A program made the translations under genes and the position numbers. Shown one piece after another: positions 1 to 64,000 of a stretch of 64,000 bases of DNA (within the stretch, counting starts at the first letter, position 1; every line of letters starts with the position of its first letter). Where the stretch lies: NCBI GenBank assembly GCA_002704915.1, contig PAIP01000078.1:1-64000 (forward strand). Direction: 5' to 3'. The notes under the pieces were generated by a model. That model ran no database searches. It was given only the letters and a program-made list of their open reading frames with translations, and was not told where the DNA came from. The stretch comes from Parvularcula sp. (GTDB taxonomy: Bacteria; Pseudomonadota; Alphaproteobacteria; Caulobacterales; Parvularculaceae).

Positions 1-627
1 CCTCGCTGTGCGTCCTTCGTCTTCCCATGATAGCCTCCAGTTCGAGTGAAACACCTTATCTCGGTGTCCTTCAAACCGGGGACAGGCCAATTCTGCTAGT
101 TTGGTGGCGGCGTAATGTTTTTTATGATGAGTAGCGTATCCTTTTAGTGTGGGAAGGGAGCTATCATCTCCGAGTAACAACAAGTACTGAAGGTACGTGC
201 TTTGCCAGTATTCATCGTTTTTATCTTCATGACTAAAGGCTTCAAAAGCAGCCCTTACTCCGTCCATGTTATTGTCGACATATGCATCGAAAAGTCGAAA
301 GTGAATATCGCGATTGTTCTCGTCGCCTTTTTTTGTCGAATCACGACTATCTGTTATCGTGTCTTTTTTGTCTTCATCTATCGGATTTGCTTTGGTCTCA
401 GGCGCAATCTTTTTTTGTGTTTCTAATTCTTCGGCTTCCTGTGGTCGAGTTTTGACCCCGATACCTTTCTCATTAAAGCTTACAGAATCAAATTTTGAAT
501 GATTTCTGATCACAAGTATTAGACCTAAAAGCATTGTTATAGCGACAACAATGGCTGCCCCGGAGCCTGAGAAGATAAGGCTTAGATAGTCGTACACCGA
601 ATGAACTTGATTGGAATGCTCTGTCAT
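1..627 (-). CDS. Unrecognised membrane-anchored protein, 3' end outside window
   Basis: I read an uninterrupted frame of 209 codons from an ATG at 627 (minus strand) to the window edge, so the C-terminus is missing. I do not recognise the family. Residues about 14-40 form one hydrophobic segment (core GAAIVVAITMLLGLILV) with the charged RNH after it. A Lys/Glu/Asp-rich, probably disordered linker follows to about residue 100. After that comes a region rich in aromatic and Leu residues (YWQSTYLQYLLLL) that could be helical repeats. An in-frame TAA at 646-648 limits the N-terminus; no good Shine-Dalgarno precedes the ATG. Base composition is far more AT-rich than uvrB next door (24 of 60 G+C in 181-240), which suggests acquired DNA. 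It lies on the same strand, 226 bases downstream of uvrB. Function unknown. Confidence 0.7.
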   Translation of the reverse strand, partial: MTEHSNQVHSVYDYLSLIFSGSGAAIVVAITMLLGLILVIRNHSKFDSVSFNEKGIGVKTRPQEAEELETQKKIAPETKANPIDEDKKDTITDSRDSTKKGDENNRDIHFRLFDAYVDNNMDGVRAAFEAFSHEDKNDEYWQSTYLQYLLLLGDDSSLPTLKGYATHHKKHYAATKLAELACPRFEGHRDKVFHSNWRLSWEDEGRTAR

Positions 628-853
628 ATTGAGGGAGGCCTTAATTTATACAGTGAGTTTCGCGGCTCTAGTTTGCAAATACTTTCGCGTTCTGATCTCA
701 AGTCAATCATGTTTGCTATTAGGAATTGAGGTCAGTAGCACTTTTTGCTACGTTCGGAGTATTCAGCTAGATATCTCCATAACAGATTCTATTTTTGGAC
801 TGGTTATCTAATAATGTGACGGTGGCAAGCATTCTAATGTAGATGCCGCTTGG

Positions 854-3223
854 TTACCGCCGCTTTCCCTTCGCACCCCTCGGCTTGCTCCGAATATTAC
901 TCACCGTCCCCTCTGACTTCTTTATCCGGCCTTCGGAGCTTGCCTCGACGCGGGCCTCGATATCCGACTGACGGGCGAGCGGATCATCGGAAACAGCAAG
1001 CTCCACGTCCTGCAATCTCTTGATCTCGTCCCGTAGCCGCGCGGCGGTTTCGAATTCGAGGTTGGAGGCGGCTTCGCGCATCTGTTTTTCGAGGGCGTCG
1101 AGATGGGCCTTGAGGTTGTGGCCGGGCCCGGAGAATTCCTCCGCTTCCTCCGCAAACCCGCCGCGCGTTTGCCTGTGACCAACAAAAGTCTGGCCCATGG
1201 CGGCTTTGGCGCCTTCGTCCTCCGACTGGGCGATCTCGGCGATTTTCGCCTTCACCGTGGCCGGGGTGATGCCGTGCGCCTTGTTATGGGCGAGTTGTTT
1301 TTCGCGGCGGCGCTCCGTTTCCCCCATGGCCCGCTCCATGGAGCCGGTGATTTGATCCGCATAGAGAATGACCCGGCCGTCGACGTTCCGCGCCGCGCGG
1401 CCGATGGTCTGCACCAGCGAGGTTTCCGAGCGCAAAAAGCCTTCCTTGTCGGCGTCGAGGATCGCCACGAGCTGGCATTCGGGAATGTCGAGGCCTTCGC
1501 GCAACAGGTTGATGCCCACCAGCACGTCGAAGGCCCCAAGACGAAGATCGCGGATGATCTCGATCCGCTCCAGCGTGTCGATGTCGGAATGCATGTAGCG
1601 CACGCGCACGCCCTGTTCATGCATATATTCGGTGAGGTCCTCGGCCATGCGCTTGGTGAGCGTCGTCACGAGCACGCGCCCGCCTTTCTTGGCGACGGCC
1701 TTGCACTCGGCGATGACGTCGTCGACCTGGTTCGATTTTTCGCCGGTGACGGGGCGCACCTCCACCACCGGGTCGACGAGGCCCGTGGGGCGGATCACCT
1801 GTTCGGTGAAGACGCCGCCGGTGCGATTGAGCTCCCAGTCGCCGGGCGTTGCGGAAACGTGCACCGTCTGCGGGCGCATCTTCTCCCACTCCTCGAATTT
1901 CAGGGGCCGGTTGTCCATGCAGGAGGGCAGGCGGAAGCCATATTCGGCGAGGGTCTTCTTGCGGTTGAAGTCGCCGCGGAACATGGCGCCGATCTGCGGT
2001 ACGGTAACGTGGCTTTCATCGCAGAAGACGAGGGCGTTTTCCGGCAGATATTCGAACAGGGTCGGGGGCGGCTCGCCCGGCTGGCGGCCGGTCAAGTAGC
2101 GCGAATAGTTTTCGATGCCGTTGCAGGCGCCGGTGGCGGCCATCATCTCAAGGTCGAACTGCACCCGTTGTTCGAGGCGCTGGGCTTCCAGGAGGCGGCC
2201 TTCCTCGCGCATGATGGGCAGAACGGTTTCGAGCTCGGCCTTGATCGCCTTCATGGCCTGCTGAAGCGTCGGGCGCGGCGTCACATAGTGAGAGTTGGCG
2301 TAGAGCGTCACCTCCTCAAGATCGCCGGTCTTCTGGCCCGTGAGCGGGTCGAATTCGGTGAGGCTTTCGATCTCGTCGCCGAACATGGAGACGCGCCAGG
2401 CGCGGTCTTCATAGTGCGCGGGGAAGATCTCGATGGTGTCGCCGCGGGCGCGGAAGGCGCCGCGGGCGAAGGCGTTGTCATTGCGCTTATATTGCAGCGC
2501 CACGAGATCGGCGAGGAGCTTGGTGCGGGTCAGCTCCTGTCCGACCTTCAGGGAGAAGGTCATGGCGGTGTAGGTCTCCACCGAGCCGATGCCGTAAATG
2601 CACGACACCGAGGCGACGATGATCACGTCGTCGCGTTCGAGGATCGCCCGCGTCGCGGCGTGGCGCATGCGGTCGATCTGCTCGTTGATGGAGGATTCTT
2701 TTTCTATGTATGTGTCCGTACGCGGAACATAGGCCTCCGGCTGGTAATAGTCGTAGTAGGAGACGAAATATTCCACGGCGTTGTCGGGGAAGAACGCTTT
2801 GAACTCGCCATAGAGCTGGGCCGCGAGGGTCTTGTTGGGCGCAAGGATCAGGGCCGGGCGCTGGGTCGCCTCGATGATCTTGGCCATGGTGAAGGTCTTG
2901 CCCGTGCCGGTCGCGCCCAAGAGCACCTGGTCCCACTCGCCGGTCTTGATCCCTTCGGAGAGTTCCTTGATCGCCGTCGGCTGGTCGCCCGCGGGTTCGT
3001 AATCGGACACAACCCTCAGCGGTTTCGAGCGCCCGGTTTTCTCCGGCCGCTCGGGACGGTGCGGCGTCCACTCGGCGAGCGGCGTCGCCAGCCGGTCGTG
3101 ATAGGTGGCGACGGCCTCGGAAAACCCGCCCTTGGTCACTTCCTCTTGCGGGGTGACGGGCTGGGCTTTCGGGCGCCGGGCTTTCGGGTCGTATCCGGGG
3201 CGGTGTGTGGACTTGGCTGGCAT
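854..3223 (-). CDS. uvrB: Excinuclease ABC subunit B (UvrB)
   Basis: DNA-damage-recognition helicase of nucleotide excision repair: it receives the lesion from UvrA and recruits UvrC for incision. The 789-residue frame contains Walker A GATGTGKT at residues 103-110, the beta-hairpin sequence [12 protein letters not shown] that is inserted behind damaged bases, helicase motifs of superfamily 2, and a C-terminal UVR coiled coil (HLDALEKQM...[11 protein letters not shown]) that binds UvrC. The protein is longer than E. coli UvrB (673) because of about 70 extra residues before the conserved [14 protein letters not shown], a Pro/Lys-rich, probably flexible extension. A LexA-type box lies 6 to 20 bases upstream of the ATG, so expression should be damage-inducible. 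No Shine-Dalgarno is visible before this ATG, so translation may be leaderless or may start at a downstream GTG (for example V29 or V72). Confidence 0.97.
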
Positions 3224-3228
3224 CCGGA

Positions 3229-3243
3229 GAACATAGGGCGAAC
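3229..3243 (-). promoter_or_regulatory. LexA (SOS) box of uvrB
   Basis: On the minus strand the sequence is GTTCGCCCTATGTTC, an exact GTTC-N7-GTTC direct repeat. This is the known LexA operator of alphaproteobacteria such as Rhodobacter and Caulobacter, different from the palindromic CTGT-N8-ACAG of E. coli. It ends only six bases before the annotated uvrB ATG. uvrB is a standard SOS gene, so the match is both exact and in context. Confidence 0.8.
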
Positions 3244-3458
3244 CTGTGGAAATGGAAGAGGGCGCCGCGCGCCGTCAAAACCGGCTTTCGCGCCGACCGC
3301 CCCTCACGGCCGTCACGGAAACGTCGTCGTAATAATGTTATAACAGGCGGCAATGACGCCAAGCGTAACAAAGTAAAATGCGCAAGGCCGGCAAAAGTTC
3401 TTGCTAAAAAAGATAGAGCGGCTCCTATTGTATTATAGGGTTTTTACGGGGTGGTGGC

Positions 3459-6302
3459 ATGGCGAACGTATCTTTCAGTTTTTTGGATAGACGCGCCTAT
3501 AACGGCGATCAGCAGGTCGTTGAATACGCCTCCACAATTAGCGCCGGATCGAGCGAGTATTCCTATCTGACAACAGGCGGGGACGCGGTTTACCTGACCG
3601 GGACGTCACTCACAGATGACGGCAGCTTGCCGGTCAGCGGGACGGTGGAACAGATCGCCATCGACTTCGACAATGATGGCGCGGGCGCCGCGGAAATCAT
3701 CATTACCGGCCTGTCGATCAATATCGCCGATCTGGGCATCGGCGTCTCCGGGAGTTCGGACGCCGTGCTCGCCCGGTTCTGGGAAACCGTCTTAGGCGGC
3801 GCCGATACGTTCGATTTTACATTCTCCAGCATGGCGAGTGCCGACTGGTCGGGCGACGGCGCTTTTATCACCGATGGGCTCCTGCATGTTGGCGGCGATG
3901 ACGTCTTCCAGGGCGGAGGCGCGCCAGATACCTTTACGGGACGTTTTCCACGGCTTGTGGGAGACTATAACAGCGTTGATGACGGGCAGGCGATCGGCGG
4001 CGACGATACTTTCACCGTCGCCGGCGCGCGAACCCTAGTCGGCGACTTCATCATTTCCAGCACATCCGCAGAAGGCGGCGACGATATTTTTACGCCGTCC
4101 GCGATCCCTGACGACTCTACGGCGGGGTTTAGCATTTACGGTGACGTTGAAAGCTTCAGCGGGACGTTTGTCGGCGGCGATGATTTTATCGACTTGCGGT
4201 CCGCGACCGTACAGCCGACCCAAATTGTATTGGTCGGTGATGCGTCCACGGGAATCGGAAACCTGACCGCCGGCGACGACACCATTCATGGGTCGGCGCT
4301 GGGCGATGAAATTTACGGAGACATGCAGATTGTCGGCGGCGCCTCCGTAACCGGCGGCGCTGACATGCTCTTCGGCTATGATGGAAACGATACAATCGAT
4401 GGCGGCGGCGGCAACGACACGCTTGAAGGTGGTGAAGGGGATGATTTCCTTATTGGCGGCGCCGGAAACAACAGTCTCTATGGCGACGCCGGCAATGACA
4501 CGCTCATCGGCGGTGAGGGCAATGATACGCTCGAAGGCGGGGATGGCGATGATTATCTTGATTCCGGTCATCCAAATGACGGTTCGTTTCATTCGGACAA
4601 GCTCTATGGCGGCGCAGGCGATGACACGCTGGTCAGCGAATATGGAAGCGTTGCCCTTTACGGCGGGGTCGGAGACGACTTGCTTATCGGTTCCGCAGCG
4701 GCCGGTTATGCAACAACGGTCGTTTACGACCGCGATTTGCTGGGGCTGGGCAATACGCCGATAGACACGGCGTTTTCCGTTGTTCAAGCCGGAAACACCG
4801 TGTCCACAAGCACTGGTGAAACTGACACTTTGCAGAATATTTCCCGAATGAGCATAACCGGCGGTCGCGGCGATGACACCATTATTGCGGACGACCTCGT
4901 TCTCTTCGTCAACGCGAACTGGGGTGACGACTCGCTCATTGGCGGGAGTCAGAATGACACGCTTGCCGGCGAGCAAGGTCAGGATACGCTAGAAGGCGGC
5001 GGTGGGGCGGATGAATTATACGGCGGCGCCGGCAATGATACAGCGAGCTACGTCGGCTCAAGCGGTGCGGTTGCCGTTAATCTGCTTGCAGGAACTGCAA
5101 GCGGCGGTGATGCGCAGGGTGACATTCTGACCTCGATCGAAAATCTGATCGGCGCGAAGTTCAATGATACCTTGAGCGGCGACGCGCAGGCGAACATGCT
5201 TGATGGCGATAGCGGCCATGACGCTCTTTCCGGCGATGATGGCGATGACACGCTGGATGGCGGGGCCGGGAACGACACGCTGCGGGGCGGCAATGGCGAC
5301 GACAGTCTTTTGGGTTCGTTCGGGGCGGACGAACTTCGGGGCGAGGGCGACGATGACTATCTCGACGGCGGCGGCGGCGCGGATACGGTTTACGCGGGCT
5401 TTGGCGACGATACGGCTTATGGCGGCGTGGGCGCGGACTATGTGACCGGCGGCGACGGGCAGGATGTGCTCGACGGCGAGAATGGCGACGACACGGTGAT
5501 CGGCGGCGACGGCGATGACATGGTGATCGGCGGGGCGGGTTATGACAGCCTGTCGGGCGGCGACGGCAATGATACGCTCGACGGCGGCAATCTCGAGGAT
5601 ACGCTGCGCGGGCTCAATGACGACGACCTGATGCTGGGGGGCAATGACGAAGATTACCTCTCCGGCGGGCTTGGCGACGACACGCTGGATGGCGGCGGCG
5701 GACACGACACGCTGCTTGGCGGCGCCGGGAACGATTCCATCTTCGGCGATATCGGTCATGACTATCTGACCGGCGGCAACGGCGCCGACACGCTGGACGG
5801 CGGCAATGGGGACGACACGGTGATTGGCGGCAATGACGCCGACTCTCTGTTCGGCGGGGCCGGGATGGACAGCATCACCGGCGGCGGCGGCAACGACCTT
5901 CTCGACGGCGGCAATCTCGCCGACACGCTGCGCGGGCAGGACGGCGACGACGTGATGTATGGCGGCAATGACGCCGATCTTCTCTATGGCGGCAATGGGA
6001 ATGACACGCTGATCGGCGGAGAAGGCGACGACACGCTGGCGGGCAATGGCGATGACGACCTCTTCGTGTTCAACGCCGGCGAGGGCGACGATGTGATCAC
6101 CGGCTTCGCTGCGGGCGCGGGGAGCGAGGATGTGATCGATCTCTCTTCCTTCGATGGCGTCTTCGATGACTTCGCCGACGTGCTCGCGGCGGCCTCAGAG
6201 CTTGGCGGCGACGTGGTCATCGATCTCGGCGGCGGAAACTCCGTGACAATCGCCGGCGCAGCCGTCGCAGACCTCCATCAGGATGATTTTTTGTTCGGTT
6301 AG
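3459..6302 (+). CDS. RTX (hemolysin-type calcium-binding repeat) protein, 947 aa
   Basis: Large acidic Gly/Asp-rich protein, predicted to be exported by a type I system and folded outside the cell by calcium. About 300 N-terminal residues lack repeats and are not recognised; no protease or lipase motif was seen. From about residue 300 there are tandem nonapeptides of the GGxGxDxLx type ([20 protein letters not shown] is typical), in one block near 300-370, a mixed block near 470-600 and a long continuous block near 570-860. The last 80 residues ([15 protein letters not shown]... to a terminal DDFLFG) fit the C-terminal type I secretion signal of RTX proteins. There is no N-terminal signal peptide. 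GGGGTGG lies just before the ATG. No ABC exporter or membrane-fusion gene is in this window. The wHTH-receiver gene follows on the same strand after 132 bases. Confidence 0.9.
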
Positions 6303-6434
6303 CCCGGCCAGGGAGTCGTTGCCCAACTGGAACATCAGGCGAACTTTCGAAACATGGATGGGGGAAAAGTCTTGCCGCGCGAGCGCCCGGCCATATGATA
6401 AAAGTCCCCAATTTGCGTAACGTAAGAAGATTCA

Positions 6435-7292
6435 ATGGCTTCCGCCACGGGCAAGATCTGGCGCTTCGGCGCCGTGGCGTTTGATGAAGGCGCGGCCTCT
6501 CTCCTTCGCGACGATGACGAACGTGTTGCGCTGGATCGATCCTCGGCCGCCATTCTATCCGCATTGCTCGCCGCGCAGGGCGAGGCGATTCCAAAAGACC
6601 GGCTCCTGGAGATCGGTTGGCCCGGCCGCGTTGTGCATGAAAATTCGCTGGCGAAAGCTGTCGGCCGGCTGCGCAAGGCGCTGGGCCCCGAAGGCGAGAA
6701 TCTCAAGGCGATCTACGGGGCGGGCTATTGTCTTGCGGTGACGAGTGAAGACGTGGATGCCGAGCACAGCCGGCCCCAGCCTCAAGGCCGGCGATTTCTT
6801 TTGCCGCTGGCGGGGGCGGCGCTTGGGGCCGTCGCAATCGTCCTGTTTTTAACGATGCCGCGCCAGCCTGAGAGCAGCGTTGAAACAGCGCTGGTTTCCA
6901 GCGAGCCTTCAAACACCCTGGGCCGGATTTTGTGGGTGGATGACAATCCACAAAACAACGCCATCGAAAAAAGAGCCTTCGAAGACAGGAACATCGCCGT
7001 CTATGCGGTCGAGACTACGGAAGAAGCGTTGGCGATGTTGTCCATGTATCCTCATTACGACGCAGTGATCTCCGATATGGGCCGAAATGGAGAACCCCTT
7101 GCAGGCTTCAAGCTGTTGGAGGAAATGCGAGCGCGAGGCGATGAGACTCCCTTCTACCTATACACGATATTGACGTCGGAGGCGCAGCATACCCTGCTTT
7201 CCGAAAAGGGCGGGCAGGGCGCGGCTGAAACGCGAGAGGGCCTTTATGGCTTTATCTATCCGCTGATGGAGCAAAAGATGGCCGAGCGGTGA
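6435..7292 (+). CDS. Winged-helix DNA-binding / transmembrane / receiver-domain fusion protein
   Basis: 285 residues with three parts. Residues 8-102 are an OmpR/PhoB-type winged helix (ending in KAIYGAGYCL, the wing), as in CadC/ToxR-like membrane regulators. Residues 121-140 are one hydrophobic helix preceded by RR. Residues 163-285 resemble a response-regulator receiver domain: RILWVDDNP with the acidic pair D169-D170, and VISDMG with D214 as candidate phospho-acceptor. The canonical Lys of strand beta5 is not obvious. In ToxR-type proteins the part behind the single membrane helix is periplasmic, which would put a receiver domain where no kinase phosphorylates it; either the helix is not a true span or the domain has another role. 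It lies 132 bases downstream of the RTX gene on the same strand, so control of that gene is plausible but not shown. Confidence 0.85.
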   Translation: MASATGKIWRFGAVAFDEGAASLLRDDDERVALDRSSAAILSALLAAQGEAIPKDRLLEIGWPGRVVHENSLAKAVGRLRKALGPEGENLKAIYGAGYCLAVTSEDVDAEHSRPQPQGRRFLLPLAGAALGAVAIVLFLTMPRQPESSVETALVSSEPSNTLGRILWVDDNPQNNAIEKRAFEDRNIAVYAVETTEEALAMLSMYPHYDAVISDMGRNGEPLAGFKLLEEMRARGDETPFYLYTILTSEAQHTLLSEKGGQGAAETREGLYGFIYPLMEQKMAER

Positions 7293-7829
7293 AGGGCCGC
7301 CGGATGGAAACCTTCTTTCGCATTCGCTTCAAACCGCGCCTTAAGTCATTAATATAGAAGCTTTTTCATTTTCTTTCAGAATCTGCCAAGCTGATTTCAG
7401 AATCTTTCAGCATTTCAGGAAAGACCGTCGGCGCCTTTCTCGGTCAATCTGCGTTGGTCTGAGGGATGCAATCGGGGAGAGACGGCGCCCTTGCTTGGCG
7501 AGAGCCGGCGGGGATGGCGGCCAGGGGGCCTTCGGACCGCAACAACATCGGGCGCCGGGAGTCATCTCTGCGCCCGGTGCGTGCGCGTTGGCCATGACGC
7601 CGCTGAGCATAGTCCCCGGCGTCGTCATGGCCAGTCGCTTCCGCTCGTCGCACAACTCTTTTATCCGGTCCGATAGTGCTGTGGCCCCTGATTGTGGGGG
7701 CCTTTTTTCTCTACATCCGTCTTGTGAGGAAGCGTTCAGCGCGGCGCAAGCATTGCGGCCACAACCGTCCGAACCTCGCGTTTTCCGGAACCGGTCCGGC
7801 CACGATGTGTTTCTCAAGCGGAGGATAAT
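7293..7829. other. Gene-free stretch with strong hairpins and a terminator
   Basis: No convincing protein gene. The left part (7345-7420) is AT-rich. From about 7410 on it is GC-rich and can fold: GGGCGC/GCGCCC around 7549-7577, and a 10-bp perfect stem GGCCATGACG (7590-7599) with CGTCATGGCC (7623-7632). It ends in a Rho-independent terminator at 7683-7708. This is the layout of a small RNA of about 150-300 nt on the + strand, but I could not match it to a named RNA family. The ORFs across it run through the terminator and look accidental. 7710-7829 probably carries the promoter of the next gene. Confidence 0.45.
7683..7708 (+). terminator. Rho-independent terminator
   Basis: GGCCCC (7683-7688) pairs with GGGGCC (7697-7702) around an 8-base loop and is followed by six T. 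It lies 390 bases after the receiver-fusion gene and 122 bases before the next start codon, so it ends either a long read-through or a separate small transcript from the structured stretch. Confidence 0.75.
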
Positions 7830-8198
7830 ATGACCAGAATTCTGACCATGATCGCCGCCATCGCCATCCTGATTTTGCTCGTCTTGTGGCTCAGAAATCC
7901 AGATCCGGCCGATGAGACGGACTTGCCGGCTGTCGACGCGCCGAATGTCAGCCTTGAAAGCAATACGGCTCCGGAAGACGCCGATCTTGATGTTGCTGCG
8001 CCGCGCGAGACCGATCCCGCGCTTGAAAGCGAGCCCGTTGATGTCGAGGTTGTTCGCGACAGCGAGGGCCGCCCGGAAGTGGGCGTCGGCGTGCCGGAAG
8101 GCGAGGGTCAAATTGACGGGGAAGTGGATGAAACGGAAGAAGACCCGTTGCTCGAAGCGGATGAACAGGAAGACGACGCCCAGCCTGAGCTCGGATAG
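7830..8198 (+). CDS. Small acidic single-pass membrane protein
   Basis: 122 residues of unknown family. Residues 4-21 (ILTMIAAIAILILLVLWL) form a membrane anchor or uncleaved signal; everything after RNPDPADE is strongly acidic and low in complexity (Glu, Asp, Pro, Val), ending in EEDPLLEADEQEDDAQPELG. No Cys for lipidation. A good GGAGG lies 6 bases before the ATG, supporting the start. The tail is likely periplasmic and disordered. It is followed by the convergent transglutaminase gene after 39 bases. No functional prediction is justified. Confidence 0.75.
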   Translation: MTRILTMIAAIAILILLVLWLRNPDPADETDLPAVDAPNVSLESNTAPEDADLDVAAPRETDPALESEPVDVEVVRDSEGRPEVGVGVPEGEGQIDGEVDETEEDPLLEADEQEDDAQPELG

Positions 8199-8237
8199 CG
8201 TTCATTGCGTACAGCTTTTCCGCCGCTTCTTTAGGGT

Positions 8238-9158
8238 TTAGCTTTTCAGCGTCGGCGCCAGCGCAGTGACGTTGACGTCGACTTCCATGCCGAGAAAATC
8301 ATTCATGTCCCCATGGAAAGAGCCGTCGAGCGGAACCGCTTGAGAGGGCGTTCGCGCCACGCCGGTGCGGATGAGATTGCCCGAAGCAATGAGGCCATTG
8401 GTGGGATCGAATTCAATCCAGCCGGCGCCGGGCAGGAACACCTGCACCCAGGCGTGGGTGGCGCCAGAGCCTTGCATGCCGCCCGGTTGATCCGTCAGCG
8501 GATCATAGAGATAGCCGGTGACGAAGCGCGCCGCGAAGCCGAGCTGGCGCACCGCTTCAATCATCAGAATCGCGAAATCGCGGCATGAGCCTTCGCCGAG
8601 TTCGAGCGTTTGACGGGGCTTTTGAATCCCGGGCTCCTCGCGGCGTTTATAAACATGCGTTTCGTGAATGGTGCTGTTGATCGTTGTCAGAATGGACCAG
8701 GTGTCGTCTCCCGCCTGACGTCTCAACGCATTCGCCCATTCATTAACGGCTGCTTCCGGATGATCGTATTCCGGCCGGATCAGCGCGATAAGGTCTGGAA
8801 TCTGCTCTTTCGGATAGTCGAAAGGATAACGCTGCGCGGAGAGGGCGATCGGAAAGACCGGCACTTCGACGCTGCTGCGCACCACATTGAACGTGCAGGT
8901 GATTTCGAGCGATTCAGACGGCGGAGCGCTTGAGAAATCGAGAATCGTCTTTGAGTTGGAAAAAACGTCATGCACCCAGTGTTGGGCTGCGGCGGGATTG
9001 GCCGAAACTTCGAACGACGTCAGGCGCATGTCGTTGCTTTCGTGAGGCCGGAACATGGCGCGATGGCGCCCGAATGTCACCGGCTTTGAATACCGATAAC
9101 GGGTGACGTGCGTGACCTGTAACAGATCGGTGCTGACGCTGGGTTTTGGAACGCTCAT
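8238..9158 (-). CDS. Transglutaminase-like protease/transferase of the ATP-grasp/alpha-E cluster
   Basis: 306 residues: an N-terminal beta-rich domain typical of bacterial transglutaminase-like proteins (residues 10-110, starting LQVTHVTRYRYSKPV) followed by a papain-fold transglutaminase core. The expected catalytic triad is visible: Cys192 in GEGSCRDFA, His235 in GATHAWVQV and Asp251 in IEFDPTNG. Members of this family either hydrolyse or exchange amide bonds. It is the last gene of an operon after the ATP-grasp and alpha-E genes, with an 88-base gap. In such clusters the ATP-grasp enzyme is proposed to make a peptide or amide bond and the transglutaminase to trim or transfer it; the substrate is unknown. 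Confidence 0.93.
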   Translation of the reverse strand: MSVPKPSVSTDLLQVTHVTRYRYSKPVTFGRHRAMFRPHESNDMRLTSFEVSANPAAAQHWVHDVFSNSKTILDFSSAPPSESLEITCTFNVVRSSVEVPVFPIALSAQRYPFDYPKEQIPDLIALIRPEYDHPEAAVNEWANALRRQAGDDTWSILTTINSTIHETHVYKRREEPGIQKPRQTLELGEGSCRDFAILMIEAVRQLGFAARFVTGYLYDPLTDQPGGMQGSGATHAWVQVFLPGAGWIEFDPTNGLIASGNLIRTGVARTPSQAVPLDGSFHGDMNDFLGMEVDVNVTALAPTLKS

Positions 9159-9246
9159 GACCGGCTACACTTAAGCTTTTCTTGTGACCTTATAAGGAGA
9201 AGCGGTCTTATTTTTCTGTTAAATGGCCGACGATGACCGCCGCGCC

Positions 9247-10188
9247 TTATGCCGGCTCAAAATAGCGGTCATTGACGGCGATGGCGAGCCCCATGATCTC
9301 CTGCTGGACATGGTCGAGATAGCGGTGAAGGGTGCGGCCGGAAAGCCGGGCCGGCGGGGAGTCCAGCCGTTCCCGCAGGGCGCTCGCCGCACGCTTGACC
9401 TCCTGGCCCGGGGCGGCGTCGAAATCGTCCTCCAGCTGCTTGATCTGGTAGAGCGCCGTTTCCGCCGCATTGGTGACGGAGAGGGGCAGCCAGGGATCGC
9501 AGAGAAGGAAATTTGCTGCGTCGGCCGGGTCTGCGTTGAAGGAATACCGCCGCTGGAACGCGTGGTAGCCGGACGCGGAACGCAAGAGCGTGTTCCACCA
9601 GGCGACATCCGGCGGCGCCGCTTCATCGTCATCGTCGCGGTCGAAGCGGAAATATTTGATGTCGATGAGACGCGTCACCTGGTCGGCGCGCTCCAGGGCG
9701 GCGCCGAGCTGGTTGAAGCGCCAGACCTCGTCGCGGTAACAGGTCGCCTCCATGACGCCGCGAAAAGTGAAACAGCTTTCGCGGATGCTCATGCAGATCT
9801 CACTGAGTTTCGACAGGGCGAAACGGCGGCGTTGCAGCGTCGCGATACTGCTGTGAAAAACCGAGATTTGCCGCCAGCTTTCGGTGGAGATCAGATGGCG
9901 CAAGGAACGCGCGTTTTCTTTTCCCATCTGCGATGCGTAGAAAATGGAATTCGGATTGGCCGCGTCGGAAATATAAAAATTCGCCACATTGAGCGCCGTG
10001 AGCGCCTTGCCGCGCTCTTCGAATGAGGTGGTGTCGGCAAAAACATTAAGGATCGGCGCCCAGGCGTCGTCGGAATCCTGGTCCGCGGCGAAGCTTTCGG
10101 TCACCATCAGGAGACGCGACAGGCTTTCAATCCGCTCCATATAGCGGCCGAGCCAGAAGGCGCTTTCTGCGTAACGGGATAACAACAT
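9247..10188 (-). CDS. Alpha-E domain protein
   Basis: 313 residues, mostly helical. The N-terminus MLLSRYAESAFWLGRYMERIE is the signature of the alpha-E family, whose members nearly always occur beside circularly permuted ATP-grasp and transglutaminase-like genes. No catalytic residues are established for the family; a role as partner or scaffold of the ATP-grasp enzyme is the usual inference. Its ATG overlaps the stop of the ATP-grasp gene by one base (TGATG at 10186-10190), so the two should be translationally coupled and made in similar amounts. Confidence 0.93.
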   Translation of the reverse strand: MLLSRYAESAFWLGRYMERIESLSRLLMVTESFAADQDSDDAWAPILNVFADTTSFEERGKALTALNVANFYISDAANPNSIFYASQMGKENARSLRHLISTESWRQISVFHSSIATLQRRRFALSKLSEICMSIRESCFTFRGVMEATCYRDEVWRFNQLGAALERADQVTRLIDIKYFRFDRDDDDEAAPPDVAWWNTLLRSASGYHAFQRRYSFNADPADAANFLLCDPWLPLSVTNAAETALYQIKQLEDDFDAAPGQEVKRAASALRERLDSPPARLSGRTLHRYLDHVQQEIMGLAIAVNDRYFEPA

Positions 10189-11654
10189 CAGCGCAAAACC
10201 CAGGTGTCTTTGGAGCCGCCGCCTTGGGACGAATTGACGATGATCGATCCTTCCCGCATCGCAACGCGGGTAAGCCCGCCGGGCAGCACCCAGCTTTCCT
10301 TGCCTGTCAGCACGAAGGGACGAAGGTCTACATGGCGCGCCCGTAATCCGTTCTTGGTGAGCGTCGGCGATACGGAAAGCTGAATCATCGGCTGGGCGAT
10401 GTAGTTTTTCGGATTTTTCTTAATGGCGCGCCGGACGCCCGCAATCTCGGCCTTGCTCGCCATGGGTCCGACGACAATGCCATAGCCGCCGGATTCGCCG
10501 ACCGGCTTCACCACCAGGTCTTCCAGGTGCTCAAGCACATAATCGAGCGACTCTTTCTCGCGGCAGATATGAGTTTCCACATTGTCGAGGATGGGATCTT
10601 CGTCGAGGTAATATTTAATAATGCGCGGCATATAGGCGTAGACGGCCTTGTCGTCAGCGACGCCGGCGCCGACCGCATTGGCGATCGCCACCTTGCCCGC
10701 TTTCAGGGAGCGCATGAGGCCCGGCACGCCGAGCATGGAATCCTTGCGGAAGACTTCCGGATCGAGAAATTCATCGTCTATGCGCCGATAAATCATATGC
10801 ACGCGCTCAAGACCGCCAATAGTCTTCATGAAGACGCGGTCTTCTTCGTCAACGATGAGGTCGCGACCTTCCACCAGGGCGACGCCCATTTCGCGCGCCA
10901 GGAATACATGCTCGAAATAAGCCGAGTTGAAAACGCCGGGCGTGAGGAGAACGACGCGCGGGTTCTGGATACGCGGCGGCGCCGTTTCGCGCAGGGTCTC
11001 GCGCAATTTCTGGCCGTAATTGGACACCGGCTCGACCTTTACCCCCTCCATCAGGTCCGGAAAGGAACGCATCATCAGATGCCGGTTCTCGATGACGTAA
11101 GACACGCCTGAGGGCGACCGGCAATTGTCCTCCAGAACGAGGAAATTGCCCTTGTCGTCCCGGATCAGGTCAACACCGCTGATATGGGTGTAGGTGTTGT
11201 GTGGGAGCTTCACGCCCACCATTTCCTTGCGGAAATTCTTGTTCCCCGTGACGAGCGCGCGGGGAATGATTTTGTCCTTGAAGATCTGCTGCTTGCCGTA
11301 AATGTCGGCGAGAAAAGCGTTCAGGGCCGTCACCCGTTGACGACAGCCGCTGTCAATCTTCTTCCAGTCGGGCTGAGAAATGCGGCGCGGGATGGGATCG
11401 AAGGGCAATATGCGATCGATCGCGCCGGCGTCGGAATAGACCGTGAACGTAATGCCGAGATTGTGCAGCTCGCGCTCAGCCGCCTTGTTGCGCTGATTTA
11501 GCGTGCGGACGTTGTATTTCGACAACCGTTTCGCAAGCGGATTGGCGGCGCCCGATTGGGACTTGGCGTCGCCCTGTTTAGCGCCGGGCGGGCCGAAAAG
11601 TTCGCAGAAATTTTTGCCGGCGTCATAACCGGCGAAGGGATTTGCTTTCGCCAT
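10188..11654 (-). CDS. Circularly permuted (type 2) ATP-grasp protein
   Basis: 488 residues. Family marks: GVDLIRDDKGNFLVLEDNCR with the following SPSGVSYVIENR, the central KPVGESGGYGIVVGP nucleotide loop, HVDLRPFVL, and the C-terminal SQGGGSKDTWVL. ATP-grasp enzymes activate a carboxylate as acyl phosphate and join it to an amine. Comparative work on amidoligases links this permuted type with alpha-E and transglutaminase genes as a probable peptide-synthesis or protein-tagging system. First gene of the three-gene operon; the promoter must lie in 11655-11728, beyond the terminator of the porin gene. No signal peptide, so cytoplasmic. Confidence 0.94.
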   Translation of the reverse strand: MAKANPFAGYDAGKNFCELFGPPGAKQGDAKSQSGAANPLAKRLSKYNVRTLNQRNKAAERELHNLGITFTVYSDAGAIDRILPFDPIPRRISQPDWKKIDSGCRQRVTALNAFLADIYGKQQIFKDKIIPRALVTGNKNFRKEMVGVKLPHNTYTHISGVDLIRDDKGNFLVLEDNCRSPSGVSYVIENRHLMMRSFPDLMEGVKVEPVSNYGQKLRETLRETAPPRIQNPRVVLLTPGVFNSAYFEHVFLAREMGVALVEGRDLIVDEEDRVFMKTIGGLERVHMIYRRIDDEFLDPEVFRKDSMLGVPGLMRSLKAGKVAIANAVGAGVADDKAVYAYMPRIIKYYLDEDPILDNVETHICREKESLDYVLEHLEDLVVKPVGESGGYGIVVGPMASKAEIAGVRRAIKKNPKNYIAQPMIQLSVSPTLTKNGLRARHVDLRPFVLTGKESWVLPGGLTRVAMREGSIIVNSSQGGGSKDTWVLR

Positions 11655-11728
11655 AAGCCTTCTAGTTAATTGATTGAATTGGATAACGCAAATCGCGGCA
11701 AAAGGTTCGCCTTGACCCCTTCGTCACG

Positions 11729-11764
11729 AAAAAAGCCATGGCGGGGAGAGCGCCATGGCTTTTC
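11729..11764 (-). terminator. Bidirectional terminator after torF-like gene
   Basis: Perfect 10-bp stem AGCCATGGCG (11734-11743) / CGCCATGGCT (11751-11760), 7-base loop, with six A on the left (six T on the minus strand) and TTTT across the right edge. It should end the porin transcript coming from 11881 and shield the ATP-grasp operon. Confidence 0.85.
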
Positions 11765-11880
11765 ATTTAAGTCAGGGAGACAAACTGTCATGCCCTGCCG
11801 TCGTGTGTCTTTTTAATGCGGCGCCGAGCAAAACGCATGTCAGCACTCAGCTCAACATGTGCCGGTTCTCCGCACGAGAC

Positions 11881-12687
11881 CTAGAACGATGCGGAAATTG
11901 CGAAGACCGCTGTCGCGTCACCGATCCCGTAACGGTATCCGGAGTTGACGAGCGAATAGGCGGCGGCTTCGGATTCCGAAATGTCGGTGTCCACATAGGT
12001 CGCGGAAATCGCAATCGGGCCCCAGGGCAGGTCATAGGAAACGCCCAGCGCCCAGTCGAGATAGGTGCCTGTGGGCGAGGGGACCCAGCCATTCGGCCCC
12101 GTCGCCGGGTTGCCGTCTGTGTACCCGAGATGTGCGCTCAGCGAGACCGGCGAGTCGCCGATCGCCACGCCGGCGTCGCCATAGACATAAATGTTGTCTT
12201 GCTTGACGTTGTTCAGCGACAGCGCGTCCTGTTTGAAGGCGTAATTGGCGCCGACGGTCAGATCCAGCAGGCCAACGCTTTTGCCAACTGAGCCGTAGAT
12301 CTCGCCATAGCTGGTGCGGTCGAGGCCGCCTGGGAACATGTACCACACGAAACCGACATCGACACCGAAGTCGCTGATATCCGTTGCATAGCCGCCGTAA
12401 ATATCGAGCTCCAGATTTGACCCTCCGAAGGTTCCCCAGCCGGCAAGGTTGGACGCCCAGGTGCCCACATAAAAACCGCTTTCATGCGCTACATCGAAGC
12501 CGCCCTGAAGGGCGAGATCTTCTTCTGTCTGAGAAACGCCCCTGAAACGGTAGTCCGTGGTTAATGTCACATTCGCCGAGAATGAAATCGGGCCTTCGGC
12601 TTCTTCCTGGGCGAGCGCGGCGCTTGAGATGCTGCTTGCTGTGATCAGCGCGGCGGCTGCACTCGAAAATTTCAGAATTGACCTCAT
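11881..12687 (-). CDS. TorF-family putative outer-membrane porin
   Basis: 268 residues with a cleavable signal peptide (about residues 1-26, ending SSAALAQ) and a beta-barrel pattern starting SFSANVTLTTDYRFRGVSQTEED, the hallmark of the TorF/TIGR02001 family; it ends in the outer-membrane C-terminal Phe (ISASF). AGGAG lies 6 bases before the ATG. Genes of this family often stand beside glnK-amtB in alpha- and gammaproteobacteria; here it is divergent from them, which suggests a channel used under nitrogen limitation. The transported solute is unknown. Confidence 0.88.
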   Translation of the reverse strand: MRSILKFSSAAAALITASSISSAALAQEEAEGPISFSANVTLTTDYRFRGVSQTEEDLALQGGFDVAHESGFYVGTWASNLAGWGTFGGSNLELDIYGGYATDISDFGVDVGFVWYMFPGGLDRTSYGEIYGSVGKSVGLLDLTVGANYAFKQDALSLNNVKQDNIYVYGDAGVAIGDSPVSLSAHLGYTDGNPATGPNGWVPSPTGTYLDWALGVSYDLPWGPIAISATYVDTDISESEAAAYSLVNSGYRYGIGDATAVFAISASF

Positions 12688-13127
12688 TGTTATCTCCTCT
12701 TTACGCGATTACGGCGCGGCTTGCTCCGGGCCACGACCCCCCGCCTGTTCTTGCTGTTTTCTGGCGCAAAGACCTTTCCCGCGCCGGACGGCGGAGCGGT
12801 TCCCTGCAATTTCACTTATGACGTACACAGAGGAGTGAACGTCATTCGCATACAGAGCTTGTCCGTATCTGTTGCGACGCACAATAATAAAATTGTCAAA
12901 ATGGGCATCTCCGGCGAAAAAAGCAGGAAAAAGACCGTCAGAAAGATAGAAACGTCATTAAATTGGCAGAAAATGCTAAGAATTGTCAAAAAATTTCGCT
13001 GGTGCAGCAGATTTGCGTTGCGGAGCGGGAGCCTGATTGTTAGCGTTGCAGCGGAATCGGCGCCGTTGCGATTCGCTGGTTGCGGGCGAGGCGGGAGCGT
13101 CGGGCAAAAACAAAAAGGGGCTTACAG
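12688..13127. other. Divergent control region, torF-like / glnK
   Basis: 440 bases between divergent genes. The middle (12880-13010) is AT-rich, as expected for promoters in both directions. I looked for a sigma-54 site (GG-N10-GC) and found none with correct spacing; TGGCAG...TGCT near 12964 is two bases too short. No convincing protein gene. Confidence 0.5.
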
Positions 13128-13466
13128 ATGAAGTACATAATCGCTGTAGTGAAGCCGCACCGACTTGAGGAAATCAGGACCGCCCTGACCTCAATAGGGG
13201 TCGACGGCATGACTGTTTCCGAGGTGAAAGGGTTTGGCCGCCAAAAAGGTCACAGCGAAGTCTATCGGGGTGCGGAATATCGCGTGGACTTCGTGCCAAA
13301 GGTGAAGCTTGAAATAGCGGTTGAAGCGAGTCAGGCGCCAAAGGTCATTGAAACCATCCGCGATGCCGCGAAAACCGACCGTATCGGCGACGGCAAGATC
13401 TTTGTCCTCAATCTGGAAGAGGCCGTGCGCGTGCGCACGGGAGAAAGCGGCGCGGCGGCGCTTTAA
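13128..13466 (+). CDS. glnK: PII nitrogen regulatory protein
   Basis: Exactly 112 residues, the standard PII length, when started at ATG 13128 (an upstream in-frame ATG at 13080 adds a non-family basic tail and is rejected; AAGGGG precedes 13128). The T-loop YRGAEYRVDF carries Tyr51, the uridylylation site, and the protein begins MKYIIAVVKPHRLEEIR. PII binds ATP and 2-oxoglutarate and reports nitrogen status. Only 18 bases before amtB, so this copy is GlnK, the regulator that plugs the AmtB channel when ammonium is plentiful. Confidence 0.97.
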   Translation: MKYIIAVVKPHRLEEIRTALTSIGVDGMTVSEVKGFGRQKGHSEVYRGAEYRVDFVPKVKLEIAVEASQAPKVIETIRDAAKTDRIGDGKIFVLNLEEAVRVRTGESGAAAL

Positions 13467-13484
13467 TTCGAGCGGGAAAATATC

Positions 13485-14801
13485 ATGAAAAAGAAAAACA
13501 TCATTGCCGTCGCGACGGCGGCGCTCATTGCGTTCAGCGCATCTCAAGGATTTGCGCAGGAAGCCGCCGAGGCGGCTGCGCCTGCGCCGGCGTCCGATAC
13601 GTCGGTCTTCGTTTTCAACACGCTTTTGTTCCTCGTTTCCGGCATGGTCGTCATGTTCATGGCGGCCGGGTTTTGCATGCTGGAGGCGGGGCTTGTCCGG
13701 TCGAAAAACGCGGCGACGATCTGCCTGAAAAACATAGCGCTTTATTCTGTGGCCGGCCTGATGGTTTATCTTATTGGCTATCAGCTTATTTACGGCGTCA
13801 CAGAAGGGGGCGTTATTGCGCCATTTCAATTGATCTGGCGCGGCGATGAAAGTGAATCCATTGGTAATGGGTATTCGGCGCACTCCGACTGGTATTTCCA
13901 GATGGTTTTTGTGGCGACCGCGGCGTCGATCGTTTCCGGAACCCTCGCAGAGCGCATCAAGCTGTTTCCCTTTCTGATCTTCGTGGCGTTGCTGACGGGC
14001 TTCATCTATCCGATTCAGGCCGGCTGGGTCTGGGGCGGCGGCTGGCTCGACGCCCGCTTTGATGATTTCGCCGGGTCGACGCTGGTGCATTCCACCGGCG
14101 GCTGGGCGGCGCTGGCGGGCGCGCTCGTTCTGGGCCCGCGCACCGGCAAATATGTCGGGGCGAAGGTGACGCCGATTCCGGGTTCCAACCTGCCGCTTGC
14201 AACGCTCGGGACGTTTATTCTCTGGCTCGGCTGGTTTGGCTTTAATGGCGGCTCGCAACTCGCTCTAGGCACTATTTCTGACGCTACCGATGTGTCGAAG
14301 ATTTTCGTCAACACCAATATGGCGGCCTGCGGCGGCGTGGTGACTGCGCTGATCCTCACGCAGATTCTCTATAAGAAAGTGGACCTTACGATCGTTCTCA
14401 ACGGCGCCATCGGCGGGCTTGTGGCGATTACGGCCGAGCCGCTGCAACCGGCGATCTGGCAGGCGATTCTCATTGGCGCCGTTGGCGGCGTCATTGTCTC
14501 GGTCGCCGTGCCGGTGCTCGACAAGTTCAAGATCGACGATGTGGTGGGCGCCATCCCGGCGCACCTTTTCTGCGGCATCTGGGGCACGCTCATCGTGCCG
14601 CTCAGCAATGACGGCGTGAATTTCTTCGGTCAGTTAACGGGCGTGATCGCGATTGGTGTTTTCGTGTTCGTGATTAGCTTAATCTGCTGGCTTTCTCTGA
14701 AATTCACCTTGGGCATCCGCGCCAGCGATGAAGATGAGCGATTGGGGCTGGACAAAGCCGAGCTTGGGCTTGAAGCTTATCCAGAATTCTCTAAAGGCTG
14801 A
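13485..14801 (+). CDS. amtB: Ammonium transporter AmtB
   Basis: 438 residues with signal peptide (ending SQGFAQ) and eleven expected membrane helices. Family marks: FCMLEAGLVRSKNAA, AERIKLFPF, and the channel-lining histidine pair in VHSTGGWAAL and IPAHLFCGIWG. Conducts ammonium as NH3/NH4+ and is gated from the inside by GlnK, encoded directly upstream. Nitrogen assimilation continues downstream with gltD-gltB, which begins 31 bases after this stop and may be co-transcribed. Confidence 0.97.
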   Translation: MKKKNIIAVATAALIAFSASQGFAQEAAEAAAPAPASDTSVFVFNTLLFLVSGMVVMFMAAGFCMLEAGLVRSKNAATICLKNIALYSVAGLMVYLIGYQLIYGVTEGGVIAPFQLIWRGDESESIGNGYSAHSDWYFQMVFVATAASIVSGTLAERIKLFPFLIFVALLTGFIYPIQAGWVWGGGWLDARFDDFAGSTLVHSTGGWAALAGALVLGPRTGKYVGAKVTPIPGSNLPLATLGTFILWLGWFGFNGGSQLALGTISDATDVSKIFVNTNMAACGGVVTALILTQILYKKVDLTIVLNGAIGGLVAITAEPLQPAIWQAILIGAVGGVIVSVAVPVLDKFKIDDVVGAIPAHLFCGIWGTLIVPLSNDGVNFFGQLTGVIAIGVFVFVISLICWLSLKFTLGIRASDEDERLGLDKAELGLEAYPEFSKG

Positions 14802-14832
14802 TTTCGACAGGGAGGCTCTCATTTCTGAGCGC

Positions 14833-16263
14833 ATGTTGAAATTCGTCTCGCGCGATCGCGAGACCCCACAAAAAAGAAATCCCGGCGAGCGTCGCCGGGA
14901 TTTTGGCGAGATATACGCCAAATTCGCCGATGAAAAAGCGAAAGCGCAAGCTGCGCGCTGTTCGCAATGCGGCGTGCCCTTCTGTCAGGACCATTGCCCT
15001 CTCGGCAATAACATTCCCGACTGGCTGAAGCTGGTGGCGGAGGGCCGTCTCGAAGAGGCCTATGCGGTCTCGTCGGCCACCAACAACATGCCGGAAGTTT
15101 GCGGGCGCATCTGTCCGCAGGACCGGCTTTGCGAGGGCTCCTGCGTCATCGAGCAGTCCGGACACGGAACGGTGACGATCGGCGCAGTGGAGCAGTATAT
15201 TACCGAAACCGCCTGGGAGAAGGGATGGGTGAAGCCCGTGCGTCCGCCGCGCGAGCGCGCCCAGTCTGTCGGGATCATCGGCGCTGGCCCGGCTGGCCTC
15301 GCCGCCGCGGAAGAGCTGCGCCGCGACGGTTTTCAGGTAAAAGTCTACGACCGTTATGACCGCACCGGCGGGCTTCTGGTCTATGGCATTCCAAATTTCA
15401 AACTTGAAAAGTCCGTGGTGTCGCGGCGCGAGAAGCATCTCGAAAAAAGCGGCGTTCAGTTCGTGCGCAATTTCGATGTGGGTCGCGATGCGACGCTCGG
15501 CGAGTTGCGCGCCGAACATGATGCGGTGCTGATCGCCACCGGTGTTTACAAGGCGCGCGATCTTGCCTGCCCGGGAGCCGGCAGCGCAGGCGTCATCGCC
15601 GCGCTTGAATATCTGACCGCGTCCAACCGCACCGGTCTCGGCGACAAGGTCGACGCTTTTGACAGCGGCGAGTTCAACGCGGAGGGCAAGAAAGTCGTCG
15701 TGATCGGCGGCGGCGATACGGCCATGGATTGCGTGCGCACCGCCGTGCGACAGGGCGCGTCTTCGGTCACCTGTCTTTACCGCCGCGACCGCAAGAACAT
15801 GCCGGGTTCTGCGCGCGAAACCGCGAATGCCGAGGAAGAGGGCGTCATTTTCGAATGGCTTGCCGCCCCGAAAGCGGTGAAAGGCGATGCAGCCAAAGCC
15901 GCAGGCATTCGCGTGGCGCGCATGGAGCTTGGCGCCCCGGATGCGAGCGGGCGCCGGGCCCCGGTGGAAATCGACGGCGGCGAATTCGATCTCGAGGCCG
16001 ATCTCGTCATCAAGGCGCTCGGCTTCGAGCCGGAAGATCTGCCCGAGATGTTCGGAGAGCCGGACTTGAAGGTCACGGCGCGCGGCACATTGCGCGCCGA
16101 TCCGGATACGCTGGAAACCAGCATTCCGGGCGTTTACGCTGCGGGCGATATTGTGCGCGGCGCGTCGCTCGTCGTATGGGCGATTGTGGACGGGCGGAAA
16201 GCCGCGGCGGCGATTGCGGCGCGGCTCAAGGCGACGGCGGAAACGCCAATCGCTGCTGAATAA
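14833..16263 (+). CDS. gltD: Glutamate synthase, small (beta) subunit
   Basis: 476 residues from ATG 14833 (MLKFVSRDRE...), close to E. coli GltD (472). An earlier in-frame ATG at 14728 lies inside amtB and is rejected. GGGAGG stands 18 bases upstream, longer than ideal. Two cysteine groups (CSQCGVPFCQDHCP and CGRICPQDRLCEGSC) carry Fe-S centres; GIIGAGPAGLAAAE is the FAD site and VVVIGGGDTAMDC the NADPH site. It passes electrons from NADPH to GltB for glutamine + 2-oxoglutarate to 2 glutamate. gltB follows after 50 bases; the D-before-B order is less common than gltBD. Confidence 0.97.
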   Translation: MLKFVSRDRETPQKRNPGERRRDFGEIYAKFADEKAKAQAARCSQCGVPFCQDHCPLGNNIPDWLKLVAEGRLEEAYAVSSATNNMPEVCGRICPQDRLCEGSCVIEQSGHGTVTIGAVEQYITETAWEKGWVKPVRPPRERAQSVGIIGAGPAGLAAAEELRRDGFQVKVYDRYDRTGGLLVYGIPNFKLEKSVVSRREKHLEKSGVQFVRNFDVGRDATLGELRAEHDAVLIATGVYKARDLACPGAGSAGVIAALEYLTASNRTGLGDKVDAFDSGEFNAEGKKVVVIGGGDTAMDCVRTAVRQGASSVTCLYRRDRKNMPGSARETANAEEEGVIFEWLAAPKAVKGDAAKAAGIRVARMELGAPDASGRRAPVEIDGGEFDLEADLVIKALGFEPEDLPEMFGEPDLKVTARGTLRADPDTLETSIPGVYAAGDIVRGASLVVWAIVDGRKAAAAIAARLKATAETPIAAE

Positions 16264-16313
16264 ACCGCCCGCCGCTCAAGACCAACAAAACCAAAAACAA
16301 GAAGACCAGACCG

Positions 16314-20828
<4,515 letters not shown>

Positions 20829-20912
20829 TCTTTAACTAGAATTGCGGCTTGTCGGCGCCGGGCGAGCCGGCGGCCATAAAAGCAACACCAATCATCGATA
20901 CAAGCATCGCAA

Positions 20913-22097
20913 ATGAGCAGTCAGGAAGAGTTTCACCGCATCAAGCAGCTCCCTCCTTATGTTTTCGAGGAGGTGAACAAGCTGAAGGCGAAACTGCGCG
21001 CGGAAAAGCGCGACATCATCGATCTCGGCATGGGTAATCCCGACATGCCGACGCCGCAGCATATCGTCGACAAGCTGTGCGAGACGGCTCGCAACCCGAA
21101 AGCCCATCGCTACTCCGCCTCGCGCGGGATCATCGGCCTCAGGCGCGCCATGGCCCGCTATTACGAGCGGCGTTTTCATGTGAAGCTGAAACCCGAGACG
21201 GAAATCGTCGCGACCATCGGCTCCAAGGAAGGTTTCGCCAACCTCGCCCAGGCGATCACGGGGCCGGGCGATGTCATTCTCGCGCCGAACCCTGCCTATC
21301 CCATTCACGCCTTCGGTTTCATCATCGCCGGCGGCGTCATCATGCCCGTGCCGGCGCCGTCGCCGGAGGCGTATCTGTCTGGATTGTCCGAGGCTATCGG
21401 CAAGGCGCATATGAAGCCGCGCGCCATGGTGTTCAACTATCCTTCGAACCCCACGGCGCAGACGGTCAGTCTCGATTTCTACAAAGACGCCGTGGCGCTG
21501 GCGAAAAAGCACGACATCTACATTCTCTCCGATCTCGCTTACGGCGAAATCTATTTCGGCGATGACGCTCCGCCTTCGATCCTCGAAGTCGAGGGCGCGA
21601 AGGATATCGCCGTCGAGATCAACTCCCTGTCAAAGACCTTCGCCATGGCTGGCTGGCGCGTGGGCATGGCGGTCGGCAATGAGCGCCTTATCAACGCGCT
21701 GGCGCGGGTCAAATCCTATCTCGATTACGGCGCCTTCACGCCGATCCAGGTGGCGGCGGTGGCGGCTCTCGACGGCCCGTGGGACTGCGTCGAGGAAATT
21801 CGATCGATCTACAAGCGCCGCCGCGACGTTCTTGTAGACTCGTTCACGGCAGCGGGCTGGACTATACCGTCCCCTGACGCCTCCATGTTCGCCTGGGCTG
21901 AAATCCCCGAGAAATACAAATCCATGGGATCGGTCGAATTCGCAAAGATGCTGATGGAGAGGGCCGATGTCGCCGTCGCTCCGGGGCTCGGCTTCGGCGA
22001 ATATGGCGAAGGGTTCGTGCGCATCGGACTCGTGGAGAACCAGCAGCGCATCCGGCAGGCGGCGCGCAATCTGAAAAAGGTCTTTCAGGGGAATTAG
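20913..22097 (+). CDS. alaC: Alanine aminotransferase AlaC
   Basis: 394-residue class I/II PLP aminotransferase. Near line-by-line agreement with E. coli AlaC: FHRIKQLPPYVFEEVNKLK, DIIDLGMGNPDMPTP, YSASRGIIGLRRA, FNYPSNPTAQ, and the PLP lysine in NSLSKTFAMAGWRVG. It makes alanine from pyruvate with glutamate as donor. Annotation pipelines often name such proteins LL-diaminopimelate aminotransferase; the AlaC match is better. It sits 84 bases behind gltB, the glutamate source. Confidence 0.92.
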   Translation: MSSQEEFHRIKQLPPYVFEEVNKLKAKLRAEKRDIIDLGMGNPDMPTPQHIVDKLCETARNPKAHRYSASRGIIGLRRAMARYYERRFHVKLKPETEIVATIGSKEGFANLAQAITGPGDVILAPNPAYPIHAFGFIIAGGVIMPVPAPSPEAYLSGLSEAIGKAHMKPRAMVFNYPSNPTAQTVSLDFYKDAVALAKKHDIYILSDLAYGEIYFGDDAPPSILEVEGAKDIAVEINSLSKTFAMAGWRVGMAVGNERLINALARVKSYLDYGAFTPIQVAAVAALDGPWDCVEEIRSIYKRRRDVLVDSFTAAGWTIPSPDASMFAWAEIPEKYKSMGSVEFAKMLMERADVAVAPGLGFGEYGEGFVRIGLVENQQRIRQAARNLKKVFQGN

Positions 22098-22126
22098 AGG
22101 CCAGGCCGCAAGAGGCGGCGAATTTT

Positions 22127-23392
22127 ATGAAGCCGAAAATTCTCACCACACTCGAAACCTATTCTCTGAAGCTTTTCTGGGATGATCTCCTTGCCGGCGT
22201 CACCGTCGCCATGGTGGCGATCCCGCTCAGCCTTGCAATTGCAATCGCGTCGGGCGCTGAGCCTGCGACCGGCATCGTGACAGCGATCATCGCGGGATTT
22301 CTAATTTCCGCGCTTGGCGGCAGCCGGGTTCAGATCGGCGGGCCCACCGGCGCTTTCATCGTTGTCGTCTACAGCGTCATCGCCGATCACGGCTTTGACG
22401 GGCTGGTGCTGGCGACCTTCATGGCGGGCGTTCTTCTCCTTATCGCCGGGGTCTTTAGAGCCGGGAAGCTCATCAGCTTCGTGCCCGAAGCCGTGGTCAA
22501 CGGTTTCACCATGGGCATTGCTATTGTCATCGCAGCAAGCCAGCTCAAGGACCTTTTCGGCCTGTCCATGGAAACTGTGCCCGCCGATTTTCTCGAGAAA
22601 ATCCCGGCGCTCTGGGCGGCGCGGGGGAGCTTCAACCTCTCGGCTTTCGCCCTGGGCGCGGCGTCTATCGCCGTCATCGTGTTTTTACGCCGTCTGGCGC
22701 CGAAATGGCCGGGACTCATTGTGGCGGTGGGGCTGGCGTCTGCTGCGGCGCTCCTTTTGGCCTTGCCGGTGGACACCATCGGCTCGCGCTTCGGCGCGCT
22801 GCCCAATCACCTGCCAGCGCCGCAGCTTCCGGCTATTTCATTCGAGCGCGTGCGGGAACTGTTGCCTTCGGCTTTTGTGATAGCTTTTCTGGCCGGCGTT
22901 GAATCGCTTTTGTCGGCCATGGTGGCGGACCGAATGAGCGGGGGACGGCATCGTCCGAATGCGGAGGTTCTGGCGCAGGGCGCGGCGAATATCGGATCAT
23001 CCTTGTTTGGCGGATTGCCGGCGACGGGCGCCATTGCGCGCACAGCAACGAATATCAGGGCAGGGGGGAAGACTCCTGTCGCCGGGATCGTCCATGCGCT
23101 GACCATTCTGATCGTGATGATGGCCGCGGCGCCGCTGGCCGGCTATCTCGCCATGCCGGCGCTCGCCGGGCTTTTGATGATTACCGCCTGGAATATGAGC
23201 GAGCCCCACAAATGGCGCAGCTATTTTCTTGAAGGTCCGGTCTCGGACCGGGCGCTTCTTGTCTTGACGCTTGTTCTTACTGTCGTGGCGGACCTTACGA
23301 TCGCTATAGGGGTGGGCGTATCCCTTGGTCTCGCCATCAGACTACAGCGCCGCAATGTTCCGCCCGCGGATTGGGAGACTCCGGATCGTTAG
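22127..23392 (+). CDS. SulP-family anion transporter without STAS domain
   Basis: 421 residues, all membrane domain. SulP marks: WDDLLAGVTVAMVAIPLSLAIAI at the N-terminus, GGSRVQIGGPTGAFIVVV, and ESLLSAMVADRMSG...HRPNAE. Bacterial SulP proteins usually run 500-570 residues with a cytoplasmic STAS domain; here the frame stops after the last helix (LAIRLQRRNVPPADWETPDR), so the STAS domain is missing rather than cut by a visible frameshift. Substrates in the family are sulfate, bicarbonate or dicarboxylates; none can be chosen. 29 bases after alaC; the methionine riboswitch follows. Confidence 0.9.
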   Translation: MKPKILTTLETYSLKLFWDDLLAGVTVAMVAIPLSLAIAIASGAEPATGIVTAIIAGFLISALGGSRVQIGGPTGAFIVVVYSVIADHGFDGLVLATFMAGVLLLIAGVFRAGKLISFVPEAVVNGFTMGIAIVIAASQLKDLFGLSMETVPADFLEKIPALWAARGSFNLSAFALGAASIAVIVFLRRLAPKWPGLIVAVGLASAAALLLALPVDTIGSRFGALPNHLPAPQLPAISFERVRELLPSAFVIAFLAGVESLLSAMVADRMSGGRHRPNAEVLAQGAANIGSSLFGGLPATGAIARTATNIRAGGKTPVAGIVHALTILIVMMAAAPLAGYLAMPALAGLLMITAWNMSEPHKWRSYFLEGPVSDRALLVLTLVLTVVADLTIAIGVGVSLGLAIRLQRRNVPPADWETPDR

Positions 23393-23503
23393 TCTTGGTA
23401 ATAGAATAAAACGCCCGCAATCTAGCATAATCCTTTCTTTTTACCCGATCCTTGAAATATCCTGTTGACGGCTTCGCGGCTGCGAAGTATGCACCCCAAA
23501 CAA

Positions 23504-23618
23504 CTCATCAAGACCAGCTGAGGGATAGGCCCGTTGACGCTGGGGCAACCGCTGAAAAGCCTGACCGGCTTTTGAGAAAGGTGCCAATTCCTGCGGGAGG
23601 TTTCTCCCGAGAGATGAG
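23504..23618 (+). promoter_or_regulatory. SAM-I (S-box) riboswitch of the met genes
   Basis: All SAM-I landmarks are in order: P1 5' strand CTCATCAAGA, the GAGGGATAGGCCC segment, the kink-turn region with GGGGCAACC, then GGTGCCAATTCCTGC and the closing GAGATGAG. P1 is CTCATC (23504-23509) with GATGAG (23613-23618). S-adenosylmethionine binding should lower expression of metX-metB-hom. A competing hairpin can form from AGAGA..TCGGAC (23610-23624) with GTCCGA..TCTCT (23650-23665), which uses part of the P1 3' strand. No T-run follows, so the control may be translational rather than by termination. Confidence 0.92.
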
Positions 23619-23710
23619 TCGGACGAGTAAGACGCGCGCAGCTCCGAATGTCCGATGAGGTCTCTAGCGAATTTCCTGACGAGTTGATGTGGAACGCTAA
23701 GAGGCCGGTG

Positions 23711-24700
23711 ATGACCGCAGCACGACAGGAACATGCCGAAGCGACGCAAAAATCGCAGCCCTTTTGCGATGTAAGCGTCTTTCTGCCCGCTGACTTCGTT
23801 CTCGACAGCGGCGAAAGTCTGAGCCGTCCAGAACTCAAGGTTCGGGTTTACGGCGAGCTTGAAAATCCGGCCATCGTCGCGGCGGGCGGCATTTCTGCGG
23901 GCCGCGCAGTGGCGCCCTGCAAGGACAGCGACGGCTGGTGGCGCGACATCGTTTCGCCCGGCGGGTTTGTCGATCTCGACCGCTTCTGCGTTATCGGTTT
24001 TGATTTTCTGCCCAACCCCGGGGAGACGGCGCGCACCATCTCCACCCATGATCACGCCCGCGCGCTCGCTGATGCGCTGGACGTTCTCGACATTGAAAAG
24101 CTCTATGGCTTTGTCGGCGCCTCTTATGGCGGGATGATCGGTCTTGCTTTCGCTGAAACCTATCCTCGCCGCATCGAAAAACTTTGCGCCATTTCCGCGC
24201 CGGATCGCGCTCATCCGGCCGCGACGGCGCTGAGGGGCGTGCAGCGCCGCCTCATCGCGTTCGCCGCAAAACAGGGCGACGCCCAGGCCGGTGTTTCCCT
24301 GGCGCGCCAGCTCGCCATGGTCACCTACAGAACGCCTGAAGAATTCGCCGAGCGTTTCGAAGGCGCGCCGGGCGAGGCTGCCGGCGCGCCCTATGATGTT
24401 TGCGATTATCTCATTTCGCGCGGCGACGCCTATCATCTGGATCCGCAGCGTTATGTGACGCTGTCCGACTCCATCGATCGCCATCGCGTCGATCCGGCGA
24501 AAATCGAAACCGAAAGCCTGATCGTCGCGCCGGACAGCGATCGGCTCACCCCGTCCAGTGATCTCAAGCGTCTCGCGGACGGATTGAGCGCCGCCAGCTT
24601 TGTCGAGATCCCGTCCCTTTACGGACATGACGCCTTTCTGAAAAACGCCGACGTGATCGGCCCGCATATCAAAAAATTCTTCGAGGAGAAAACATCATGA
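23711..24700 (+). CDS. metX: Homoserine O-acyltransferase (MetX/MetXS-like)
   Basis: 329 residues from ATG 23711, chosen because AAGAGG lies 6 bases before it; earlier in-frame ATGs at 23648 and 23687 have no such signal. Alpha/beta-hydrolase fold: PADFVLDSGESLSRPELKV, the AAGGISAGRAV segment, GWWRDIVSPGGFVDLDRF, nucleophile elbow GASYGGM, and catalytic Asp/His near DSDRLTP and YGHDAF. It acylates homoserine for methionine synthesis. The GGISAGR and GFDFLP variants resemble the MetXS branch that uses succinyl-CoA, so the acyl donor is uncertain. First gene behind the SAM-I riboswitch; overlaps metB by 4 bases. Confidence 0.9.
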   Translation: MTAARQEHAEATQKSQPFCDVSVFLPADFVLDSGESLSRPELKVRVYGELENPAIVAAGGISAGRAVAPCKDSDGWWRDIVSPGGFVDLDRFCVIGFDFLPNPGETARTISTHDHARALADALDVLDIEKLYGFVGASYGGMIGLAFAETYPRRIEKLCAISAPDRAHPAATALRGVQRRLIAFAAKQGDAQAGVSLARQLAMVTYRTPEEFAERFEGAPGEAAGAPYDVCDYLISRGDAYHLDPQRYVTLSDSIDRHRVDPAKIETESLIVAPDSDRLTPSSDLKRLADGLSAASFVEIPSLYGHDAFLKNADVIGPHIKKFFEEKTS

Positions 24701-25923
24701 GCGACACGCAACGCCTTGGCGCCCTGCATCCGGAAACGCTGATCGCCACGTCCGGCGTCGCGACGGACCCGGCTTTCAACTCGGTGTCGCCGCCGCTGCA
24801 TCTGTCGGCCAATTACGGCTGGAACGATCCGCTGGAAAAGCCGCAATATGATTATGCGCGCTCCGGCAATCCCACGCGCACCCAGCTTGAAGATGCGCTC
24901 GCAGGGCTCGAAGGCGCCGCGCGCGGGGTGGTCGTCTCTTCTGGGATGGCGGCGCTCGATCTGGTGTTGAACCTGGTGAACCCCGGCGATGTGGTGCTGG
25001 CGCCGCATGACTGTTACGGCGGCACGCACCGTCTTTTGACGGCGCGGGCCAAGCGCGGCCAGTTCGAGCTTGCCTACGCCAACCAGACCAATCCAGACGA
25101 ACTTGCAAAAGCATTCGCCCGCAAACCGAAGCTTGTGCTTGTCGAAACGCCGTCCAATCCGCTTCTGCGAATTACCGACATTCGGGCGGTTGTCGCTCAT
25201 GCGAAGGAGTGCGGCGCCATCGTTGTTGCGGACAACACTTTCCTGTCGCCGGCCTTGCAGCGTCCGCTCGATCTCGGTTGCGACATTGTCGTCCACTCGA
25301 CGACGAAGTTCATCAACGGCCATTCCGATGTGGTCGGCGGCGTGGTGCTCGCCAAGGATCAGGCGCTTGGGGACGAGCTTGCCTGGTGGGCGAACTGCAC
25401 CGGCGTCACCGGCGCGCCTTTCGACAGTTTCCTGACCCTGCGCGGCCTGAGAACGCTATTCCCTCGCGTGGAGCGGCAGCAGGCGACGGCAGGCGACGTG
25501 GTCTCGCGGCTTGCCGCGGACGACCGCGTCGCCAATGTTTTCTATCCGGGTCTTGTTAACCATCCGGGTCATGAAGTTGCAAAAACGCAGCAAAAAGGGT
25601 TCGGCTCCATGTTCTCTGTGGAGTTTGCGGAAGGTGTCGACGTCATTGAGCTCCTGCGCAATCTTAAGTTTTTCACGATTGCCGAATCGCTGGGCGGTTT
25701 TGAGAGCCTGGTTTGCACGCCGGCGACCATGACTCATGCGGCGATGACGCAGGAAGCGCGGGAAATCGCGGGAATTTCCGATCGCCTGGTCCGCTTTTCC
25801 ATCGGACTTGAGCATGGCGACGATCTTGTGCGAGATATAGTTGAGGCGCTTGACCGTGCGGCAGACGCGGGCGCCGGCAAGGTAGCGTATCTGTCGAACG
25901 GGGCGGCGAGCAAATGTGCGTAG
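24697..25923 (+). CDS. metB: Cystathionine gamma-synthase type PLP enzyme
   Basis: 408 residues of the Cys/Met-metabolism PLP family. Marks: YDYARSGNPTRTQLEDALA, SSGMAALDLVL, Tyr and Asp around DCYGG and DNTF, PLP lysine K204 in HSTTKFINGHSDVVGG, and the C-terminal RFSIGLEHGDDL. It condenses an O-acylhomoserine with cysteine to cystathionine; an O-acylhomoserine sulfhydrylase activity cannot be excluded from sequence. ATGA overlap with metX shows coupling. Confidence 0.9.
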   Translation: MSDTQRLGALHPETLIATSGVATDPAFNSVSPPLHLSANYGWNDPLEKPQYDYARSGNPTRTQLEDALAGLEGAARGVVVSSGMAALDLVLNLVNPGDVVLAPHDCYGGTHRLLTARAKRGQFELAYANQTNPDELAKAFARKPKLVLVETPSNPLLRITDIRAVVAHAKECGAIVVADNTFLSPALQRPLDLGCDIVVHSTTKFINGHSDVVGGVVLAKDQALGDELAWWANCTGVTGAPFDSFLTLRGLRTLFPRVERQQATAGDVVSRLAADDRVANVFYPGLVNHPGHEVAKTQQKGFGSMFSVEFAEGVDVIELLRNLKFFTIAESLGGFESLVCTPATMTHAAMTQEAREIAGISDRLVRFSIGLEHGDDLVRDIVEALDRAADAGAGKVAYLSNGAASKCA

Positions 25924-26948
25924 ATGTAAAAGATAAAGTCAGCGCGGGCGGCGAAGATAATAACGGTTTCGTGCCGCGGCGCTTGCGTGTGGCGGTTGCG
26001 GGACTTGGCGTGATTGGCGAAGGCGCGGCGTTGCGTCTAGCCGAGCCTTCCGAGCCTTATGCGCTATGTGCAGCGCTTGTGCGCGATCCGTCAAAGTCCC
26101 GCGACGAGCGGCTGAAGTCGCTGCGCACTTATTCCGATCCAGATGTATTTCTGGTTGAGCAGCCTGATGTGGTTGTCGACGCGTTGCCGACGGGCGAAGC
26201 GGGACGCCGTCTGATCGAAGCGGCCCTTTCCCGGGGCGTCCATGTGGTGACGGCCAACAAACAGGCGATCGCCGGTCATCTTGCAGAGTTGCATGATCTC
26301 GCTCGCCGCAACAAGGCGGCTTTCGCCTATTCACCGTCGGTGGGCGGCGGCGCGCCAATGGTGGAAACCATGCGCCGGGCCCGGAGCGATGGCGAAGCGC
26401 GGCAGATTTCCGCAATCCTGAATGGCACTGTCAATTTCATACTGTCCGCGCTCACCGAAGGCGCGTCATTCGACGATGCGGTGAAGGCGGCGCAGGAAGC
26501 TGGCTTCGCCGAGCCTGACCCGACGGCCGATCTTTCCGGCGAGGATGCGCGGGCGAAAATATCAATCCTCACCTATGAAGCCTTCGGCAAGGAAATAGAC
26601 CAGAACGCCATTCGCGTTGAGCCTTTGACGCCGGAGCGTGCTGCGGAATTCATGAAGATCGGCGGTGTCTGGAAACAGATGTCCGTTGTGAAACGCGCGC
26701 CTGACGGCGGCATCTCGGCCCGGGTGCGGTATGAGCGCGTCGATGACGATCCGCTTTTCGCCAAGGTGGAAGGCGAAGGCAATGCGTTGCGTGTCGTCAA
26801 TATCGGCGGCGCCGAATTTACCTGCGAAGACAAAGGCGCAGGGCGCGCCCCCACGGTCGCCAGCATTTTCGCCGAGCTTGAAAAGATTGCGCAGACGCCG
26901 CCGGACGCCGGTGAGAATACTTTGCGCCGCGTGCAGACCTTCAGCTAG
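25914..26948 (+). CDS. hom: Homoserine dehydrogenase, short form
   Basis: 344 residues. Rossmann motif VAVAGLGVIGEGAAL, catalytic-region NGTVNFILSALTEG, and the Lys/Asp/Glu-containing GFAEPDPTADLSGEDARAKISIL. It reduces aspartate semialdehyde to homoserine, the substrate of MetX. The C-terminal ACT domain found in many 430-residue homologues, which gives threonine feedback, is absent. The start overlaps metB by 10 bases, so this copy is under the SAM riboswitch and appears dedicated to methionine. Confidence 0.92.
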   Translation: MCVDVKDKVSAGGEDNNGFVPRRLRVAVAGLGVIGEGAALRLAEPSEPYALCAALVRDPSKSRDERLKSLRTYSDPDVFLVEQPDVVVDALPTGEAGRRLIEAALSRGVHVVTANKQAIAGHLAELHDLARRNKAAFAYSPSVGGGAPMVETMRRARSDGEARQISAILNGTVNFILSALTEGASFDDAVKAAQEAGFAEPDPTADLSGEDARAKISILTYEAFGKEIDQNAIRVEPLTPERAAEFMKIGGVWKQMSVVKRAPDGGISARVRYERVDDDPLFAKVEGEGNALRVVNIGGAEFTCEDKGAGRAPTVASIFAELEKIAQTPPDAGENTLRRVQTFS

Positions 26949-26958
26949 AAGCAGCCTC

Positions 26959-28119
26959 ATGTCTTCGGATGAACATCAGAACGCGGCGCTAGTCGCCGCG
27001 GCGGATGCTGCGCGCGCCGCAAAACGCCTGGTCGTCAAGGTTGGCTCCGCGATTTTATGCGGAGAGGCGGGCGCCGTGCGTGAAGCGTGGCTCGCATCGC
27101 TCGCCGAAGACATTGTCTCGCTGCGAAAGAGCGGATGCGAGATTGTCGTCGTCACTTCCGGCGCCATCGCCCTGGGACGCCGCAAGCTCGGCCTGAGAGG
27201 CGCGCTTCGTCTCGATGAGAAACAGGCCGCCTCGGCGGCGGGGCAAGCGGCGCTGGCGCAGGCCTGGCAGGCGGCTTTCGCGCCCCATGATATTCCGATC
27301 GCGCAAATCCTTCTGACGCTCGACGATACGGAAAGCCGGCGGCGTTACCTGAACGCCCGCGCGACTTTTCGTACGTTGCTTGACCTCGGCGCCTTGCCGC
27401 TGGTCAATGAAAACGACACGATTGCAACCAGTGAAATCCGCTATGGCGATAATGATCGGCTGGCTGCGCACGCCGCCCAGCTCGTGGAAAGCGATCTTCT
27501 GATTATTCTTTCCGATATTGACGGCCTTTACACCGCCGATCCGCGGCAAAATCCGTCAGCGGAGCATATCGCTGTGGTGGATGCGGTCACGGCGGAGATC
27601 GAGAAGATGGCGGGCGGCGTCAACAAGGACGCCGGCGTCGGCTCCGGCGGCATGGCCTCGAAAGTCGCCGCGGCGAAAATCGCCGGCGGCGCGGGCTGCG
27701 ATACGATCATCGCGCCGGGGCTTGGCGATCATCCTTTGAAGGCGGTGCTTGACGGCGAGGCCGCGACCTTGTTCCGCGCATCGGTGACCCATGACGGCGC
27801 GCGGCGGCAGTGGATTGCGGGGCGCCTCAAACCAGCCGGGCGCGTGGTGATAGACGGCGGCGCGGTAAAAGCACTGCAATCGGGCGCGAGCCTTCTTCCC
27901 GCCGGTGTGCGCGAGGTCGCCGGCGCATTTTCGCGCGGAGACGCCATCGAGATTGTCGACGTTAACGGACAGGTGATCGGGCAGGGCCTTTCCGCCTATG
28001 ATGCCGGGGATGCGCGAAAGGTCGCCGGCGCCAAGTCGGACAGGATCGAAGCGCTTCTCGGATATAAAAGACGCCCCGCGCTAGTTGAAAAAGACGACCT
28101 GATCCTGAGGAGCGAGTGA
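26959..28119 (+). CDS. proB: Glutamate 5-kinase
   Basis: 386 residues from ATG 26959, ten bases after hom; a longer frame starting at 26731 lies inside hom and is rejected. Amino-acid kinase domain: RLVVKVGSAILCG, VTSGAIALGRRKLGL, NENDTIATSEIRYGDND, then GSGGMASKVAAAKIA; a C-terminal PUA domain follows (about 285-375). It phosphorylates glutamate, the first step of proline synthesis and the point of proline feedback. Close spacing suggests it can be read through from the met genes. Confidence 0.96.
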   Translation: MSSDEHQNAALVAAADAARAAKRLVVKVGSAILCGEAGAVREAWLASLAEDIVSLRKSGCEIVVVTSGAIALGRRKLGLRGALRLDEKQAASAAGQAALAQAWQAAFAPHDIPIAQILLTLDDTESRRRYLNARATFRTLLDLGALPLVNENDTIATSEIRYGDNDRLAAHAAQLVESDLLIILSDIDGLYTADPRQNPSAEHIAVVDAVTAEIEKMAGGVNKDAGVGSGGMASKVAAAKIAGGAGCDTIIAPGLGDHPLKAVLDGEAATLFRASVTHDGARRQWIAGRLKPAGRVVIDGGAVKALQSGASLLPAGVREVAGAFSRGDAIEIVDVNGQVIGQGLSAYDAGDARKVAGAKSDRIEALLGYKRRPALVEKDDLILRSE

Positions 28120-29384
28120 TGACCGGCGGTGTTGCAGATATAATGGACTCATTGGCGGCGAAGGCGCGCGCTGCTTCGCGCGTCATGGCGTCCGCCTCAA
28201 CGGAACGCAAAAACGCGGCCCTCACCAAAGCCGCGGCGCTTGTTCGCGAGCGCGCCGGTGAAATCCTGGAAATCAACGCCGTCGATGTCTCCGCTGCAAA
28301 ATCCAAGGGTCAGGACGCCGCCTTTATCGACCGCATGGAGCTCGACCCCGGCCGGATCGAAGGGATCGCGGAGGCGCTGGAGAATGTTGCGGCCCTCGAC
28401 GATCCGGTGGGCAAATCCATTTCGAAATGGTCGCGCCCGAACGGTCTTGAAATCGAGCGGGTGCGAACGCCTATCGGCGTCATCGCAGTCATCTATGAAA
28501 GCCGTCCGAACGTCACCGTCGATGCGGCCGCGATTGCGGTGAAAGCCGGCAACGCCGTCATCTTGCGCGGCGGATCGGAATGCATCCGCACCTCGAAAGC
28601 CCTCTATGATTGCTTCCGCGATGCGCTTAAAACAGCGGGCTTGCCCGAAGGCGCGGCGCAGTTTGTGGAAACAACCGACCGCGCCGCCGTGGGGGCCCTG
28701 TTGTCCGGCCTTGGCGGGCGCATCGACCTCGTCATTCCGCGTGGGGGCAAGTCGCTTGTGGCTCGCGTGCAGGAGGAGGCGCGCGTGCCCGTGCTCTCTC
28801 ATCTCGACGGCGTCTGTCATGTCTATGTTGATCGCGATGCGGATCCGAAAAAAGCCGTGGAGATTGCCGTCAATTCAAAGATGCGGCGCACCGGGATCTG
28901 CGGCGCTGCTGAGACTTTGTTGATCGACAAAGCCATTGCAGAAGAGATCTGGCCGAAACTCGCCAGCGCGCTTCGGAGCAAAGGCTGCGAGCTGCGAGGC
29001 GACGAGGCCTTGCGGGCGATTGATCCCGACCTCGCGCCTGCGAGCGAAGAGGATTTTTATACGGAATATCTGGCGCCCATTCTTTCGGTTGCGGTAGTCG
29101 ATGGCGTCGCTGGTGCCATTGAGCACATTGCGAAATATTCCTCCTCACACACCGAATCCATCGTCACGGAAAACGAAGCGACGGCGAAGCGGTTCCTTAC
29201 CGAAGTCGACAGCGCCATCGTCATGCACAACGCCTCGACGCAATTCGCCGATGGCGGCGAGTTCGGTCTCGGCGCGGAAATCGGCATCGCCACGGGCCGT
29301 CTTCACGCCCGCGGCCCCGCCGGCGTCGAGGAACTCACCACCTATAAAAATGTGGTGCGCGGGACGGGGCAGGTGCGTCCGTAA
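28119..29384 (+). CDS. proA: Gamma-glutamyl phosphate reductase
   Basis: 421 residues from ATG 28119; GAGGAG lies exactly 6 bases upstream, better than the GTG at 28116. The ATG overlaps the proB stop by one base (TGATG). Aldehyde-dehydrogenase superfamily marks: YESRPNVTVDAAAIAVKAGN, ILRGGSE, catalytic Cys in RRTGICGAAETLL, and EFGLGAEIGIATGRLHARGP. It reduces gamma-glutamyl phosphate to the semialdehyde for proline. Coupled with proB. Confidence 0.97.
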   Translation: MTGGVADIMDSLAAKARAASRVMASASTERKNAALTKAAALVRERAGEILEINAVDVSAAKSKGQDAAFIDRMELDPGRIEGIAEALENVAALDDPVGKSISKWSRPNGLEIERVRTPIGVIAVIYESRPNVTVDAAAIAVKAGNAVILRGGSECIRTSKALYDCFRDALKTAGLPEGAAQFVETTDRAAVGALLSGLGGRIDLVIPRGGKSLVARVQEEARVPVLSHLDGVCHVYVDRDADPKKAVEIAVNSKMRRTGICGAAETLLIDKAIAEEIWPKLASALRSKGCELRGDEALRAIDPDLAPASEEDFYTEYLAPILSVAVVDGVAGAIEHIAKYSSSHTESIVTENEATAKRFLTEVDSAIVMHNASTQFADGGEFGLGAEIGIATGRLHARGPAGVEELTTYKNVVRGTGQVRP

Positions 29385-29614
29385 TTTGGGCCGCCAGCCG
29401 ATCTGATTCAGGTGAGAGCATATTCTGCTAATTCTGCGCGCACGCTGAGCGCCCCCATCGAAAAAAATGACCAAAACGGGCATTTTTTCCTTGTTTGTTA
29501 ACAGGCCCGGATGTAAGCGGGTTCTGCGCTGCAAAAACGGCGCGAAAGAGTAGTGAAATGCGGGTTTTGGCGGATATCAGCATGAAGGGAGAGGGCGCGG
29601 TTATCGCGGACCCG

Positions 29615-29701
29615 ATGCTTATGGCTGTATCCACTGTTGTGCTCGTACTCGTACTCCTTATTAGCCCCGTACGGGGAGCGGCCATGGAGCCCGCGCGCTA
29701 G
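29615..29701 (+). CDS. ilv operon leader peptide (attenuator)
   Basis: 28 codons from ATG 29615 to TAG 29699-29701; starts at 29582 or 29621 are equally possible because none has a strong Shine-Dalgarno. The core VVLVLVLLISPVRGAA has nine consecutive Val/Leu/Ile codons and resembles the E. coli ilv leader (VVVIIIPPCGAALG). Ribosomes stalled there for lack of charged branched-chain tRNA would free GGGAGCGG (29674-29681) to pair with CCGCTCCC (29728-29735), blocking the terminator; fast ribosomes let the terminator form. Confidence 0.88.
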   Translation: MLMAVSTVVLVLVLLISPVRGAAMEPAR

Positions 29702-29726
29702 TTTAGCACGACGGACCTCCGGACAG

Positions 29727-29754
29727 CCCGCTCCCGAAAGGAAGCGGGTTTTTT
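29727..29754 (+). terminator. ilv attenuator terminator
   Basis: CCCGCT (29727-29732) pairs with AGCGGG (29743-29748), extended by CC/GG, and is followed by six T. Its 5' arm overlaps CCGCTCCC, which can instead pair with GGGAGCGG inside the leader-peptide coding sequence. It lies 41 bases before the ilvD ATG. Confidence 0.88.
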
Positions 29755-29794
29755 CATGCCCGGCGGTCCGTTCAGAAAAGAACGAACGGACGAG

Positions 29795-31474
29795 ATGACG
29801 ACAAAACGATCAGATGCAATCACCAAGGGACCCGCCAAGGCGCCGGCGCGGGCGATGCTGCGCGCCACGGGGCTCGGCGATGAAGAACTTTCAGGTCCCA
29901 TCATCGCCGTCGTGAACACATGGTCCACAGTGACGCCCTGCAATATGCATCTCGACCAATTGGCCGCGCCCGTGCGCGAGGGCATTCGCGAAGGCGGCGC
30001 GACGCCGGTCGACTTCAACACCATCGTCGTTTCCGACGGCATCACCATGGGCGGCGAGGGAATGCGCGCCTCGCTGATCTCGCGCGAAGTGATCGCCGAC
30101 TCCATTGAATTGGCCGTACGCGGACATTCCCTCGACGCCGCTGTCATTCTGGTCGGCTGCGACAAGACATTACCTGCGGCGGCGATGGCCCTGGCGCGCA
30201 TGGATATTCCCGGCGTCATTTTCTATGGCGGCACGATCATGCCGGGGCACTGTAAATTCCGCGGCGAGGAAAAAGATCTCTCTATTCAGGATGTGTTCGA
30301 GGCGGTCGGCGCTCATGCGAAGGGCGATTATTCCGACGAGGAACTCGACCAGATCGAACGCAAGGCCTGTCCCGGCGCTGGCGCCTGCGGCGGCCAGTTC
30401 ACGGCGAACACCATGGCCATGGCGCTGGCGTTTTTAGGGCTTGCCCCCATCGGCGCGGGCGATCCGCCGGCAATTGCGGAGGAAAAAGCCGCCGAGGGCG
30501 TTCGCTGCGGCCGGCTGGCGGCGGAACTGGTGAAACAAGGCAAGACCGCGCGCCAGTTTATTTCGGAAACATCCTTGCGCAACGCCGCCGTTTCGGTCGT
30601 TGCATCCGGCGGCTCCACCAATGCCGTGTTGCATCTCGCGGCCATTGCAGCCGAAGCCGGCGTTCCCTTCTCCATCGATCTCTTTGATGAGCTGTCGCGC
30701 TCAACGCCGGTGATCTCCAATCTGAAACCCGGCGGTCAATATCTGGCGAAAGATCTTTACGCGGCGGGCGGCGTGCGCCTCTTCGGCCAGAAGCTGATGG
30801 AAGGCGGCAAGATCGCCGATGCGCCGACAGTATCGGGCAAGTCGCTCTTCGACGAATTCAAAACAGCGGAGGAAACGCCGGGCCAGAAGGTCGTGCATGC
30901 CGTCGCTGATCCGTTCAAAGAAACAGGCGGCCTCAGAATTCTTTACGGCGATCTCGCGCCTGAAGGCGCGGTCTTGAAAACCGCCGGTTACGCCGACGGC
31001 GCCTTTGAAGGAACCGCGCGCGTCTTTGAGGGCGAAGAGGCTGCGTTCAAAGCCGTCAACGACCGCCAGATCAAGGAAGGCGATGTGGTCGTCATCCGTT
31101 ACGAAGGGCCGAAAGGCGGGCCCGGCATGCGCGAGATGCTGGCGACGACCGCCGCGGTTGCAGGCCAGGGACTTGCAGGCAAGGTGGCGCTCATTACCGA
31201 TGGCCGTTTCTCCGGCGCCTCGCACGGCTTTGTCATCGGTCATGTCGCGCCCGAAGCGGCGGCCGGCGGGCCCATCGGGCTTTTGCAGGACGGCGACAGA
31301 ATCCGCATTGATGCGGAAACGCGCCGCATCGACGCCGATATCGATTGGGAGGCGCGCCGCGCAAGCGTGGTTCCCAAAGCGCCGAACCGCATGGGCGGTG
31401 TTTTCGACAAATACGCGAAACTTGTTTCCTCGGCGTCCAAAGGCGCCGTCACTATCGACATATCCAACGAGTAA
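29795..31474 (+). CDS. ilvD: Dihydroxy-acid dehydratase
   Basis: 559 residues from ATG 29795; the ATG at 29756 abuts the attenuator T-run and would put the start inside the terminator. Three Fe-S cysteines: TPCNMHLDQL, VGCDKTLPAAAMA and CPGAGACGGQFTANTM. Length and cysteine pattern fit the short, probably [2Fe-2S], dehydratase class. It makes 2-keto acids for valine and isoleucine. First structural gene behind the ilv attenuator. Confidence 0.96.
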   Translation: MTTKRSDAITKGPAKAPARAMLRATGLGDEELSGPIIAVVNTWSTVTPCNMHLDQLAAPVREGIREGGATPVDFNTIVVSDGITMGGEGMRASLISREVIADSIELAVRGHSLDAAVILVGCDKTLPAAAMALARMDIPGVIFYGGTIMPGHCKFRGEEKDLSIQDVFEAVGAHAKGDYSDEELDQIERKACPGAGACGGQFTANTMAMALAFLGLAPIGAGDPPAIAEEKAAEGVRCGRLAAELVKQGKTARQFISETSLRNAAVSVVASGGSTNAVLHLAAIAAEAGVPFSIDLFDELSRSTPVISNLKPGGQYLAKDLYAAGGVRLFGQKLMEGGKIADAPTVSGKSLFDEFKTAEETPGQKVVHAVADPFKETGGLRILYGDLAPEGAVLKTAGYADGAFEGTARVFEGEEAAFKAVNDRQIKEGDVVVIRYEGPKGGPGMREMLATTAAVAGQGLAGKVALITDGRFSGASHGFVIGHVAPEAAAGGPIGLLQDGDRIRIDAETRRIDADIDWEARRASVVPKAPNRMGGVFDKYAKLVSSASKGAVTIDISNE

Positions 31475-31495
31475 AGGCGAGAGGGATTTTAAGAC

Positions 31496-32506
31496 ATGAA
31501 AGTCTATACGGAAGATGATGCAAACCCGGCGATTGTGAAGAACGATGTCGTCGCCGTCATCGGTTATGGCAGCCAGGGACGCGCCCACGCGCTGAACCTG
31601 CGCGACTCGGGCTGCAAGGTGATTGTCGGCGTGCGTCCGGGCGGCCCCGGCGCGAAGCGCGCGGAAGAAGACGGGCTTGAAGTCGCCAATGTCGCCGATG
31701 CGACGAAACAGGCGAAGCTGATCGCCGTCCTGACGCCCGACATGACCCATGAGCAGATTTTCAATGAACAGATCGCGCCGAACCTGAAAGACGGCGACGC
31801 GCTTCTCTTCGCCCACGGCTTTACGGTGCTGTATGGCCGCGTCGTGCCGCCGTCGAATGTGGACGTCATCATGGTCGCGCCGAAAGGCCCTGGCGGTCTC
31901 GTGCGTTCCGAATATGAGCGCGGCCGCGGCGTGCCGAGCCTCTTCGCCATCCATCAGGATGCGACGGGGCAAGCAAAAGACAAGGCGCTTGCTTACGCCA
32001 GTCTTATCGGCGGCGCGTCGGCAGGCGTTATCGAGACGACCTTCCGCGAAGAAACCGAAACCGATCTTTTCGGCGAGCAGGCGGTCCTTTGCGGCGGCGC
32101 CTCGGAGCTCGTCATCGCCGGTTTCGAAACGCTGGTGGAAGCCGGTTATCAGCCGGAGATCGCCTATTACGAATGCCTGCACGAATTAAAGCTGATCGTC
32201 GATCTCTTCTATGAGGGCGGCATCACGCGCATGCATGATTTCATTTCCGAGACGGCGAAATATGGCGATTTCGTTTCCGGTCCCCGCGTTATCAACGCAG
32301 AAACCAAGCAGCGGATGAAGGAAGTCCTGACCGATATTCAGAACGGATCTTTCGCCCATGACTGGATCGTCGAAAACCAGGCCGGCAAGGTCCGCTACAA
32401 CCAGATGCTGCGCGCCGATCTGGAGCATCCCATCGAAAAGACCGGCAAGGAGCTGCGCGCGCGCATGTCCTGGTTGAAGCCGGGCGCTAACACCAAACCC
32501 GATTGA
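31496..32506 (+). CDS. ilvC: Ketol-acid reductoisomerase, class I
   Basis: 336 residues. NADPH motif [31 protein letters not shown], the magnesium ligands in [19 protein letters not shown], and [17 protein letters not shown]. It isomerises and reduces acetolactate and acetohydroxybutyrate. 21 bases after ilvD with AGAGGGA before the ATG. Confidence 0.97.
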
Positions 32507-32527
32507 TATCCGAAACTGAGGCCCATC

Positions 32528-34321
32528 ATGACTGCTTCTCAAACGAAACAAGAGACAAAGACGGCGGCGATCACGAAGTCGGGCGCCGAACTTCTCCTTG
32601 ATGCGCTGGAGGAGCAGGGGGTCGAAGTGATTTTCGGCTATCCCGGCGGCGCTGTGCTGCCGATCTATGACGCGCTTTATGCGCGCGATACGATCCGCCA
32701 CATTCTGGTGCGTCACGAACAGGGCGCCCTGCATGCGGCGGAGGGTTATGCGCGGTCGACGGGCAAGGTCGGCGTTGCGCTGGTGACGTCGGGGCCCGGC
32801 GCCACCAACGCCGTTACGGGTCTTGCGGATGCGTTGCTCGATTCCATCCCGGTCGTTTGTATTTCCGGACAGGTGGCGCGTCCCCTGATCGGCACGGACG
32901 CCTTTCAGGAATGCGACACAACGGGCATCACCCGGTCCTGCACCAAGCATAACTATCTTGCGAAATCGGCGCACACCCTGTCATCGACGGTGCATGAAGC
33001 ATTTCATGTGGCGCGCAACGGACGCCCGGGGCCGGTCCTCATCGACATCCCCAAGGACATTCAGTTTGAGAGCGCGCAATACACCTCCCGCTCCGACGCC
33101 CGCAATCGCAACTGTATCGTCACGCCGGAGGTCAACAAGAATCAGATCGACCAGGTTGTCGATTTGATGCGCTATGCGCGCCGGCCGGTGCTCTATACCG
33201 GGGGCGGGGTGATCAATGCCGGGCCGGAAGCCTCCAAAATATTGCGCGAGCTTGCGAGTGCTACGGGCTTTCCGGTGACGTCGACCCTCATGGGGCTCGG
33301 CGCCTTTCCGGCTTCCGATCCGCAATGGCTCGGCATGCTCGGCATGCATGGGAGCTACGAGGCGAACAACGCCATGCATGACTGCGATCTGATGATCGCC
33401 ATCGGTGCGCGTTTTGACGACCGCGTCACGGGCCGGCTTGACGCCTTCTCGCCCAATTCGCGGAAAATCCACATCGATATCGATCCGTCTTCGATCAACA
33501 AGAACGTGCCCGTCGATATCGGCGTCATCGGCGACGCTGGCGCGATTATGGAAGCGATGCTCGCGGAGTGGAAACGTCGCGACAAGGAAGAAACCCATGA
33601 TCGCGCGCGCATCGAAGGCTGGCTTGAGCAGATCGACGGCTGGCGCGCGCGCAAGTCGTTCCACTACAAGAACTCGAAAGACGCCATCAAACCGCAATAT
33701 GCGGTCGAGCGTCTTTATGAACTGACCCGCGGCAAGGATGTCTATGTGACGACGGAAGTGGGCCAGCACCAGATGTGGGCGGCGCAGTTCTTTCATTTCG
33801 ACGAGCCGAACCGCTGGATGACGTCCGGCGGGCTCGGCACCATGGGCTATGGCCTGCCGGCGGCCCTCGGCGTTCAGGCGGCGCATCCGGACGCTCTCGT
33901 CATCGACATCGCCGGGGACGCGTCGGTCCAGATGACCATGCAGGAGATGTCGGCGGCGATCCAGCATGATCTGCCCATCAAGATTTTCATCCTGAACAAT
34001 GCTTACCTTGGCATGGTGCGCCAGTGGCAGGAGCTTCTCCATGGCGGGCGCTATTCTCATTCCTATTCCGACAGCTTGCCGGATTTCGTAAAGCTTGCCG
34101 AGGCCTATGGCGGCCATGGCATCCGCACGGAGAAGCCGGACGAACTCGACGCCAAGATCATCGAGATGATCGAATCGCCGAAACCGGTTCTGTTCGACTG
34201 CGTCGTGACGCAGGAAGAAAACGTCTTCCCGATGATCCCGTCGGGCGCCGCGCATAACGAAATGCTGTTCGGCGAGATGAAGGAAGACTCCGTTTCGGAG
34301 CAGGGGAAGACGCTGGTATGA
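32528..34321 (+). CDS. ilvB: Acetolactate synthase, large subunit
   Basis: 597 residues of the thiamine-diphosphate family. VIFGYPGGAVLPIYDAL, activating Glu in LVRHEQGALHAAEGYA, SGPGATN, the FAD region, and the ThDP motif GDASVQMTMQEM...FILNNAYLGMV. It condenses pyruvate with pyruvate or 2-ketobutyrate, the committed step of Val/Leu/Ile synthesis. 21 bases after ilvC and overlapping ilvH by 4 bases. E. coli has three isozymes (ilvB, ilvG, ilvI); the symbol here is generic. Confidence 0.96.
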   Translation: MTASQTKQETKTAAITKSGAELLLDALEEQGVEVIFGYPGGAVLPIYDALYARDTIRHILVRHEQGALHAAEGYARSTGKVGVALVTSGPGATNAVTGLADALLDSIPVVCISGQVARPLIGTDAFQECDTTGITRSCTKHNYLAKSAHTLSSTVHEAFHVARNGRPGPVLIDIPKDIQFESAQYTSRSDARNRNCIVTPEVNKNQIDQVVDLMRYARRPVLYTGGGVINAGPEASKILRELASATGFPVTSTLMGLGAFPASDPQWLGMLGMHGSYEANNAMHDCDLMIAIGARFDDRVTGRLDAFSPNSRKIHIDIDPSSINKNVPVDIGVIGDAGAIMEAMLAEWKRRDKEETHDRARIEGWLEQIDGWRARKSFHYKNSKDAIKPQYAVERLYELTRGKDVYVTTEVGQHQMWAAQFFHFDEPNRWMTSGGLGTMGYGLPAALGVQAAHPDALVIDIAGDASVQMTMQEMSAAIQHDLPIKIFILNNAYLGMVRQWQELLHGGRYSHSYSDSLPDFVKLAEAYGGHGIRTEKPDELDAKIIEMIESPKPVLFDCVVTQEENVFPMIPSGAAHNEMLFGEMKEDSVSEQGKTLV

Positions 34322-34884
34322 CCGCCCAAAGTTCAAAAAGCGGCGCCCAATCCCAATCGGTCTATCCGGTCACGCGCGAGGAAAGCGCAGAGCGGGAGGT
34401 CATTCTCGCTGTCATCGTCGACAACGAGCCGGGCGTCCTGTCGCGCGTCGTGGGGCTCATTTCCGCCCGCGGCTATAATATCGAGAGCCTGACGGTCGCC
34501 GAAACCGACATGGAGAAACACACCTCGCGCATTACCGTGGTGACGCAAGGCACGCCCTCGAAGATCGAGCAGATCAAGGCGCAGTTGGGCCGGTTGGTGC
34601 CCGTGCGCCGCGTCATTGATGTTTCTGCGGAGACGGACGCGCTTGAACGAGAACTGGCGCTGGTCAAGGTCGTCAATGAAGGCGATCAGCGCGTCGAAGC
34701 TATGCGCCTCGCTGACATCTTCCGCGCCCGCGCGTTGGACACGACGCATACGTCTTTTGTTTTCGAGATCACGGGCGCGCGTGAAAAGATCAATGCGTTT
34801 ATCGATCTGATGAAGCCATTGGGTCTGTCGGAAGTCTCTCGCACCGGCGTGTTATCCATCCGCCGCGGCGTTGAAAGGGATTAG
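34318..34884 (+). CDS. ilvH: Acetolactate synthase, small (regulatory) subunit
   Basis: 188 residues. An ACT domain (ILAVIVDNEPGVLSRVVGLISARGYNIESL) binds valine for feedback inhibition; a second ferredoxin-like C-terminal domain follows. Slightly longer at the N-terminus than E. coli IlvH. ATGA overlap with ilvB gives coupled synthesis. The leu leader peptide starts 4 bases after its stop. Confidence 0.95.
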   Translation: MTAQSSKSGAQSQSVYPVTREESAEREVILAVIVDNEPGVLSRVVGLISARGYNIESLTVAETDMEKHTSRITVVTQGTPSKIEQIKAQLGRLVPVRRVIDVSAETDALERELALVKVVNEGDQRVEAMRLADIFRARALDTTHTSFVFEITGAREKINAFIDLMKPLGLSEVSRTGVLSIRRGVERD

Positions 34885-34888
34885 CGTC

Positions 34889-34945
34889 ATGACTGGTCAT
34901 TTTAGAAAACGATTTCTCAATCTGCTCCTTAGCCCCGCGCGGTGA
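34889..34945 (+). CDS. leuA leader peptide
   Basis: Eighteen-residue ORF MTGHFRKRFLNLLLSPAR, starting four bases after ilvH and ending 57 bases before leuA. AAAGGGA lies 9 bases before its ATG. Four of five consecutive codons are leucine (CTC AAT CTG CTC CTT), as expected of a leucine-sensing leader. The stem CGCGCGG/CCGCGCG (about 34936-34958) overlaps its end. No T-run follows, so the control could be Rho-dependent or act on leuA translation. The ending LLLSPAR resembles LLISPVR of the ilv leader. Confidence 0.8.
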   Translation: MTGHFRKRFLNLLLSPAR

Positions 34946-35001
34946 AATCTCCGCGCGATAGAAGTTGGCGTTATGAAGGAACAGAACGAAGGAATTTAAA
35001 A

Positions 35002-36600
35002 ATGACCAAGACCGAAACAGAAGAAAGCGACGTAAAGGCGAAAGACGCCGGCCACGTAAAAATCTTCGACACGACCCTGCGTGACGGAGAACAGGCGCCC
35101 GGTTTTTCCATGTCGACTGACGCGAAAATCATCGTCGCCCGCGCGCTCGAGGCGCTGAATGTGGATATTATCGAAGCGGGCTTTGCGGCGGCGTCGCCGG
35201 GTGATGCGGCTGCGATCTCCACCATCGCCAGGGAAATTGAGGGGCCCACTATCGGCTCCCTGGCGCGCCTTAACAAGAACGACATCGAGGCTGCCGCGCG
35301 CGCTATTGAGCCGGCCAGAAAAAAACGCATTCACACTTTTATCGGCACGAGCCCGCTTCATCGCGATGCGAAGCTGAAAATGACGAAGGATGAGATCCTG
35401 AAACAGATTTCAGAGGTTGTCGCCTTCGCGCGTTCCGCTTGCGACGATGTCGAATTTTCACCGGAAGACGCTATTCGCACCGAGCGGGATTATCTCATCG
35501 AAGCCGTGGAAGCCGCGATTGAGGCCGGCGCACGCACCATCAATATCCCCGACACCGTCGGCTACACGACGCCGGAAGAAATCACCGATCTTTTCCGGTT
35601 CCTGAACGAAAAGGCAAAAGGCGCCGAAAAGGTGACCTTCTCCGCACACTGTCATGACGATCTCGGCATGGCGGTCGCGAATTCGCTCGCGGCGGTTCGC
35701 GGCGGCGCGCGCCAGATCGAGTGCGCCGTCAACGGCATTGGCGAGCGCGCCGGCAATTGCTCGCTGGAAGAGGTGGTAATGGCGCTCGCAACGCGCCGCG
35801 ACTTTTTCAATGCAGACACCCAGGTCGATACGACAAAGATTTACGCCGCGTCGACAGCGCTTGCGCGCGTGACCCATAATCCGATCCCGCGCAACAAGGC
35901 GATTGTGGGCCGCAACGCCTTTGCCCATGAGGCGGGCATTCACCAGCATGGCGTGCTTGCCGACAAGCGCACCTATGAGATCATGGATGCGGAGAAGGTC
36001 GGCGTGCCGTCGAATGCTCTGGTGCTGGGCAAGCATTCGGGCAAGCATGCCGTGGCCGCGCGGGTGAAAGCGCTGGGCTTTAACGTCTCGAAAGAAAAGA
36101 TCGAGGATATCTTCCCGAACTTCAAAAAACTCGCAGATACGGCGAAGGAAGTCACCGACGCCGATCTTGTGAGGCTTGTCACCGGCAATGCTGCGGTTGA
36201 CGGGCGCGCTGGTCCGTGGCGCATGCGCAAGACCGAACTGCACGTGGATTTCGAGGATGACACGCGCCCCCATGCGCGCGTCACCATGGAACACGATAAT
36301 GGCGAGCGCCGTACTGTGACCCATGAAGGCGAGGGGCCCATCGATGCAGCTTTCGCCGCCGTTTGCGCCATCGCCGATGTGCCGGGACGCATTCATACGC
36401 TCGACCTGCATCACCTGGCGGCGGAAGGCGTCGTGCGCGCGGAGGCGATTGTCGATGTGGACGGCAAGCAGTTTTCCGGCAAGGCCCAGGAAGTGGACAT
36501 TGCGGACGCCGCCGTGGCGGCCTTTGTGGCGGCGATCAATCAGGCTGCTGCGATCCGTTCTGGCGCATTTTCTTTTCCTAATGAGGCTGCGGCGTCATGA
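35002..36600 (+). CDS. leuA: 2-isopropylmalate synthase
   Basis: 532 residues from ATG 35002 (AAGGA 8 bases upstream; the frame can be extended to 34942 but that part overlaps the leader structure). FDTTLRDGEQAPGFSMS, the metal-binding HCHDDLGMAVANSLAA, and GIHQHGVLADKRTYEIM place it in the standard family; the C-terminal 130 residues are the leucine-binding LeuA dimer domain. It condenses acetyl-CoA with 2-ketoisovalerate. Overlaps leuC by 4 bases. Confidence 0.97.
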   Translation: MTKTETEESDVKAKDAGHVKIFDTTLRDGEQAPGFSMSTDAKIIVARALEALNVDIIEAGFAAASPGDAAAISTIAREIEGPTIGSLARLNKNDIEAAARAIEPARKKRIHTFIGTSPLHRDAKLKMTKDEILKQISEVVAFARSACDDVEFSPEDAIRTERDYLIEAVEAAIEAGARTINIPDTVGYTTPEEITDLFRFLNEKAKGAEKVTFSAHCHDDLGMAVANSLAAVRGGARQIECAVNGIGERAGNCSLEEVVMALATRRDFFNADTQVDTTKIYAASTALARVTHNPIPRNKAIVGRNAFAHEAGIHQHGVLADKRTYEIMDAEKVGVPSNALVLGKHSGKHAVAARVKALGFNVSKEKIEDIFPNFKKLADTAKEVTDADLVRLVTGNAAVDGRAGPWRMRKTELHVDFEDDTRPHARVTMEHDNGERRTVTHEGEGPIDAAFAAVCAIADVPGRIHTLDLHHLAAEGVVRAEAIVDVDGKQFSGKAQEVDIADAAVAAFVAAINQAAAIRSGAFSFPNEAAAS

Positions 36601-38039
36601 GTGTTGCGAGTTCCTCTCCCCAGTCTTTTCCGAAGTCCCTGTTTGACAAGTTATGGGAGCGTCATGTCGTTGTCGAAGAAGGCGACGAGGCGCCGGCCGT
36701 GCTTTATATCGACCTTCATCTCATTCATGAGGTGACGTCGCCGCAGGCTTTTTCCGTGCTTGATGAGCGGAATTTGAAAGTGCGCCGCCCTGATAAAACC
36801 TTTGGCACGCTCGATCATTCGACGCCGACCTTGCCCGCGAATGCAAAAGGCGAATGGCCCTATGCGACGCCGGAAGCGAAAACCCAGGTCGAAAGACTGA
36901 TTGAGAATTGCGAAAAGCATAGCGTAGAATTGCTGGGCCTCGGCGATCCGCGCCGCGGCATTGTGCATGTGATCGGGCCCGAACTCGGTCTGACACAGCC
37001 GGGCAAGACCATTGTCTGCGGAGACAGCCACACATCGACCCATGGCGCCTTTGGCGCGCTGGCTTTCGGCATCGGCACGACGGAAGTGGGCCATGTGCTG
37101 GCGACGCAATGCGTCCTGCAACGCAAGCCAAAATCCATGCGGGTTATTTTTGACGGCGAACTGCCGAAAGGCGTTGGCGCCAAGGATATGGCGCTCGCCA
37201 TGATCGCACAGATCGGGGCCGATGGCGGGCAGGGCTACGCCATGGAGTTCGCCGGCGAAGCTGTGCAGGCGCTGTCCATGGAAGGCCGCATGACGCTCTG
37301 TAATATGTCGATCGAGGCGGGCGCGCGCTTTGGCATGGTTGCGCCGGATGAGACGACGTTCGAATGGCTACACGGCCGCGATTATGCGCCGAAGGGCCTC
37401 GCCTGGAATGAGGCGCTTGCCGACTGGACGGAGCTTAAAACCGAACTCGGCGCTCACTTCGACAAGGAAGTTCATGTTGACGCGCGCGCTATCCGACCCA
37501 TGATCACTTATGGCGTATCGCCCGACGCCGCCGCGCCGGTCGATGGGCTCGCACCAGCACCGCTCAGCGAAGCGGAGCATCATGCCGCGGACTACATGAA
37601 ATTCGAAGCGGGAAAGTCTTTTTCCGAGGCGACTGTCGACCGTGTTTTCATCGGTAGCTGCACCAATTCCCGGCTTTCGGATCTGCGAGAGGCGGCGATC
37701 GTCATGCGCGGGCGAAAGGTGAAGCCGGGCGTTGTGACGCTGATCGTGCCCGGGTCCGAAGCGGTGAAACGTGCGGCGGAGGAAGAAAGCCTGCACGAGA
37801 TTTTTCTCGCCGCCGGCGCCGAGTGGCGCGAGCCGGGATGCTCCATGTGCATCGCCATGAACGGCGACTCAGGACAGCCGGGAGAGCTTGTGGTGTCCAC
37901 ATCGAACCGGAACTTTATTGGGCGGCAAGGCAAAGGCGTGAGGACGGTGCTGGCGAGCCCTGCGACCGCGGCGGCCTCGGCGATTGAAGGGCGCATTGCC
38001 GATCCGCGGCCTTATCTCTTCGCGCGGGAGAGTGCGTAA
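36597..38039 (+). CDS. leuC: 3-isopropylmalate dehydratase, large subunit
   Basis: 480 residues of the aconitase superfamily. The [4Fe-4S] cysteines are in FIGSCTNSRLSDLREA and CSMCIAMN; CGDSHTSTHGAFGALAFGIG is the family signature. It isomerises 2- to 3-isopropylmalate together with LeuD. ATGA overlap with leuA and one-base overlap (TAATG) with leuD. Confidence 0.97.
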   Translation: MSVASSSPQSFPKSLFDKLWERHVVVEEGDEAPAVLYIDLHLIHEVTSPQAFSVLDERNLKVRRPDKTFGTLDHSTPTLPANAKGEWPYATPEAKTQVERLIENCEKHSVELLGLGDPRRGIVHVIGPELGLTQPGKTIVCGDSHTSTHGAFGALAFGIGTTEVGHVLATQCVLQRKPKSMRVIFDGELPKGVGAKDMALAMIAQIGADGGQGYAMEFAGEAVQALSMEGRMTLCNMSIEAGARFGMVAPDETTFEWLHGRDYAPKGLAWNEALADWTELKTELGAHFDKEVHVDARAIRPMITYGVSPDAAAPVDGLAPAPLSEAEHHAADYMKFEAGKSFSEATVDRVFIGSCTNSRLSDLREAAIVMRGRKVKPGVVTLIVPGSEAVKRAAEEESLHEIFLAAGAEWREPGCSMCIAMNGDSGQPGELVVSTSNRNFIGRQGKGVRTVLASPATAAASAIEGRIADPRPYLFARESA

Positions 38040-38614
38040 TGTCGTTTGAAGCATTCAAAACCCTGACATCGCGCACTGTCGTTTTGCCGCAGGAAAATAT
38101 CGACACCGATCAAATCATCCCGGCGCGCTTTCTGACCACAACGGTCAAAGACGGCCTCGGCAAGTCGGCGTTCTATGACTGGCGATATGACGAAGACGGC
38201 CGGCCGAAAAACTCTTCCGTCTTCAATGGCGTCAATCCGGAAACCCATAAAATTCTTGTGGCCGGATCGAATTTCGGCTGCGGGTCTTCGCGCGAACATG
38301 CGCCCTGGGCGCTGTCGGATTTCGGCTTCCGCGCCGTTATCAGCTCTGACATCGCGGATATTTTTAAAAGCAACGCCCAGAAAAACGGGTTGCTGCCGGT
38401 CGAGGTGGATGAGGAAACGCACAAAAAGCTGCTGGCCTCGCCAGGCGCCGAAGTGACGATCGACCTTGAAGCTTGCGAAGTGACCTTCGGCGATGGCGAA
38501 ACAGGGCGCTTTCCCATCGAACCTTTCGCCCGCCGCTGTCTCCTCGACGGTGTTGACCCGCTCGGCCATCTGTTGAATCAGATGCCAGACATTGAAGCCT
38601 ACGAAAAGCGATAA
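38039..38614 (+). CDS. leuD: 3-isopropylmalate dehydratase, small subunit
   Basis: 191 residues, the swivelling domain partner of LeuC: VVLPQENIDTDQIIPARFL at the N-terminus and AGSNFGCGSSREHAPWAL in the core are diagnostic. The start shares one base with the leuC stop. Confidence 0.97.
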   Translation: MSFEAFKTLTSRTVVLPQENIDTDQIIPARFLTTTVKDGLGKSAFYDWRYDEDGRPKNSSVFNGVNPETHKILVAGSNFGCGSSREHAPWALSDFGFRAVISSDIADIFKSNAQKNGLLPVEVDEETHKKLLASPGAEVTIDLEACEVTFGDGETGRFPIEPFARRCLLDGVDPLGHLLNQMPDIEAYEKR

Positions 38615-38627
38615 GAAAGACAATAAA

Positions 38628-39665
38628 ATGGCGGTCATCGCATTTCTTCCCGGCGACGGCGTCGGGCCCGAAGTCGCGGGCGCGGCGAAGCGGGTGCTCG
38701 ACGCCGTAGCGAAAAAATTCTCCCTGACGCTGGAGTTCAAAGACTGTTTCTTCGGCGGGGCCGCCATCGACGCATGCGGCGACCCGTTTCCCGCGGAAAC
38801 GAAAGAAGCATGCCTCGCCGCCGATGCGATTTTTCTCGGCGCCATCGGCGGGCCCAAATGGGACAAGGCGAAGCGGCGGCCTGAAGCCGGGCTGTTGGAG
38901 ATGCGCAAAGCGCTGGGCGTTTATGCTAATCTCCGCCCGGTCAGCGTCGCCCCCGGCATGGAGAATCTGTCGCCGCTCCGCGAGGATCGCGTCAAAGGCG
39001 TCGACATGCTGATCGTACGCGAATTGACTGGCGGCATGTATTTCGGCGACCGCGCGGAAGGAAACGAGCGGGCGACCGACGAATGCCTTTACACTAAAGA
39101 GGAAGTGACCCGCGTTGCGCGCATCGCCTTTGAGGCGGCGCGCAAGCGCAAGGGCCGCGTCGCTTCCGTCGACAAGGCGAACGTCCTCGCCACCAGCCGG
39201 CTCTGGCGCAACGCCGTCAATGAACTCCATGAACAGGAATATAAAGACGTCGAGCTCTCGCACATGCTGGTCGACGCCATGGCCATGAAACTCATCCAGG
39301 CCCCGGCGGAGTATGATGTGATCCTGACGGAGAATCTTTTCGGCGATATTTTGAGCGACGAGGCGTCGGTGCTCTCCGGCTCCATCGGTCTTGCGCCGTC
39401 GGCGTCGCTTGGCGACGGAACGCGCGGTCTTTATGAGCCGATCCATGGCTCCGCGCCGGATATTGCGGGTCAGGGGAAGGCCAACCCAGTGGGCGCGATC
39501 ATGAGCGCGGCGATGATGCTGCGTTACAGCCTCAATGAAGGCGCCGCCGCCGACGCCATAGAAGCGGCGGTCTCGAAGGCGCTCGCCGCTGGCCGCGGCA
39601 CCGGCGATATAGGCGGCGCTGACAACACGGCGTCGTTCACGGATACTGTTGTGGAGTTGATTTAG
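38628..39665 (+). CDS. leuB: 3-isopropylmalate dehydrogenase
   Basis: 345 residues from ATG 38628 (MAVIAFLPGDGVGPEV), 13 bases after leuD; an ATG at 38592 inside leuD is less likely. Isocitrate/isopropylmalate dehydrogenase family: VRELTGGMYFGD, VDKANVLATSRLWR, and SGSIGLAPSASLGD...YEPIHGSAPDIAGQGKANP. NAD-dependent oxidative decarboxylation to 2-ketoisocaproate. Last gene of the ilv-leu string. Confidence 0.97.
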   Translation: MAVIAFLPGDGVGPEVAGAAKRVLDAVAKKFSLTLEFKDCFFGGAAIDACGDPFPAETKEACLAADAIFLGAIGGPKWDKAKRRPEAGLLEMRKALGVYANLRPVSVAPGMENLSPLREDRVKGVDMLIVRELTGGMYFGDRAEGNERATDECLYTKEEVTRVARIAFEAARKRKGRVASVDKANVLATSRLWRNAVNELHEQEYKDVELSHMLVDAMAMKLIQAPAEYDVILTENLFGDILSDEASVLSGSIGLAPSASLGDGTRGLYEPIHGSAPDIAGQGKANPVGAIMSAAMMLRYSLNEGAAADAIEAAVSKALAAGRGTGDIGGADNTASFTDTVVELI

Positions 39666-39676
39666 CGTCGGTGTCA

Positions 39677-39721
39677 TCCCGGATGCGATGCAGCATGAAA
39701 TGCTGCTTCGCTGATCCGGGA
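39677..39721. repeat. Intergenic palindromic element, TCCCGGAT type
   Basis: Outer arms TCCCGGAT (39677-39684) and ATCCGGGA (39714-39721), inner arms GCAGCAT (39690-39696) and ATGCTGC (39700-39706). Two elements with similar CCGGGA-type arms occur at 55739-55825, so it is probably a dispersed repeat of this genome. It lies behind leuB. Confidence 0.6.
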
Positions 39722-39764
39722 CCTATAAAGTTAAGGGCAGGGGGTCCCGTGTTAGCAGCGCGTC

Positions 39765-39795
39765 ATGTCATGCCGCGCAGCACACGGCATGACAT
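39765..39795. repeat. 11-bp inverted repeat between leuB and deaminase
   Basis: ATGTCATGCCG (39765-39775) and CGGCATGACAT (39785-39795) are perfect complements around a 9-base loop. It sits between convergent genes and may act as a transcription end for either, although no T-run follows on either side. Confidence 0.55.
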
Positions 39796-39811
39796 CTGAG
39801 AGGCGTAAGCC

Positions 39812-40258
39812 TCACTCCATAATATCCTCATTCCATAATTCTGGCTTCTCCCGAATAAAGCGCGCCATCAATTCAAGCGAAGCGGGATGCGCGACATCAA
39901 TCACCTCGACGCCGCGCGATTTCAGGAATTCTTCATTGCCGCCGAAATTCTGCGTGTCGTTGATGACAACGCGCGGGATCTTGAACTGCACGATGGTGCC
40001 CGAACACATCATGCAGGGCGAGAGCGACGTATAAAGCGTCAGGTCGCGATAGCTTTTCTGGCGGCCCGCTTTCCTGAGACAATCCATTTCCCCGTGCGCA
40101 ATCGGGTCGCCCTGCTGTACGCGCTGGTTATGCCCGGCGGCGATCAGCTCCGGCCCCCGCGCCAGCACCGACCCGATGGGAAGGCCGCCTTCGTCATAGC
40201 TCTTTTTGGCTTCGGCGTAAGCCCGCTCGATAAACTCCCGGTCGTGGTCTGTCAGCAT
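39812..40258 (-). CDS. Fungal-type cytosine deaminase (CDA fold)
   Basis: 148 residues from ATG 40258 (GAGG 5 bases before; the frame extends to 40321 but without a better signal). Zinc motifs: His and Glu in AHGEMDCL and the two Cys in LSPCMMCSG. It resembles Saccharomyces Fcy1 along its length: the yeast sequence LYTTLSPCDMCTG is here LYTSLSPCMMCSG, and both end in a W..EDI.E motif. That enzyme converts cytosine to uracil. The neighbour upp, divergent from it, would turn uracil into UMP, which supports the call. Another small-base deaminase activity cannot be excluded. Confidence 0.8.
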   Translation of the reverse strand: MLTDHDREFIERAYAEAKKSYDEGGLPIGSVLARGPELIAAGHNQRVQQGDPIAHGEMDCLRKAGRQKSYRDLTLYTSLSPCMMCSGTIVQFKIPRVVINDTQNFGGNEEFLKSRGVEVIDVAHPASLELMARFIREKPELWNEDIME

Positions 40259-40331
40259 GAAGGCCTCGCGATGGACAAGATAAGCCTCATGATTGATAAA
40301 GGCGAAAAGCCATGGAGACAATCAACCAGCC

Positions 40332-40967
40332 ATGCACGACAACCTCACCATCGTCGATCACCCCCTGATCCAGCACAAGCTGACGATCCTTCGGGATAAA
40401 AACACATCGACGGCGCAATTCCGCCAAGTGCTGCGGGAAGTCGCCGTTATTCTCGGCTGTGAAGTGACGCAGGACCTGAAACTTGGAACAATGGAGATCG
40501 AAACCCCGCTGGAAAAAGTGAGCGCGCCCTATCTGGAAGGCAAGAAACTCTGCTTCGTATCGATCCTGCGGGCCGGCAACGGACTTCTCGACGGGCTGCT
40601 CGATCTTATCCCGTCGGCGCGTGTCGGTCATGTGGGCATTCAGCGCGATCATGATACGCTGGAAGCGCACCGCTATTATTTCAAGACGCCGGATAAGCTG
40701 GGAGAGCGTCTCGTCATCCTCGTCGATCCCATGCTGGCGACGGGCAACACCGCCATTGATGCCACGAATGAGCTCAAAAGAGCCGGCGCCAAAGAAATGA
40801 AATTTCTTTGCCTCGTCGCCGCGCCTGAGGGGGTGGAGAAATTTTCAAAAGCACACCCAGACGTGCCGGTCGTCACCGCGGCGCTCGACCGCCAGCTCAA
40901 TGATGTGGGCTATATCATGCCCGGCCTCGGCGACGCCGGCGACCGTATTTATGGGACCAAGGGGTAA
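40332..40967 (+). CDS. upp: Uracil phosphoribosyltransferase
   Basis: 211 residues from ATG 40332 ([17 protein letters not shown], the usual start; the in-frame ATG at 40293 is less likely). [13 protein letters not shown] and the PRPP loop [14 protein letters not shown] are diagnostic, as is the C-terminal [18 protein letters not shown]. It makes UMP from uracil and PRPP. Divergent from the cytosine deaminase, giving a two-step salvage pathway. Confidence 0.97.
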
Positions 40968-41023
40968 AATGAGGTTGGGGCCCCACTTTACGAAAGAGTC
41001 AGTTTGAAAAATCAGCCGCGAAA

Positions 41024-41476
41024 TTAATTCGTCATGGGCGCGTCTTCCGCAGGTTTCATTTTGTGGCTGATGCCCTGAAGCTCTTTCGGGATATAATTTT
41101 CGTCATGTTTGGCGAGGATGGTGCTGGCGACGAAAACGCCGTCTTGGTTAAAGGCGCCCTGTGCGATGACGCCCTGACCCTCGCGGAAAAGATCGGGAAC
41201 AATGCCTGAGTAACGTACCGGCATGGTCGCGCCGCCATCGGTGACGCGGAAGAAAATCTCCAGCCCGTCGCCATGTTCAAGGCTCCCTGTCTCCACAAGC
41301 CCGCCGAGGCGAATATTCGCCCCCGGTTCGATCGCGGCTTCCGCCGCTTCGCTCGGCGTATAAAAATAGGCGATGTTGCGCTGAAGCGCCGTGAAGACGA
41401 GCACGGCCGCCGCGGCGAGGAGGACGCCCCCGCCAGCGACAAGGGTCAGGCGCCGGTTGCGATGGATCGGTTTCAT
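41024..41476 (-). CDS. ccmE: Cytochrome c maturation heme chaperone CcmE
   Basis: 150 residues: N-terminal membrane anchor (about 9-30, after HRNRR), then the periplasmic OB-fold domain. His124 in LAKHDENY binds heme covalently; Tyr128 is the conserved axial ligand position. It carries heme to the CcmF/H ligase. It is divergent from ccmABCD with 111 bases between; ccmF, ccmG and ccmH are not in this window. Confidence 0.95.
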   Translation of the reverse strand: MKPIHRNRRLTLVAGGGVLLAAAAVLVFTALQRNIAYFYTPSEAAEAAIEPGANIRLGGLVETGSLEHGDGLEIFFRVTDGGATMPVRYSGIVPDLFREGQGVIAQGAFNQDGVFVASTILAKHDENYIPKELQGISHKMKPAEDAPMTN

Positions 41477-41587
41477 GGCGCTTATTTAGCCTCCCGCGCG
41501 CGCGCCGCCAAATGAACTCGCACCGGGCCGATTGTCGCGGAGATTTCGCCTGTCAAAACCCCGGCGAATTGCCGTAAAGACAAGGGC

Positions 41588-42205
41588 ATGAGCCCTTACC
41601 GACGCGCGATTTCCCTTGCCGCCGAGAATGCCGGGTGCGACCGCGCCGGGGCGGCCATCGTGCGCGGGGTGACGTTTTCGTTGGGGCCCGGCGAGGGGAT
41701 GCAGCTTTTCGGGCCCAACGGCTCCGGCAAGTCGAGCCTTCTGTCCATGTTCGCCGGATTGATCGACCTGGCCGAAGGCGTTGTCGGCTGGCGCGTCGAT
41801 GGCGCAGCGGTCGAGGCTGCACCGGAGGCGGGGGTTTTCTTTTTGGGCCATGAGGCCAGCGTCAAACCGGCCCTGACGGCGGAAGAGAATTTGCGGTTCT
41901 GGGCGAAGGCGTCTGGCGGCGGCGATGTGGACGCCGCGCTCGCCGCCGTCGACGCCCTGTCTTTCCGTCATTTGCGGGCCGGACGTCTGTCGGCTGGGCA
42001 AAAGCGGCGCGTGGATCTTGCCCGCGCGCTTCTTGTCGATCGCGAGGTGTGGCTGCTTGACGAACCGACCGCCGCGATCGACCGCGACGGCGTCAAAATC
42101 ATCCGTAAGCTGATCGATGATCATCTGGCGCGGGGCGGGATCGCCGTCATCGCGACTCATGACGATCTCGGCGACGGCTTCAAACGGCTGGAGCTTGCGC
42201 GATGA
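41588..42205 (+). CDS. ccmA: Heme-release ABC transporter ATPase CcmA
   Basis: 205 residues. Walker A FGPNGSGKSSLL, signature LSAGQKRRVDLARALL, Walker B VWLLDEPTAAID and the switch His in IATHDDL. With CcmB and CcmC it drives release of holo-CcmE. ATGA overlap with ccmB. Confidence 0.95.
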   Translation: MSPYRRAISLAAENAGCDRAGAAIVRGVTFSLGPGEGMQLFGPNGSGKSSLLSMFAGLIDLAEGVVGWRVDGAAVEAAPEAGVFFLGHEASVKPALTAEENLRFWAKASGGGDVDAALAAVDALSFRHLRAGRLSAGQKRRVDLARALLVDREVWLLDEPTAAIDRDGVKIIRKLIDDHLARGGIAVIATHDDLGDGFKRLELAR

Positions 42206-42870
42206 ACATGGCCCTCGCCATTCTGTCGCGTGATGTAAAAACCGCTTTCCGGTCGGGCGGAGGATGGTTTTACGCTCTGTTTTTCTTTGCGGTGTTTACT
42301 GCGCTCGCGGCCATCGCCTTTGGGCCGTCCCTTGGCGCGCTACGCGCCGCGGCGCCGGCGGCGGTATGGCTGGCGGCGGCGCTCGCCATTCAGTTCGCGG
42401 CGGCGGATTTGTTCGAGCGGGACATGAATGACGGGTCCCTGCGCGTGATCGCGGCGGAGCAGGGGCGGCTTTTTCCATACTGGCTCGCCAAGTCGGCGCT
42501 CCTGGCGTTGACCGCAGCGGCGCCCCTTATTCTCACCGCGCCGTTTTTCCTGACCATGCTGGGCGTTCCCTTCGCGCAAGGGATCGGCGCTGCGCTCTTG
42601 CTTCTCATCGGCGCGCCGGCGCTCTTCTTCATCGCGGTGCTGACGGCTGCGCTGAGCACCGGACTTCGCGCGGGGGGCCTGCTCGCCATGATCATCGCGG
42701 CGCCGTTCGCCGCGCCGGTGCTGGTCTTCGGCGTCACAGCGACGAAAGCGTTCTTCGCGGGCGCTGCGCTGTTCGGGCCGGAGGCCTTGATTTTGGGCGC
42801 CCTTAGCCTGTTTATGGCGGCGGCGACGCCGGTTTTCGCCATCGCCGCCTTACGCGTCAGCCTCGAATAG
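42202..42870 (+). CDS. ccmB: Heme exporter membrane subunit CcmB
   Basis: 222 residues, about six membrane helices. SRDVKTAFRSGGGWFYALFFF at the N-terminus and FAAADLFERDMNDGSLR are typical of CcmB. Overlaps ccmA by 4 bases and precedes ccmC by 14. Confidence 0.94.
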   Translation: MNMALAILSRDVKTAFRSGGGWFYALFFFAVFTALAAIAFGPSLGALRAAAPAAVWLAAALAIQFAAADLFERDMNDGSLRVIAAEQGRLFPYWLAKSALLALTAAAPLILTAPFFLTMLGVPFAQGIGAALLLLIGAPALFFIAVLTAALSTGLRAGGLLAMIIAAPFAAPVLVFGVTATKAFFAGAALFGPEALILGALSLFMAAATPVFAIAALRVSLE

Positions 42871-42884
42871 GAGTGAGAAGGTTC

Positions 42885-43628
42885 ATGTTGAGCCGGTTTT
42901 CCAATCCAGCGAAATTTGAAGCCTTCGCCCGCGGCGCCGGCCCGGTCGCGTTCATCGTTTTCGTGATCGGCGCCGCTTATGGCCTTTATGCGGGCCTCTT
43001 CATGGCGCCGGCGGAAAAATTCCAGGGCGATAGCGCGCGCATCATGTATGTTCATGTCCCGGCGGCGTGGACGGCGCTCGCCGCTTACAGTTTCATCGCG
43101 ATGATGAGCCTGATCGCCTTTGTCTGGCGTCATTCGCTGGCGGATGTCGCGGCGCGGTCGGCCGCGTTGCCGGGCGTCGTTTTTACAGGACTCGCGCTTT
43201 TCACCGGCGCCGTCTGGGGCAAGCCCACCTGGGGCGCCTATTGGGTGTGGGACGCGCGGCTGACCTCCATGCTGCTCCTTCTCTTTATCTATTTCGGCTA
43301 CATGGCGGTGTGGCAGGCGGTGCCGGAAACCGCACGCGCCGCGCGGTTCGCGCGCATCCTGGCGCTCGTCGGTTTCATCAACATTCCGATTATCAAGTTT
43401 TCCGTCGACTGGTGGAACTCGCTTCACCAGACGGCGAGCGTCATGCGGCTCGACGGGCCGACCATTCATCCGAGCATGCTGTGGCCGCTTCTGGCCATGG
43501 CGGTCGCCTATACGGCGCTGTTCGCATGGCTGGTCTTTACAGGCATGCGCGCGACGCTCATTCGCCAGCGTCTCGAGGCGCGCAGCGCCCGCAAGCCAAG
43601 CCGGCCAACCACGGTGGAGGCGGTCTGA
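42885..43628 (+). CDS. ccmC: Heme-handling protein CcmC
   Basis: 247 residues from ATG 42885 (AGAAGG just upstream; a GTG at 42873 in frame is the alternative). Six helices; the tryptophan-rich heme-binding motif WGKPTWGAYWVWDARLT is intact, with flanking conserved histidines (MYVHVPAAW, NSLHQTAS). It loads heme onto CcmE. One-base overlap with ccmD. Confidence 0.96.
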   Translation: MLSRFSNPAKFEAFARGAGPVAFIVFVIGAAYGLYAGLFMAPAEKFQGDSARIMYVHVPAAWTALAAYSFIAMMSLIAFVWRHSLADVAARSAALPGVVFTGLALFTGAVWGKPTWGAYWVWDARLTSMLLLLFIYFGYMAVWQAVPETARAARFARILALVGFINIPIIKFSVDWWNSLHQTASVMRLDGPTIHPSMLWPLLAMAVAYTALFAWLVFTGMRATLIRQRLEARSARKPSRPTTVEAV

Positions 43629-43765
43629 TGGATTTCAGCGCCCATACGACGCCCTATATTCTCATTGCTTACGGCGTGTCGATCATAGCCATCGCCGGGC
43701 TGATCGTCTGGCGGATGGCGCGTCTTAAAAAGGCGCAGTCAGACGAAAAGGCGGCGAAGGGGTAA
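43628..43765 (+). CDS. ccmD: Heme exporter small subunit CcmD
   Basis: 45 residues: one membrane helix (YILIAYGVSIIAIAGLIVW) followed by a basic tail (RMARLKKAQ), the standard CcmD form. The ATG shares a base with the ccmC stop (TGATG). CcmD helps release holo-CcmE from CcmABC. Confidence 0.92.
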   Translation: MDFSAHTTPYILIAYGVSIIAIAGLIVWRMARLKKAQSDEKAAKG

Positions 43766-43774
43766 ATTTGGTTT

Positions 43775-43840
43775 AGCGGATTGCCAACGCAGTTGATGGA
43801 TTGGAACCATCAACCGGACCCACTTTTGCTGCAATCCGCT
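43775..43840. repeat. Nested inverted repeat between ccmD and dsbA-like gene
   Basis: Outer 10-bp arms AGCGGATTGC (43775-43784) and GCAATCCGCT (43831-43840) enclose an inner 8-bp pair GTTGATGG (43792-43799) and CCATCAAC (43807-43814). All pairs are perfect. It fills the space between two convergent genes and abuts the stop codon at 43841; it may be a transcription end or a dispersed element. Confidence 0.65.
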
Positions 43841-44680
43841 CTAGCTTGCGTTCTTCGCTTCTTTGATCATCTCTTTGAGGCGTTCTTCGCTCCACCCCAT
43901 CATGATTTCCACGTAAGCGCCGTCGGTAGAAGCGACAATAAACGCCGGCGTGCCGTCGACGCCCATTTCCTGCGCGAGCAAGTGGTTGGCGTCGATCATG
44001 CTCGGGATGGCGCCGGACTCGATCGCCTTGTTCATGGCGGCGACGTCAAGACCGTGTTTACGGGCCATCTTGTCGACCCGCTCCTTGGTCAGAACGCCGG
44101 AGGAGTCGAGCATATCAAAATGGAAGTCGACGAATTTTTCGTTGTCCCGCGCAGCGAGCGCCATTTCGGCGGCGTAAGCGGATTCTTCACGAAGGATCGG
44201 CAGCTCGCGGAAAACGACTTTCACCTCGGCATCGTTTTTCAGGACGTCTTTGATCAGCGGCGCGGCGCGTTTGCAGTAACCGCAATGATAATCATACATC
44301 TCGATGACCGCGACAGTCGCCTCGTCGGGGTTTTTGCCGGCCACATGACTGGTGGCGGGATCCAGGAGCAACGCCATATTCTGGGTGGCGGCGGTCTTTG
44401 CCCGGTCCGACTCCGCCATCTGCATCTTCAGGCGATAAGCTTCCACCGCCTCGATAATGACTTCCGGATTATCCATGAGATAGGCGCGGACGATCTCGCC
44501 AATCTCTTCTTCCTGGGTGTCGGAGAAAGACGTATTGAGCTGCGCGTGTGACGACGACGCCTTGGGCGCATCTTCGTTTTTTTGCTGAGCCGCCGAATAG
44601 CCGACCGCAAGGGCGCCCAGCAAAAAAGAGCCGGCAAGCGCGGCGCCGATTGCTGTTTTGGCGTTGAGCATGTTTTTCAT
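43841..44680 (-). CDS. DsbA-family thiol oxidoreductase
   Basis: 279 residues from ATG 44680, preceded by GGGGACAGGA (an ATG at 44710 lacks this). N-terminal anchor or signal (about 8-30), a helical linker, then a thioredoxin fold of DsbA/Com1 type with the active-site CGYC at 133-136 and the cis-proline in GTPAFIV. Works in the periplasm on disulfide bonds. Whether it is an oxidase (DsbA) or an isomerase/reductase cannot be told. It is 50 bases downstream of the M48 protease gene on the same strand. Confidence 0.9.
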   Translation of the reverse strand: MKNMLNAKTAIGAALAGSFLLGALAVGYSAAQQKNEDAPKASSSHAQLNTSFSDTQEEEIGEIVRAYLMDNPEVIIEAVEAYRLKMQMAESDRAKTAATQNMALLLDPATSHVAGKNPDEATVAVIEMYDYHCGYCKRAAPLIKDVLKNDAEVKVVFRELPILREESAYAAEMALAARDNEKFVDFHFDMLDSSGVLTKERVDKMARKHGLDVAAMNKAIESGAIPSMIDANHLLAQEMGVDGTPAFIVASTDGAYVEIMMGWSEERLKEMIKEAKNAS

Positions 44681-44730
44681 TCCTGTCCCCTTGGCGCGCA
44701 AGGCGCGCATTAAGTTTTATCAGTTCTGAG

Positions 44731-46206
44731 CTAATTGCTGTCAATGACAACCGGATCGGGTACGTCCGGTTTGCTTGTGTCCTGAGGTTCCCGTTGTTCC
44801 GGTCCCGGCAAGGACGACGGGCGAGGCGGGTTGGCTGACGGCAGCGGCGGGGCCCCTTCGGCGGGTTGTGTCGCCAGAATGATGTCCATGGCCTGCCGCC
44901 ACTCCGTCGTGCCGCGTTCGAGCCCGGGCAGGGCGCGCCGGGCGAAATGGTTGGCGTCTGCCTGCGCCCCCGCTTGAAAGCGCGACTCCGCAGTGGCGAG
45001 ATCCGCTTTCGCGGTTTCGCCCTGTTCCGCATAGGCGCGGGCGAGCTCGAACCAGGCGAAGCCATTGTCTCTTTCCATGGAGACCGCGCGCTTTAGCTGC
45101 GTCGTCGCCTCATCGATCAGATCGGGTTCGTGCGACGCAATGAGCGCGCGCGCAAGATTGACGCGCATTAACGCATTGTCGGGAAGAAGCTCCACCGTCT
45201 TGCGATGGGGCGCGATGGATTCGTTGGTGCGGCCATATTCGAAAAGGATCTGCCCTTCCAGTTCATGAAAATAGGGATTGGATGGATGTGCATCCGTCAG
45301 TTTTTCGATTTCATCGAGCGCTTTTTCGATCTGTGAATTGCGATAATAGGCGACCGCGCGCGCATAACGCGCCGGGTCCGATTGATCCGACAGCGGATAA
45401 TCGCGCAGCGTTTGCTGGGGCTCGTGCAAAAACCCTTTGATCTTCGCTTGAATGAGACGCAGCCGGTGGATGTCTTCCGGGCTGTCCTCGACATTGAAGT
45501 AAGGAGATTCCATGGCGCGCGTTTGCAGCGCGGAGAAGCGTTCATTCGCCAAAGGGTGCGACTGCAAAAACGGGTTGACCCGCTGACCGGTAATGATCTG
45601 GTAGTTGCGCATGCGGCTCCAGATATCCATCGCGCCTTTCGTCGATTTGCCGAGACGGTTGAGATAGGTGATGGATGACTGGTCGGCGGTGGCCTCCTGG
45701 CTGCGGCTGTAAACCAGAAAATCCTTGATCGCGATGTTCTGGCCGAGCCCGAGAATACCCATGCCGGCCTCCGGCGCGCCCGCTGCGATAGCGGCGCCGG
45801 CAAGGAGAAGGCCGAGGATCATCGGCTTGCTGGCGTTGGCCATGGCTTCTGCCGAACGGGCGGAGTGATTGCCGGCAAGGTGCCCGGCTTCGTGGGCGAT
45901 CACGCCCTCGATTTCGTTTGGCGTTTTGGCGAAGGTGAAAAGGCCTGTGTTGACGCCCATATAGCGCCCGCCCGCAAAGGCGTTGAAGGTGGGATCGTTG
46001 ACGATGATGATCTCGATGGAGTCGGCGTTAAGGCCGGCCGCCCGAAAAATCGGCCGCGAATAATCTTCCAGCCACTGTTCGATCTCCGCGTCGCGCAAGG
46101 TTGAGATGCCTTGCGCTTCGGCGGCGACAGGGGCCGCAGCCATAGCGAGCGCCGCCATGCCGGCGAGCGCTTTCCTGATACGCGATCCGAATGTCTTTAA
46201 CGCCAT
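44731..46206 (-). CDS. BepA-like M48 metalloprotease with TPR repeats
   Basis: 491 residues from ATG 46206 (GAAGGA directly upstream; the frame extends to 46326 without signal peptide sense). Signal peptide about 1-31 (ending VAAEAQG), zinc motif HEAGH at 105-109 with the third ligand in SRSQEATAD, and TPR repeats from about 310 on. In E. coli BepA degrades or helps assemble outer-membrane proteins such as LptD. The Pro-rich C-terminus (PSANPPRPSSLPGPEQ) is probably flexible. Gene order M48 then DsbA-like suggests a shared envelope-quality role. Confidence 0.92.
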   Translation of the reverse strand: MALKTFGSRIRKALAGMAALAMAAAPVAAEAQGISTLRDAEIEQWLEDYSRPIFRAAGLNADSIEIIIVNDPTFNAFAGGRYMGVNTGLFTFAKTPNEIEGVIAHEAGHLAGNHSARSAEAMANASKPMILGLLLAGAAIAAGAPEAGMGILGLGQNIAIKDFLVYSRSQEATADQSSITYLNRLGKSTKGAMDIWSRMRNYQIITGQRVNPFLQSHPLANERFSALQTRAMESPYFNVEDSPEDIHRLRLIQAKIKGFLHEPQQTLRDYPLSDQSDPARYARAVAYYRNSQIEKALDEIEKLTDAHPSNPYFHELEGQILFEYGRTNESIAPHRKTVELLPDNALMRVNLARALIASHEPDLIDEATTQLKRAVSMERDNGFAWFELARAYAEQGETAKADLATAESRFQAGAQADANHFARRALPGLERGTTEWRQAMDIILATQPAEGAPPLPSANPPRPSSLPGPEQREPQDTSKPDVPDPVVIDSN

Positions 46207-46336
46207 TCCTTCACCTGTCCGAAACGCGCCCCATTTGCCGCGATGCGCGCAGATCCATCTTAGTGGCGTATTGCGGCGATTTCGAGATGCGGCGCCGGTC
46301 CGGCGCCGCATTTGTGAGCGCGTCAAAAAGGGCCAG

Positions 46337-49042
46337 TCATGCGCCTGCGCCGCGGTTCCACCAGCCCTTTTTCTTTGGCTTGTCGGCGGATGGCTGCGGC
46401 GCGTCCGCGAGATCGGCGGGCTCTTCCGATGCTTCTACGGGCTCTGGAGTGCTTTCCGTCGCCACCTCAGGCTTTTCATCGGGAGTCCGGTCATGCCCGT
46501 TTTGTTTCTTCGGCTCGGCCTCCGGCTCAGGCTGCGCGGCCTTAACCTTATCCTCGGAAGGCGTCTCGGCAGTTTCCGTCTCCGCTTCATCGTTCGCCTC
46601 GTCAGATGATGCGTCGTCGTTTTTGCTTTCGGACGTTTCCTGAGCGTCATCGGAAGACGCCTCGTTGCGATTGCGCCGGTTGCGGCGCCCGCCGCGGCGG
46701 CCTCTGCGCCGCCGGCGTTTTTTCTCACCATCCTCACCGGAATCCCCGTCGCGGGCTTCGCGTTCGGCGTTCTCGCTGTCGTCGCTTTCGTCCTGCTCCT
46801 CGGCCGATGCATCGCTCTCGCGCGCTTCGGCCGTGTCGCGGTCTTTGCGGCGACGGCGACGGCGGCGTTTTTTGGGCTCGCCGCTTTGGCTGTCGTCTTC
46901 GCTTTCGTCGGAAGCCGCTTCGGCCTCCGGCGCTTCATCGAGTTCCACCAGGTCCGTCTGGTCTGCGCGGATCACTTGCGCCGTATCGGCGCGTTCCCGC
47001 GGCGTTCCCGATTTCTCCAGCAGATAGTCATCGCCCGCGCGTTCCGTATCCGGAATAAGCTGGATGGTGACGCCGTTCGCGTCTTCGATGCGCTTCAGCC
47101 AGTCGCGGTGATGGTTAAGCACATAGACCGTAACATCGAGTGATGCGTGAACGGAGATTACCCCGGCGCGGCCAGAGACCGCTTCGCCTTCAACGGCGCG
47201 CAAAATCCGCAGCGCAGCCATTTCCGACGAGCGGATGACGCCTGCGCCAGCGCAGGTCGGGCACGCTTGCGTCGTGCCATCCACAATACCCGACCGCCTG
47301 CGTTGTCTCGACATTTCCATCAGGCCGAAATTGGAAATGCGGCCAATCTGGATGCGTGCGCGGTCATGTTTGATCGCGTCTTTCAACGCTTTCTCGACCT
47401 TGCGATTATTCTTCTGCTCTTCCATGTCGATGAAATCGAGCACGATAAGACCCGCAAGGTCGCGCATGCGGAACTGGCGCGCGGCCTCATAGGCGGCCTC
47501 GATATTGGTTTTCAGCGCCGTCTGTTCGATGTTGCGCTCGCGTGTTGCGCGCCCGGAGTTCACGTCAATCGCAACCAGCGCTTCGGTCTGGTGAATGACG
47601 ATATAGCCGCCGGATTTCAGCCTTACGACCGGCTGATACATGCCGTCCAATTGCTGTTCGACGCCGTATTTAAGGAAGATGGGGGCATTGCCTTTATAAG
47701 GCTGCACATGCTTGGCGTGGCTTGGCATCAGCATTTTCATGAAGTCTTTGGCTTCACGGTAGCCGGCTTCGCCTTCAACCAGCACTTCGCCGATGTCCTT
47801 GTCGTAAAGATCGCGTATGGCGCGCTTGATGAGGCTCGCCTCTTCATAGATGAGGCAGGGCGCAACCGATTTCAGCGTCAGGCTGCGGATGTTTTCCCAC
47901 AGTCGAAGCAGGTAGTCGTAATCGCGCTTGATTTCCGTTTTGGTGCGCTTGGCCCCGGCGGTGCGGATGATGAGTCCCATGCCCTGCGGCACGTCGAGGC
48001 TGTCGACCACGCGGCGCAGGCGCTTTCGGTCGCCGGAATGCGGAATTTTGCGGGAAATGCCGCCGCCGCGAGCAGTGTTCGGCATCAGGACACAATAGCG
48101 CCCGGCGAGGGACATATAGGTCGTCAGGGCAGCGCCTTTATTGCCGCGCTCTTCCTTGACGACCTGAACGAGCAAGATCTGGCGGCGCTTGATGACTTCC
48201 TGAATCTTGTAATTACGCAGGAGCTGCGAGCGGCGGCGCTTGGCGTCCTTGTAGCGCTCAAAGAGGGCTTCGCGTTCTTTCGCTTTGGAGCGTCTGGTTT
48301 CCTGAGTTTCAGGTTCTTCGTCCGCTTCGTCGCTCTCGTCTTCGTCGTCCTCGTTTTCGCTTTCTTCGGCGTCGTCCTGGGACTCTTCGTCGGCGCTGGC
48401 TTCGCTGGTCTCCGCGTCATCCTCGCCGGCGTCAGTTTCGTTCGAAGCTTCGGCGGCTTGCGCGGATTGGTCGTCCGCCGCCTCGCCCGAGCCCTCGTCT
48501 TCGGTTTTTGTTTTCACCGAAGGGGCTGCGCCGCCGCCTTCGTTTTCCTCGCCGTCCTGTTCTTCTTCCTCTTCTTCGTCGGAAGATGCGCCTTCGATTT
48601 CGTCGACAGGATCGGCGTCGTCGTCTTCATCGGAATCGTCTGCGGCGGCTTTCGTTTTTTTGTCCGCCGCTTCCTCTTCGCCATCCTCTATATCATCATC
48701 GTCATGGTCATCGTCGCCGCGCGAAGACAATTCGAGCTGCGAGGCGAGTTCGGCGACTTCCGCCTCGGCGGCCTGAAGCGCCTGCCGGTCGGAAACGGGA
48801 ATCTGATAATAATCGGGATGAATTTCGCTAAAGGCGAGGAAGCCGTGGCGGTTGCCGCCATATTCCACAAAGGCTGCCTGAAGCGATGGTTCGACGCGCG
48901 TCACGCGCGCCAGGTAGATATTTCCTCTTAGCGGCTTGCGGGCCGCAGATTCAAAATCAAAGTCCTCGACCTTGCCGTTGTCGAGAACCGCGACGCGCAC
49001 CTCTTCCGGGTGGGCTGCGTCGATCAGCATTTTTTTCGTCAT
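46337..49042 (-). CDS. rne: Ribonuclease E
   Basis: 901 residues from ATG 49042 (MTKKMLIDAAHPEEVRVAVL). The S1 domain (about 36-320) is split by an acidic Glu/Asp insert near residues 108-265, a known trait of alphaproteobacterial RNase E. Catalytic Asp residues are in AIDVNSGRAT and LDFIDMEE; the zinc-link is CPTCAGAG. Behind the catalytic half come Arg-rich blocks (KKRRRRRRRK and RRRRRGRRGGRRNRRNR) for RNA binding, acidic disordered tracts and the end KKKGWWNRGAGA. In Caulobacter a C-terminal GWW motif binds PNPase. The endonuclease starts bulk mRNA decay and matures rRNA and tRNA. Confidence 0.97.
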   Translation of the reverse strand: MTKKMLIDAAHPEEVRVAVLDNGKVEDFDFESAARKPLRGNIYLARVTRVEPSLQAAFVEYGGNRHGFLAFSEIHPDYYQIPVSDRQALQAAEAEVAELASQLELSSRGDDDHDDDDIEDGEEEAADKKTKAAADDSDEDDDADPVDEIEGASSDEEEEEEQDGEENEGGGAAPSVKTKTEDEGSGEAADDQSAQAAEASNETDAGEDDAETSEASADEESQDDAEESENEDDEDESDEADEEPETQETRRSKAKEREALFERYKDAKRRRSQLLRNYKIQEVIKRRQILLVQVVKEERGNKGAALTTYMSLAGRYCVLMPNTARGGGISRKIPHSGDRKRLRRVVDSLDVPQGMGLIIRTAGAKRTKTEIKRDYDYLLRLWENIRSLTLKSVAPCLIYEEASLIKRAIRDLYDKDIGEVLVEGEAGYREAKDFMKMLMPSHAKHVQPYKGNAPIFLKYGVEQQLDGMYQPVVRLKSGGYIVIHQTEALVAIDVNSGRATRERNIEQTALKTNIEAAYEAARQFRMRDLAGLIVLDFIDMEEQKNNRKVEKALKDAIKHDRARIQIGRISNFGLMEMSRQRRRSGIVDGTTQACPTCAGAGVIRSSEMAALRILRAVEGEAVSGRAGVISVHASLDVTVYVLNHHRDWLKRIEDANGVTIQLIPDTERAGDDYLLEKSGTPRERADTAQVIRADQTDLVELDEAPEAEAASDESEDDSQSGEPKKRRRRRRRKDRDTAEARESDASAEEQDESDDSENAEREARDGDSGEDGEKKRRRRRGRRGGRRNRRNRNEASSDDAQETSESKNDDASSDEANDEAETETAETPSEDKVKAAQPEPEAEPKKQNGHDRTPDEKPEVATESTPEPVEASEEPADLADAPQPSADKPKKKGWWNRGAGA

Positions 49043-49739
49043 TGTATTGGGCTCCGCGATGCGGCGGCGCGGCCGGGGCATCGCATGTGTTGTGTCGCCG
49101 GAGCAGGCCCGCAGGCAGCATCTCACGCGCCGGACAGAAAATCTGTCGGGTGGCGGCGGAGGCTATGTGGGCGGTGCCTGTCATCGGCGAAAGCTGTTTT
49201 CCTGTGCCGGACATCCGGCGGATTACAAAAGCCGGCGAACCGGCTGGTTCTGGTTCCGGCTCACAAGCCGGGGCGGCGCAAATGCGCCCTTTTTTGCTCC
49301 TCGCGCTTTCGGGCTTGCCGGGTCGGCGCGGGCCGGCGGGGGGAGCTGCCGGCGTCAAGTTTCTGGAAAGACTGGCGTTTTTTGCCGCTCTCCCGAAAAA
49401 TCCTTCATGAGGCGCTGGGCTTTAAGGGCCCTCGGCCCACTTCCTAGATGGGCCTTTTACGCTGTGACATCAACTCTTGCGGTTTGGCCGAAGCGTCGGC
49501 GGCGCGCAAGCTGTTTCTGACAATGCCATGAGTGCGGGGAAAAAGAAAACCCATGGTTAATGCGACTCAGTATTGCATGGGAAAAGCGGACAAACGATCC
49601 GTAATGATTAAGACGGCGTTAACGCTGGTGAAATCACAATACCGCTTGTAGAAGACGCTCCGGGGAATTTCGGGGCATTACGGGCGGAGATCAGCGGCGA
49701 CGGCGTTCACGGCGCTGCTTCGAGGCGTATGGATGGGCA
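49043..49739. other. Divergent rne / amidase control region with hairpin array
   Basis: 697 bases without a convincing gene. On the rne side lie three short stems in a row: AGCCGG/CCGGCT (49230-49245), CCGGCT/AGCCGG (49256-49271) and GGCGC/GCGCC (49275-49288), the last followed by six T on the + strand. They would fall in the rne 5' untranslated RNA if transcription starts upstream of 49300; E. coli rne is autoregulated through such hairpins. Read on the + strand the same set looks like a small RNA with terminator. 49540-49660 is AT-richer and may hold the amidase promoter. Confidence 0.45.
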
Positions 49740-51065
49740 ATGATGGCCAGATTCTGTGAGGCATCACAAAGGCTTATTCGCAGTGCTGCGGCGCTGGCCG
49801 CAGTCATGCTCACGCTTTTCAGCGTCGGCCGCGCCGCCGAATTGCTGGATGTTCGATTCGGGCCGTCGGCGGACGCAACGCGCATCGTCTTCGATCTTAA
49901 TGGCGCTCCCCAATACGCCGTTTCCGGCGATGACCTTGGCGAGGGGCGGCTTTTTGTCGATTTTGCCGACCTGAATGGGGCGCCGGCCGCCAAATCAGGC
50001 ATGGGCCATGTGGCCTCCGTGAGTTTCGCACGCGAAGGCAGGGCCGGCGCGCGCGCCACGGTGAAATTCAAAAAAACGGCGAAGATCAAGGAGATTTTCC
50101 TGATTGAGCCGTCTCCTGGCGTCGCCAAGCACCGCCTCGTTATCGATCTCGTCACGGCCGACAAGGCGGGACTGCTGGCCAGCCTGCCGGCCCGTAAAGA
50201 TGACATCGCCGCTATTATCGATCAGGTGACAGGCGACGCCCCGGCTGAAAAAGCGCCCGCCCGGATTGCGAATGTCGATATTCCGCCTGCGCCATCCGTC
50301 AAGGACAGTGCGATGGCGACAAAGGCCGAAAGACAGGTCGTTGTGATCGATCCGGGGCATGGGGGCCGCGATCCGGGCTCACAGGGCCAGAGCGGCACTT
50401 ATGAGCGTACGGTGACGATGACCGCCGCGCTGGAGTTGAAAGCGCTGCTGGAAAAGAGAGGCGGATACGACGTCGTTCTGACGCGTGAATCCGATACGGA
50501 TAAGCGAATAATCTCGAGTCAGCGTGACGAACTTGCCCGCCGCGAATCGCTGGCGCGCGCCGCAGGCGCCGATCTTTTTATCTCGCTTCACGCGGACGCG
50601 ATTTCCCAACCGGCGGTGCGGGGCGCCTCCGTCTACACCTTGTCGGAAGAAAGTACGGCGCGGTCAGCCAAAATCGCCAAGTCGCAGGGCGATTACCAAG
50701 TCTACGACGTCAATTTGAAAGAGTATGACTCGGTGGTTGGCGATATCCTGTTCGATAAGGCGCAAGACACGACCATGACGAAATCGTCCAAATTCGCCGA
50801 GATATTGATCAAGAATTTATCCGGTAAAACGCCCATGCTGAACCGCTCGCATCGGCAAGGCGATCTGCGGGTTCTGCTGGCGCCGGACGTCCCGGCGGTG
50901 CTGTTGGAGATGGCCTTCATCTCCAACGCCAAGGACGAGGCGAACCTTAATTCTCCTGTGTGGCGCAGCCGGACCATGGGGGCGGTGGCCGACTCAATCG
51001 ACGCCTATTTCGAGTCTGAGAGCCGCCAGCGTCAGGCGCAGCTCGCCCCGGCGGCTGGGCAATAG
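49740..51065 (+). CDS. N-acetylmuramoyl-L-alanine amidase (AmiC type, AMIN domain)
   Basis: 441 residues, start ATG 49740 or 49743. Signal peptide about 1-33 (ending SVGRA), an N-terminal AMIN domain (about 35-140) that targets septal peptidoglycan, and a C-terminal Amidase_3 zinc domain: VVIDPGHGGRDPG, the ligand His in FISLHADA, and the catalytic Glu in LLEMAFISN. It cleaves the bond between MurNAc and the stem peptide during cell separation. The PBP1A gene follows on the same strand after 200 bases. Confidence 0.95.
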   Translation: MMARFCEASQRLIRSAAALAAVMLTLFSVGRAAELLDVRFGPSADATRIVFDLNGAPQYAVSGDDLGEGRLFVDFADLNGAPAAKSGMGHVASVSFAREGRAGARATVKFKKTAKIKEIFLIEPSPGVAKHRLVIDLVTADKAGLLASLPARKDDIAAIIDQVTGDAPAEKAPARIANVDIPPAPSVKDSAMATKAERQVVVIDPGHGGRDPGSQGQSGTYERTVTMTAALELKALLEKRGGYDVVLTRESDTDKRIISSQRDELARRESLARAAGADLFISLHADAISQPAVRGASVYTLSEESTARSAKIAKSQGDYQVYDVNLKEYDSVVGDILFDKAQDTTMTKSSKFAEILIKNLSGKTPMLNRSHRQGDLRVLLAPDVPAVLLEMAFISNAKDEANLNSPVWRSRTMGAVADSIDAYFESESRQRQAQLAPAAGQ

Positions 51066-51265
51066 GGCTAAACCTTACGAAAATAAGGGATTTACGGCGC
51101 TATTGCGCCTCGCTGCCGTCCAAATTATGCGATAAAGAAGGGGATAAGGGGTGCGGTAAAGGCCCTCTTGAGGAAATGGTGACAAGCCGGGCATGCGAAG
51201 CCAAGCAAGGGCTTGGCTGGACATCGTAAGGCGGGGCCGGGAAGCCGGGACAAGCGTAAAGACCC

Positions 51266-54112
51266 ATGAGCGATCACAGAGACGACGAGCACGATAAAAA
51301 GCCGGCGGCGGATGGCGAACGTCTGCAGTTCGGCGAGGCGGCCAAAAAGGCTGGCGACGAGGCGCGTCCGAAAGCCTCCGCAGCGCCGGATCATCGCAAC
51401 GACCCCATTGAGAATGATATGTTCGCCGGAGATGACGAAGCGGAAGAAGAGGTCGTTCTTGGCGAGGACGATGCGATAAAGGATGATGCAGCGCCAGAAG
51501 CGGCGGAGCCCTTGGCTGCGCCGAGACGACGTTCTGCGCCGAAAGAAGACGCGTCGGCGGCTGCGCCTTCGGGCGGCAGCGGCGGCGGCGGAGTAGTGGT
51601 GTCCATGTTCAAATTTGTCGGTTTCGCATTCGCTGCGGCGGCGCTGGGGATCATTGGCGTCGCGGGCTTTTCCGCCTGGTATCTTCATAACCTTGAGAAA
51701 GGTCTGCCCGATTACGAACAACTAGCGGAATACGCGCCGCCGGTCACAACTCGTGTTTATGCGGGCGACGGCTCGCTGGTTGCCGAATTCGCGCGCGAGC
51801 GGCGCCTGTTCGTGCCAATCGAGGCGATGCCGGACCATGTGAAATACGCCTTTGTCTCCGCTGAAGACAAATCTTTCTACGAACATTCCGGTCTTGATTT
51901 CCGCGGTCTCGTACGGGCGCAAATCTCGAATATTGGCAATGTCCTGCGCGGTCGCCGGCTTGAAGGCGGCTCCACAATCACCCAGCAGGTGGCGAAGAAC
52001 TTTCTGCTGACCAGCGAGCAGAGGATTGAGCGCAAGCTTCGTGAAATGCTCATTGCGCGGAAGATGGAGCGCACCTTTACGAAGGACCACATTCTCGAGC
52101 TCTATCTCAACGAGATATATCTTGGAAACCGTTCTTACGGCGTGGCTGCGGCGGCGCTGAACTATTTCGACAAATCGCTGAACGATCTGACCATCGCAGA
52201 GGCGGCTTATCTTGCCGCCATCACCAAGGGCCCAAGCAATTATCATCCGATCGATCACGAGGCGCGCGCGGTCGAACGCCGCAACTGGGTCATCGGGCGC
52301 CTTGCCGAAGACGGGCGCATCACGCCCGAAGAGGCGGAGGAGGCGCAGGCGCTGCCGCTTGGCGCGCAGATTGCGCCGCCCCTCGGCGCGCGCGACTGGA
52401 CCATGGAATATTTCGCTGAGGAGGTTCGCAAACGCATCGTCGATCTTTACGGCGTCGAGGCGCTCTATGACGGCGGGCTCGCGGTTCGGACCTCGGTCGA
52501 TCCCAATTTACAAAAGAAGGCCGGCGAGGCCTTGCGCCGCTGGCTCGTGACCTATGACCAGCGTCATGGCTATCGCGGCCCGATTGCGACCATGCCGGAA
52601 GTTCCCGGCGAATGGGCCGAGCCCTTCGGCGAGCTGGTGGATGATCTCAAAAACGCGCGCAAAGTCTCCGACGATATGGCGCCGTGGCGTCCGGCGCTGG
52701 TTCTTTCCTCGAACGCACAGGCAGCGGAGATCGGTTTCCCGGACGGCGAGACCGCAATCATTCCCGTCGATCTAATGCGGTGGGCGCGGGAATATATCTC
52801 CGCCAACAATCTCGGCGACAAGGTGACGTCGGCGGCGAGCGTCCTGAAACCCGGCGATGTTGTTTACGCTGAGGAATATACAGCCGACACGATGCCTTTG
52901 CCGGAAGACGCTGCGGAGGATGCGAAAGCAAAGCCGACGCCCGAAAACGCATATGCCCTGCGCCAGACGCCGGCGGTCAATGGCGGGCTCATTGCGATCG
53001 ATCCCCACACGGGACGCGTGCTCGCCATGGTTGGCGGGTTCTCTTTCCAAATGTCAGAATTCAACCGCGCCATTCAGGCCGAGCGCCAGCCGGGATCGGC
53101 TTTCAAGCCCTTTGTCTATTCGGTCGCCCTCGATAACGGTTATACGCCATCCTCGACCGTGCTGGACGCGCCCTTCGTCGCCCCAGGCGTCGATAGCTGG
53201 TACAAGCCTGGCAACTATATCGAAGGCCGTTTCTACGGCCTGTCGACTTTGCGCTTGGGCATCGAGCAGTCGCGCAACACCATGACCGCGCGGCTTGCTC
53301 AGGATCTCGGCATCGGCCGCATCATGGATTATGTGGAGCGCTTCAAGCTCTCCGACAGCCTCCCGCGCGAGCTGGCGATCTCCCTTGGCGCCGCAGAAAC
53401 GACGGTGATGCGGATCACCGCCGGCTATTCCGTCTTTGTGAATGGCGGCAAAGGCGTCGAGCCGGTGCTCATCGACCGGATTCAGGACCGCACCGGCAAG
53501 ACGATCTACAAGCGTGACACGCGCGAATGTCCGGCCTGCAATGCTGAGGTCTGGTCCGGCCAGTCGGAGCCTCAGCTTCCCGATACGCGACCGCAGGTGA
53601 TGGACCCGCGCACCGCTTATCAGATCACCTCGATCCTCGAAGGCGTTGTTCGCCGCGGCACGGCGGCGCGCACTGTCGGCGGCAAGACCGACAAGCCGCT
53701 GGCCGGCAAGACCGGCACGACCAACGACTATAAAGACGCCTGGTTTGTTGGCTTCGCACCGGACCTGGCCGCGGGCGTCTATGTTGGCTTTGACATGCCG
53801 CAAACCCTTGGACAGGGCGAGGCGGGCGGTTCTGTGGCCGCGCCGATCTTCGCCGACTTCATGTCCGAGGCGCTGAAAGAGGAAGCAGGCATTCCCTTCC
53901 GCGTGCCCTCGGGCGTGCGGCTCGTCAGGGTTAATGCGCGGACGGGCAAACCGGCGGGCGCTGGCGACACCAATGTCATTCTCGAAGCCTTCAAGGCCGA
54001 AGACGATCCGAATGCCAGCCGTTCGCTCGAGGACGACTATACGCTCGACCCGTTGAGCGCCGCGCCGCGGCAGGCGCAGGATAATGAGGAAGACCTCAAC
54101 GGTCTTTACTAA
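51266..54112 (+). CDS. mrcA: Penicillin-binding protein 1A (bifunctional)
   Basis: 948 residues. An acidic, low-complexity cytoplasmic tail (about 1-112) precedes the membrane helix (about 113-137). Glycosyltransferase domain: catalytic Glu in SAEDKSFYEH (near 198) and GGSTITQQVAKNF. Transpeptidase domain: SxxK in PGSAFKPF (Ser near 610), SRN in QSRNTMTA, and KTGTTNDYKDAWFVGF (near 813). It polymerises and cross-links peptidoglycan. Typical PBP1A starts right before the membrane helix, so the long tail is unusual; ATG 51602 (residue 113) is an alternative start, but the region upstream keeps coding character. Confidence 0.95.
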   Translation: MSDHRDDEHDKKPAADGERLQFGEAAKKAGDEARPKASAAPDHRNDPIENDMFAGDDEAEEEVVLGEDDAIKDDAAPEAAEPLAAPRRRSAPKEDASAAAPSGGSGGGGVVVSMFKFVGFAFAAAALGIIGVAGFSAWYLHNLEKGLPDYEQLAEYAPPVTTRVYAGDGSLVAEFARERRLFVPIEAMPDHVKYAFVSAEDKSFYEHSGLDFRGLVRAQISNIGNVLRGRRLEGGSTITQQVAKNFLLTSEQRIERKLREMLIARKMERTFTKDHILELYLNEIYLGNRSYGVAAAALNYFDKSLNDLTIAEAAYLAAITKGPSNYHPIDHEARAVERRNWVIGRLAEDGRITPEEAEEAQALPLGAQIAPPLGARDWTMEYFAEEVRKRIVDLYGVEALYDGGLAVRTSVDPNLQKKAGEALRRWLVTYDQRHGYRGPIATMPEVPGEWAEPFGELVDDLKNARKVSDDMAPWRPALVLSSNAQAAEIGFPDGETAIIPVDLMRWAREYISANNLGDKVTSAASVLKPGDVVYAEEYTADTMPLPEDAAEDAKAKPTPENAYALRQTPAVNGGLIAIDPHTGRVLAMVGGFSFQMSEFNRAIQAERQPGSAFKPFVYSVALDNGYTPSSTVLDAPFVAPGVDSWYKPGNYIEGRFYGLSTLRLGIEQSRNTMTARLAQDLGIGRIMDYVERFKLSDSLPRELAISLGAAETTVMRITAGYSVFVNGGKGVEPVLIDRIQDRTGKTIYKRDTRECPACNAEVWSGQSEPQLPDTRPQVMDPRTAYQITSILEGVVRRGTAARTVGGKTDKPLAGKTGTTNDYKDAWFVGFAPDLAAGVYVGFDMPQTLGQGEAGGSVAAPIFADFMSEALKEEAGIPFRVPSGVRLVRVNARTGKPAGAGDTNVILEAFKAEDDPNASRSLEDDYTLDPLSAAPRQAQDNEEDLNGLY

Positions 54113-54199
54113 GAGGGCGAGCCTTCGCATATATCGTGACAAGCGGCGCGCTTCCTCTGCGCCGTTTTCTTTCAACGGCTTTTTGCGCGGGAGATGATA

Positions 54200-55310
54200 A
54201 TGCGCGCCGAAATCACCACCCTGGCGGACGAAATCAAGCAGTCGCTCGAACTGCTGAGGAGGCGTCTTTGACTGGGATAAATCCGAAAAAGAATTAGCAG
54301 AACTGAACGCCAAGGCCGAAGATCCCAATCTCTGGGATAACCCGGAAGAGGCGCAGGGCTTGATGCAAAAACGAACCGCGCTCGAAAACCAGATGAACGC
54401 GGTGGGCGCGATCCAGTCGGAGCTCGACGACCTCCTGGGGCTTGCCGAAATGGCATGGGAGGAAGATGACGAGGCGAGCCTCGATGAGGCGCAAGCGCTG
54501 ATCGTCGACCTTCATGCGCGCGCCCAGAAAGCCGAGATCGAGGCGCTGCTTTCCGGCGAGGCCGACGCCAATGACTGCTTCGTTGAAATTCATCCCGGGG
54601 CTGGCGGCACGGAATCGAACGACTGGGCCTCGATGCTGCTGCGCATGTACACCCGCTGGGCGCAGCACCACGGCTACAAGGTCGATGTCATTGAAGAGCA
54701 GCCGGGCGAGGAAGCGGGCATCAAATCCGCCACCATCCAGGTGAAGGGCCACAACGCTTATGGCTGGCTCAAGACCGAATCCGGCGTCCATCGCCTGGTG
54801 AGGATTTCGCCTTACGACTCCAACGCGCGGCGCCACACGTCTTTTGCGTCCGTGTGGGTCTATCCGGTGGTCGACGACAAGATCGACATCGAGGTCAATG
54901 AAAGCGAATGCCGGGTCGATACGTTCCGCGCCTCCGGCGCAGGCGGCCAGCATGTGAACACGACGGACTCCGCGGTCAGGATCACGCACAATCCGACCGG
55001 CATTGTCGTCCAGTGTCAGAACGAACGCTCCCAGCACAAGAACCGCGCCACGGCCTGGAACATGCTCCGTGCGCGTCTTTATGAGCTTGAGCTGCAAAAA
55101 CGGGAAGAGGCGGCGCTGGCGCAGGCGGCGTCCAAAACCGATATCGGCTGGGGGCACCAGATCCGGTCTTACGTCTTGCAGCCCTATCAGCTTGTGAAGG
55201 ACACGCGCACCAGCGTTGAACACACCGACCCCGATGCGGTGCTGGGCGGCGATATCGACGTTTTCATGAGCGCGGCGTTGGCGCAACGCGTTGGCGGCGA
55301 CGCAGCCTAA
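54200..55310 (+). CDS. prfB: Peptide chain release factor 2, with +1 programmed frameshift
   Basis: Frame 0 runs from ATG 54200 for 23 codons to TGA at 54269-54271; the rest of the protein is in the +1 frame from 54270. The junction CTT TGA C preceded by AGGAGG is the conserved autoregulatory slip site: when RF2 is scarce the ribosome pauses at UGA and shifts. Joined product (54200-54268 + 54270-55310) is 369 residues, against 365 in E. coli; after the shift it reads [20 protein letters not shown]. The GGQ loop is in [16 protein letters not shown]. The codon-recognition tripeptide reads SPY ([14 protein letters not shown]) where E. coli has SPF. Confidence 0.97.
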
Positions 55311-55658
55311 GCGGTTTTCTTTCTTTTCCTGCTTTGCGCTGCAACAGTTGAGCGCGGCAAATCGTTGATTTTACAGATGTCGGGCCTTCGCGCCTGCGGC
55401 AAATCTTAACAAAGTCTTAAAATGTGATAATGGTTAACGCGGTTTAGAATTGACCGGATCGCATTCTTGTTATTCCATAATACATGTCGGAGCGATTTGC
55501 TCTGTACACTGACGATCTCTTCGAGACGCGACTTTCGGGAAGCACATAAAAGGGAGACCTTTAAAGCAATAGCCTGAAAAAAGATCGTGAATCCCGGACC
55601 ACGCAACAGAACACACTGAGCATTGCCAAGTCTGTGATGCTGGCTAGGGACAAATGAG

Positions 55659-55695
55659 AAAAGCGCGTCCGCCGAGAACTGCGGGCGCGCTTTTT
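55659..55695. terminator. Bidirectional terminator between prfB and M20 gene
   Basis: AAAAGCGCG-T-CCGC pairs with GCGG-G-CGCGCTTTT around an 8-base loop, with A-run on the left and T-run on the right, so it can stop transcription from both sides. Confidence 0.8.
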
Positions 55696-55738
55696 GTTGA
55701 TACGCGAATGATTGTTCGGGTTATCTGGTTCGTCTGTC

Positions 55739-55825
55739 ATCCGGGAAAACGCCAAAGGCGTTTGTCCGGGATCTATTTACATGCGTTTGGGGGCGAAGAT
55801 CCCGGCTCTGCGCTGCGGCCGGGAT
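55739..55825. repeat. Two CCGGGA-type palindromic elements
   Basis: First element: ATCCGGGA (55739-55746) with TCCGGGAT (55765-55772), one G-G mismatch, and inner AAACGCC/GGCGTTT. Second: ATCCCGG (55799-55805) with CCGGGAT (55819-55825). The arms resemble those at 39677-39721, so the same dispersed family is likely. Confidence 0.6.
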
Positions 55826-55860
55826 TTCAGTCAGAAAAGCTGTAAACTTCTTGCGTCGTC

Positions 55861-57282
55861 TTATTTACGGTAATCGAGCGGCGGTTTGCGGTCGCCGAGA
55901 AGCGATTGATATTTGTAATTCTCGCCGCGCGCTTCGTCGAACTCTTCCTTCGCTGCTTCGCGTAGTTCCGGATTTTCGTAAAGCTCGATAGCGGCCAGCG
56001 TCAGCGCCTTGGCTGCGACTTGCGCGCCTTTGAAGCCGATTGAGGTCCCGCTCGCCGCGACCGCCTGCCAGGAATGCGCTGACGTGCCGGGCGCCCAGGT
56101 GGCGGTTCTCACGCCGACTGTCGGCGCCGCATAGGAGACGTCGCCCACATCCGTGGAGCCGTAGCCGAGCGAGCGGTCATAGGGCTGGATCTCATTGGCG
56201 CTTTCAAGCGTCGAGCGCGGATTGTCGAAGGTCTTTCGGATTTTCTCCGCGAATTTTTTTTCTTCCGCCGTGTATTCAACGCCGCCGACCTCGCGCAGCT
56301 TTTCATCCATCATCTTGGCGAGCGTTTCATTGACGAGCAGCGGATTGTTGCCGTGAATGACTTCCCAGTCGACTTCGGTGCCGGTGCCCATGGCCGCGCC
56401 GCGCGCTGCGTCTTCGACACGGGTCCAGATGTCTTCTACGCCTTTGGCGTCCGGATGGCGGACGTAATAAAATACCTCGGCGAAATCCGGCACGACATTC
56501 GGCGCATTGCCGCCTGAGGTGATGACATAGTGAATGCGCGCATCCTGAGGCACGTGCTCGCGCATCATATTGACCATCATGTTGAACGCCTCGACGCCGT
56601 CGAGCGCGGAGCGGGCGCGCTCTGGCGCGCCGGCGGCGTGCGCCGACTGGCCGTGAAAGCGGAATTTCGCCGAGCGGTTTGCAAGGCTGGTGCGCGCGGC
56701 GGCGGAGTTTTCGTCATCGGCGTGCCAGTGGAGCGCGATGTCCACATCGTTGAAGAGGCCGGCGCGGACCATATAGACCTTGCCGCTGCCGCCTTCTTCG
56801 GCCGGCGTGCCGTAAAGCCGGATGCGGCCCGGCGTTCCGGTTTCCGCGAGCCAATCCTTGACCGCCAGCGCCGCCGTCAACGAACCGGCGCCGAAAAGAT
56901 TGTGCCCGCAGGCGTGGCCGGCGTTCTTGCCCTCAATGGGCGCGCGCGTCGGCTCATCATCCTGGTTGATGCCGGGCAGGGCGTCGAACTCCGCGAGGAT
57001 TGCGATCACCGGGCCGCCCGAGCCATATTCGGCGATAAAGGCGGTGGGAATGTCGGCGACCCCCTTGCGGATTGAGAAGCCGGCTGAGGACAGTTTGTCC
57101 TGCAAAAGTTTGCTGGAGCGCTCTTCCTGATAGCCGACCTCCGCCCATTCCCAGAGCTGGCGCGCGACCGATGCGGTTTCGTCATAGCGCGCGTCGATAT
57201 CCGACAGGACGGCGTCGTCATCGGCGGCGAATGCTGTGACGGGCAGGAAAGAGAGCGCGGCGAAAAGGAGAGAACGATGCAT
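55861..57282 (-). CDS. Exported M20-family amidohydrolase (AbgB-like)
   Basis: 473 residues from ATG 57282, which begins a clear signal peptide (MHRSLLFAALSFLPVTAFAA). Metal-ligand motifs of M20 hydrolases: HACGHNLFG, the Glu pair in TPAEEGGSG, and His in ALHWHAD; the dimerisation lid contains HGQSAHAAGAPERARSALDG. Overall closest to aminobenzoyl-glutamate hydrolase subunit B and related amidohydrolases. E. coli AbgB is cytoplasmic, so export here is notable. An AbgT-type transporter gene lies 1 kb away on the other strand. Exact substrate not determinable. Confidence 0.9.
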   Translation of the reverse strand: MHRSLLFAALSFLPVTAFAADDDAVLSDIDARYDETASVARQLWEWAEVGYQEERSSKLLQDKLSSAGFSIRKGVADIPTAFIAEYGSGGPVIAILAEFDALPGINQDDEPTRAPIEGKNAGHACGHNLFGAGSLTAALAVKDWLAETGTPGRIRLYGTPAEEGGSGKVYMVRAGLFNDVDIALHWHADDENSAAARTSLANRSAKFRFHGQSAHAAGAPERARSALDGVEAFNMMVNMMREHVPQDARIHYVITSGGNAPNVVPDFAEVFYYVRHPDAKGVEDIWTRVEDAARGAAMGTGTEVDWEVIHGNNPLLVNETLAKMMDEKLREVGGVEYTAEEKKFAEKIRKTFDNPRSTLESANEIQPYDRSLGYGSTDVGDVSYAAPTVGVRTATWAPGTSAHSWQAVAASGTSIGFKGAQVAAKALTLAAIELYENPELREAAKEEFDEARGENYKYQSLLGDRKPPLDYRK

Positions 57283-57324
57283 GCGGCAGGCCCCTGATGG
57301 CTGAATCAAAGGCCCAGCATGCAC

Positions 57325-57363
57325 AATCGCGCCGCCCAAGCCTAGAGCCAGGGCGGCGCGATT
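57325..57363. repeat. 13-bp perfect inverted repeat
   Basis: AATCGCGCCGCCC (57325-57337) and GGGCGGCGCGATT (57351-57363) with a 13-base spacer. It lies between the stop of the beta-barrel gene (57442) and the start of the M20 gene (57282), both on the minus strand. No T-run on that side; a processing or partial-termination hairpin is possible. Confidence 0.6.
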
Positions 57364-57441
57364 TTCGTTTCCGGAGATAAGGTGCGGCGGCGCGATGTGA
57401 GCCGGGGGCGCGCCGCCGCCTGGCGGCTAGGGGAGAGGGGG

Positions 57442-58089
57442 TTAGCCGCCGAATTTGAATTCCAGATTGAGACCGAAGCTTTCGGCGTTGGCGTCGCCGA
57501 ACTCATAGTGGGTGTAGTCGGCGCGCAGGGAGAGATTTTCAGTGAAATCATAAGCTGCTGACGCGCCAAAGGCGGGTCCGTCATCGGAGCCGCCGAAAAC
57601 GAGCTCATTGCCGCCAAGCGTCTGGACGGTGGAGTCGATCTCGGCGAAGGCGTAACCAGCCCGCGCCGAGAGATCGAAGCGATCGCTTACGGGCAGAATA
57701 AAGCGCCCATAGCCGCCGACGAGATAATCGAGGCCGAGATCGCCGGGGCCGGCGATGACGTCATCGAAAAATCCGTCATCATTATCGTCGAAATCGAGAT
57801 CGTCTTCGTCGCCATTGAAATCGAAATCGCCGTCATCAATGCCGAAGGAGATGTCGCCTTCGACGGCGAAGAACCTGGCGAATTGCCAGCCGCCGCGGGC
57901 GGTGATCGCGCTGACGTCGGCGCTGCCGCCGAGCTCCTCATCGAAATCCATATAATTATAGCCGGCGGAGATGTAGGGGCCCGTCGCCTCGGCGCCGGCG
58001 CCGTAGCCTTGGGCGTAAGATGATCCGGCCGCGAGAGACGTCCCGGCGGTGAGCGCGCAAAGCAGCATCGTTTTATTTTTGATCTTCAT
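57442..58089 (-). CDS. Small outer-membrane beta-barrel protein
   Basis: 215 residues with signal peptide (ending AGSSYAQ). Alternating beta-strand pattern of the OmpA-like/Opa-type eight-strand barrel, starting GPYISAGYNYMDFDEELGG and ending FGLNLEFKFGG. One extracellular or periplasmic loop (about 88-112) is almost pure Asp with Phe and Gly (DFDFNGDEDDLDFDDNDDG), likely to bind cations. The gene is divergent from the AbgT transporter. Function unknown. Confidence 0.85.
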   Translation of the reverse strand: MKIKNKTMLLCALTAGTSLAAGSSYAQGYGAGAEATGPYISAGYNYMDFDEELGGSADVSAITARGGWQFARFFAVEGDISFGIDDGDFDFNGDEDDLDFDDNDDGFFDDVIAGPGDLGLDYLVGGYGRFILPVSDRFDLSARAGYAFAEIDSTVQTLGGNELVFGGSDDGPAFGASAAYDFTENLSLRADYTHYEFGDANAESFGLNLEFKFGG

Positions 58090-58276
58090 ACTCTTGTCCT
58101 TCCAACTGTTCCTGAGGAGGCGTTTTGTCTTGGGGCAACAACCGCAAGCTGCGCCGGTTCCAACCCGTACAAAGGTTCATGTTCGTGGCCAGGCGCCTCT
58201 AGTCTTTTGAAAAAGCGCGCGAATTGCCTTTGCGGAGAAATCTGCCCATGCTTGCGGGAAAAGCGAGGAGGGCGGC

Positions 58277-59839
58277 ATGGCCGAAAGAGGCGCTCAGAAG
58301 GGGTTTTTGGGCTGGGTGGAGCGGACCGGAAACCGGTTGCCAGACCCGGTCTTCATCTTTTTCTATCTCATCCTGGGGCTGGTGGCGGTCAGCGTGCTGG
58401 CGGCGGCGACCGGACTGTCGGTCCCGCATCCGACGCAGGTGAACGACCTTGGCGCGCCGGTCATGATCGATGCGGCGAGCCTTTTGTCCGCCGGGAACAT
58501 TCAAAGGCTGTGGGTCGAAATGCCGGCGACCTTCACGCATTTCCATCCTCTCGGTTATGTGCTGGTCGTCATGCTCGGCGCCGGCATCGCAGAACGCAGC
58601 GGATTGTTCGGCGCCGCCATGCGCGCCGCGGTCAGGAATGCGCCGAAATTTCTGCTGACGCCTATGGTGGCGCTCGTCGCAATGATCGGCAATCTCGCAG
58701 CCGATGCGGCCTATGTCGTCTTGATTCCGCTCGCCGGCGTTCTCTATGCGGCGGCGGGGCGCCACCCCATCGCCGGGATCGCCGCGGCGTTCGCCGGCGT
58801 TTCCGGCGGCTTTTCGGCAAACCTGTTGCCGGGCCAGCTCGATGCTCTCCTGTTCGGCATCACCGAAGCGGCGGCGGAGGCGATTGTGCCGAGCTGGGAC
58901 GCCAATATTGCCGGCAACTGGTATTTCATTTTTGCGATGACCTTCGTATTTTTGCCGGTGATCTGGTTCGTGACGGACCGCATCATCGAGCCGCGGCTCG
59001 GCGGCTATGTGCCTGAAGGCCCGGCGGGCGAGATGGTGAAGGACGGCGACAAGCCGCTGACGGCCGACCAGAAAAAAGGCCTCATCCGCGCGCTCATTGC
59101 GTCGCTTCTCGTTTGCGCGCTCTGGGTGCTGTTCACGGTTGGGCCCGGAACGCCGCTGATCGATGAAACGGCGCGGCCCGAAGCGCGGCTGTCGCCTTTT
59201 TACAGATCGCTGGTGGCTGGGTTCTTCATCCTGTTCATGGCGGCGGGCTGGGCCTATGGCAAAGCCGCCGGCACGGTCAAAACCCATCGCGACATCGTGC
59301 GCATGATGTCTGAGGCGATGGGCGATCTCGCCTATTATCTGGTGCTGGCTTTTGCAGCGGCGCATTTCGTCGCCATGTTCGCCTGGTCCAATCTCGGGCT
59401 CATCTTTGCGGTGAACGGCGCCGACTTCATTCAAGGCTCCGGCCTGCCAATGCCGCTCACGCTCGCGCTGATTGTTTTGTTGACCGGCCTCGTTAATCTC
59501 TTCGTCGGCTCGGCAAGCGCGAAATGGGCGCTTTTGGCGCCGGTGCTGATCCCCATGCTGATGCTGCTCGGCGTCAGCCCGGAGACAACAACGGCGGCCT
59601 ATCGCGTCGGCGACAGCGCCACCAATATCATAACCCCGCTCATGGTCTATTTCCCGCTCATCCTCACCTTCTGTCAGCGTTGGCAAAAGGATTACGGCCT
59701 TGGCAGCCTGACCGCGACCATGATTCCTTATTCGCTGTTCCTGATGGTGAGCGGACTTGTGCTGGTGATGATCTGGGTGACGCTCGGGCTTCCCTTGGGT
59801 CCGGGCGCGGAACTTCATTACGAACTGCCCGCGCAATAA
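58277..59839 (+). CDS. AbgT-family transporter
   Basis: 520 residues with about a dozen membrane helices. Starts KGFLGWVERTGNRLPDPVFIFFYL, and carries GLFGAAMRAAV, LIGNLAADAAYVVLIPL-type and GSASAKWALLAPVLIPM segments, all typical of AbgT. GAGGAGGGCGGC directly precedes the ATG. In E. coli AbgT imports p-aminobenzoyl-glutamate; other members (such as MtrF) export sulfonamides. Followed after 26 bases by the DUF885 gene, likely the same operon. Confidence 0.94.
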   Translation: MAERGAQKGFLGWVERTGNRLPDPVFIFFYLILGLVAVSVLAAATGLSVPHPTQVNDLGAPVMIDAASLLSAGNIQRLWVEMPATFTHFHPLGYVLVVMLGAGIAERSGLFGAAMRAAVRNAPKFLLTPMVALVAMIGNLAADAAYVVLIPLAGVLYAAAGRHPIAGIAAAFAGVSGGFSANLLPGQLDALLFGITEAAAEAIVPSWDANIAGNWYFIFAMTFVFLPVIWFVTDRIIEPRLGGYVPEGPAGEMVKDGDKPLTADQKKGLIRALIASLLVCALWVLFTVGPGTPLIDETARPEARLSPFYRSLVAGFFILFMAAGWAYGKAAGTVKTHRDIVRMMSEAMGDLAYYLVLAFAAAHFVAMFAWSNLGLIFAVNGADFIQGSGLPMPLTLALIVLLTGLVNLFVGSASAKWALLAPVLIPMLMLLGVSPETTTAAYRVGDSATNIITPLMVYFPLILTFCQRWQKDYGLGSLTATMIPYSLFLMVSGLVLVMIWVTLGLPLGPGAELHYELPAQ

Positions 59840-59865
59840 AGCCTTGTGTAACTGGAGAAACGCCC

Positions 59866-61527
59866 ATGCAAAGGTTGATGTCGATATGCGCCGCCACGCT
59901 TCTGGCTTGCGCTCCTGCCTGGGCGGCGGGACCGCCTTCCGGAAAGGGAACCTATAAAGATCTGCAAGAGGTCTTTGCAGCGTTTGAGGAGTACAAGACG
60001 CCAGCGGCGTGGAACGCGAATTTCAACGACCCTGATGCGCCCAATCACGGATTGATCGACTACAGCGCCCAAACAACCGCCGAACGCCTTCAGAAAATCG
60101 AGGAGCTTCGTTCCTCGCTTGATACTCTCAACGCGGCGGCGTGGAAGCGCGCGCGGCAGGCGGAGTATCTCGCTGTGCGCGCTCAGGTCGATGCGGAGCT
60201 GTTCCGGCTGAAAGTCTCGCGGCCATGGGCGCGCGATCCCGGCTTTTACGTGGACCAGCTCTTGCGTTTCACCTTTACGGAATTGCCCGTCCAAGGCGAG
60301 GACAAGGCGAAGCTGGAGCGGCAACTGGCGGCGGTTCCGGCGATTATCAAAGCGGCGAGGGACAATCTCGACGATGTCGCGGCGGATTACGCAAAGCTCG
60401 CTCTTCACAATCTGACGACATCAGACGGGGTTGGGCACGGCCACCCCTATCGTGCAGAGCCCCCTGCTGGCGTGATCGGCTGGTATGAAGACCTTCACGC
60501 CCGCGCGCTCGAAGCGCAGCCTGAGCTGGCGCCGGCGGTCGAAGAGGCAAAAGAAAGCATTGTCGGGCTTCAAGGCTGGCTGGAAGAAAATCTCGACAGC
60601 TTCACCGCGCCTGCCGGAGTCGGCGCAGCGCAATATGACTGGTATTTAAAGCACGCCAAACTGCTGCCTTACACCGGCGACGAATTGATCCTCATGGCGG
60701 ACCGGGAATGGGAGCGGGTTTATTCATTTTACACGCTCTCGCGCCACCGCAATCGCAAGCTGCCTGAACTCGAGCCTGCGAAAAGCAAAGAAGAATACGA
60801 GCGGCGCATCGAAGCGACGGACAGGAACATCCGCGACTTCCTGACCCGCGAGGAGATCATGACCATTCCCGATTATGTGGGCAAGCTCGGCTATAACGCG
60901 CCGTTCATCGAGCGCGCGCAAGGCCTGAATTTCTGGGAGGCTGTGCAGTTCCGCGACCCGCATCCCGATCACCTTCACGCTGTTGTTCCCGGCCATCGTT
61001 TCGACGGACTAGTCGAGGATAATAATGATCATCCCATTCGCGGAAGCATTTCCGATGGCGTGCGGGCGGAAGGGTGGGGCGTTTATCTGGAAGAAGCGAT
61101 GATGCAGGCGGGGGTTCTCGGCGACCGGCCGCGTGTCGATGAGCTGATATATTTGTTCGGTATTTTCCGCGCGGCGCGAGTGCCGGCGGATGTGAAGATG
61201 CAGCGCAATGAGTGGACCGTGCAGGAGGCCGTGGATTTCATGCGGGCGAAAACGCCCTGGCTCGATGAAAATGTGGCGCGGGTGGATGCCGAGATTTATC
61301 TGCGCCGTCCGCCGGGCTACGGCGTAGGCTACACGATCGGAATGCTGCAGATGCGCAAATTGCTGGCCGATGTTTCAGCGCAACAGGGCGCTGATTTTGT
61401 CATGAAGCAATTTCACGACGATTTTCTTGCGGCCGGACGGCTGCCCATTTCCCTCATTCGCTGGGAAATGACGGGACTTGAGGATGAGGTCCGGGGCTTC
61501 TGGGAGACTGAACCTCTGCCGGAATAG
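59866..61527 (+). CDS. Exported DUF885 family protein
   Basis: 553 residues from ATG 59866 (GGAG 8 bases upstream; a longer frame from 59524 lies inside abgT and is rejected). Signal peptide about 1-21 (ACAPAWA). DUF885 proteins are putative metallopeptidases with HExxPGHH and a downstream EGWALYAE motif. Here the second motif is kept (RAEGWGVYLEE), but the first reads HAVVPGHRF: the Glu is Ala and the last His is Arg. So it may be inactive or use another mechanism. Co-directional with AbgT. Confidence 0.85.
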   Translation: MQRLMSICAATLLACAPAWAAGPPSGKGTYKDLQEVFAAFEEYKTPAAWNANFNDPDAPNHGLIDYSAQTTAERLQKIEELRSSLDTLNAAAWKRARQAEYLAVRAQVDAELFRLKVSRPWARDPGFYVDQLLRFTFTELPVQGEDKAKLERQLAAVPAIIKAARDNLDDVAADYAKLALHNLTTSDGVGHGHPYRAEPPAGVIGWYEDLHARALEAQPELAPAVEEAKESIVGLQGWLEENLDSFTAPAGVGAAQYDWYLKHAKLLPYTGDELILMADREWERVYSFYTLSRHRNRKLPELEPAKSKEEYERRIEATDRNIRDFLTREEIMTIPDYVGKLGYNAPFIERAQGLNFWEAVQFRDPHPDHLHAVVPGHRFDGLVEDNNDHPIRGSISDGVRAEGWGVYLEEAMMQAGVLGDRPRVDELIYLFGIFRAARVPADVKMQRNEWTVQEAVDFMRAKTPWLDENVARVDAEIYLRRPPGYGVGYTIGMLQMRKLLADVSAQQGADFVMKQFHDDFLAAGRLPISLIRWEMTGLEDEVRGFWETEPLPE

Positions 61528-61550
61528 AATGCCTTAAAATAAGACGCAAA

Positions 61551-61578
61551 AAAAGCCCGCCGGTTTCGGCGGGCTTTT
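61551..61578. terminator. Bidirectional terminator between DUF885 and S8 genes
   Basis: Perfect 12-bp stem AAAAGCCCGCCG (61551-61562) / CGGCGGGCTTTT (61567-61578) with a GTTT loop; A-run on the left, T-run on the right. It serves the two convergent genes. Confidence 0.93.
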
Positions 61579-61599
61579 CTCTTGCATGTGTGCTGGCAT

Positions 61600-63921
61600 T
61601 TAGCGCGGACTATGGTCTCCATAACCGCCATGACCCCAGCCATTGCCCCAGCCGTAGCGGGCGCCGCGGCCGCGATCGAACCGCAGAAGCGCTTTCTTCG
61701 CGTCGACCATGCCGAAGCCGGAGTCGAAATCGAAGCCCTTGGGCCCGACTTCGTCGAACACCTGGATCGTTTCGCCGGTGCCGTTATCGGCGCGAACGGT
61801 CATGTCTTGTGCGGTGGCGCGCATGACCCAGTAGATGGCTTCCGGATCCGACCGGTCGCAGGGGCCCAGAAGGGCGCCGTCCGCGACGAGATCGGCGACT
61901 TCATCAGGCGACACGCGAAGGTCACGACCGCGAATGCGGGAAGGCCGCGGATCGCGTTTGCGGAACCACCAATTGTGGCCTCTCCAGCGCTTGTCGCGCG
62001 GCATGCACATCCGGTAACTCACCTGGCCTGAATGAGCCACCCGAACGATCTGGGAGTTCTCAGAATCGATCATCAGCGCTGCGACCGATGCCGCGTGAGG
62101 CGCCGCTGCGGACGTGCCGAAGAAGTTCGGGAACTCGCCCGGCTCGCCGGTCGCGAATACGCCGTCGCCGTCATCGTCGTCACGGCTCGTGTCATTGGTG
62201 AAGAAGGTCGTGTTTGTTCCGTCCGGCGCCGTGAGGCCGGGCTTCAGACGAACTTCCGGCCGTCTCAAACGATTGCCTTCCGTGTCGAAGAAGATCGGCG
62301 TGCCGCCCGCAGACGAAAAGTCATTGAGGCAGGCGGGAACGCATTCCGGCTCACCGGCCATCGCCCGCAATTGAAGCGTCGAGGGATCGCCGATGAATTC
62401 TTCGGTGAAGTAGAACGCAGCCGCGCCCACGCCTTCCGCTCCGGCCGCATTATTATGGCCAAAACCTGAAGGCGCGTTGACCTCATATTCCGATGAGGCG
62501 AATCCGCCGCCGAAAATGACGAATTTCACAAAGCCGGGCGCATCGCCGGACTGCGTTTCAAAACCGAGCTGCACCGTAGATCCGCCAATAAAGTCGACGA
62601 GCGAGACAAGCTCGATGGCGTCTCCGCCGCCGCCGCCGTCAAGCGGCACGCCGCCATCGGTGAACAGGAACTGACACAGATCGGGGAAGAAGCCGTTGGC
62701 GTCGAGGAATTCGAAACAATCCGGAACGCGATTCCCCGTCTCGTCGAACATGATGACGTCTACGTCATTGGGAGCGCCAACGCTTCCGGAGGCTGAAAGG
62801 TTCGGGCTGTCCCACTGGAAGGTGAGATTGGTCTGAAGCGCGCCATTGAGCTGGACCGTCATCAACGGATCTTCTCCGGCCCCGGGATCGAAGTCATGAA
62901 AGGTGGAGCCGTCAAAGGCGATCGGCCGGTATGTTGTGTCGAAAGCATCCCGGGCGCGGTTGCCGTTGGATGAATAATACGGAATGCCGAGACGGGAGAC
63001 TTCGTCAGCAGCCTGCGCGATGATGCCGTCCTGGAACATCGGCTCGGTAAAGTAGATCACGTCATCGACGATCACGTCTGCGCCGGCCATCGCCAGATCG
63101 ATAATGCCTTGTGCGAACACCGCTTCGCCGCCAAAGGCGGTATGGAAAACGATTTTCGCTTCCGGTGCGATGTCATGGATCAATTGCGCCATGCCCCGGC
63201 CTTCATCGATACAGTCGGGATCGGTGGGCGGCAGATCTTCGAGAATGACGACATTCGGCGGCACGTCGTTATTGGCTTCGTCTTCGGCGGGCGTCGTGTA
63301 AACACCGGCGGCGTTAAGCGGGCCGGGATCGCAGGCGAAGCTGTCCGACAGAACGCCAATGGTGAGGCCGGAGCCGTCATAGCCGAGTTCTTCGCGCACA
63401 ATGTCGGTGCGCATGGAGCGGTCGCCTTGCGAGGTGACGAGGCCCACATTGGTTGTCGCCATGGCGGGGCGGGCGAAAGCGAGATAATTGCTGGCCGCCA
63501 GATCGTCGAGCCGGTCCACGGGGAATGAAGCCGAGACGGTCTTGCCGGCGCTTGCAACATTGCGGGCGCCCATGGCTTCCATTGTTGCGGAAAGATCGTC
63601 GGTCGCGCCCGAGGCGATGGCGTCGAGGCGCACATAGCCGTCCGGGCTGACATTCGCGACTACCAGCTCCCGGTCGCCTGCGCCGGCGCGGCCGAGTTCC
63701 GCACCCTCGCCGGACCAGTCCGGCCGGGACTTCACGGCCGGAGCCGCGCGACGCGCGCTTCTCAACACAACGGCTGATTGATTTTTCTTGTAAACGACGT
63801 TCAAGGCGCCGCCTATTTTTCGCATCTCAGAATCTTTTTCGCCGGTTTTTGCGGTCGCCAACGATGGAACAGCGCATAACGCTGCAGCCATGCTGACGCC
63901 GAGAAATATCTTTCTAAGCAT
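61600..63921 (-). CDS. Exported subtilase-like (S8) serine peptidase, non-canonical triad
   Basis: 773 residues from ATG 63921, where AAAGGA is 6 bases upstream (ATG 63927 would leave no spacing). Signal peptide ends near PSLATA. Subtilase marks: Asp in TIGVLSDSF (about 193), the oxyanion SSNGN region, and the Ser motif GTSAAAPHAASVAAL (about 603). The usual HGTH is absent; in its place is DEGRGMAQLIHDIAPEA, so a Glu (about 240) may serve, as in sedolisins. A basic Trp/Arg-rich insert (RGHNWWFRKRDPRPSRIRGR) and a Gly-rich end (GYGWGNGWGHGGYG) are unusual. No autotransporter barrel. Confidence 0.88.
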   Translation of the reverse strand: MLRKIFLGVSMAAALCAVPSLATAKTGEKDSEMRKIGGALNVVYKKNQSAVVLRSARRAAPAVKSRPDWSGEGAELGRAGAGDRELVVANVSPDGYVRLDAIASGATDDLSATMEAMGARNVASAGKTVSASFPVDRLDDLAASNYLAFARPAMATTNVGLVTSQGDRSMRTDIVREELGYDGSGLTIGVLSDSFACDPGPLNAAGVYTTPAEDEANNDVPPNVVILEDLPPTDPDCIDEGRGMAQLIHDIAPEAKIVFHTAFGGEAVFAQGIIDLAMAGADVIVDDVIYFTEPMFQDGIIAQAADEVSRLGIPYYSSNGNRARDAFDTTYRPIAFDGSTFHDFDPGAGEDPLMTVQLNGALQTNLTFQWDSPNLSASGSVGAPNDVDVIMFDETGNRVPDCFEFLDANGFFPDLCQFLFTDGGVPLDGGGGGDAIELVSLVDFIGGSTVQLGFETQSGDAPGFVKFVIFGGGFASSEYEVNAPSGFGHNNAAGAEGVGAAAFYFTEEFIGDPSTLQLRAMAGEPECVPACLNDFSSAGGTPIFFDTEGNRLRRPEVRLKPGLTAPDGTNTTFFTNDTSRDDDDGDGVFATGEPGEFPNFFGTSAAAPHAASVAALMIDSENSQIVRVAHSGQVSYRMCMPRDKRWRGHNWWFRKRDPRPSRIRGRDLRVSPDEVADLVADGALLGPCDRSDPEAIYWVMRATAQDMTVRADNGTGETIQVFDEVGPKGFDFDSGFGMVDAKKALLRFDRGRGARYGWGNGWGHGGYGDHSPR

Positions 63922-64000
63922 CGTCATTCCTTTCCGTTGTTACAGAAATTGTCTCTCATCGTTCAGATGATGAGAGAGAATTGAGAGCATTTTTTATGCT

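Follow-up and report, generated by a model that had tools for sequence, protein, structure and literature searches.

The junction between ilvH and leuA in the ilv-leu gene string of Parvularcula sp. is probably a ribosome-controlled intercistronic translational attenuator, which would raise the translation of leuA when charged tRNA-Leu is short. The junction lies in a window of 64,000 nucleotides (contig PAIP01000078.1), to which all positions refer and on whose forward strand all of the features described below are found. It holds a short leader ORF with Leu codons, MTGHFRKRFLNLLLSPAR, part of which is predicted to pair with the region of the leuA Shine-Dalgarno (SD) sequence. Translation of the leader, a response to leucine and the direction of control are what we infer from this ORF, from its conservation, from the joint change of its pairing partners between relatives and from the exposure of the SD region that is predicted when a ribosome is placed on the Leu codons.

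The ilv-leu locus

The gene order was found to be ilvD, ilvC, ilvB, ilvH, leader, leuA, leuC, leuD and leuB, and all eight ilv and leu genes exceed the curated NCBIfam cut-offs for these functions. The gene for the acetolactate synthase small subunit, ilvH (34318-34884, stop codon 34882-34884), was recognised by its ORF, its translation and NCBIfam. It is followed after a gap of 4 nt by the leader (34889-34945), a conserved frame with its ATG at 34889 and its TGA at 34945, and a further 56 nt separate the leader stop from the ATG at 35002 of leuA, which encodes 2-isopropylmalate synthase (35002-36600; ORF, and NCBIfam above cut-off). The leader is thus where the earlier note had placed it, 4 bases behind ilvH and ahead of leuA. 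The leuA SD sequence, GAAGGAA (34988-34994), was assigned by eye. Downstream, leuC shares 4 nt with leuA and 1 nt with leuD, so that control of leuA translation could spread.

Another small ORF in the same interval, MKEQNEGI (34973-34999), ends 2 nt before the leuA ATG and probably arose by chance, its start being absent in locus L017 and its end altered in L015 (both by eye). Among named relatives the most similar LeuA proteins were those of Marinicaulis sp. and other Parvularculaceae assemblies. Outside the family, the LeuA matches examined (35002-36600; 80 retained of 581, found via exact peptide patterns) were more often gammaproteobacterial than alphaproteobacterial, a hint that this leuA was transferred horizontally long ago. 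A search for a plasmid-borne copy of the leuA leader gave no match.

Conservation of the leader frame

The leader stood up to the comparison of relatives that the earlier note had proposed. A search for LeuA in 60 relatives gave a match in 49 of them, at 50 places, all of which were taken with their flanks. A match to ilvH was present just upstream of leuA at 24 of these places, all in the genus of the window (L005-L027 and L115; 23 genomes, one with two), and was not found within the flank examined at the other 26. Three of the 28 genomes of the genus were without a LeuA match at the cut-off used and two had only a more distant LeuA without ilvH. A CTTA core is present at all 24 same-genus junctions, 64-76 nt ahead of the start of leuA. 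When the frame of the invariant CTT was followed back to the ilvH stop no stop codon was met in 525 codons, against 52 in 1,062 codons of the other two frames (32/526 and 20/536; Fisher p 9e-10, a value that is too small since the rows are related). The frame is open over ilvH-to-CTT lengths of 23 to 206 nt, the long stretches (139-206 nt) being those of L006, L007, L008, L018 and L019, and an in-frame start codon lies between -8 and +5 nt from the ilvH stop at all 24 junctions (22 ATG, and GTG in L006 and L007). The conserved open frame and a start so near the ilvH stop argue for translation of the leader and for a link between its start and the end of ilvH. On these comparisons the leuA leader ORF is real and selected, and not a product of chance. 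In L006 and L007 the long stretch between ilvH and the core contains GC-rich palindromes (CCCCGGCGAAAGCCGGGG in L006), with the leader frame still open.

The same layout was recovered, via model R1, at six more loci from two other genera of the family (L149-L154), with ilvH upstream at all six and leuA downstream at five, L149 stopping at a contig edge. Here the leader frame had no stops in 88 codons, compared with 6 in 180 codons of the other frames. A family-wide LeuA search gave a match in 52 of 62 genomes, and the core pattern was absent from all eight further family loci hand-picked from it. Two of the eight, with ilvH before leuA, hold degenerate copies (L186 retains CGACTTAACCCGCGCGG and L188 CGACTTAGC), L187 starts at a contig edge and five are without ilvH at that place. 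Across the order, model R1 matched 18 of 398 genomes, all of them from the window's family (12 training-row genomes and six new), and across the class none of 385. Model R2, made from seven junctions, matched nine of the 398 genomes of the order (seven training and two new) and one of the 385 of the class, namely the window's own; its two new matches, G016 and G021, are of another type, outside its training set. Since R1 reaches the genome of the window only at E 3.4, each model can hardly detect the other type, and the near-absence of matches in the class speaks for close forms only.

Predicted pairing with the leuA Shine-Dalgarno region

Duplex energies, RNAalifold and the fold of the window all predict that the SD region of leuA pairs with a segment inside the leader ORF. 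It is clear from comparison of the relatives that the segment around the CTT and its partner in the SD region vary jointly: the pairs are CTTAGTCC/GGACTAAG, CTTATTCCC/GGGAATAG in L016, TCCTTATC/GATAAGGA in L011 and L014 (GATAAGG in L014) and, in the window type, CTGCTCC/GGAACAG. Over 24 junctions the mean duplex energy of CTT segment and SD region was -11.4 kcal/mol for own-genome partners versus -8.4 kcal/mol for cross-genome partners, and none of 20,000 partner permutations reached the own-genome mean. Exceptions were L021, where the duplex is weak (-6.6), L008 (-8.3 versus -8.6 with strangers) and L020, which uses another register. With mononucleotide shuffling of the SD arm as the reference, the mean z was -1.8, with -1.0 for the window and positive values at two of the 24 (L008 and L021).

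RNAalifold, unprompted, predicted both an inner GC hairpin and the SD helix from a 13-locus and from a 7-locus set. In the 13-row alignment, where the aligner shifted row L016 by one column, the structure pairs 93.8% of cells; shuffling gave 89.0%, with none of 500 shuffles reaching the real value, and shifts of 1 to 3 columns gave 28.6-43.3%. The number of double-changed cells and the covariation score likewise exceeded those of all 500 shuffles, while the count of pairs with a double change was matched in 37 of the 500 and the pair-type count in every one. Double changes fell in four pairs of the inner hairpin and in none of the SD helix; in the 7-row alignment they were confined to one pair, again of the inner hairpin, and the covariation term was unfavourable. 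It is therefore mainly between types that the two sides of the SD helix vary jointly.

The types differ in how the Leu codons meet the SD sequence. The window type has its conserved helix just upstream of the SD and not on it. In this type and in L011 and L014 several Leu codons in a row are predicted to pair with the SD or beside it, and the arm of the CGACTTAGTCCC type includes just one. The LeuA proteins of 29 loci (L149 gave too little protein) were placed on a tree rooted at the midpoint and with six forks open. On it the CGACTTAGTCCC type is found at several points within the window's genus and also in the other genera; interspersed with it are the window type and the TCCTTATC type (L011/L014 and, apart from them, L020), and the change in L016 lies inside a CGACTTAGTCCC group. 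We read about four rebuildings of the pairing on this tree, which also suggests that the CTCCTTAGCCCC type of the window arose within the leuA-leader lineage.

Transcription or translation

A leader of this kind could act on transcription instead, as a ribosome-dependent attenuator working via Rho or via an unrecognised terminator between ilvH and leuA, and this we consider unlikely. It has precedent, transcription being the classical target of leu and ilv leader-peptide attenuators in proteobacteria, and the ilvD leader of the same operon looks like an attenuator of that sort; Rho action, moreover, is not readable from sequence. The earlier note had seen no intrinsic terminator, and that observation held. 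A scan of 29300-36000 gave no promoter-like or terminator-like site on the forward strand between ilvH and leuA, the first forward terminator site being at 35780, a silence that is weak alone since the terminator of the ilvD leader, though evident, went undetected by the scan too. Nor was a T run of at least four found between the CTT codon and leuA in the window, or in 23 of the 24 same-genus junctions. What speaks against Rho as the main path is that the conserved partner is the SD region of leuA and that the partners vary jointly, neither of which is needed by a Rho mechanism.

The ilvD leader is built otherwise. Its ORF (29615-29701) encodes a peptide of 28 residues, MLMAVSTVVLVLVLLISPVRGAAMEPAR, rich in Val and Leu, and is followed by a terminator (29727-29754) formed of inverted repeats (arms 29727-29735 and 29740-29748) and then a T run; a putative antiterminator arm, GGGAGCGG (29674-29681), matches CCGCTCCC at 29728-29735. 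The same GC stem and T run were recognised by eye in 20 of 21 same-genus ilvD loci, the window included, whatever their type of leuA leader. The one exception, L175, is cut at a contig edge with no leader visible; L178, of the same genus, was left out. Two ilvD loci from another family of the order also have a stem and T run (by eye). Judged from its sequence, the device before ilvD is a terminator attenuator, conserved in the genus and unlike the leuA leader.

The end of the leuA leader had been thought in the earlier note to mirror the ilv leader, as if one were derived from the other. A likeness of the two sequences does exist once a 3-base gap is allowed (CTCCTTAGCCCC versus CTCCTTATTAGCCCC), and the letters CTCCTTA and AGCCCC that are common to both leaders may be due to similar codons and constraints. 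Derivation of the leuA leader from the ilvD leader was not supported, nor was it disproved: the ilvD attenuator is genus-wide regardless of the leuA type, and the leuA type common to other genera, CGACTTAGTCCC, is not ilv-like.

Predicted fold and simulated ribosomes

The minimum-energy fold of 34880-35030 is one long hairpin of -38.9 kcal/mol. Its outer helices join 34886-34888 to 35010-35012 and the outer arm TGGTCATTTT (34894-34903) to 34999-35008, the latter a 10-nt perfect inverted repeat that gives 10 perfect pairs across the leuA start codon. Further in, GATTTCTC (34911-34918), which includes the first Leu codon, is the predicted partner of the SD region (34988-34996). It is followed by helices of 34921-34929 with 34977-34985, 34930-34935 with 34967-34973 and 34936-34942 with 34951-34957. 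The first of these three belongs to TCTGCTCCTT (34921-34930), the segment of Leu Leu Leu codons, and to its partner AAGGAACAGA (34976-34985), which lies just upstream of and adjoins the leuA SD; it is these partners that vary jointly in relatives. The last is a GC-rich hairpin, CGCGCGG/CCGCGCG (34936-34957), with the leader stop codon in its loop and paired changes in relatives. For the fold of 34860-35030 z was -2.1, with 5 of 200 shuffles as stable.

In the free RNA of the window the SD core GGAA (34991-34994) and the ATG have an unpaired probability of at most 0.05. The predicted cost of opening 34984-35004 is 12.8 kcal/mol in the free RNA, and with a ribosome-sized block, of assumed size, it is 1.9 with the block on CTC 34916, 9.0 on CTG, 7.2 on CTT and 9.1 on the leader stop. 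A block on CTT leaves the SD core unpaired with probability 0.82-0.93 while the ATG stays paired (unpaired at most 0.06), because the outer stem lies upstream; a block on the first CTC leaves the SD unpaired at 0.46-0.82 and the ATG partly so (0.33-0.40). Over 30 loci the mean opening energy of the leuA start region was 9.7 kcal/mol in the free RNA, 5.5 with the CTT block, 8.7 with an upstream block and 6.3 with the CTT segment shuffled, the free value exceeding the shuffled one at 27 loci. The gain from the CTT block, in silico, was about 1 kcal/mol or more at 25 of the 30 and less at five; one of the five, L017, showed the opposite behaviour (4.1 free, 7.7 with the CTT block). An upstream block equalled or bettered the CTT block at eight of the 30 loci, including the window (6.0 versus 7.3). 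Hiding of the leuA start, one of two mechanisms that the earlier note had considered, is the one backed by these predicted folds and by the pairing that varies jointly between relatives.

Leader peptides and Leu codons

The C-terminal parts of the leader peptides at the 30 loci fall into a few forms: LLLSPAR at seven, LLLITAR or LLITAQ at three, RLSPA at 18 (L149-L154 among them), RLIPA in L016 and RLTTA in L021. In the window the Leu codons are CTC 34916, CTG 34922, CTC 34925 and CTT 34928. Leu accounts for 98 of 591 leader codons over the 30 loci, and for 59 of 279 in the up to 11 codons before the invariant CTT, compared with 7.7% in ten window genes; the start rule used in the Leu count picks the short form of long leaders (in L008 a late TTG, though an ATG stands 1 nt after ilvH). 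Leaders with one Leu codon number three of the 30, with two nine and with three seven, so that the description "leucine-rich" fits the window and its nearest kin but not all relatives, 12 of the 30 having one or two. Every one of the 30 has an in-frame Leu codon at one and the same position of the pairing segment. The earlier suggestion that leucine sets leuA apart from ilvDCBH can be kept in so far as there is a selected leader with Leu codons suitably placed; leucine specificity of the control is no more than plausible, given the 12 leaders with one or two Leu codons.

In the CGACTTAGTCCC type (e.g. L010, L022 and L149-L154) the codon before the invariant CTT is constantly the Arg codon CGA, and its pairing partner is not constant. 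CGA is rare in the ten window genes (12 of 246 Arg codons), and one explanation for its constancy would be that ribosomes pause there, ahead of the Leu codon.

Coupling that takes no account of leucine, in which the sole role of the leader is to pass ribosomes on from ilvH to leuA, or that of the hairpin to fix the ratio of leuA to ilvH translation, is in our estimate improbable as well. It would suit a leader that starts at most a few bases away from the ilvH stop, the few Leu codons of many relatives and those leaders that end near leuA (-4 nt in L021 and 4 nt in L027), and reinitiation at leader genes has been proposed in general terms in one published account (PMC4833913). However, the distance from leader stop to leuA start, at its 56 nt in the window, ranges from -4 to 58 nt over the 30 loci, so that close reinitiation is not a conserved feature, and neither a Leu codon at a fixed place of the pairing nor the Leu enrichment upstream of it would be expected from coupling alone. 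At L022-L027 and L115 the leader continues through the inner hairpin and stops 4-31 nt before leuA, and there reinitiation may add to the control.

That a small molecule or a protein reads the structure, with the ORF incidental, is very improbable: a protein-binding role is the one favoured for the similar actinobacterial LEU element in its authors' discussion (PMC1262725), but the leader frame described here is kept across the full spread of ilvH-to-CTT lengths, the invariant columns of the 13-row alignment lie nearly all in helices, the CGA codon or the start codon (the 7-row alignment is too uniform to judge), and no Rfam family matched at the leuA leader at E up to 5. This silence of Rfam, which gave two weak matches elsewhere on the other strand, is supporting rather than defining, as the ilvD leader is without an Rfam match too.

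A model for the ilvH-leuA junction

Translational attenuation at the junction would proceed as follows. Ribosomes that end ilvH probably restart on the leader. When charged tRNA-Leu is plentiful the Leu codons would be passed fast, the ribosome would leave and the leader RNA would refold, the segment of Leu codons binding the leuA SD region and, in the species of the window, the first leader codons pairing with the leuA start codon, so that leuA would be poorly translated. When charged tRNA-Leu is short a ribosome would wait on the Leu codons and cover the sequestering arm, freeing the leuA SD; a wait on the first Leu codon would partly free the leuA start codon too. The overlaps of leuA with leuC and of leuC with leuD would extend the rise of LeuA under leucine shortage to LeuC and LeuD. 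The ilvD attenuator would set the transcription of the whole string, and the leuA leader would then trim the leucine branch.

A wider reading, to which we lean with rather less assurance, is that the element is a family-specific intercistronic translational attenuator in which the arm of Leu codons and the leuA SD region slide and are rebuilt together, with about four pairing solutions around one invariant CTT. It would have reached the design of the actinobacterial LEU element independently and would give the operon two checks, on transcription at ilvD and on translation at leuA.

Relation to known systems

The erm and cat resistance genes are controlled by translational attenuators: the SD of the following gene is set free when a ribosome stalls on the leader ORF. 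The same release would operate at the leuA leader, where the signal is probably uncharged tRNA-Leu rather than an antibiotic. In the classical leu and ilv attenuators, such as leuL and ilvL of E. coli, a short peptide contains codons for the end product of the pathway, as does the leuA leader; they differ in that no terminator or antiterminator was found at the leuA leader, where the SD region of the next gene is predicted to be sequestered.

Nearest in design is the actinobacterial LEU element, which in the published description has an upstream ORF with Leu codons and a base stem of Leu codons and leuA SD (PMC1262725). That account, of 2005, reported pairing of the leuA SD with the run of Leu codons and mutation data that disagreed with classical attenuation, and left the mechanism unclear; the literature searched contained no later work on the element. 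As described, the LEU element precedes leuA operons and has a pseudoknot or, alternatively, another inner fold (PMC1262725), whereas the leader of the window has one inner hairpin (only nested folds were computed), lies between ilvH and leuA within an ilv-leu string and has its start tied to the ilvH stop. The likeness between the two may be convergent. The leuA leader was not filed as a member of the LEU element, membership of which would take the pseudoknot and common descent, or of the classical leu attenuators, whose terminator was not found.

Leader ORFs with codons for the amino acid that is sensed have been described elsewhere. The uORFC-8-2 motif before cysS in Rhodobacterales is an alphaproteobacterial case, read by its authors, in the account consulted, as ribosome-mediated attenuation (PMC8632094); it differs from the leuA leader in its amino acid, cysteine, in standing before a tRNA synthetase gene and in its structure. 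The cysteine-responsive leader ORFs of mycobacteria (Canestrari 2020) are alike in the codons for the sensed amino acid and, as reported, differ in amino acid, phylum and leaderless start. No published account of an ilvH-leuA leader element was found in the literature searched, and the leuA leader is probably a previously undescribed form of translational attenuation.

Amino-acid attenuation in proteobacteria is usually described as control of transcription. The comparative data point to a leader of this same kind that controls translation, set in an operon where the first leader appears to be a transcription attenuator. As a second case, probably independent and with clear changes of partner, the junction would make the idea of pairing between Leu codons and the SD directly testable, and across the family it shows a pairing register rebuilt while the coding frame was kept.
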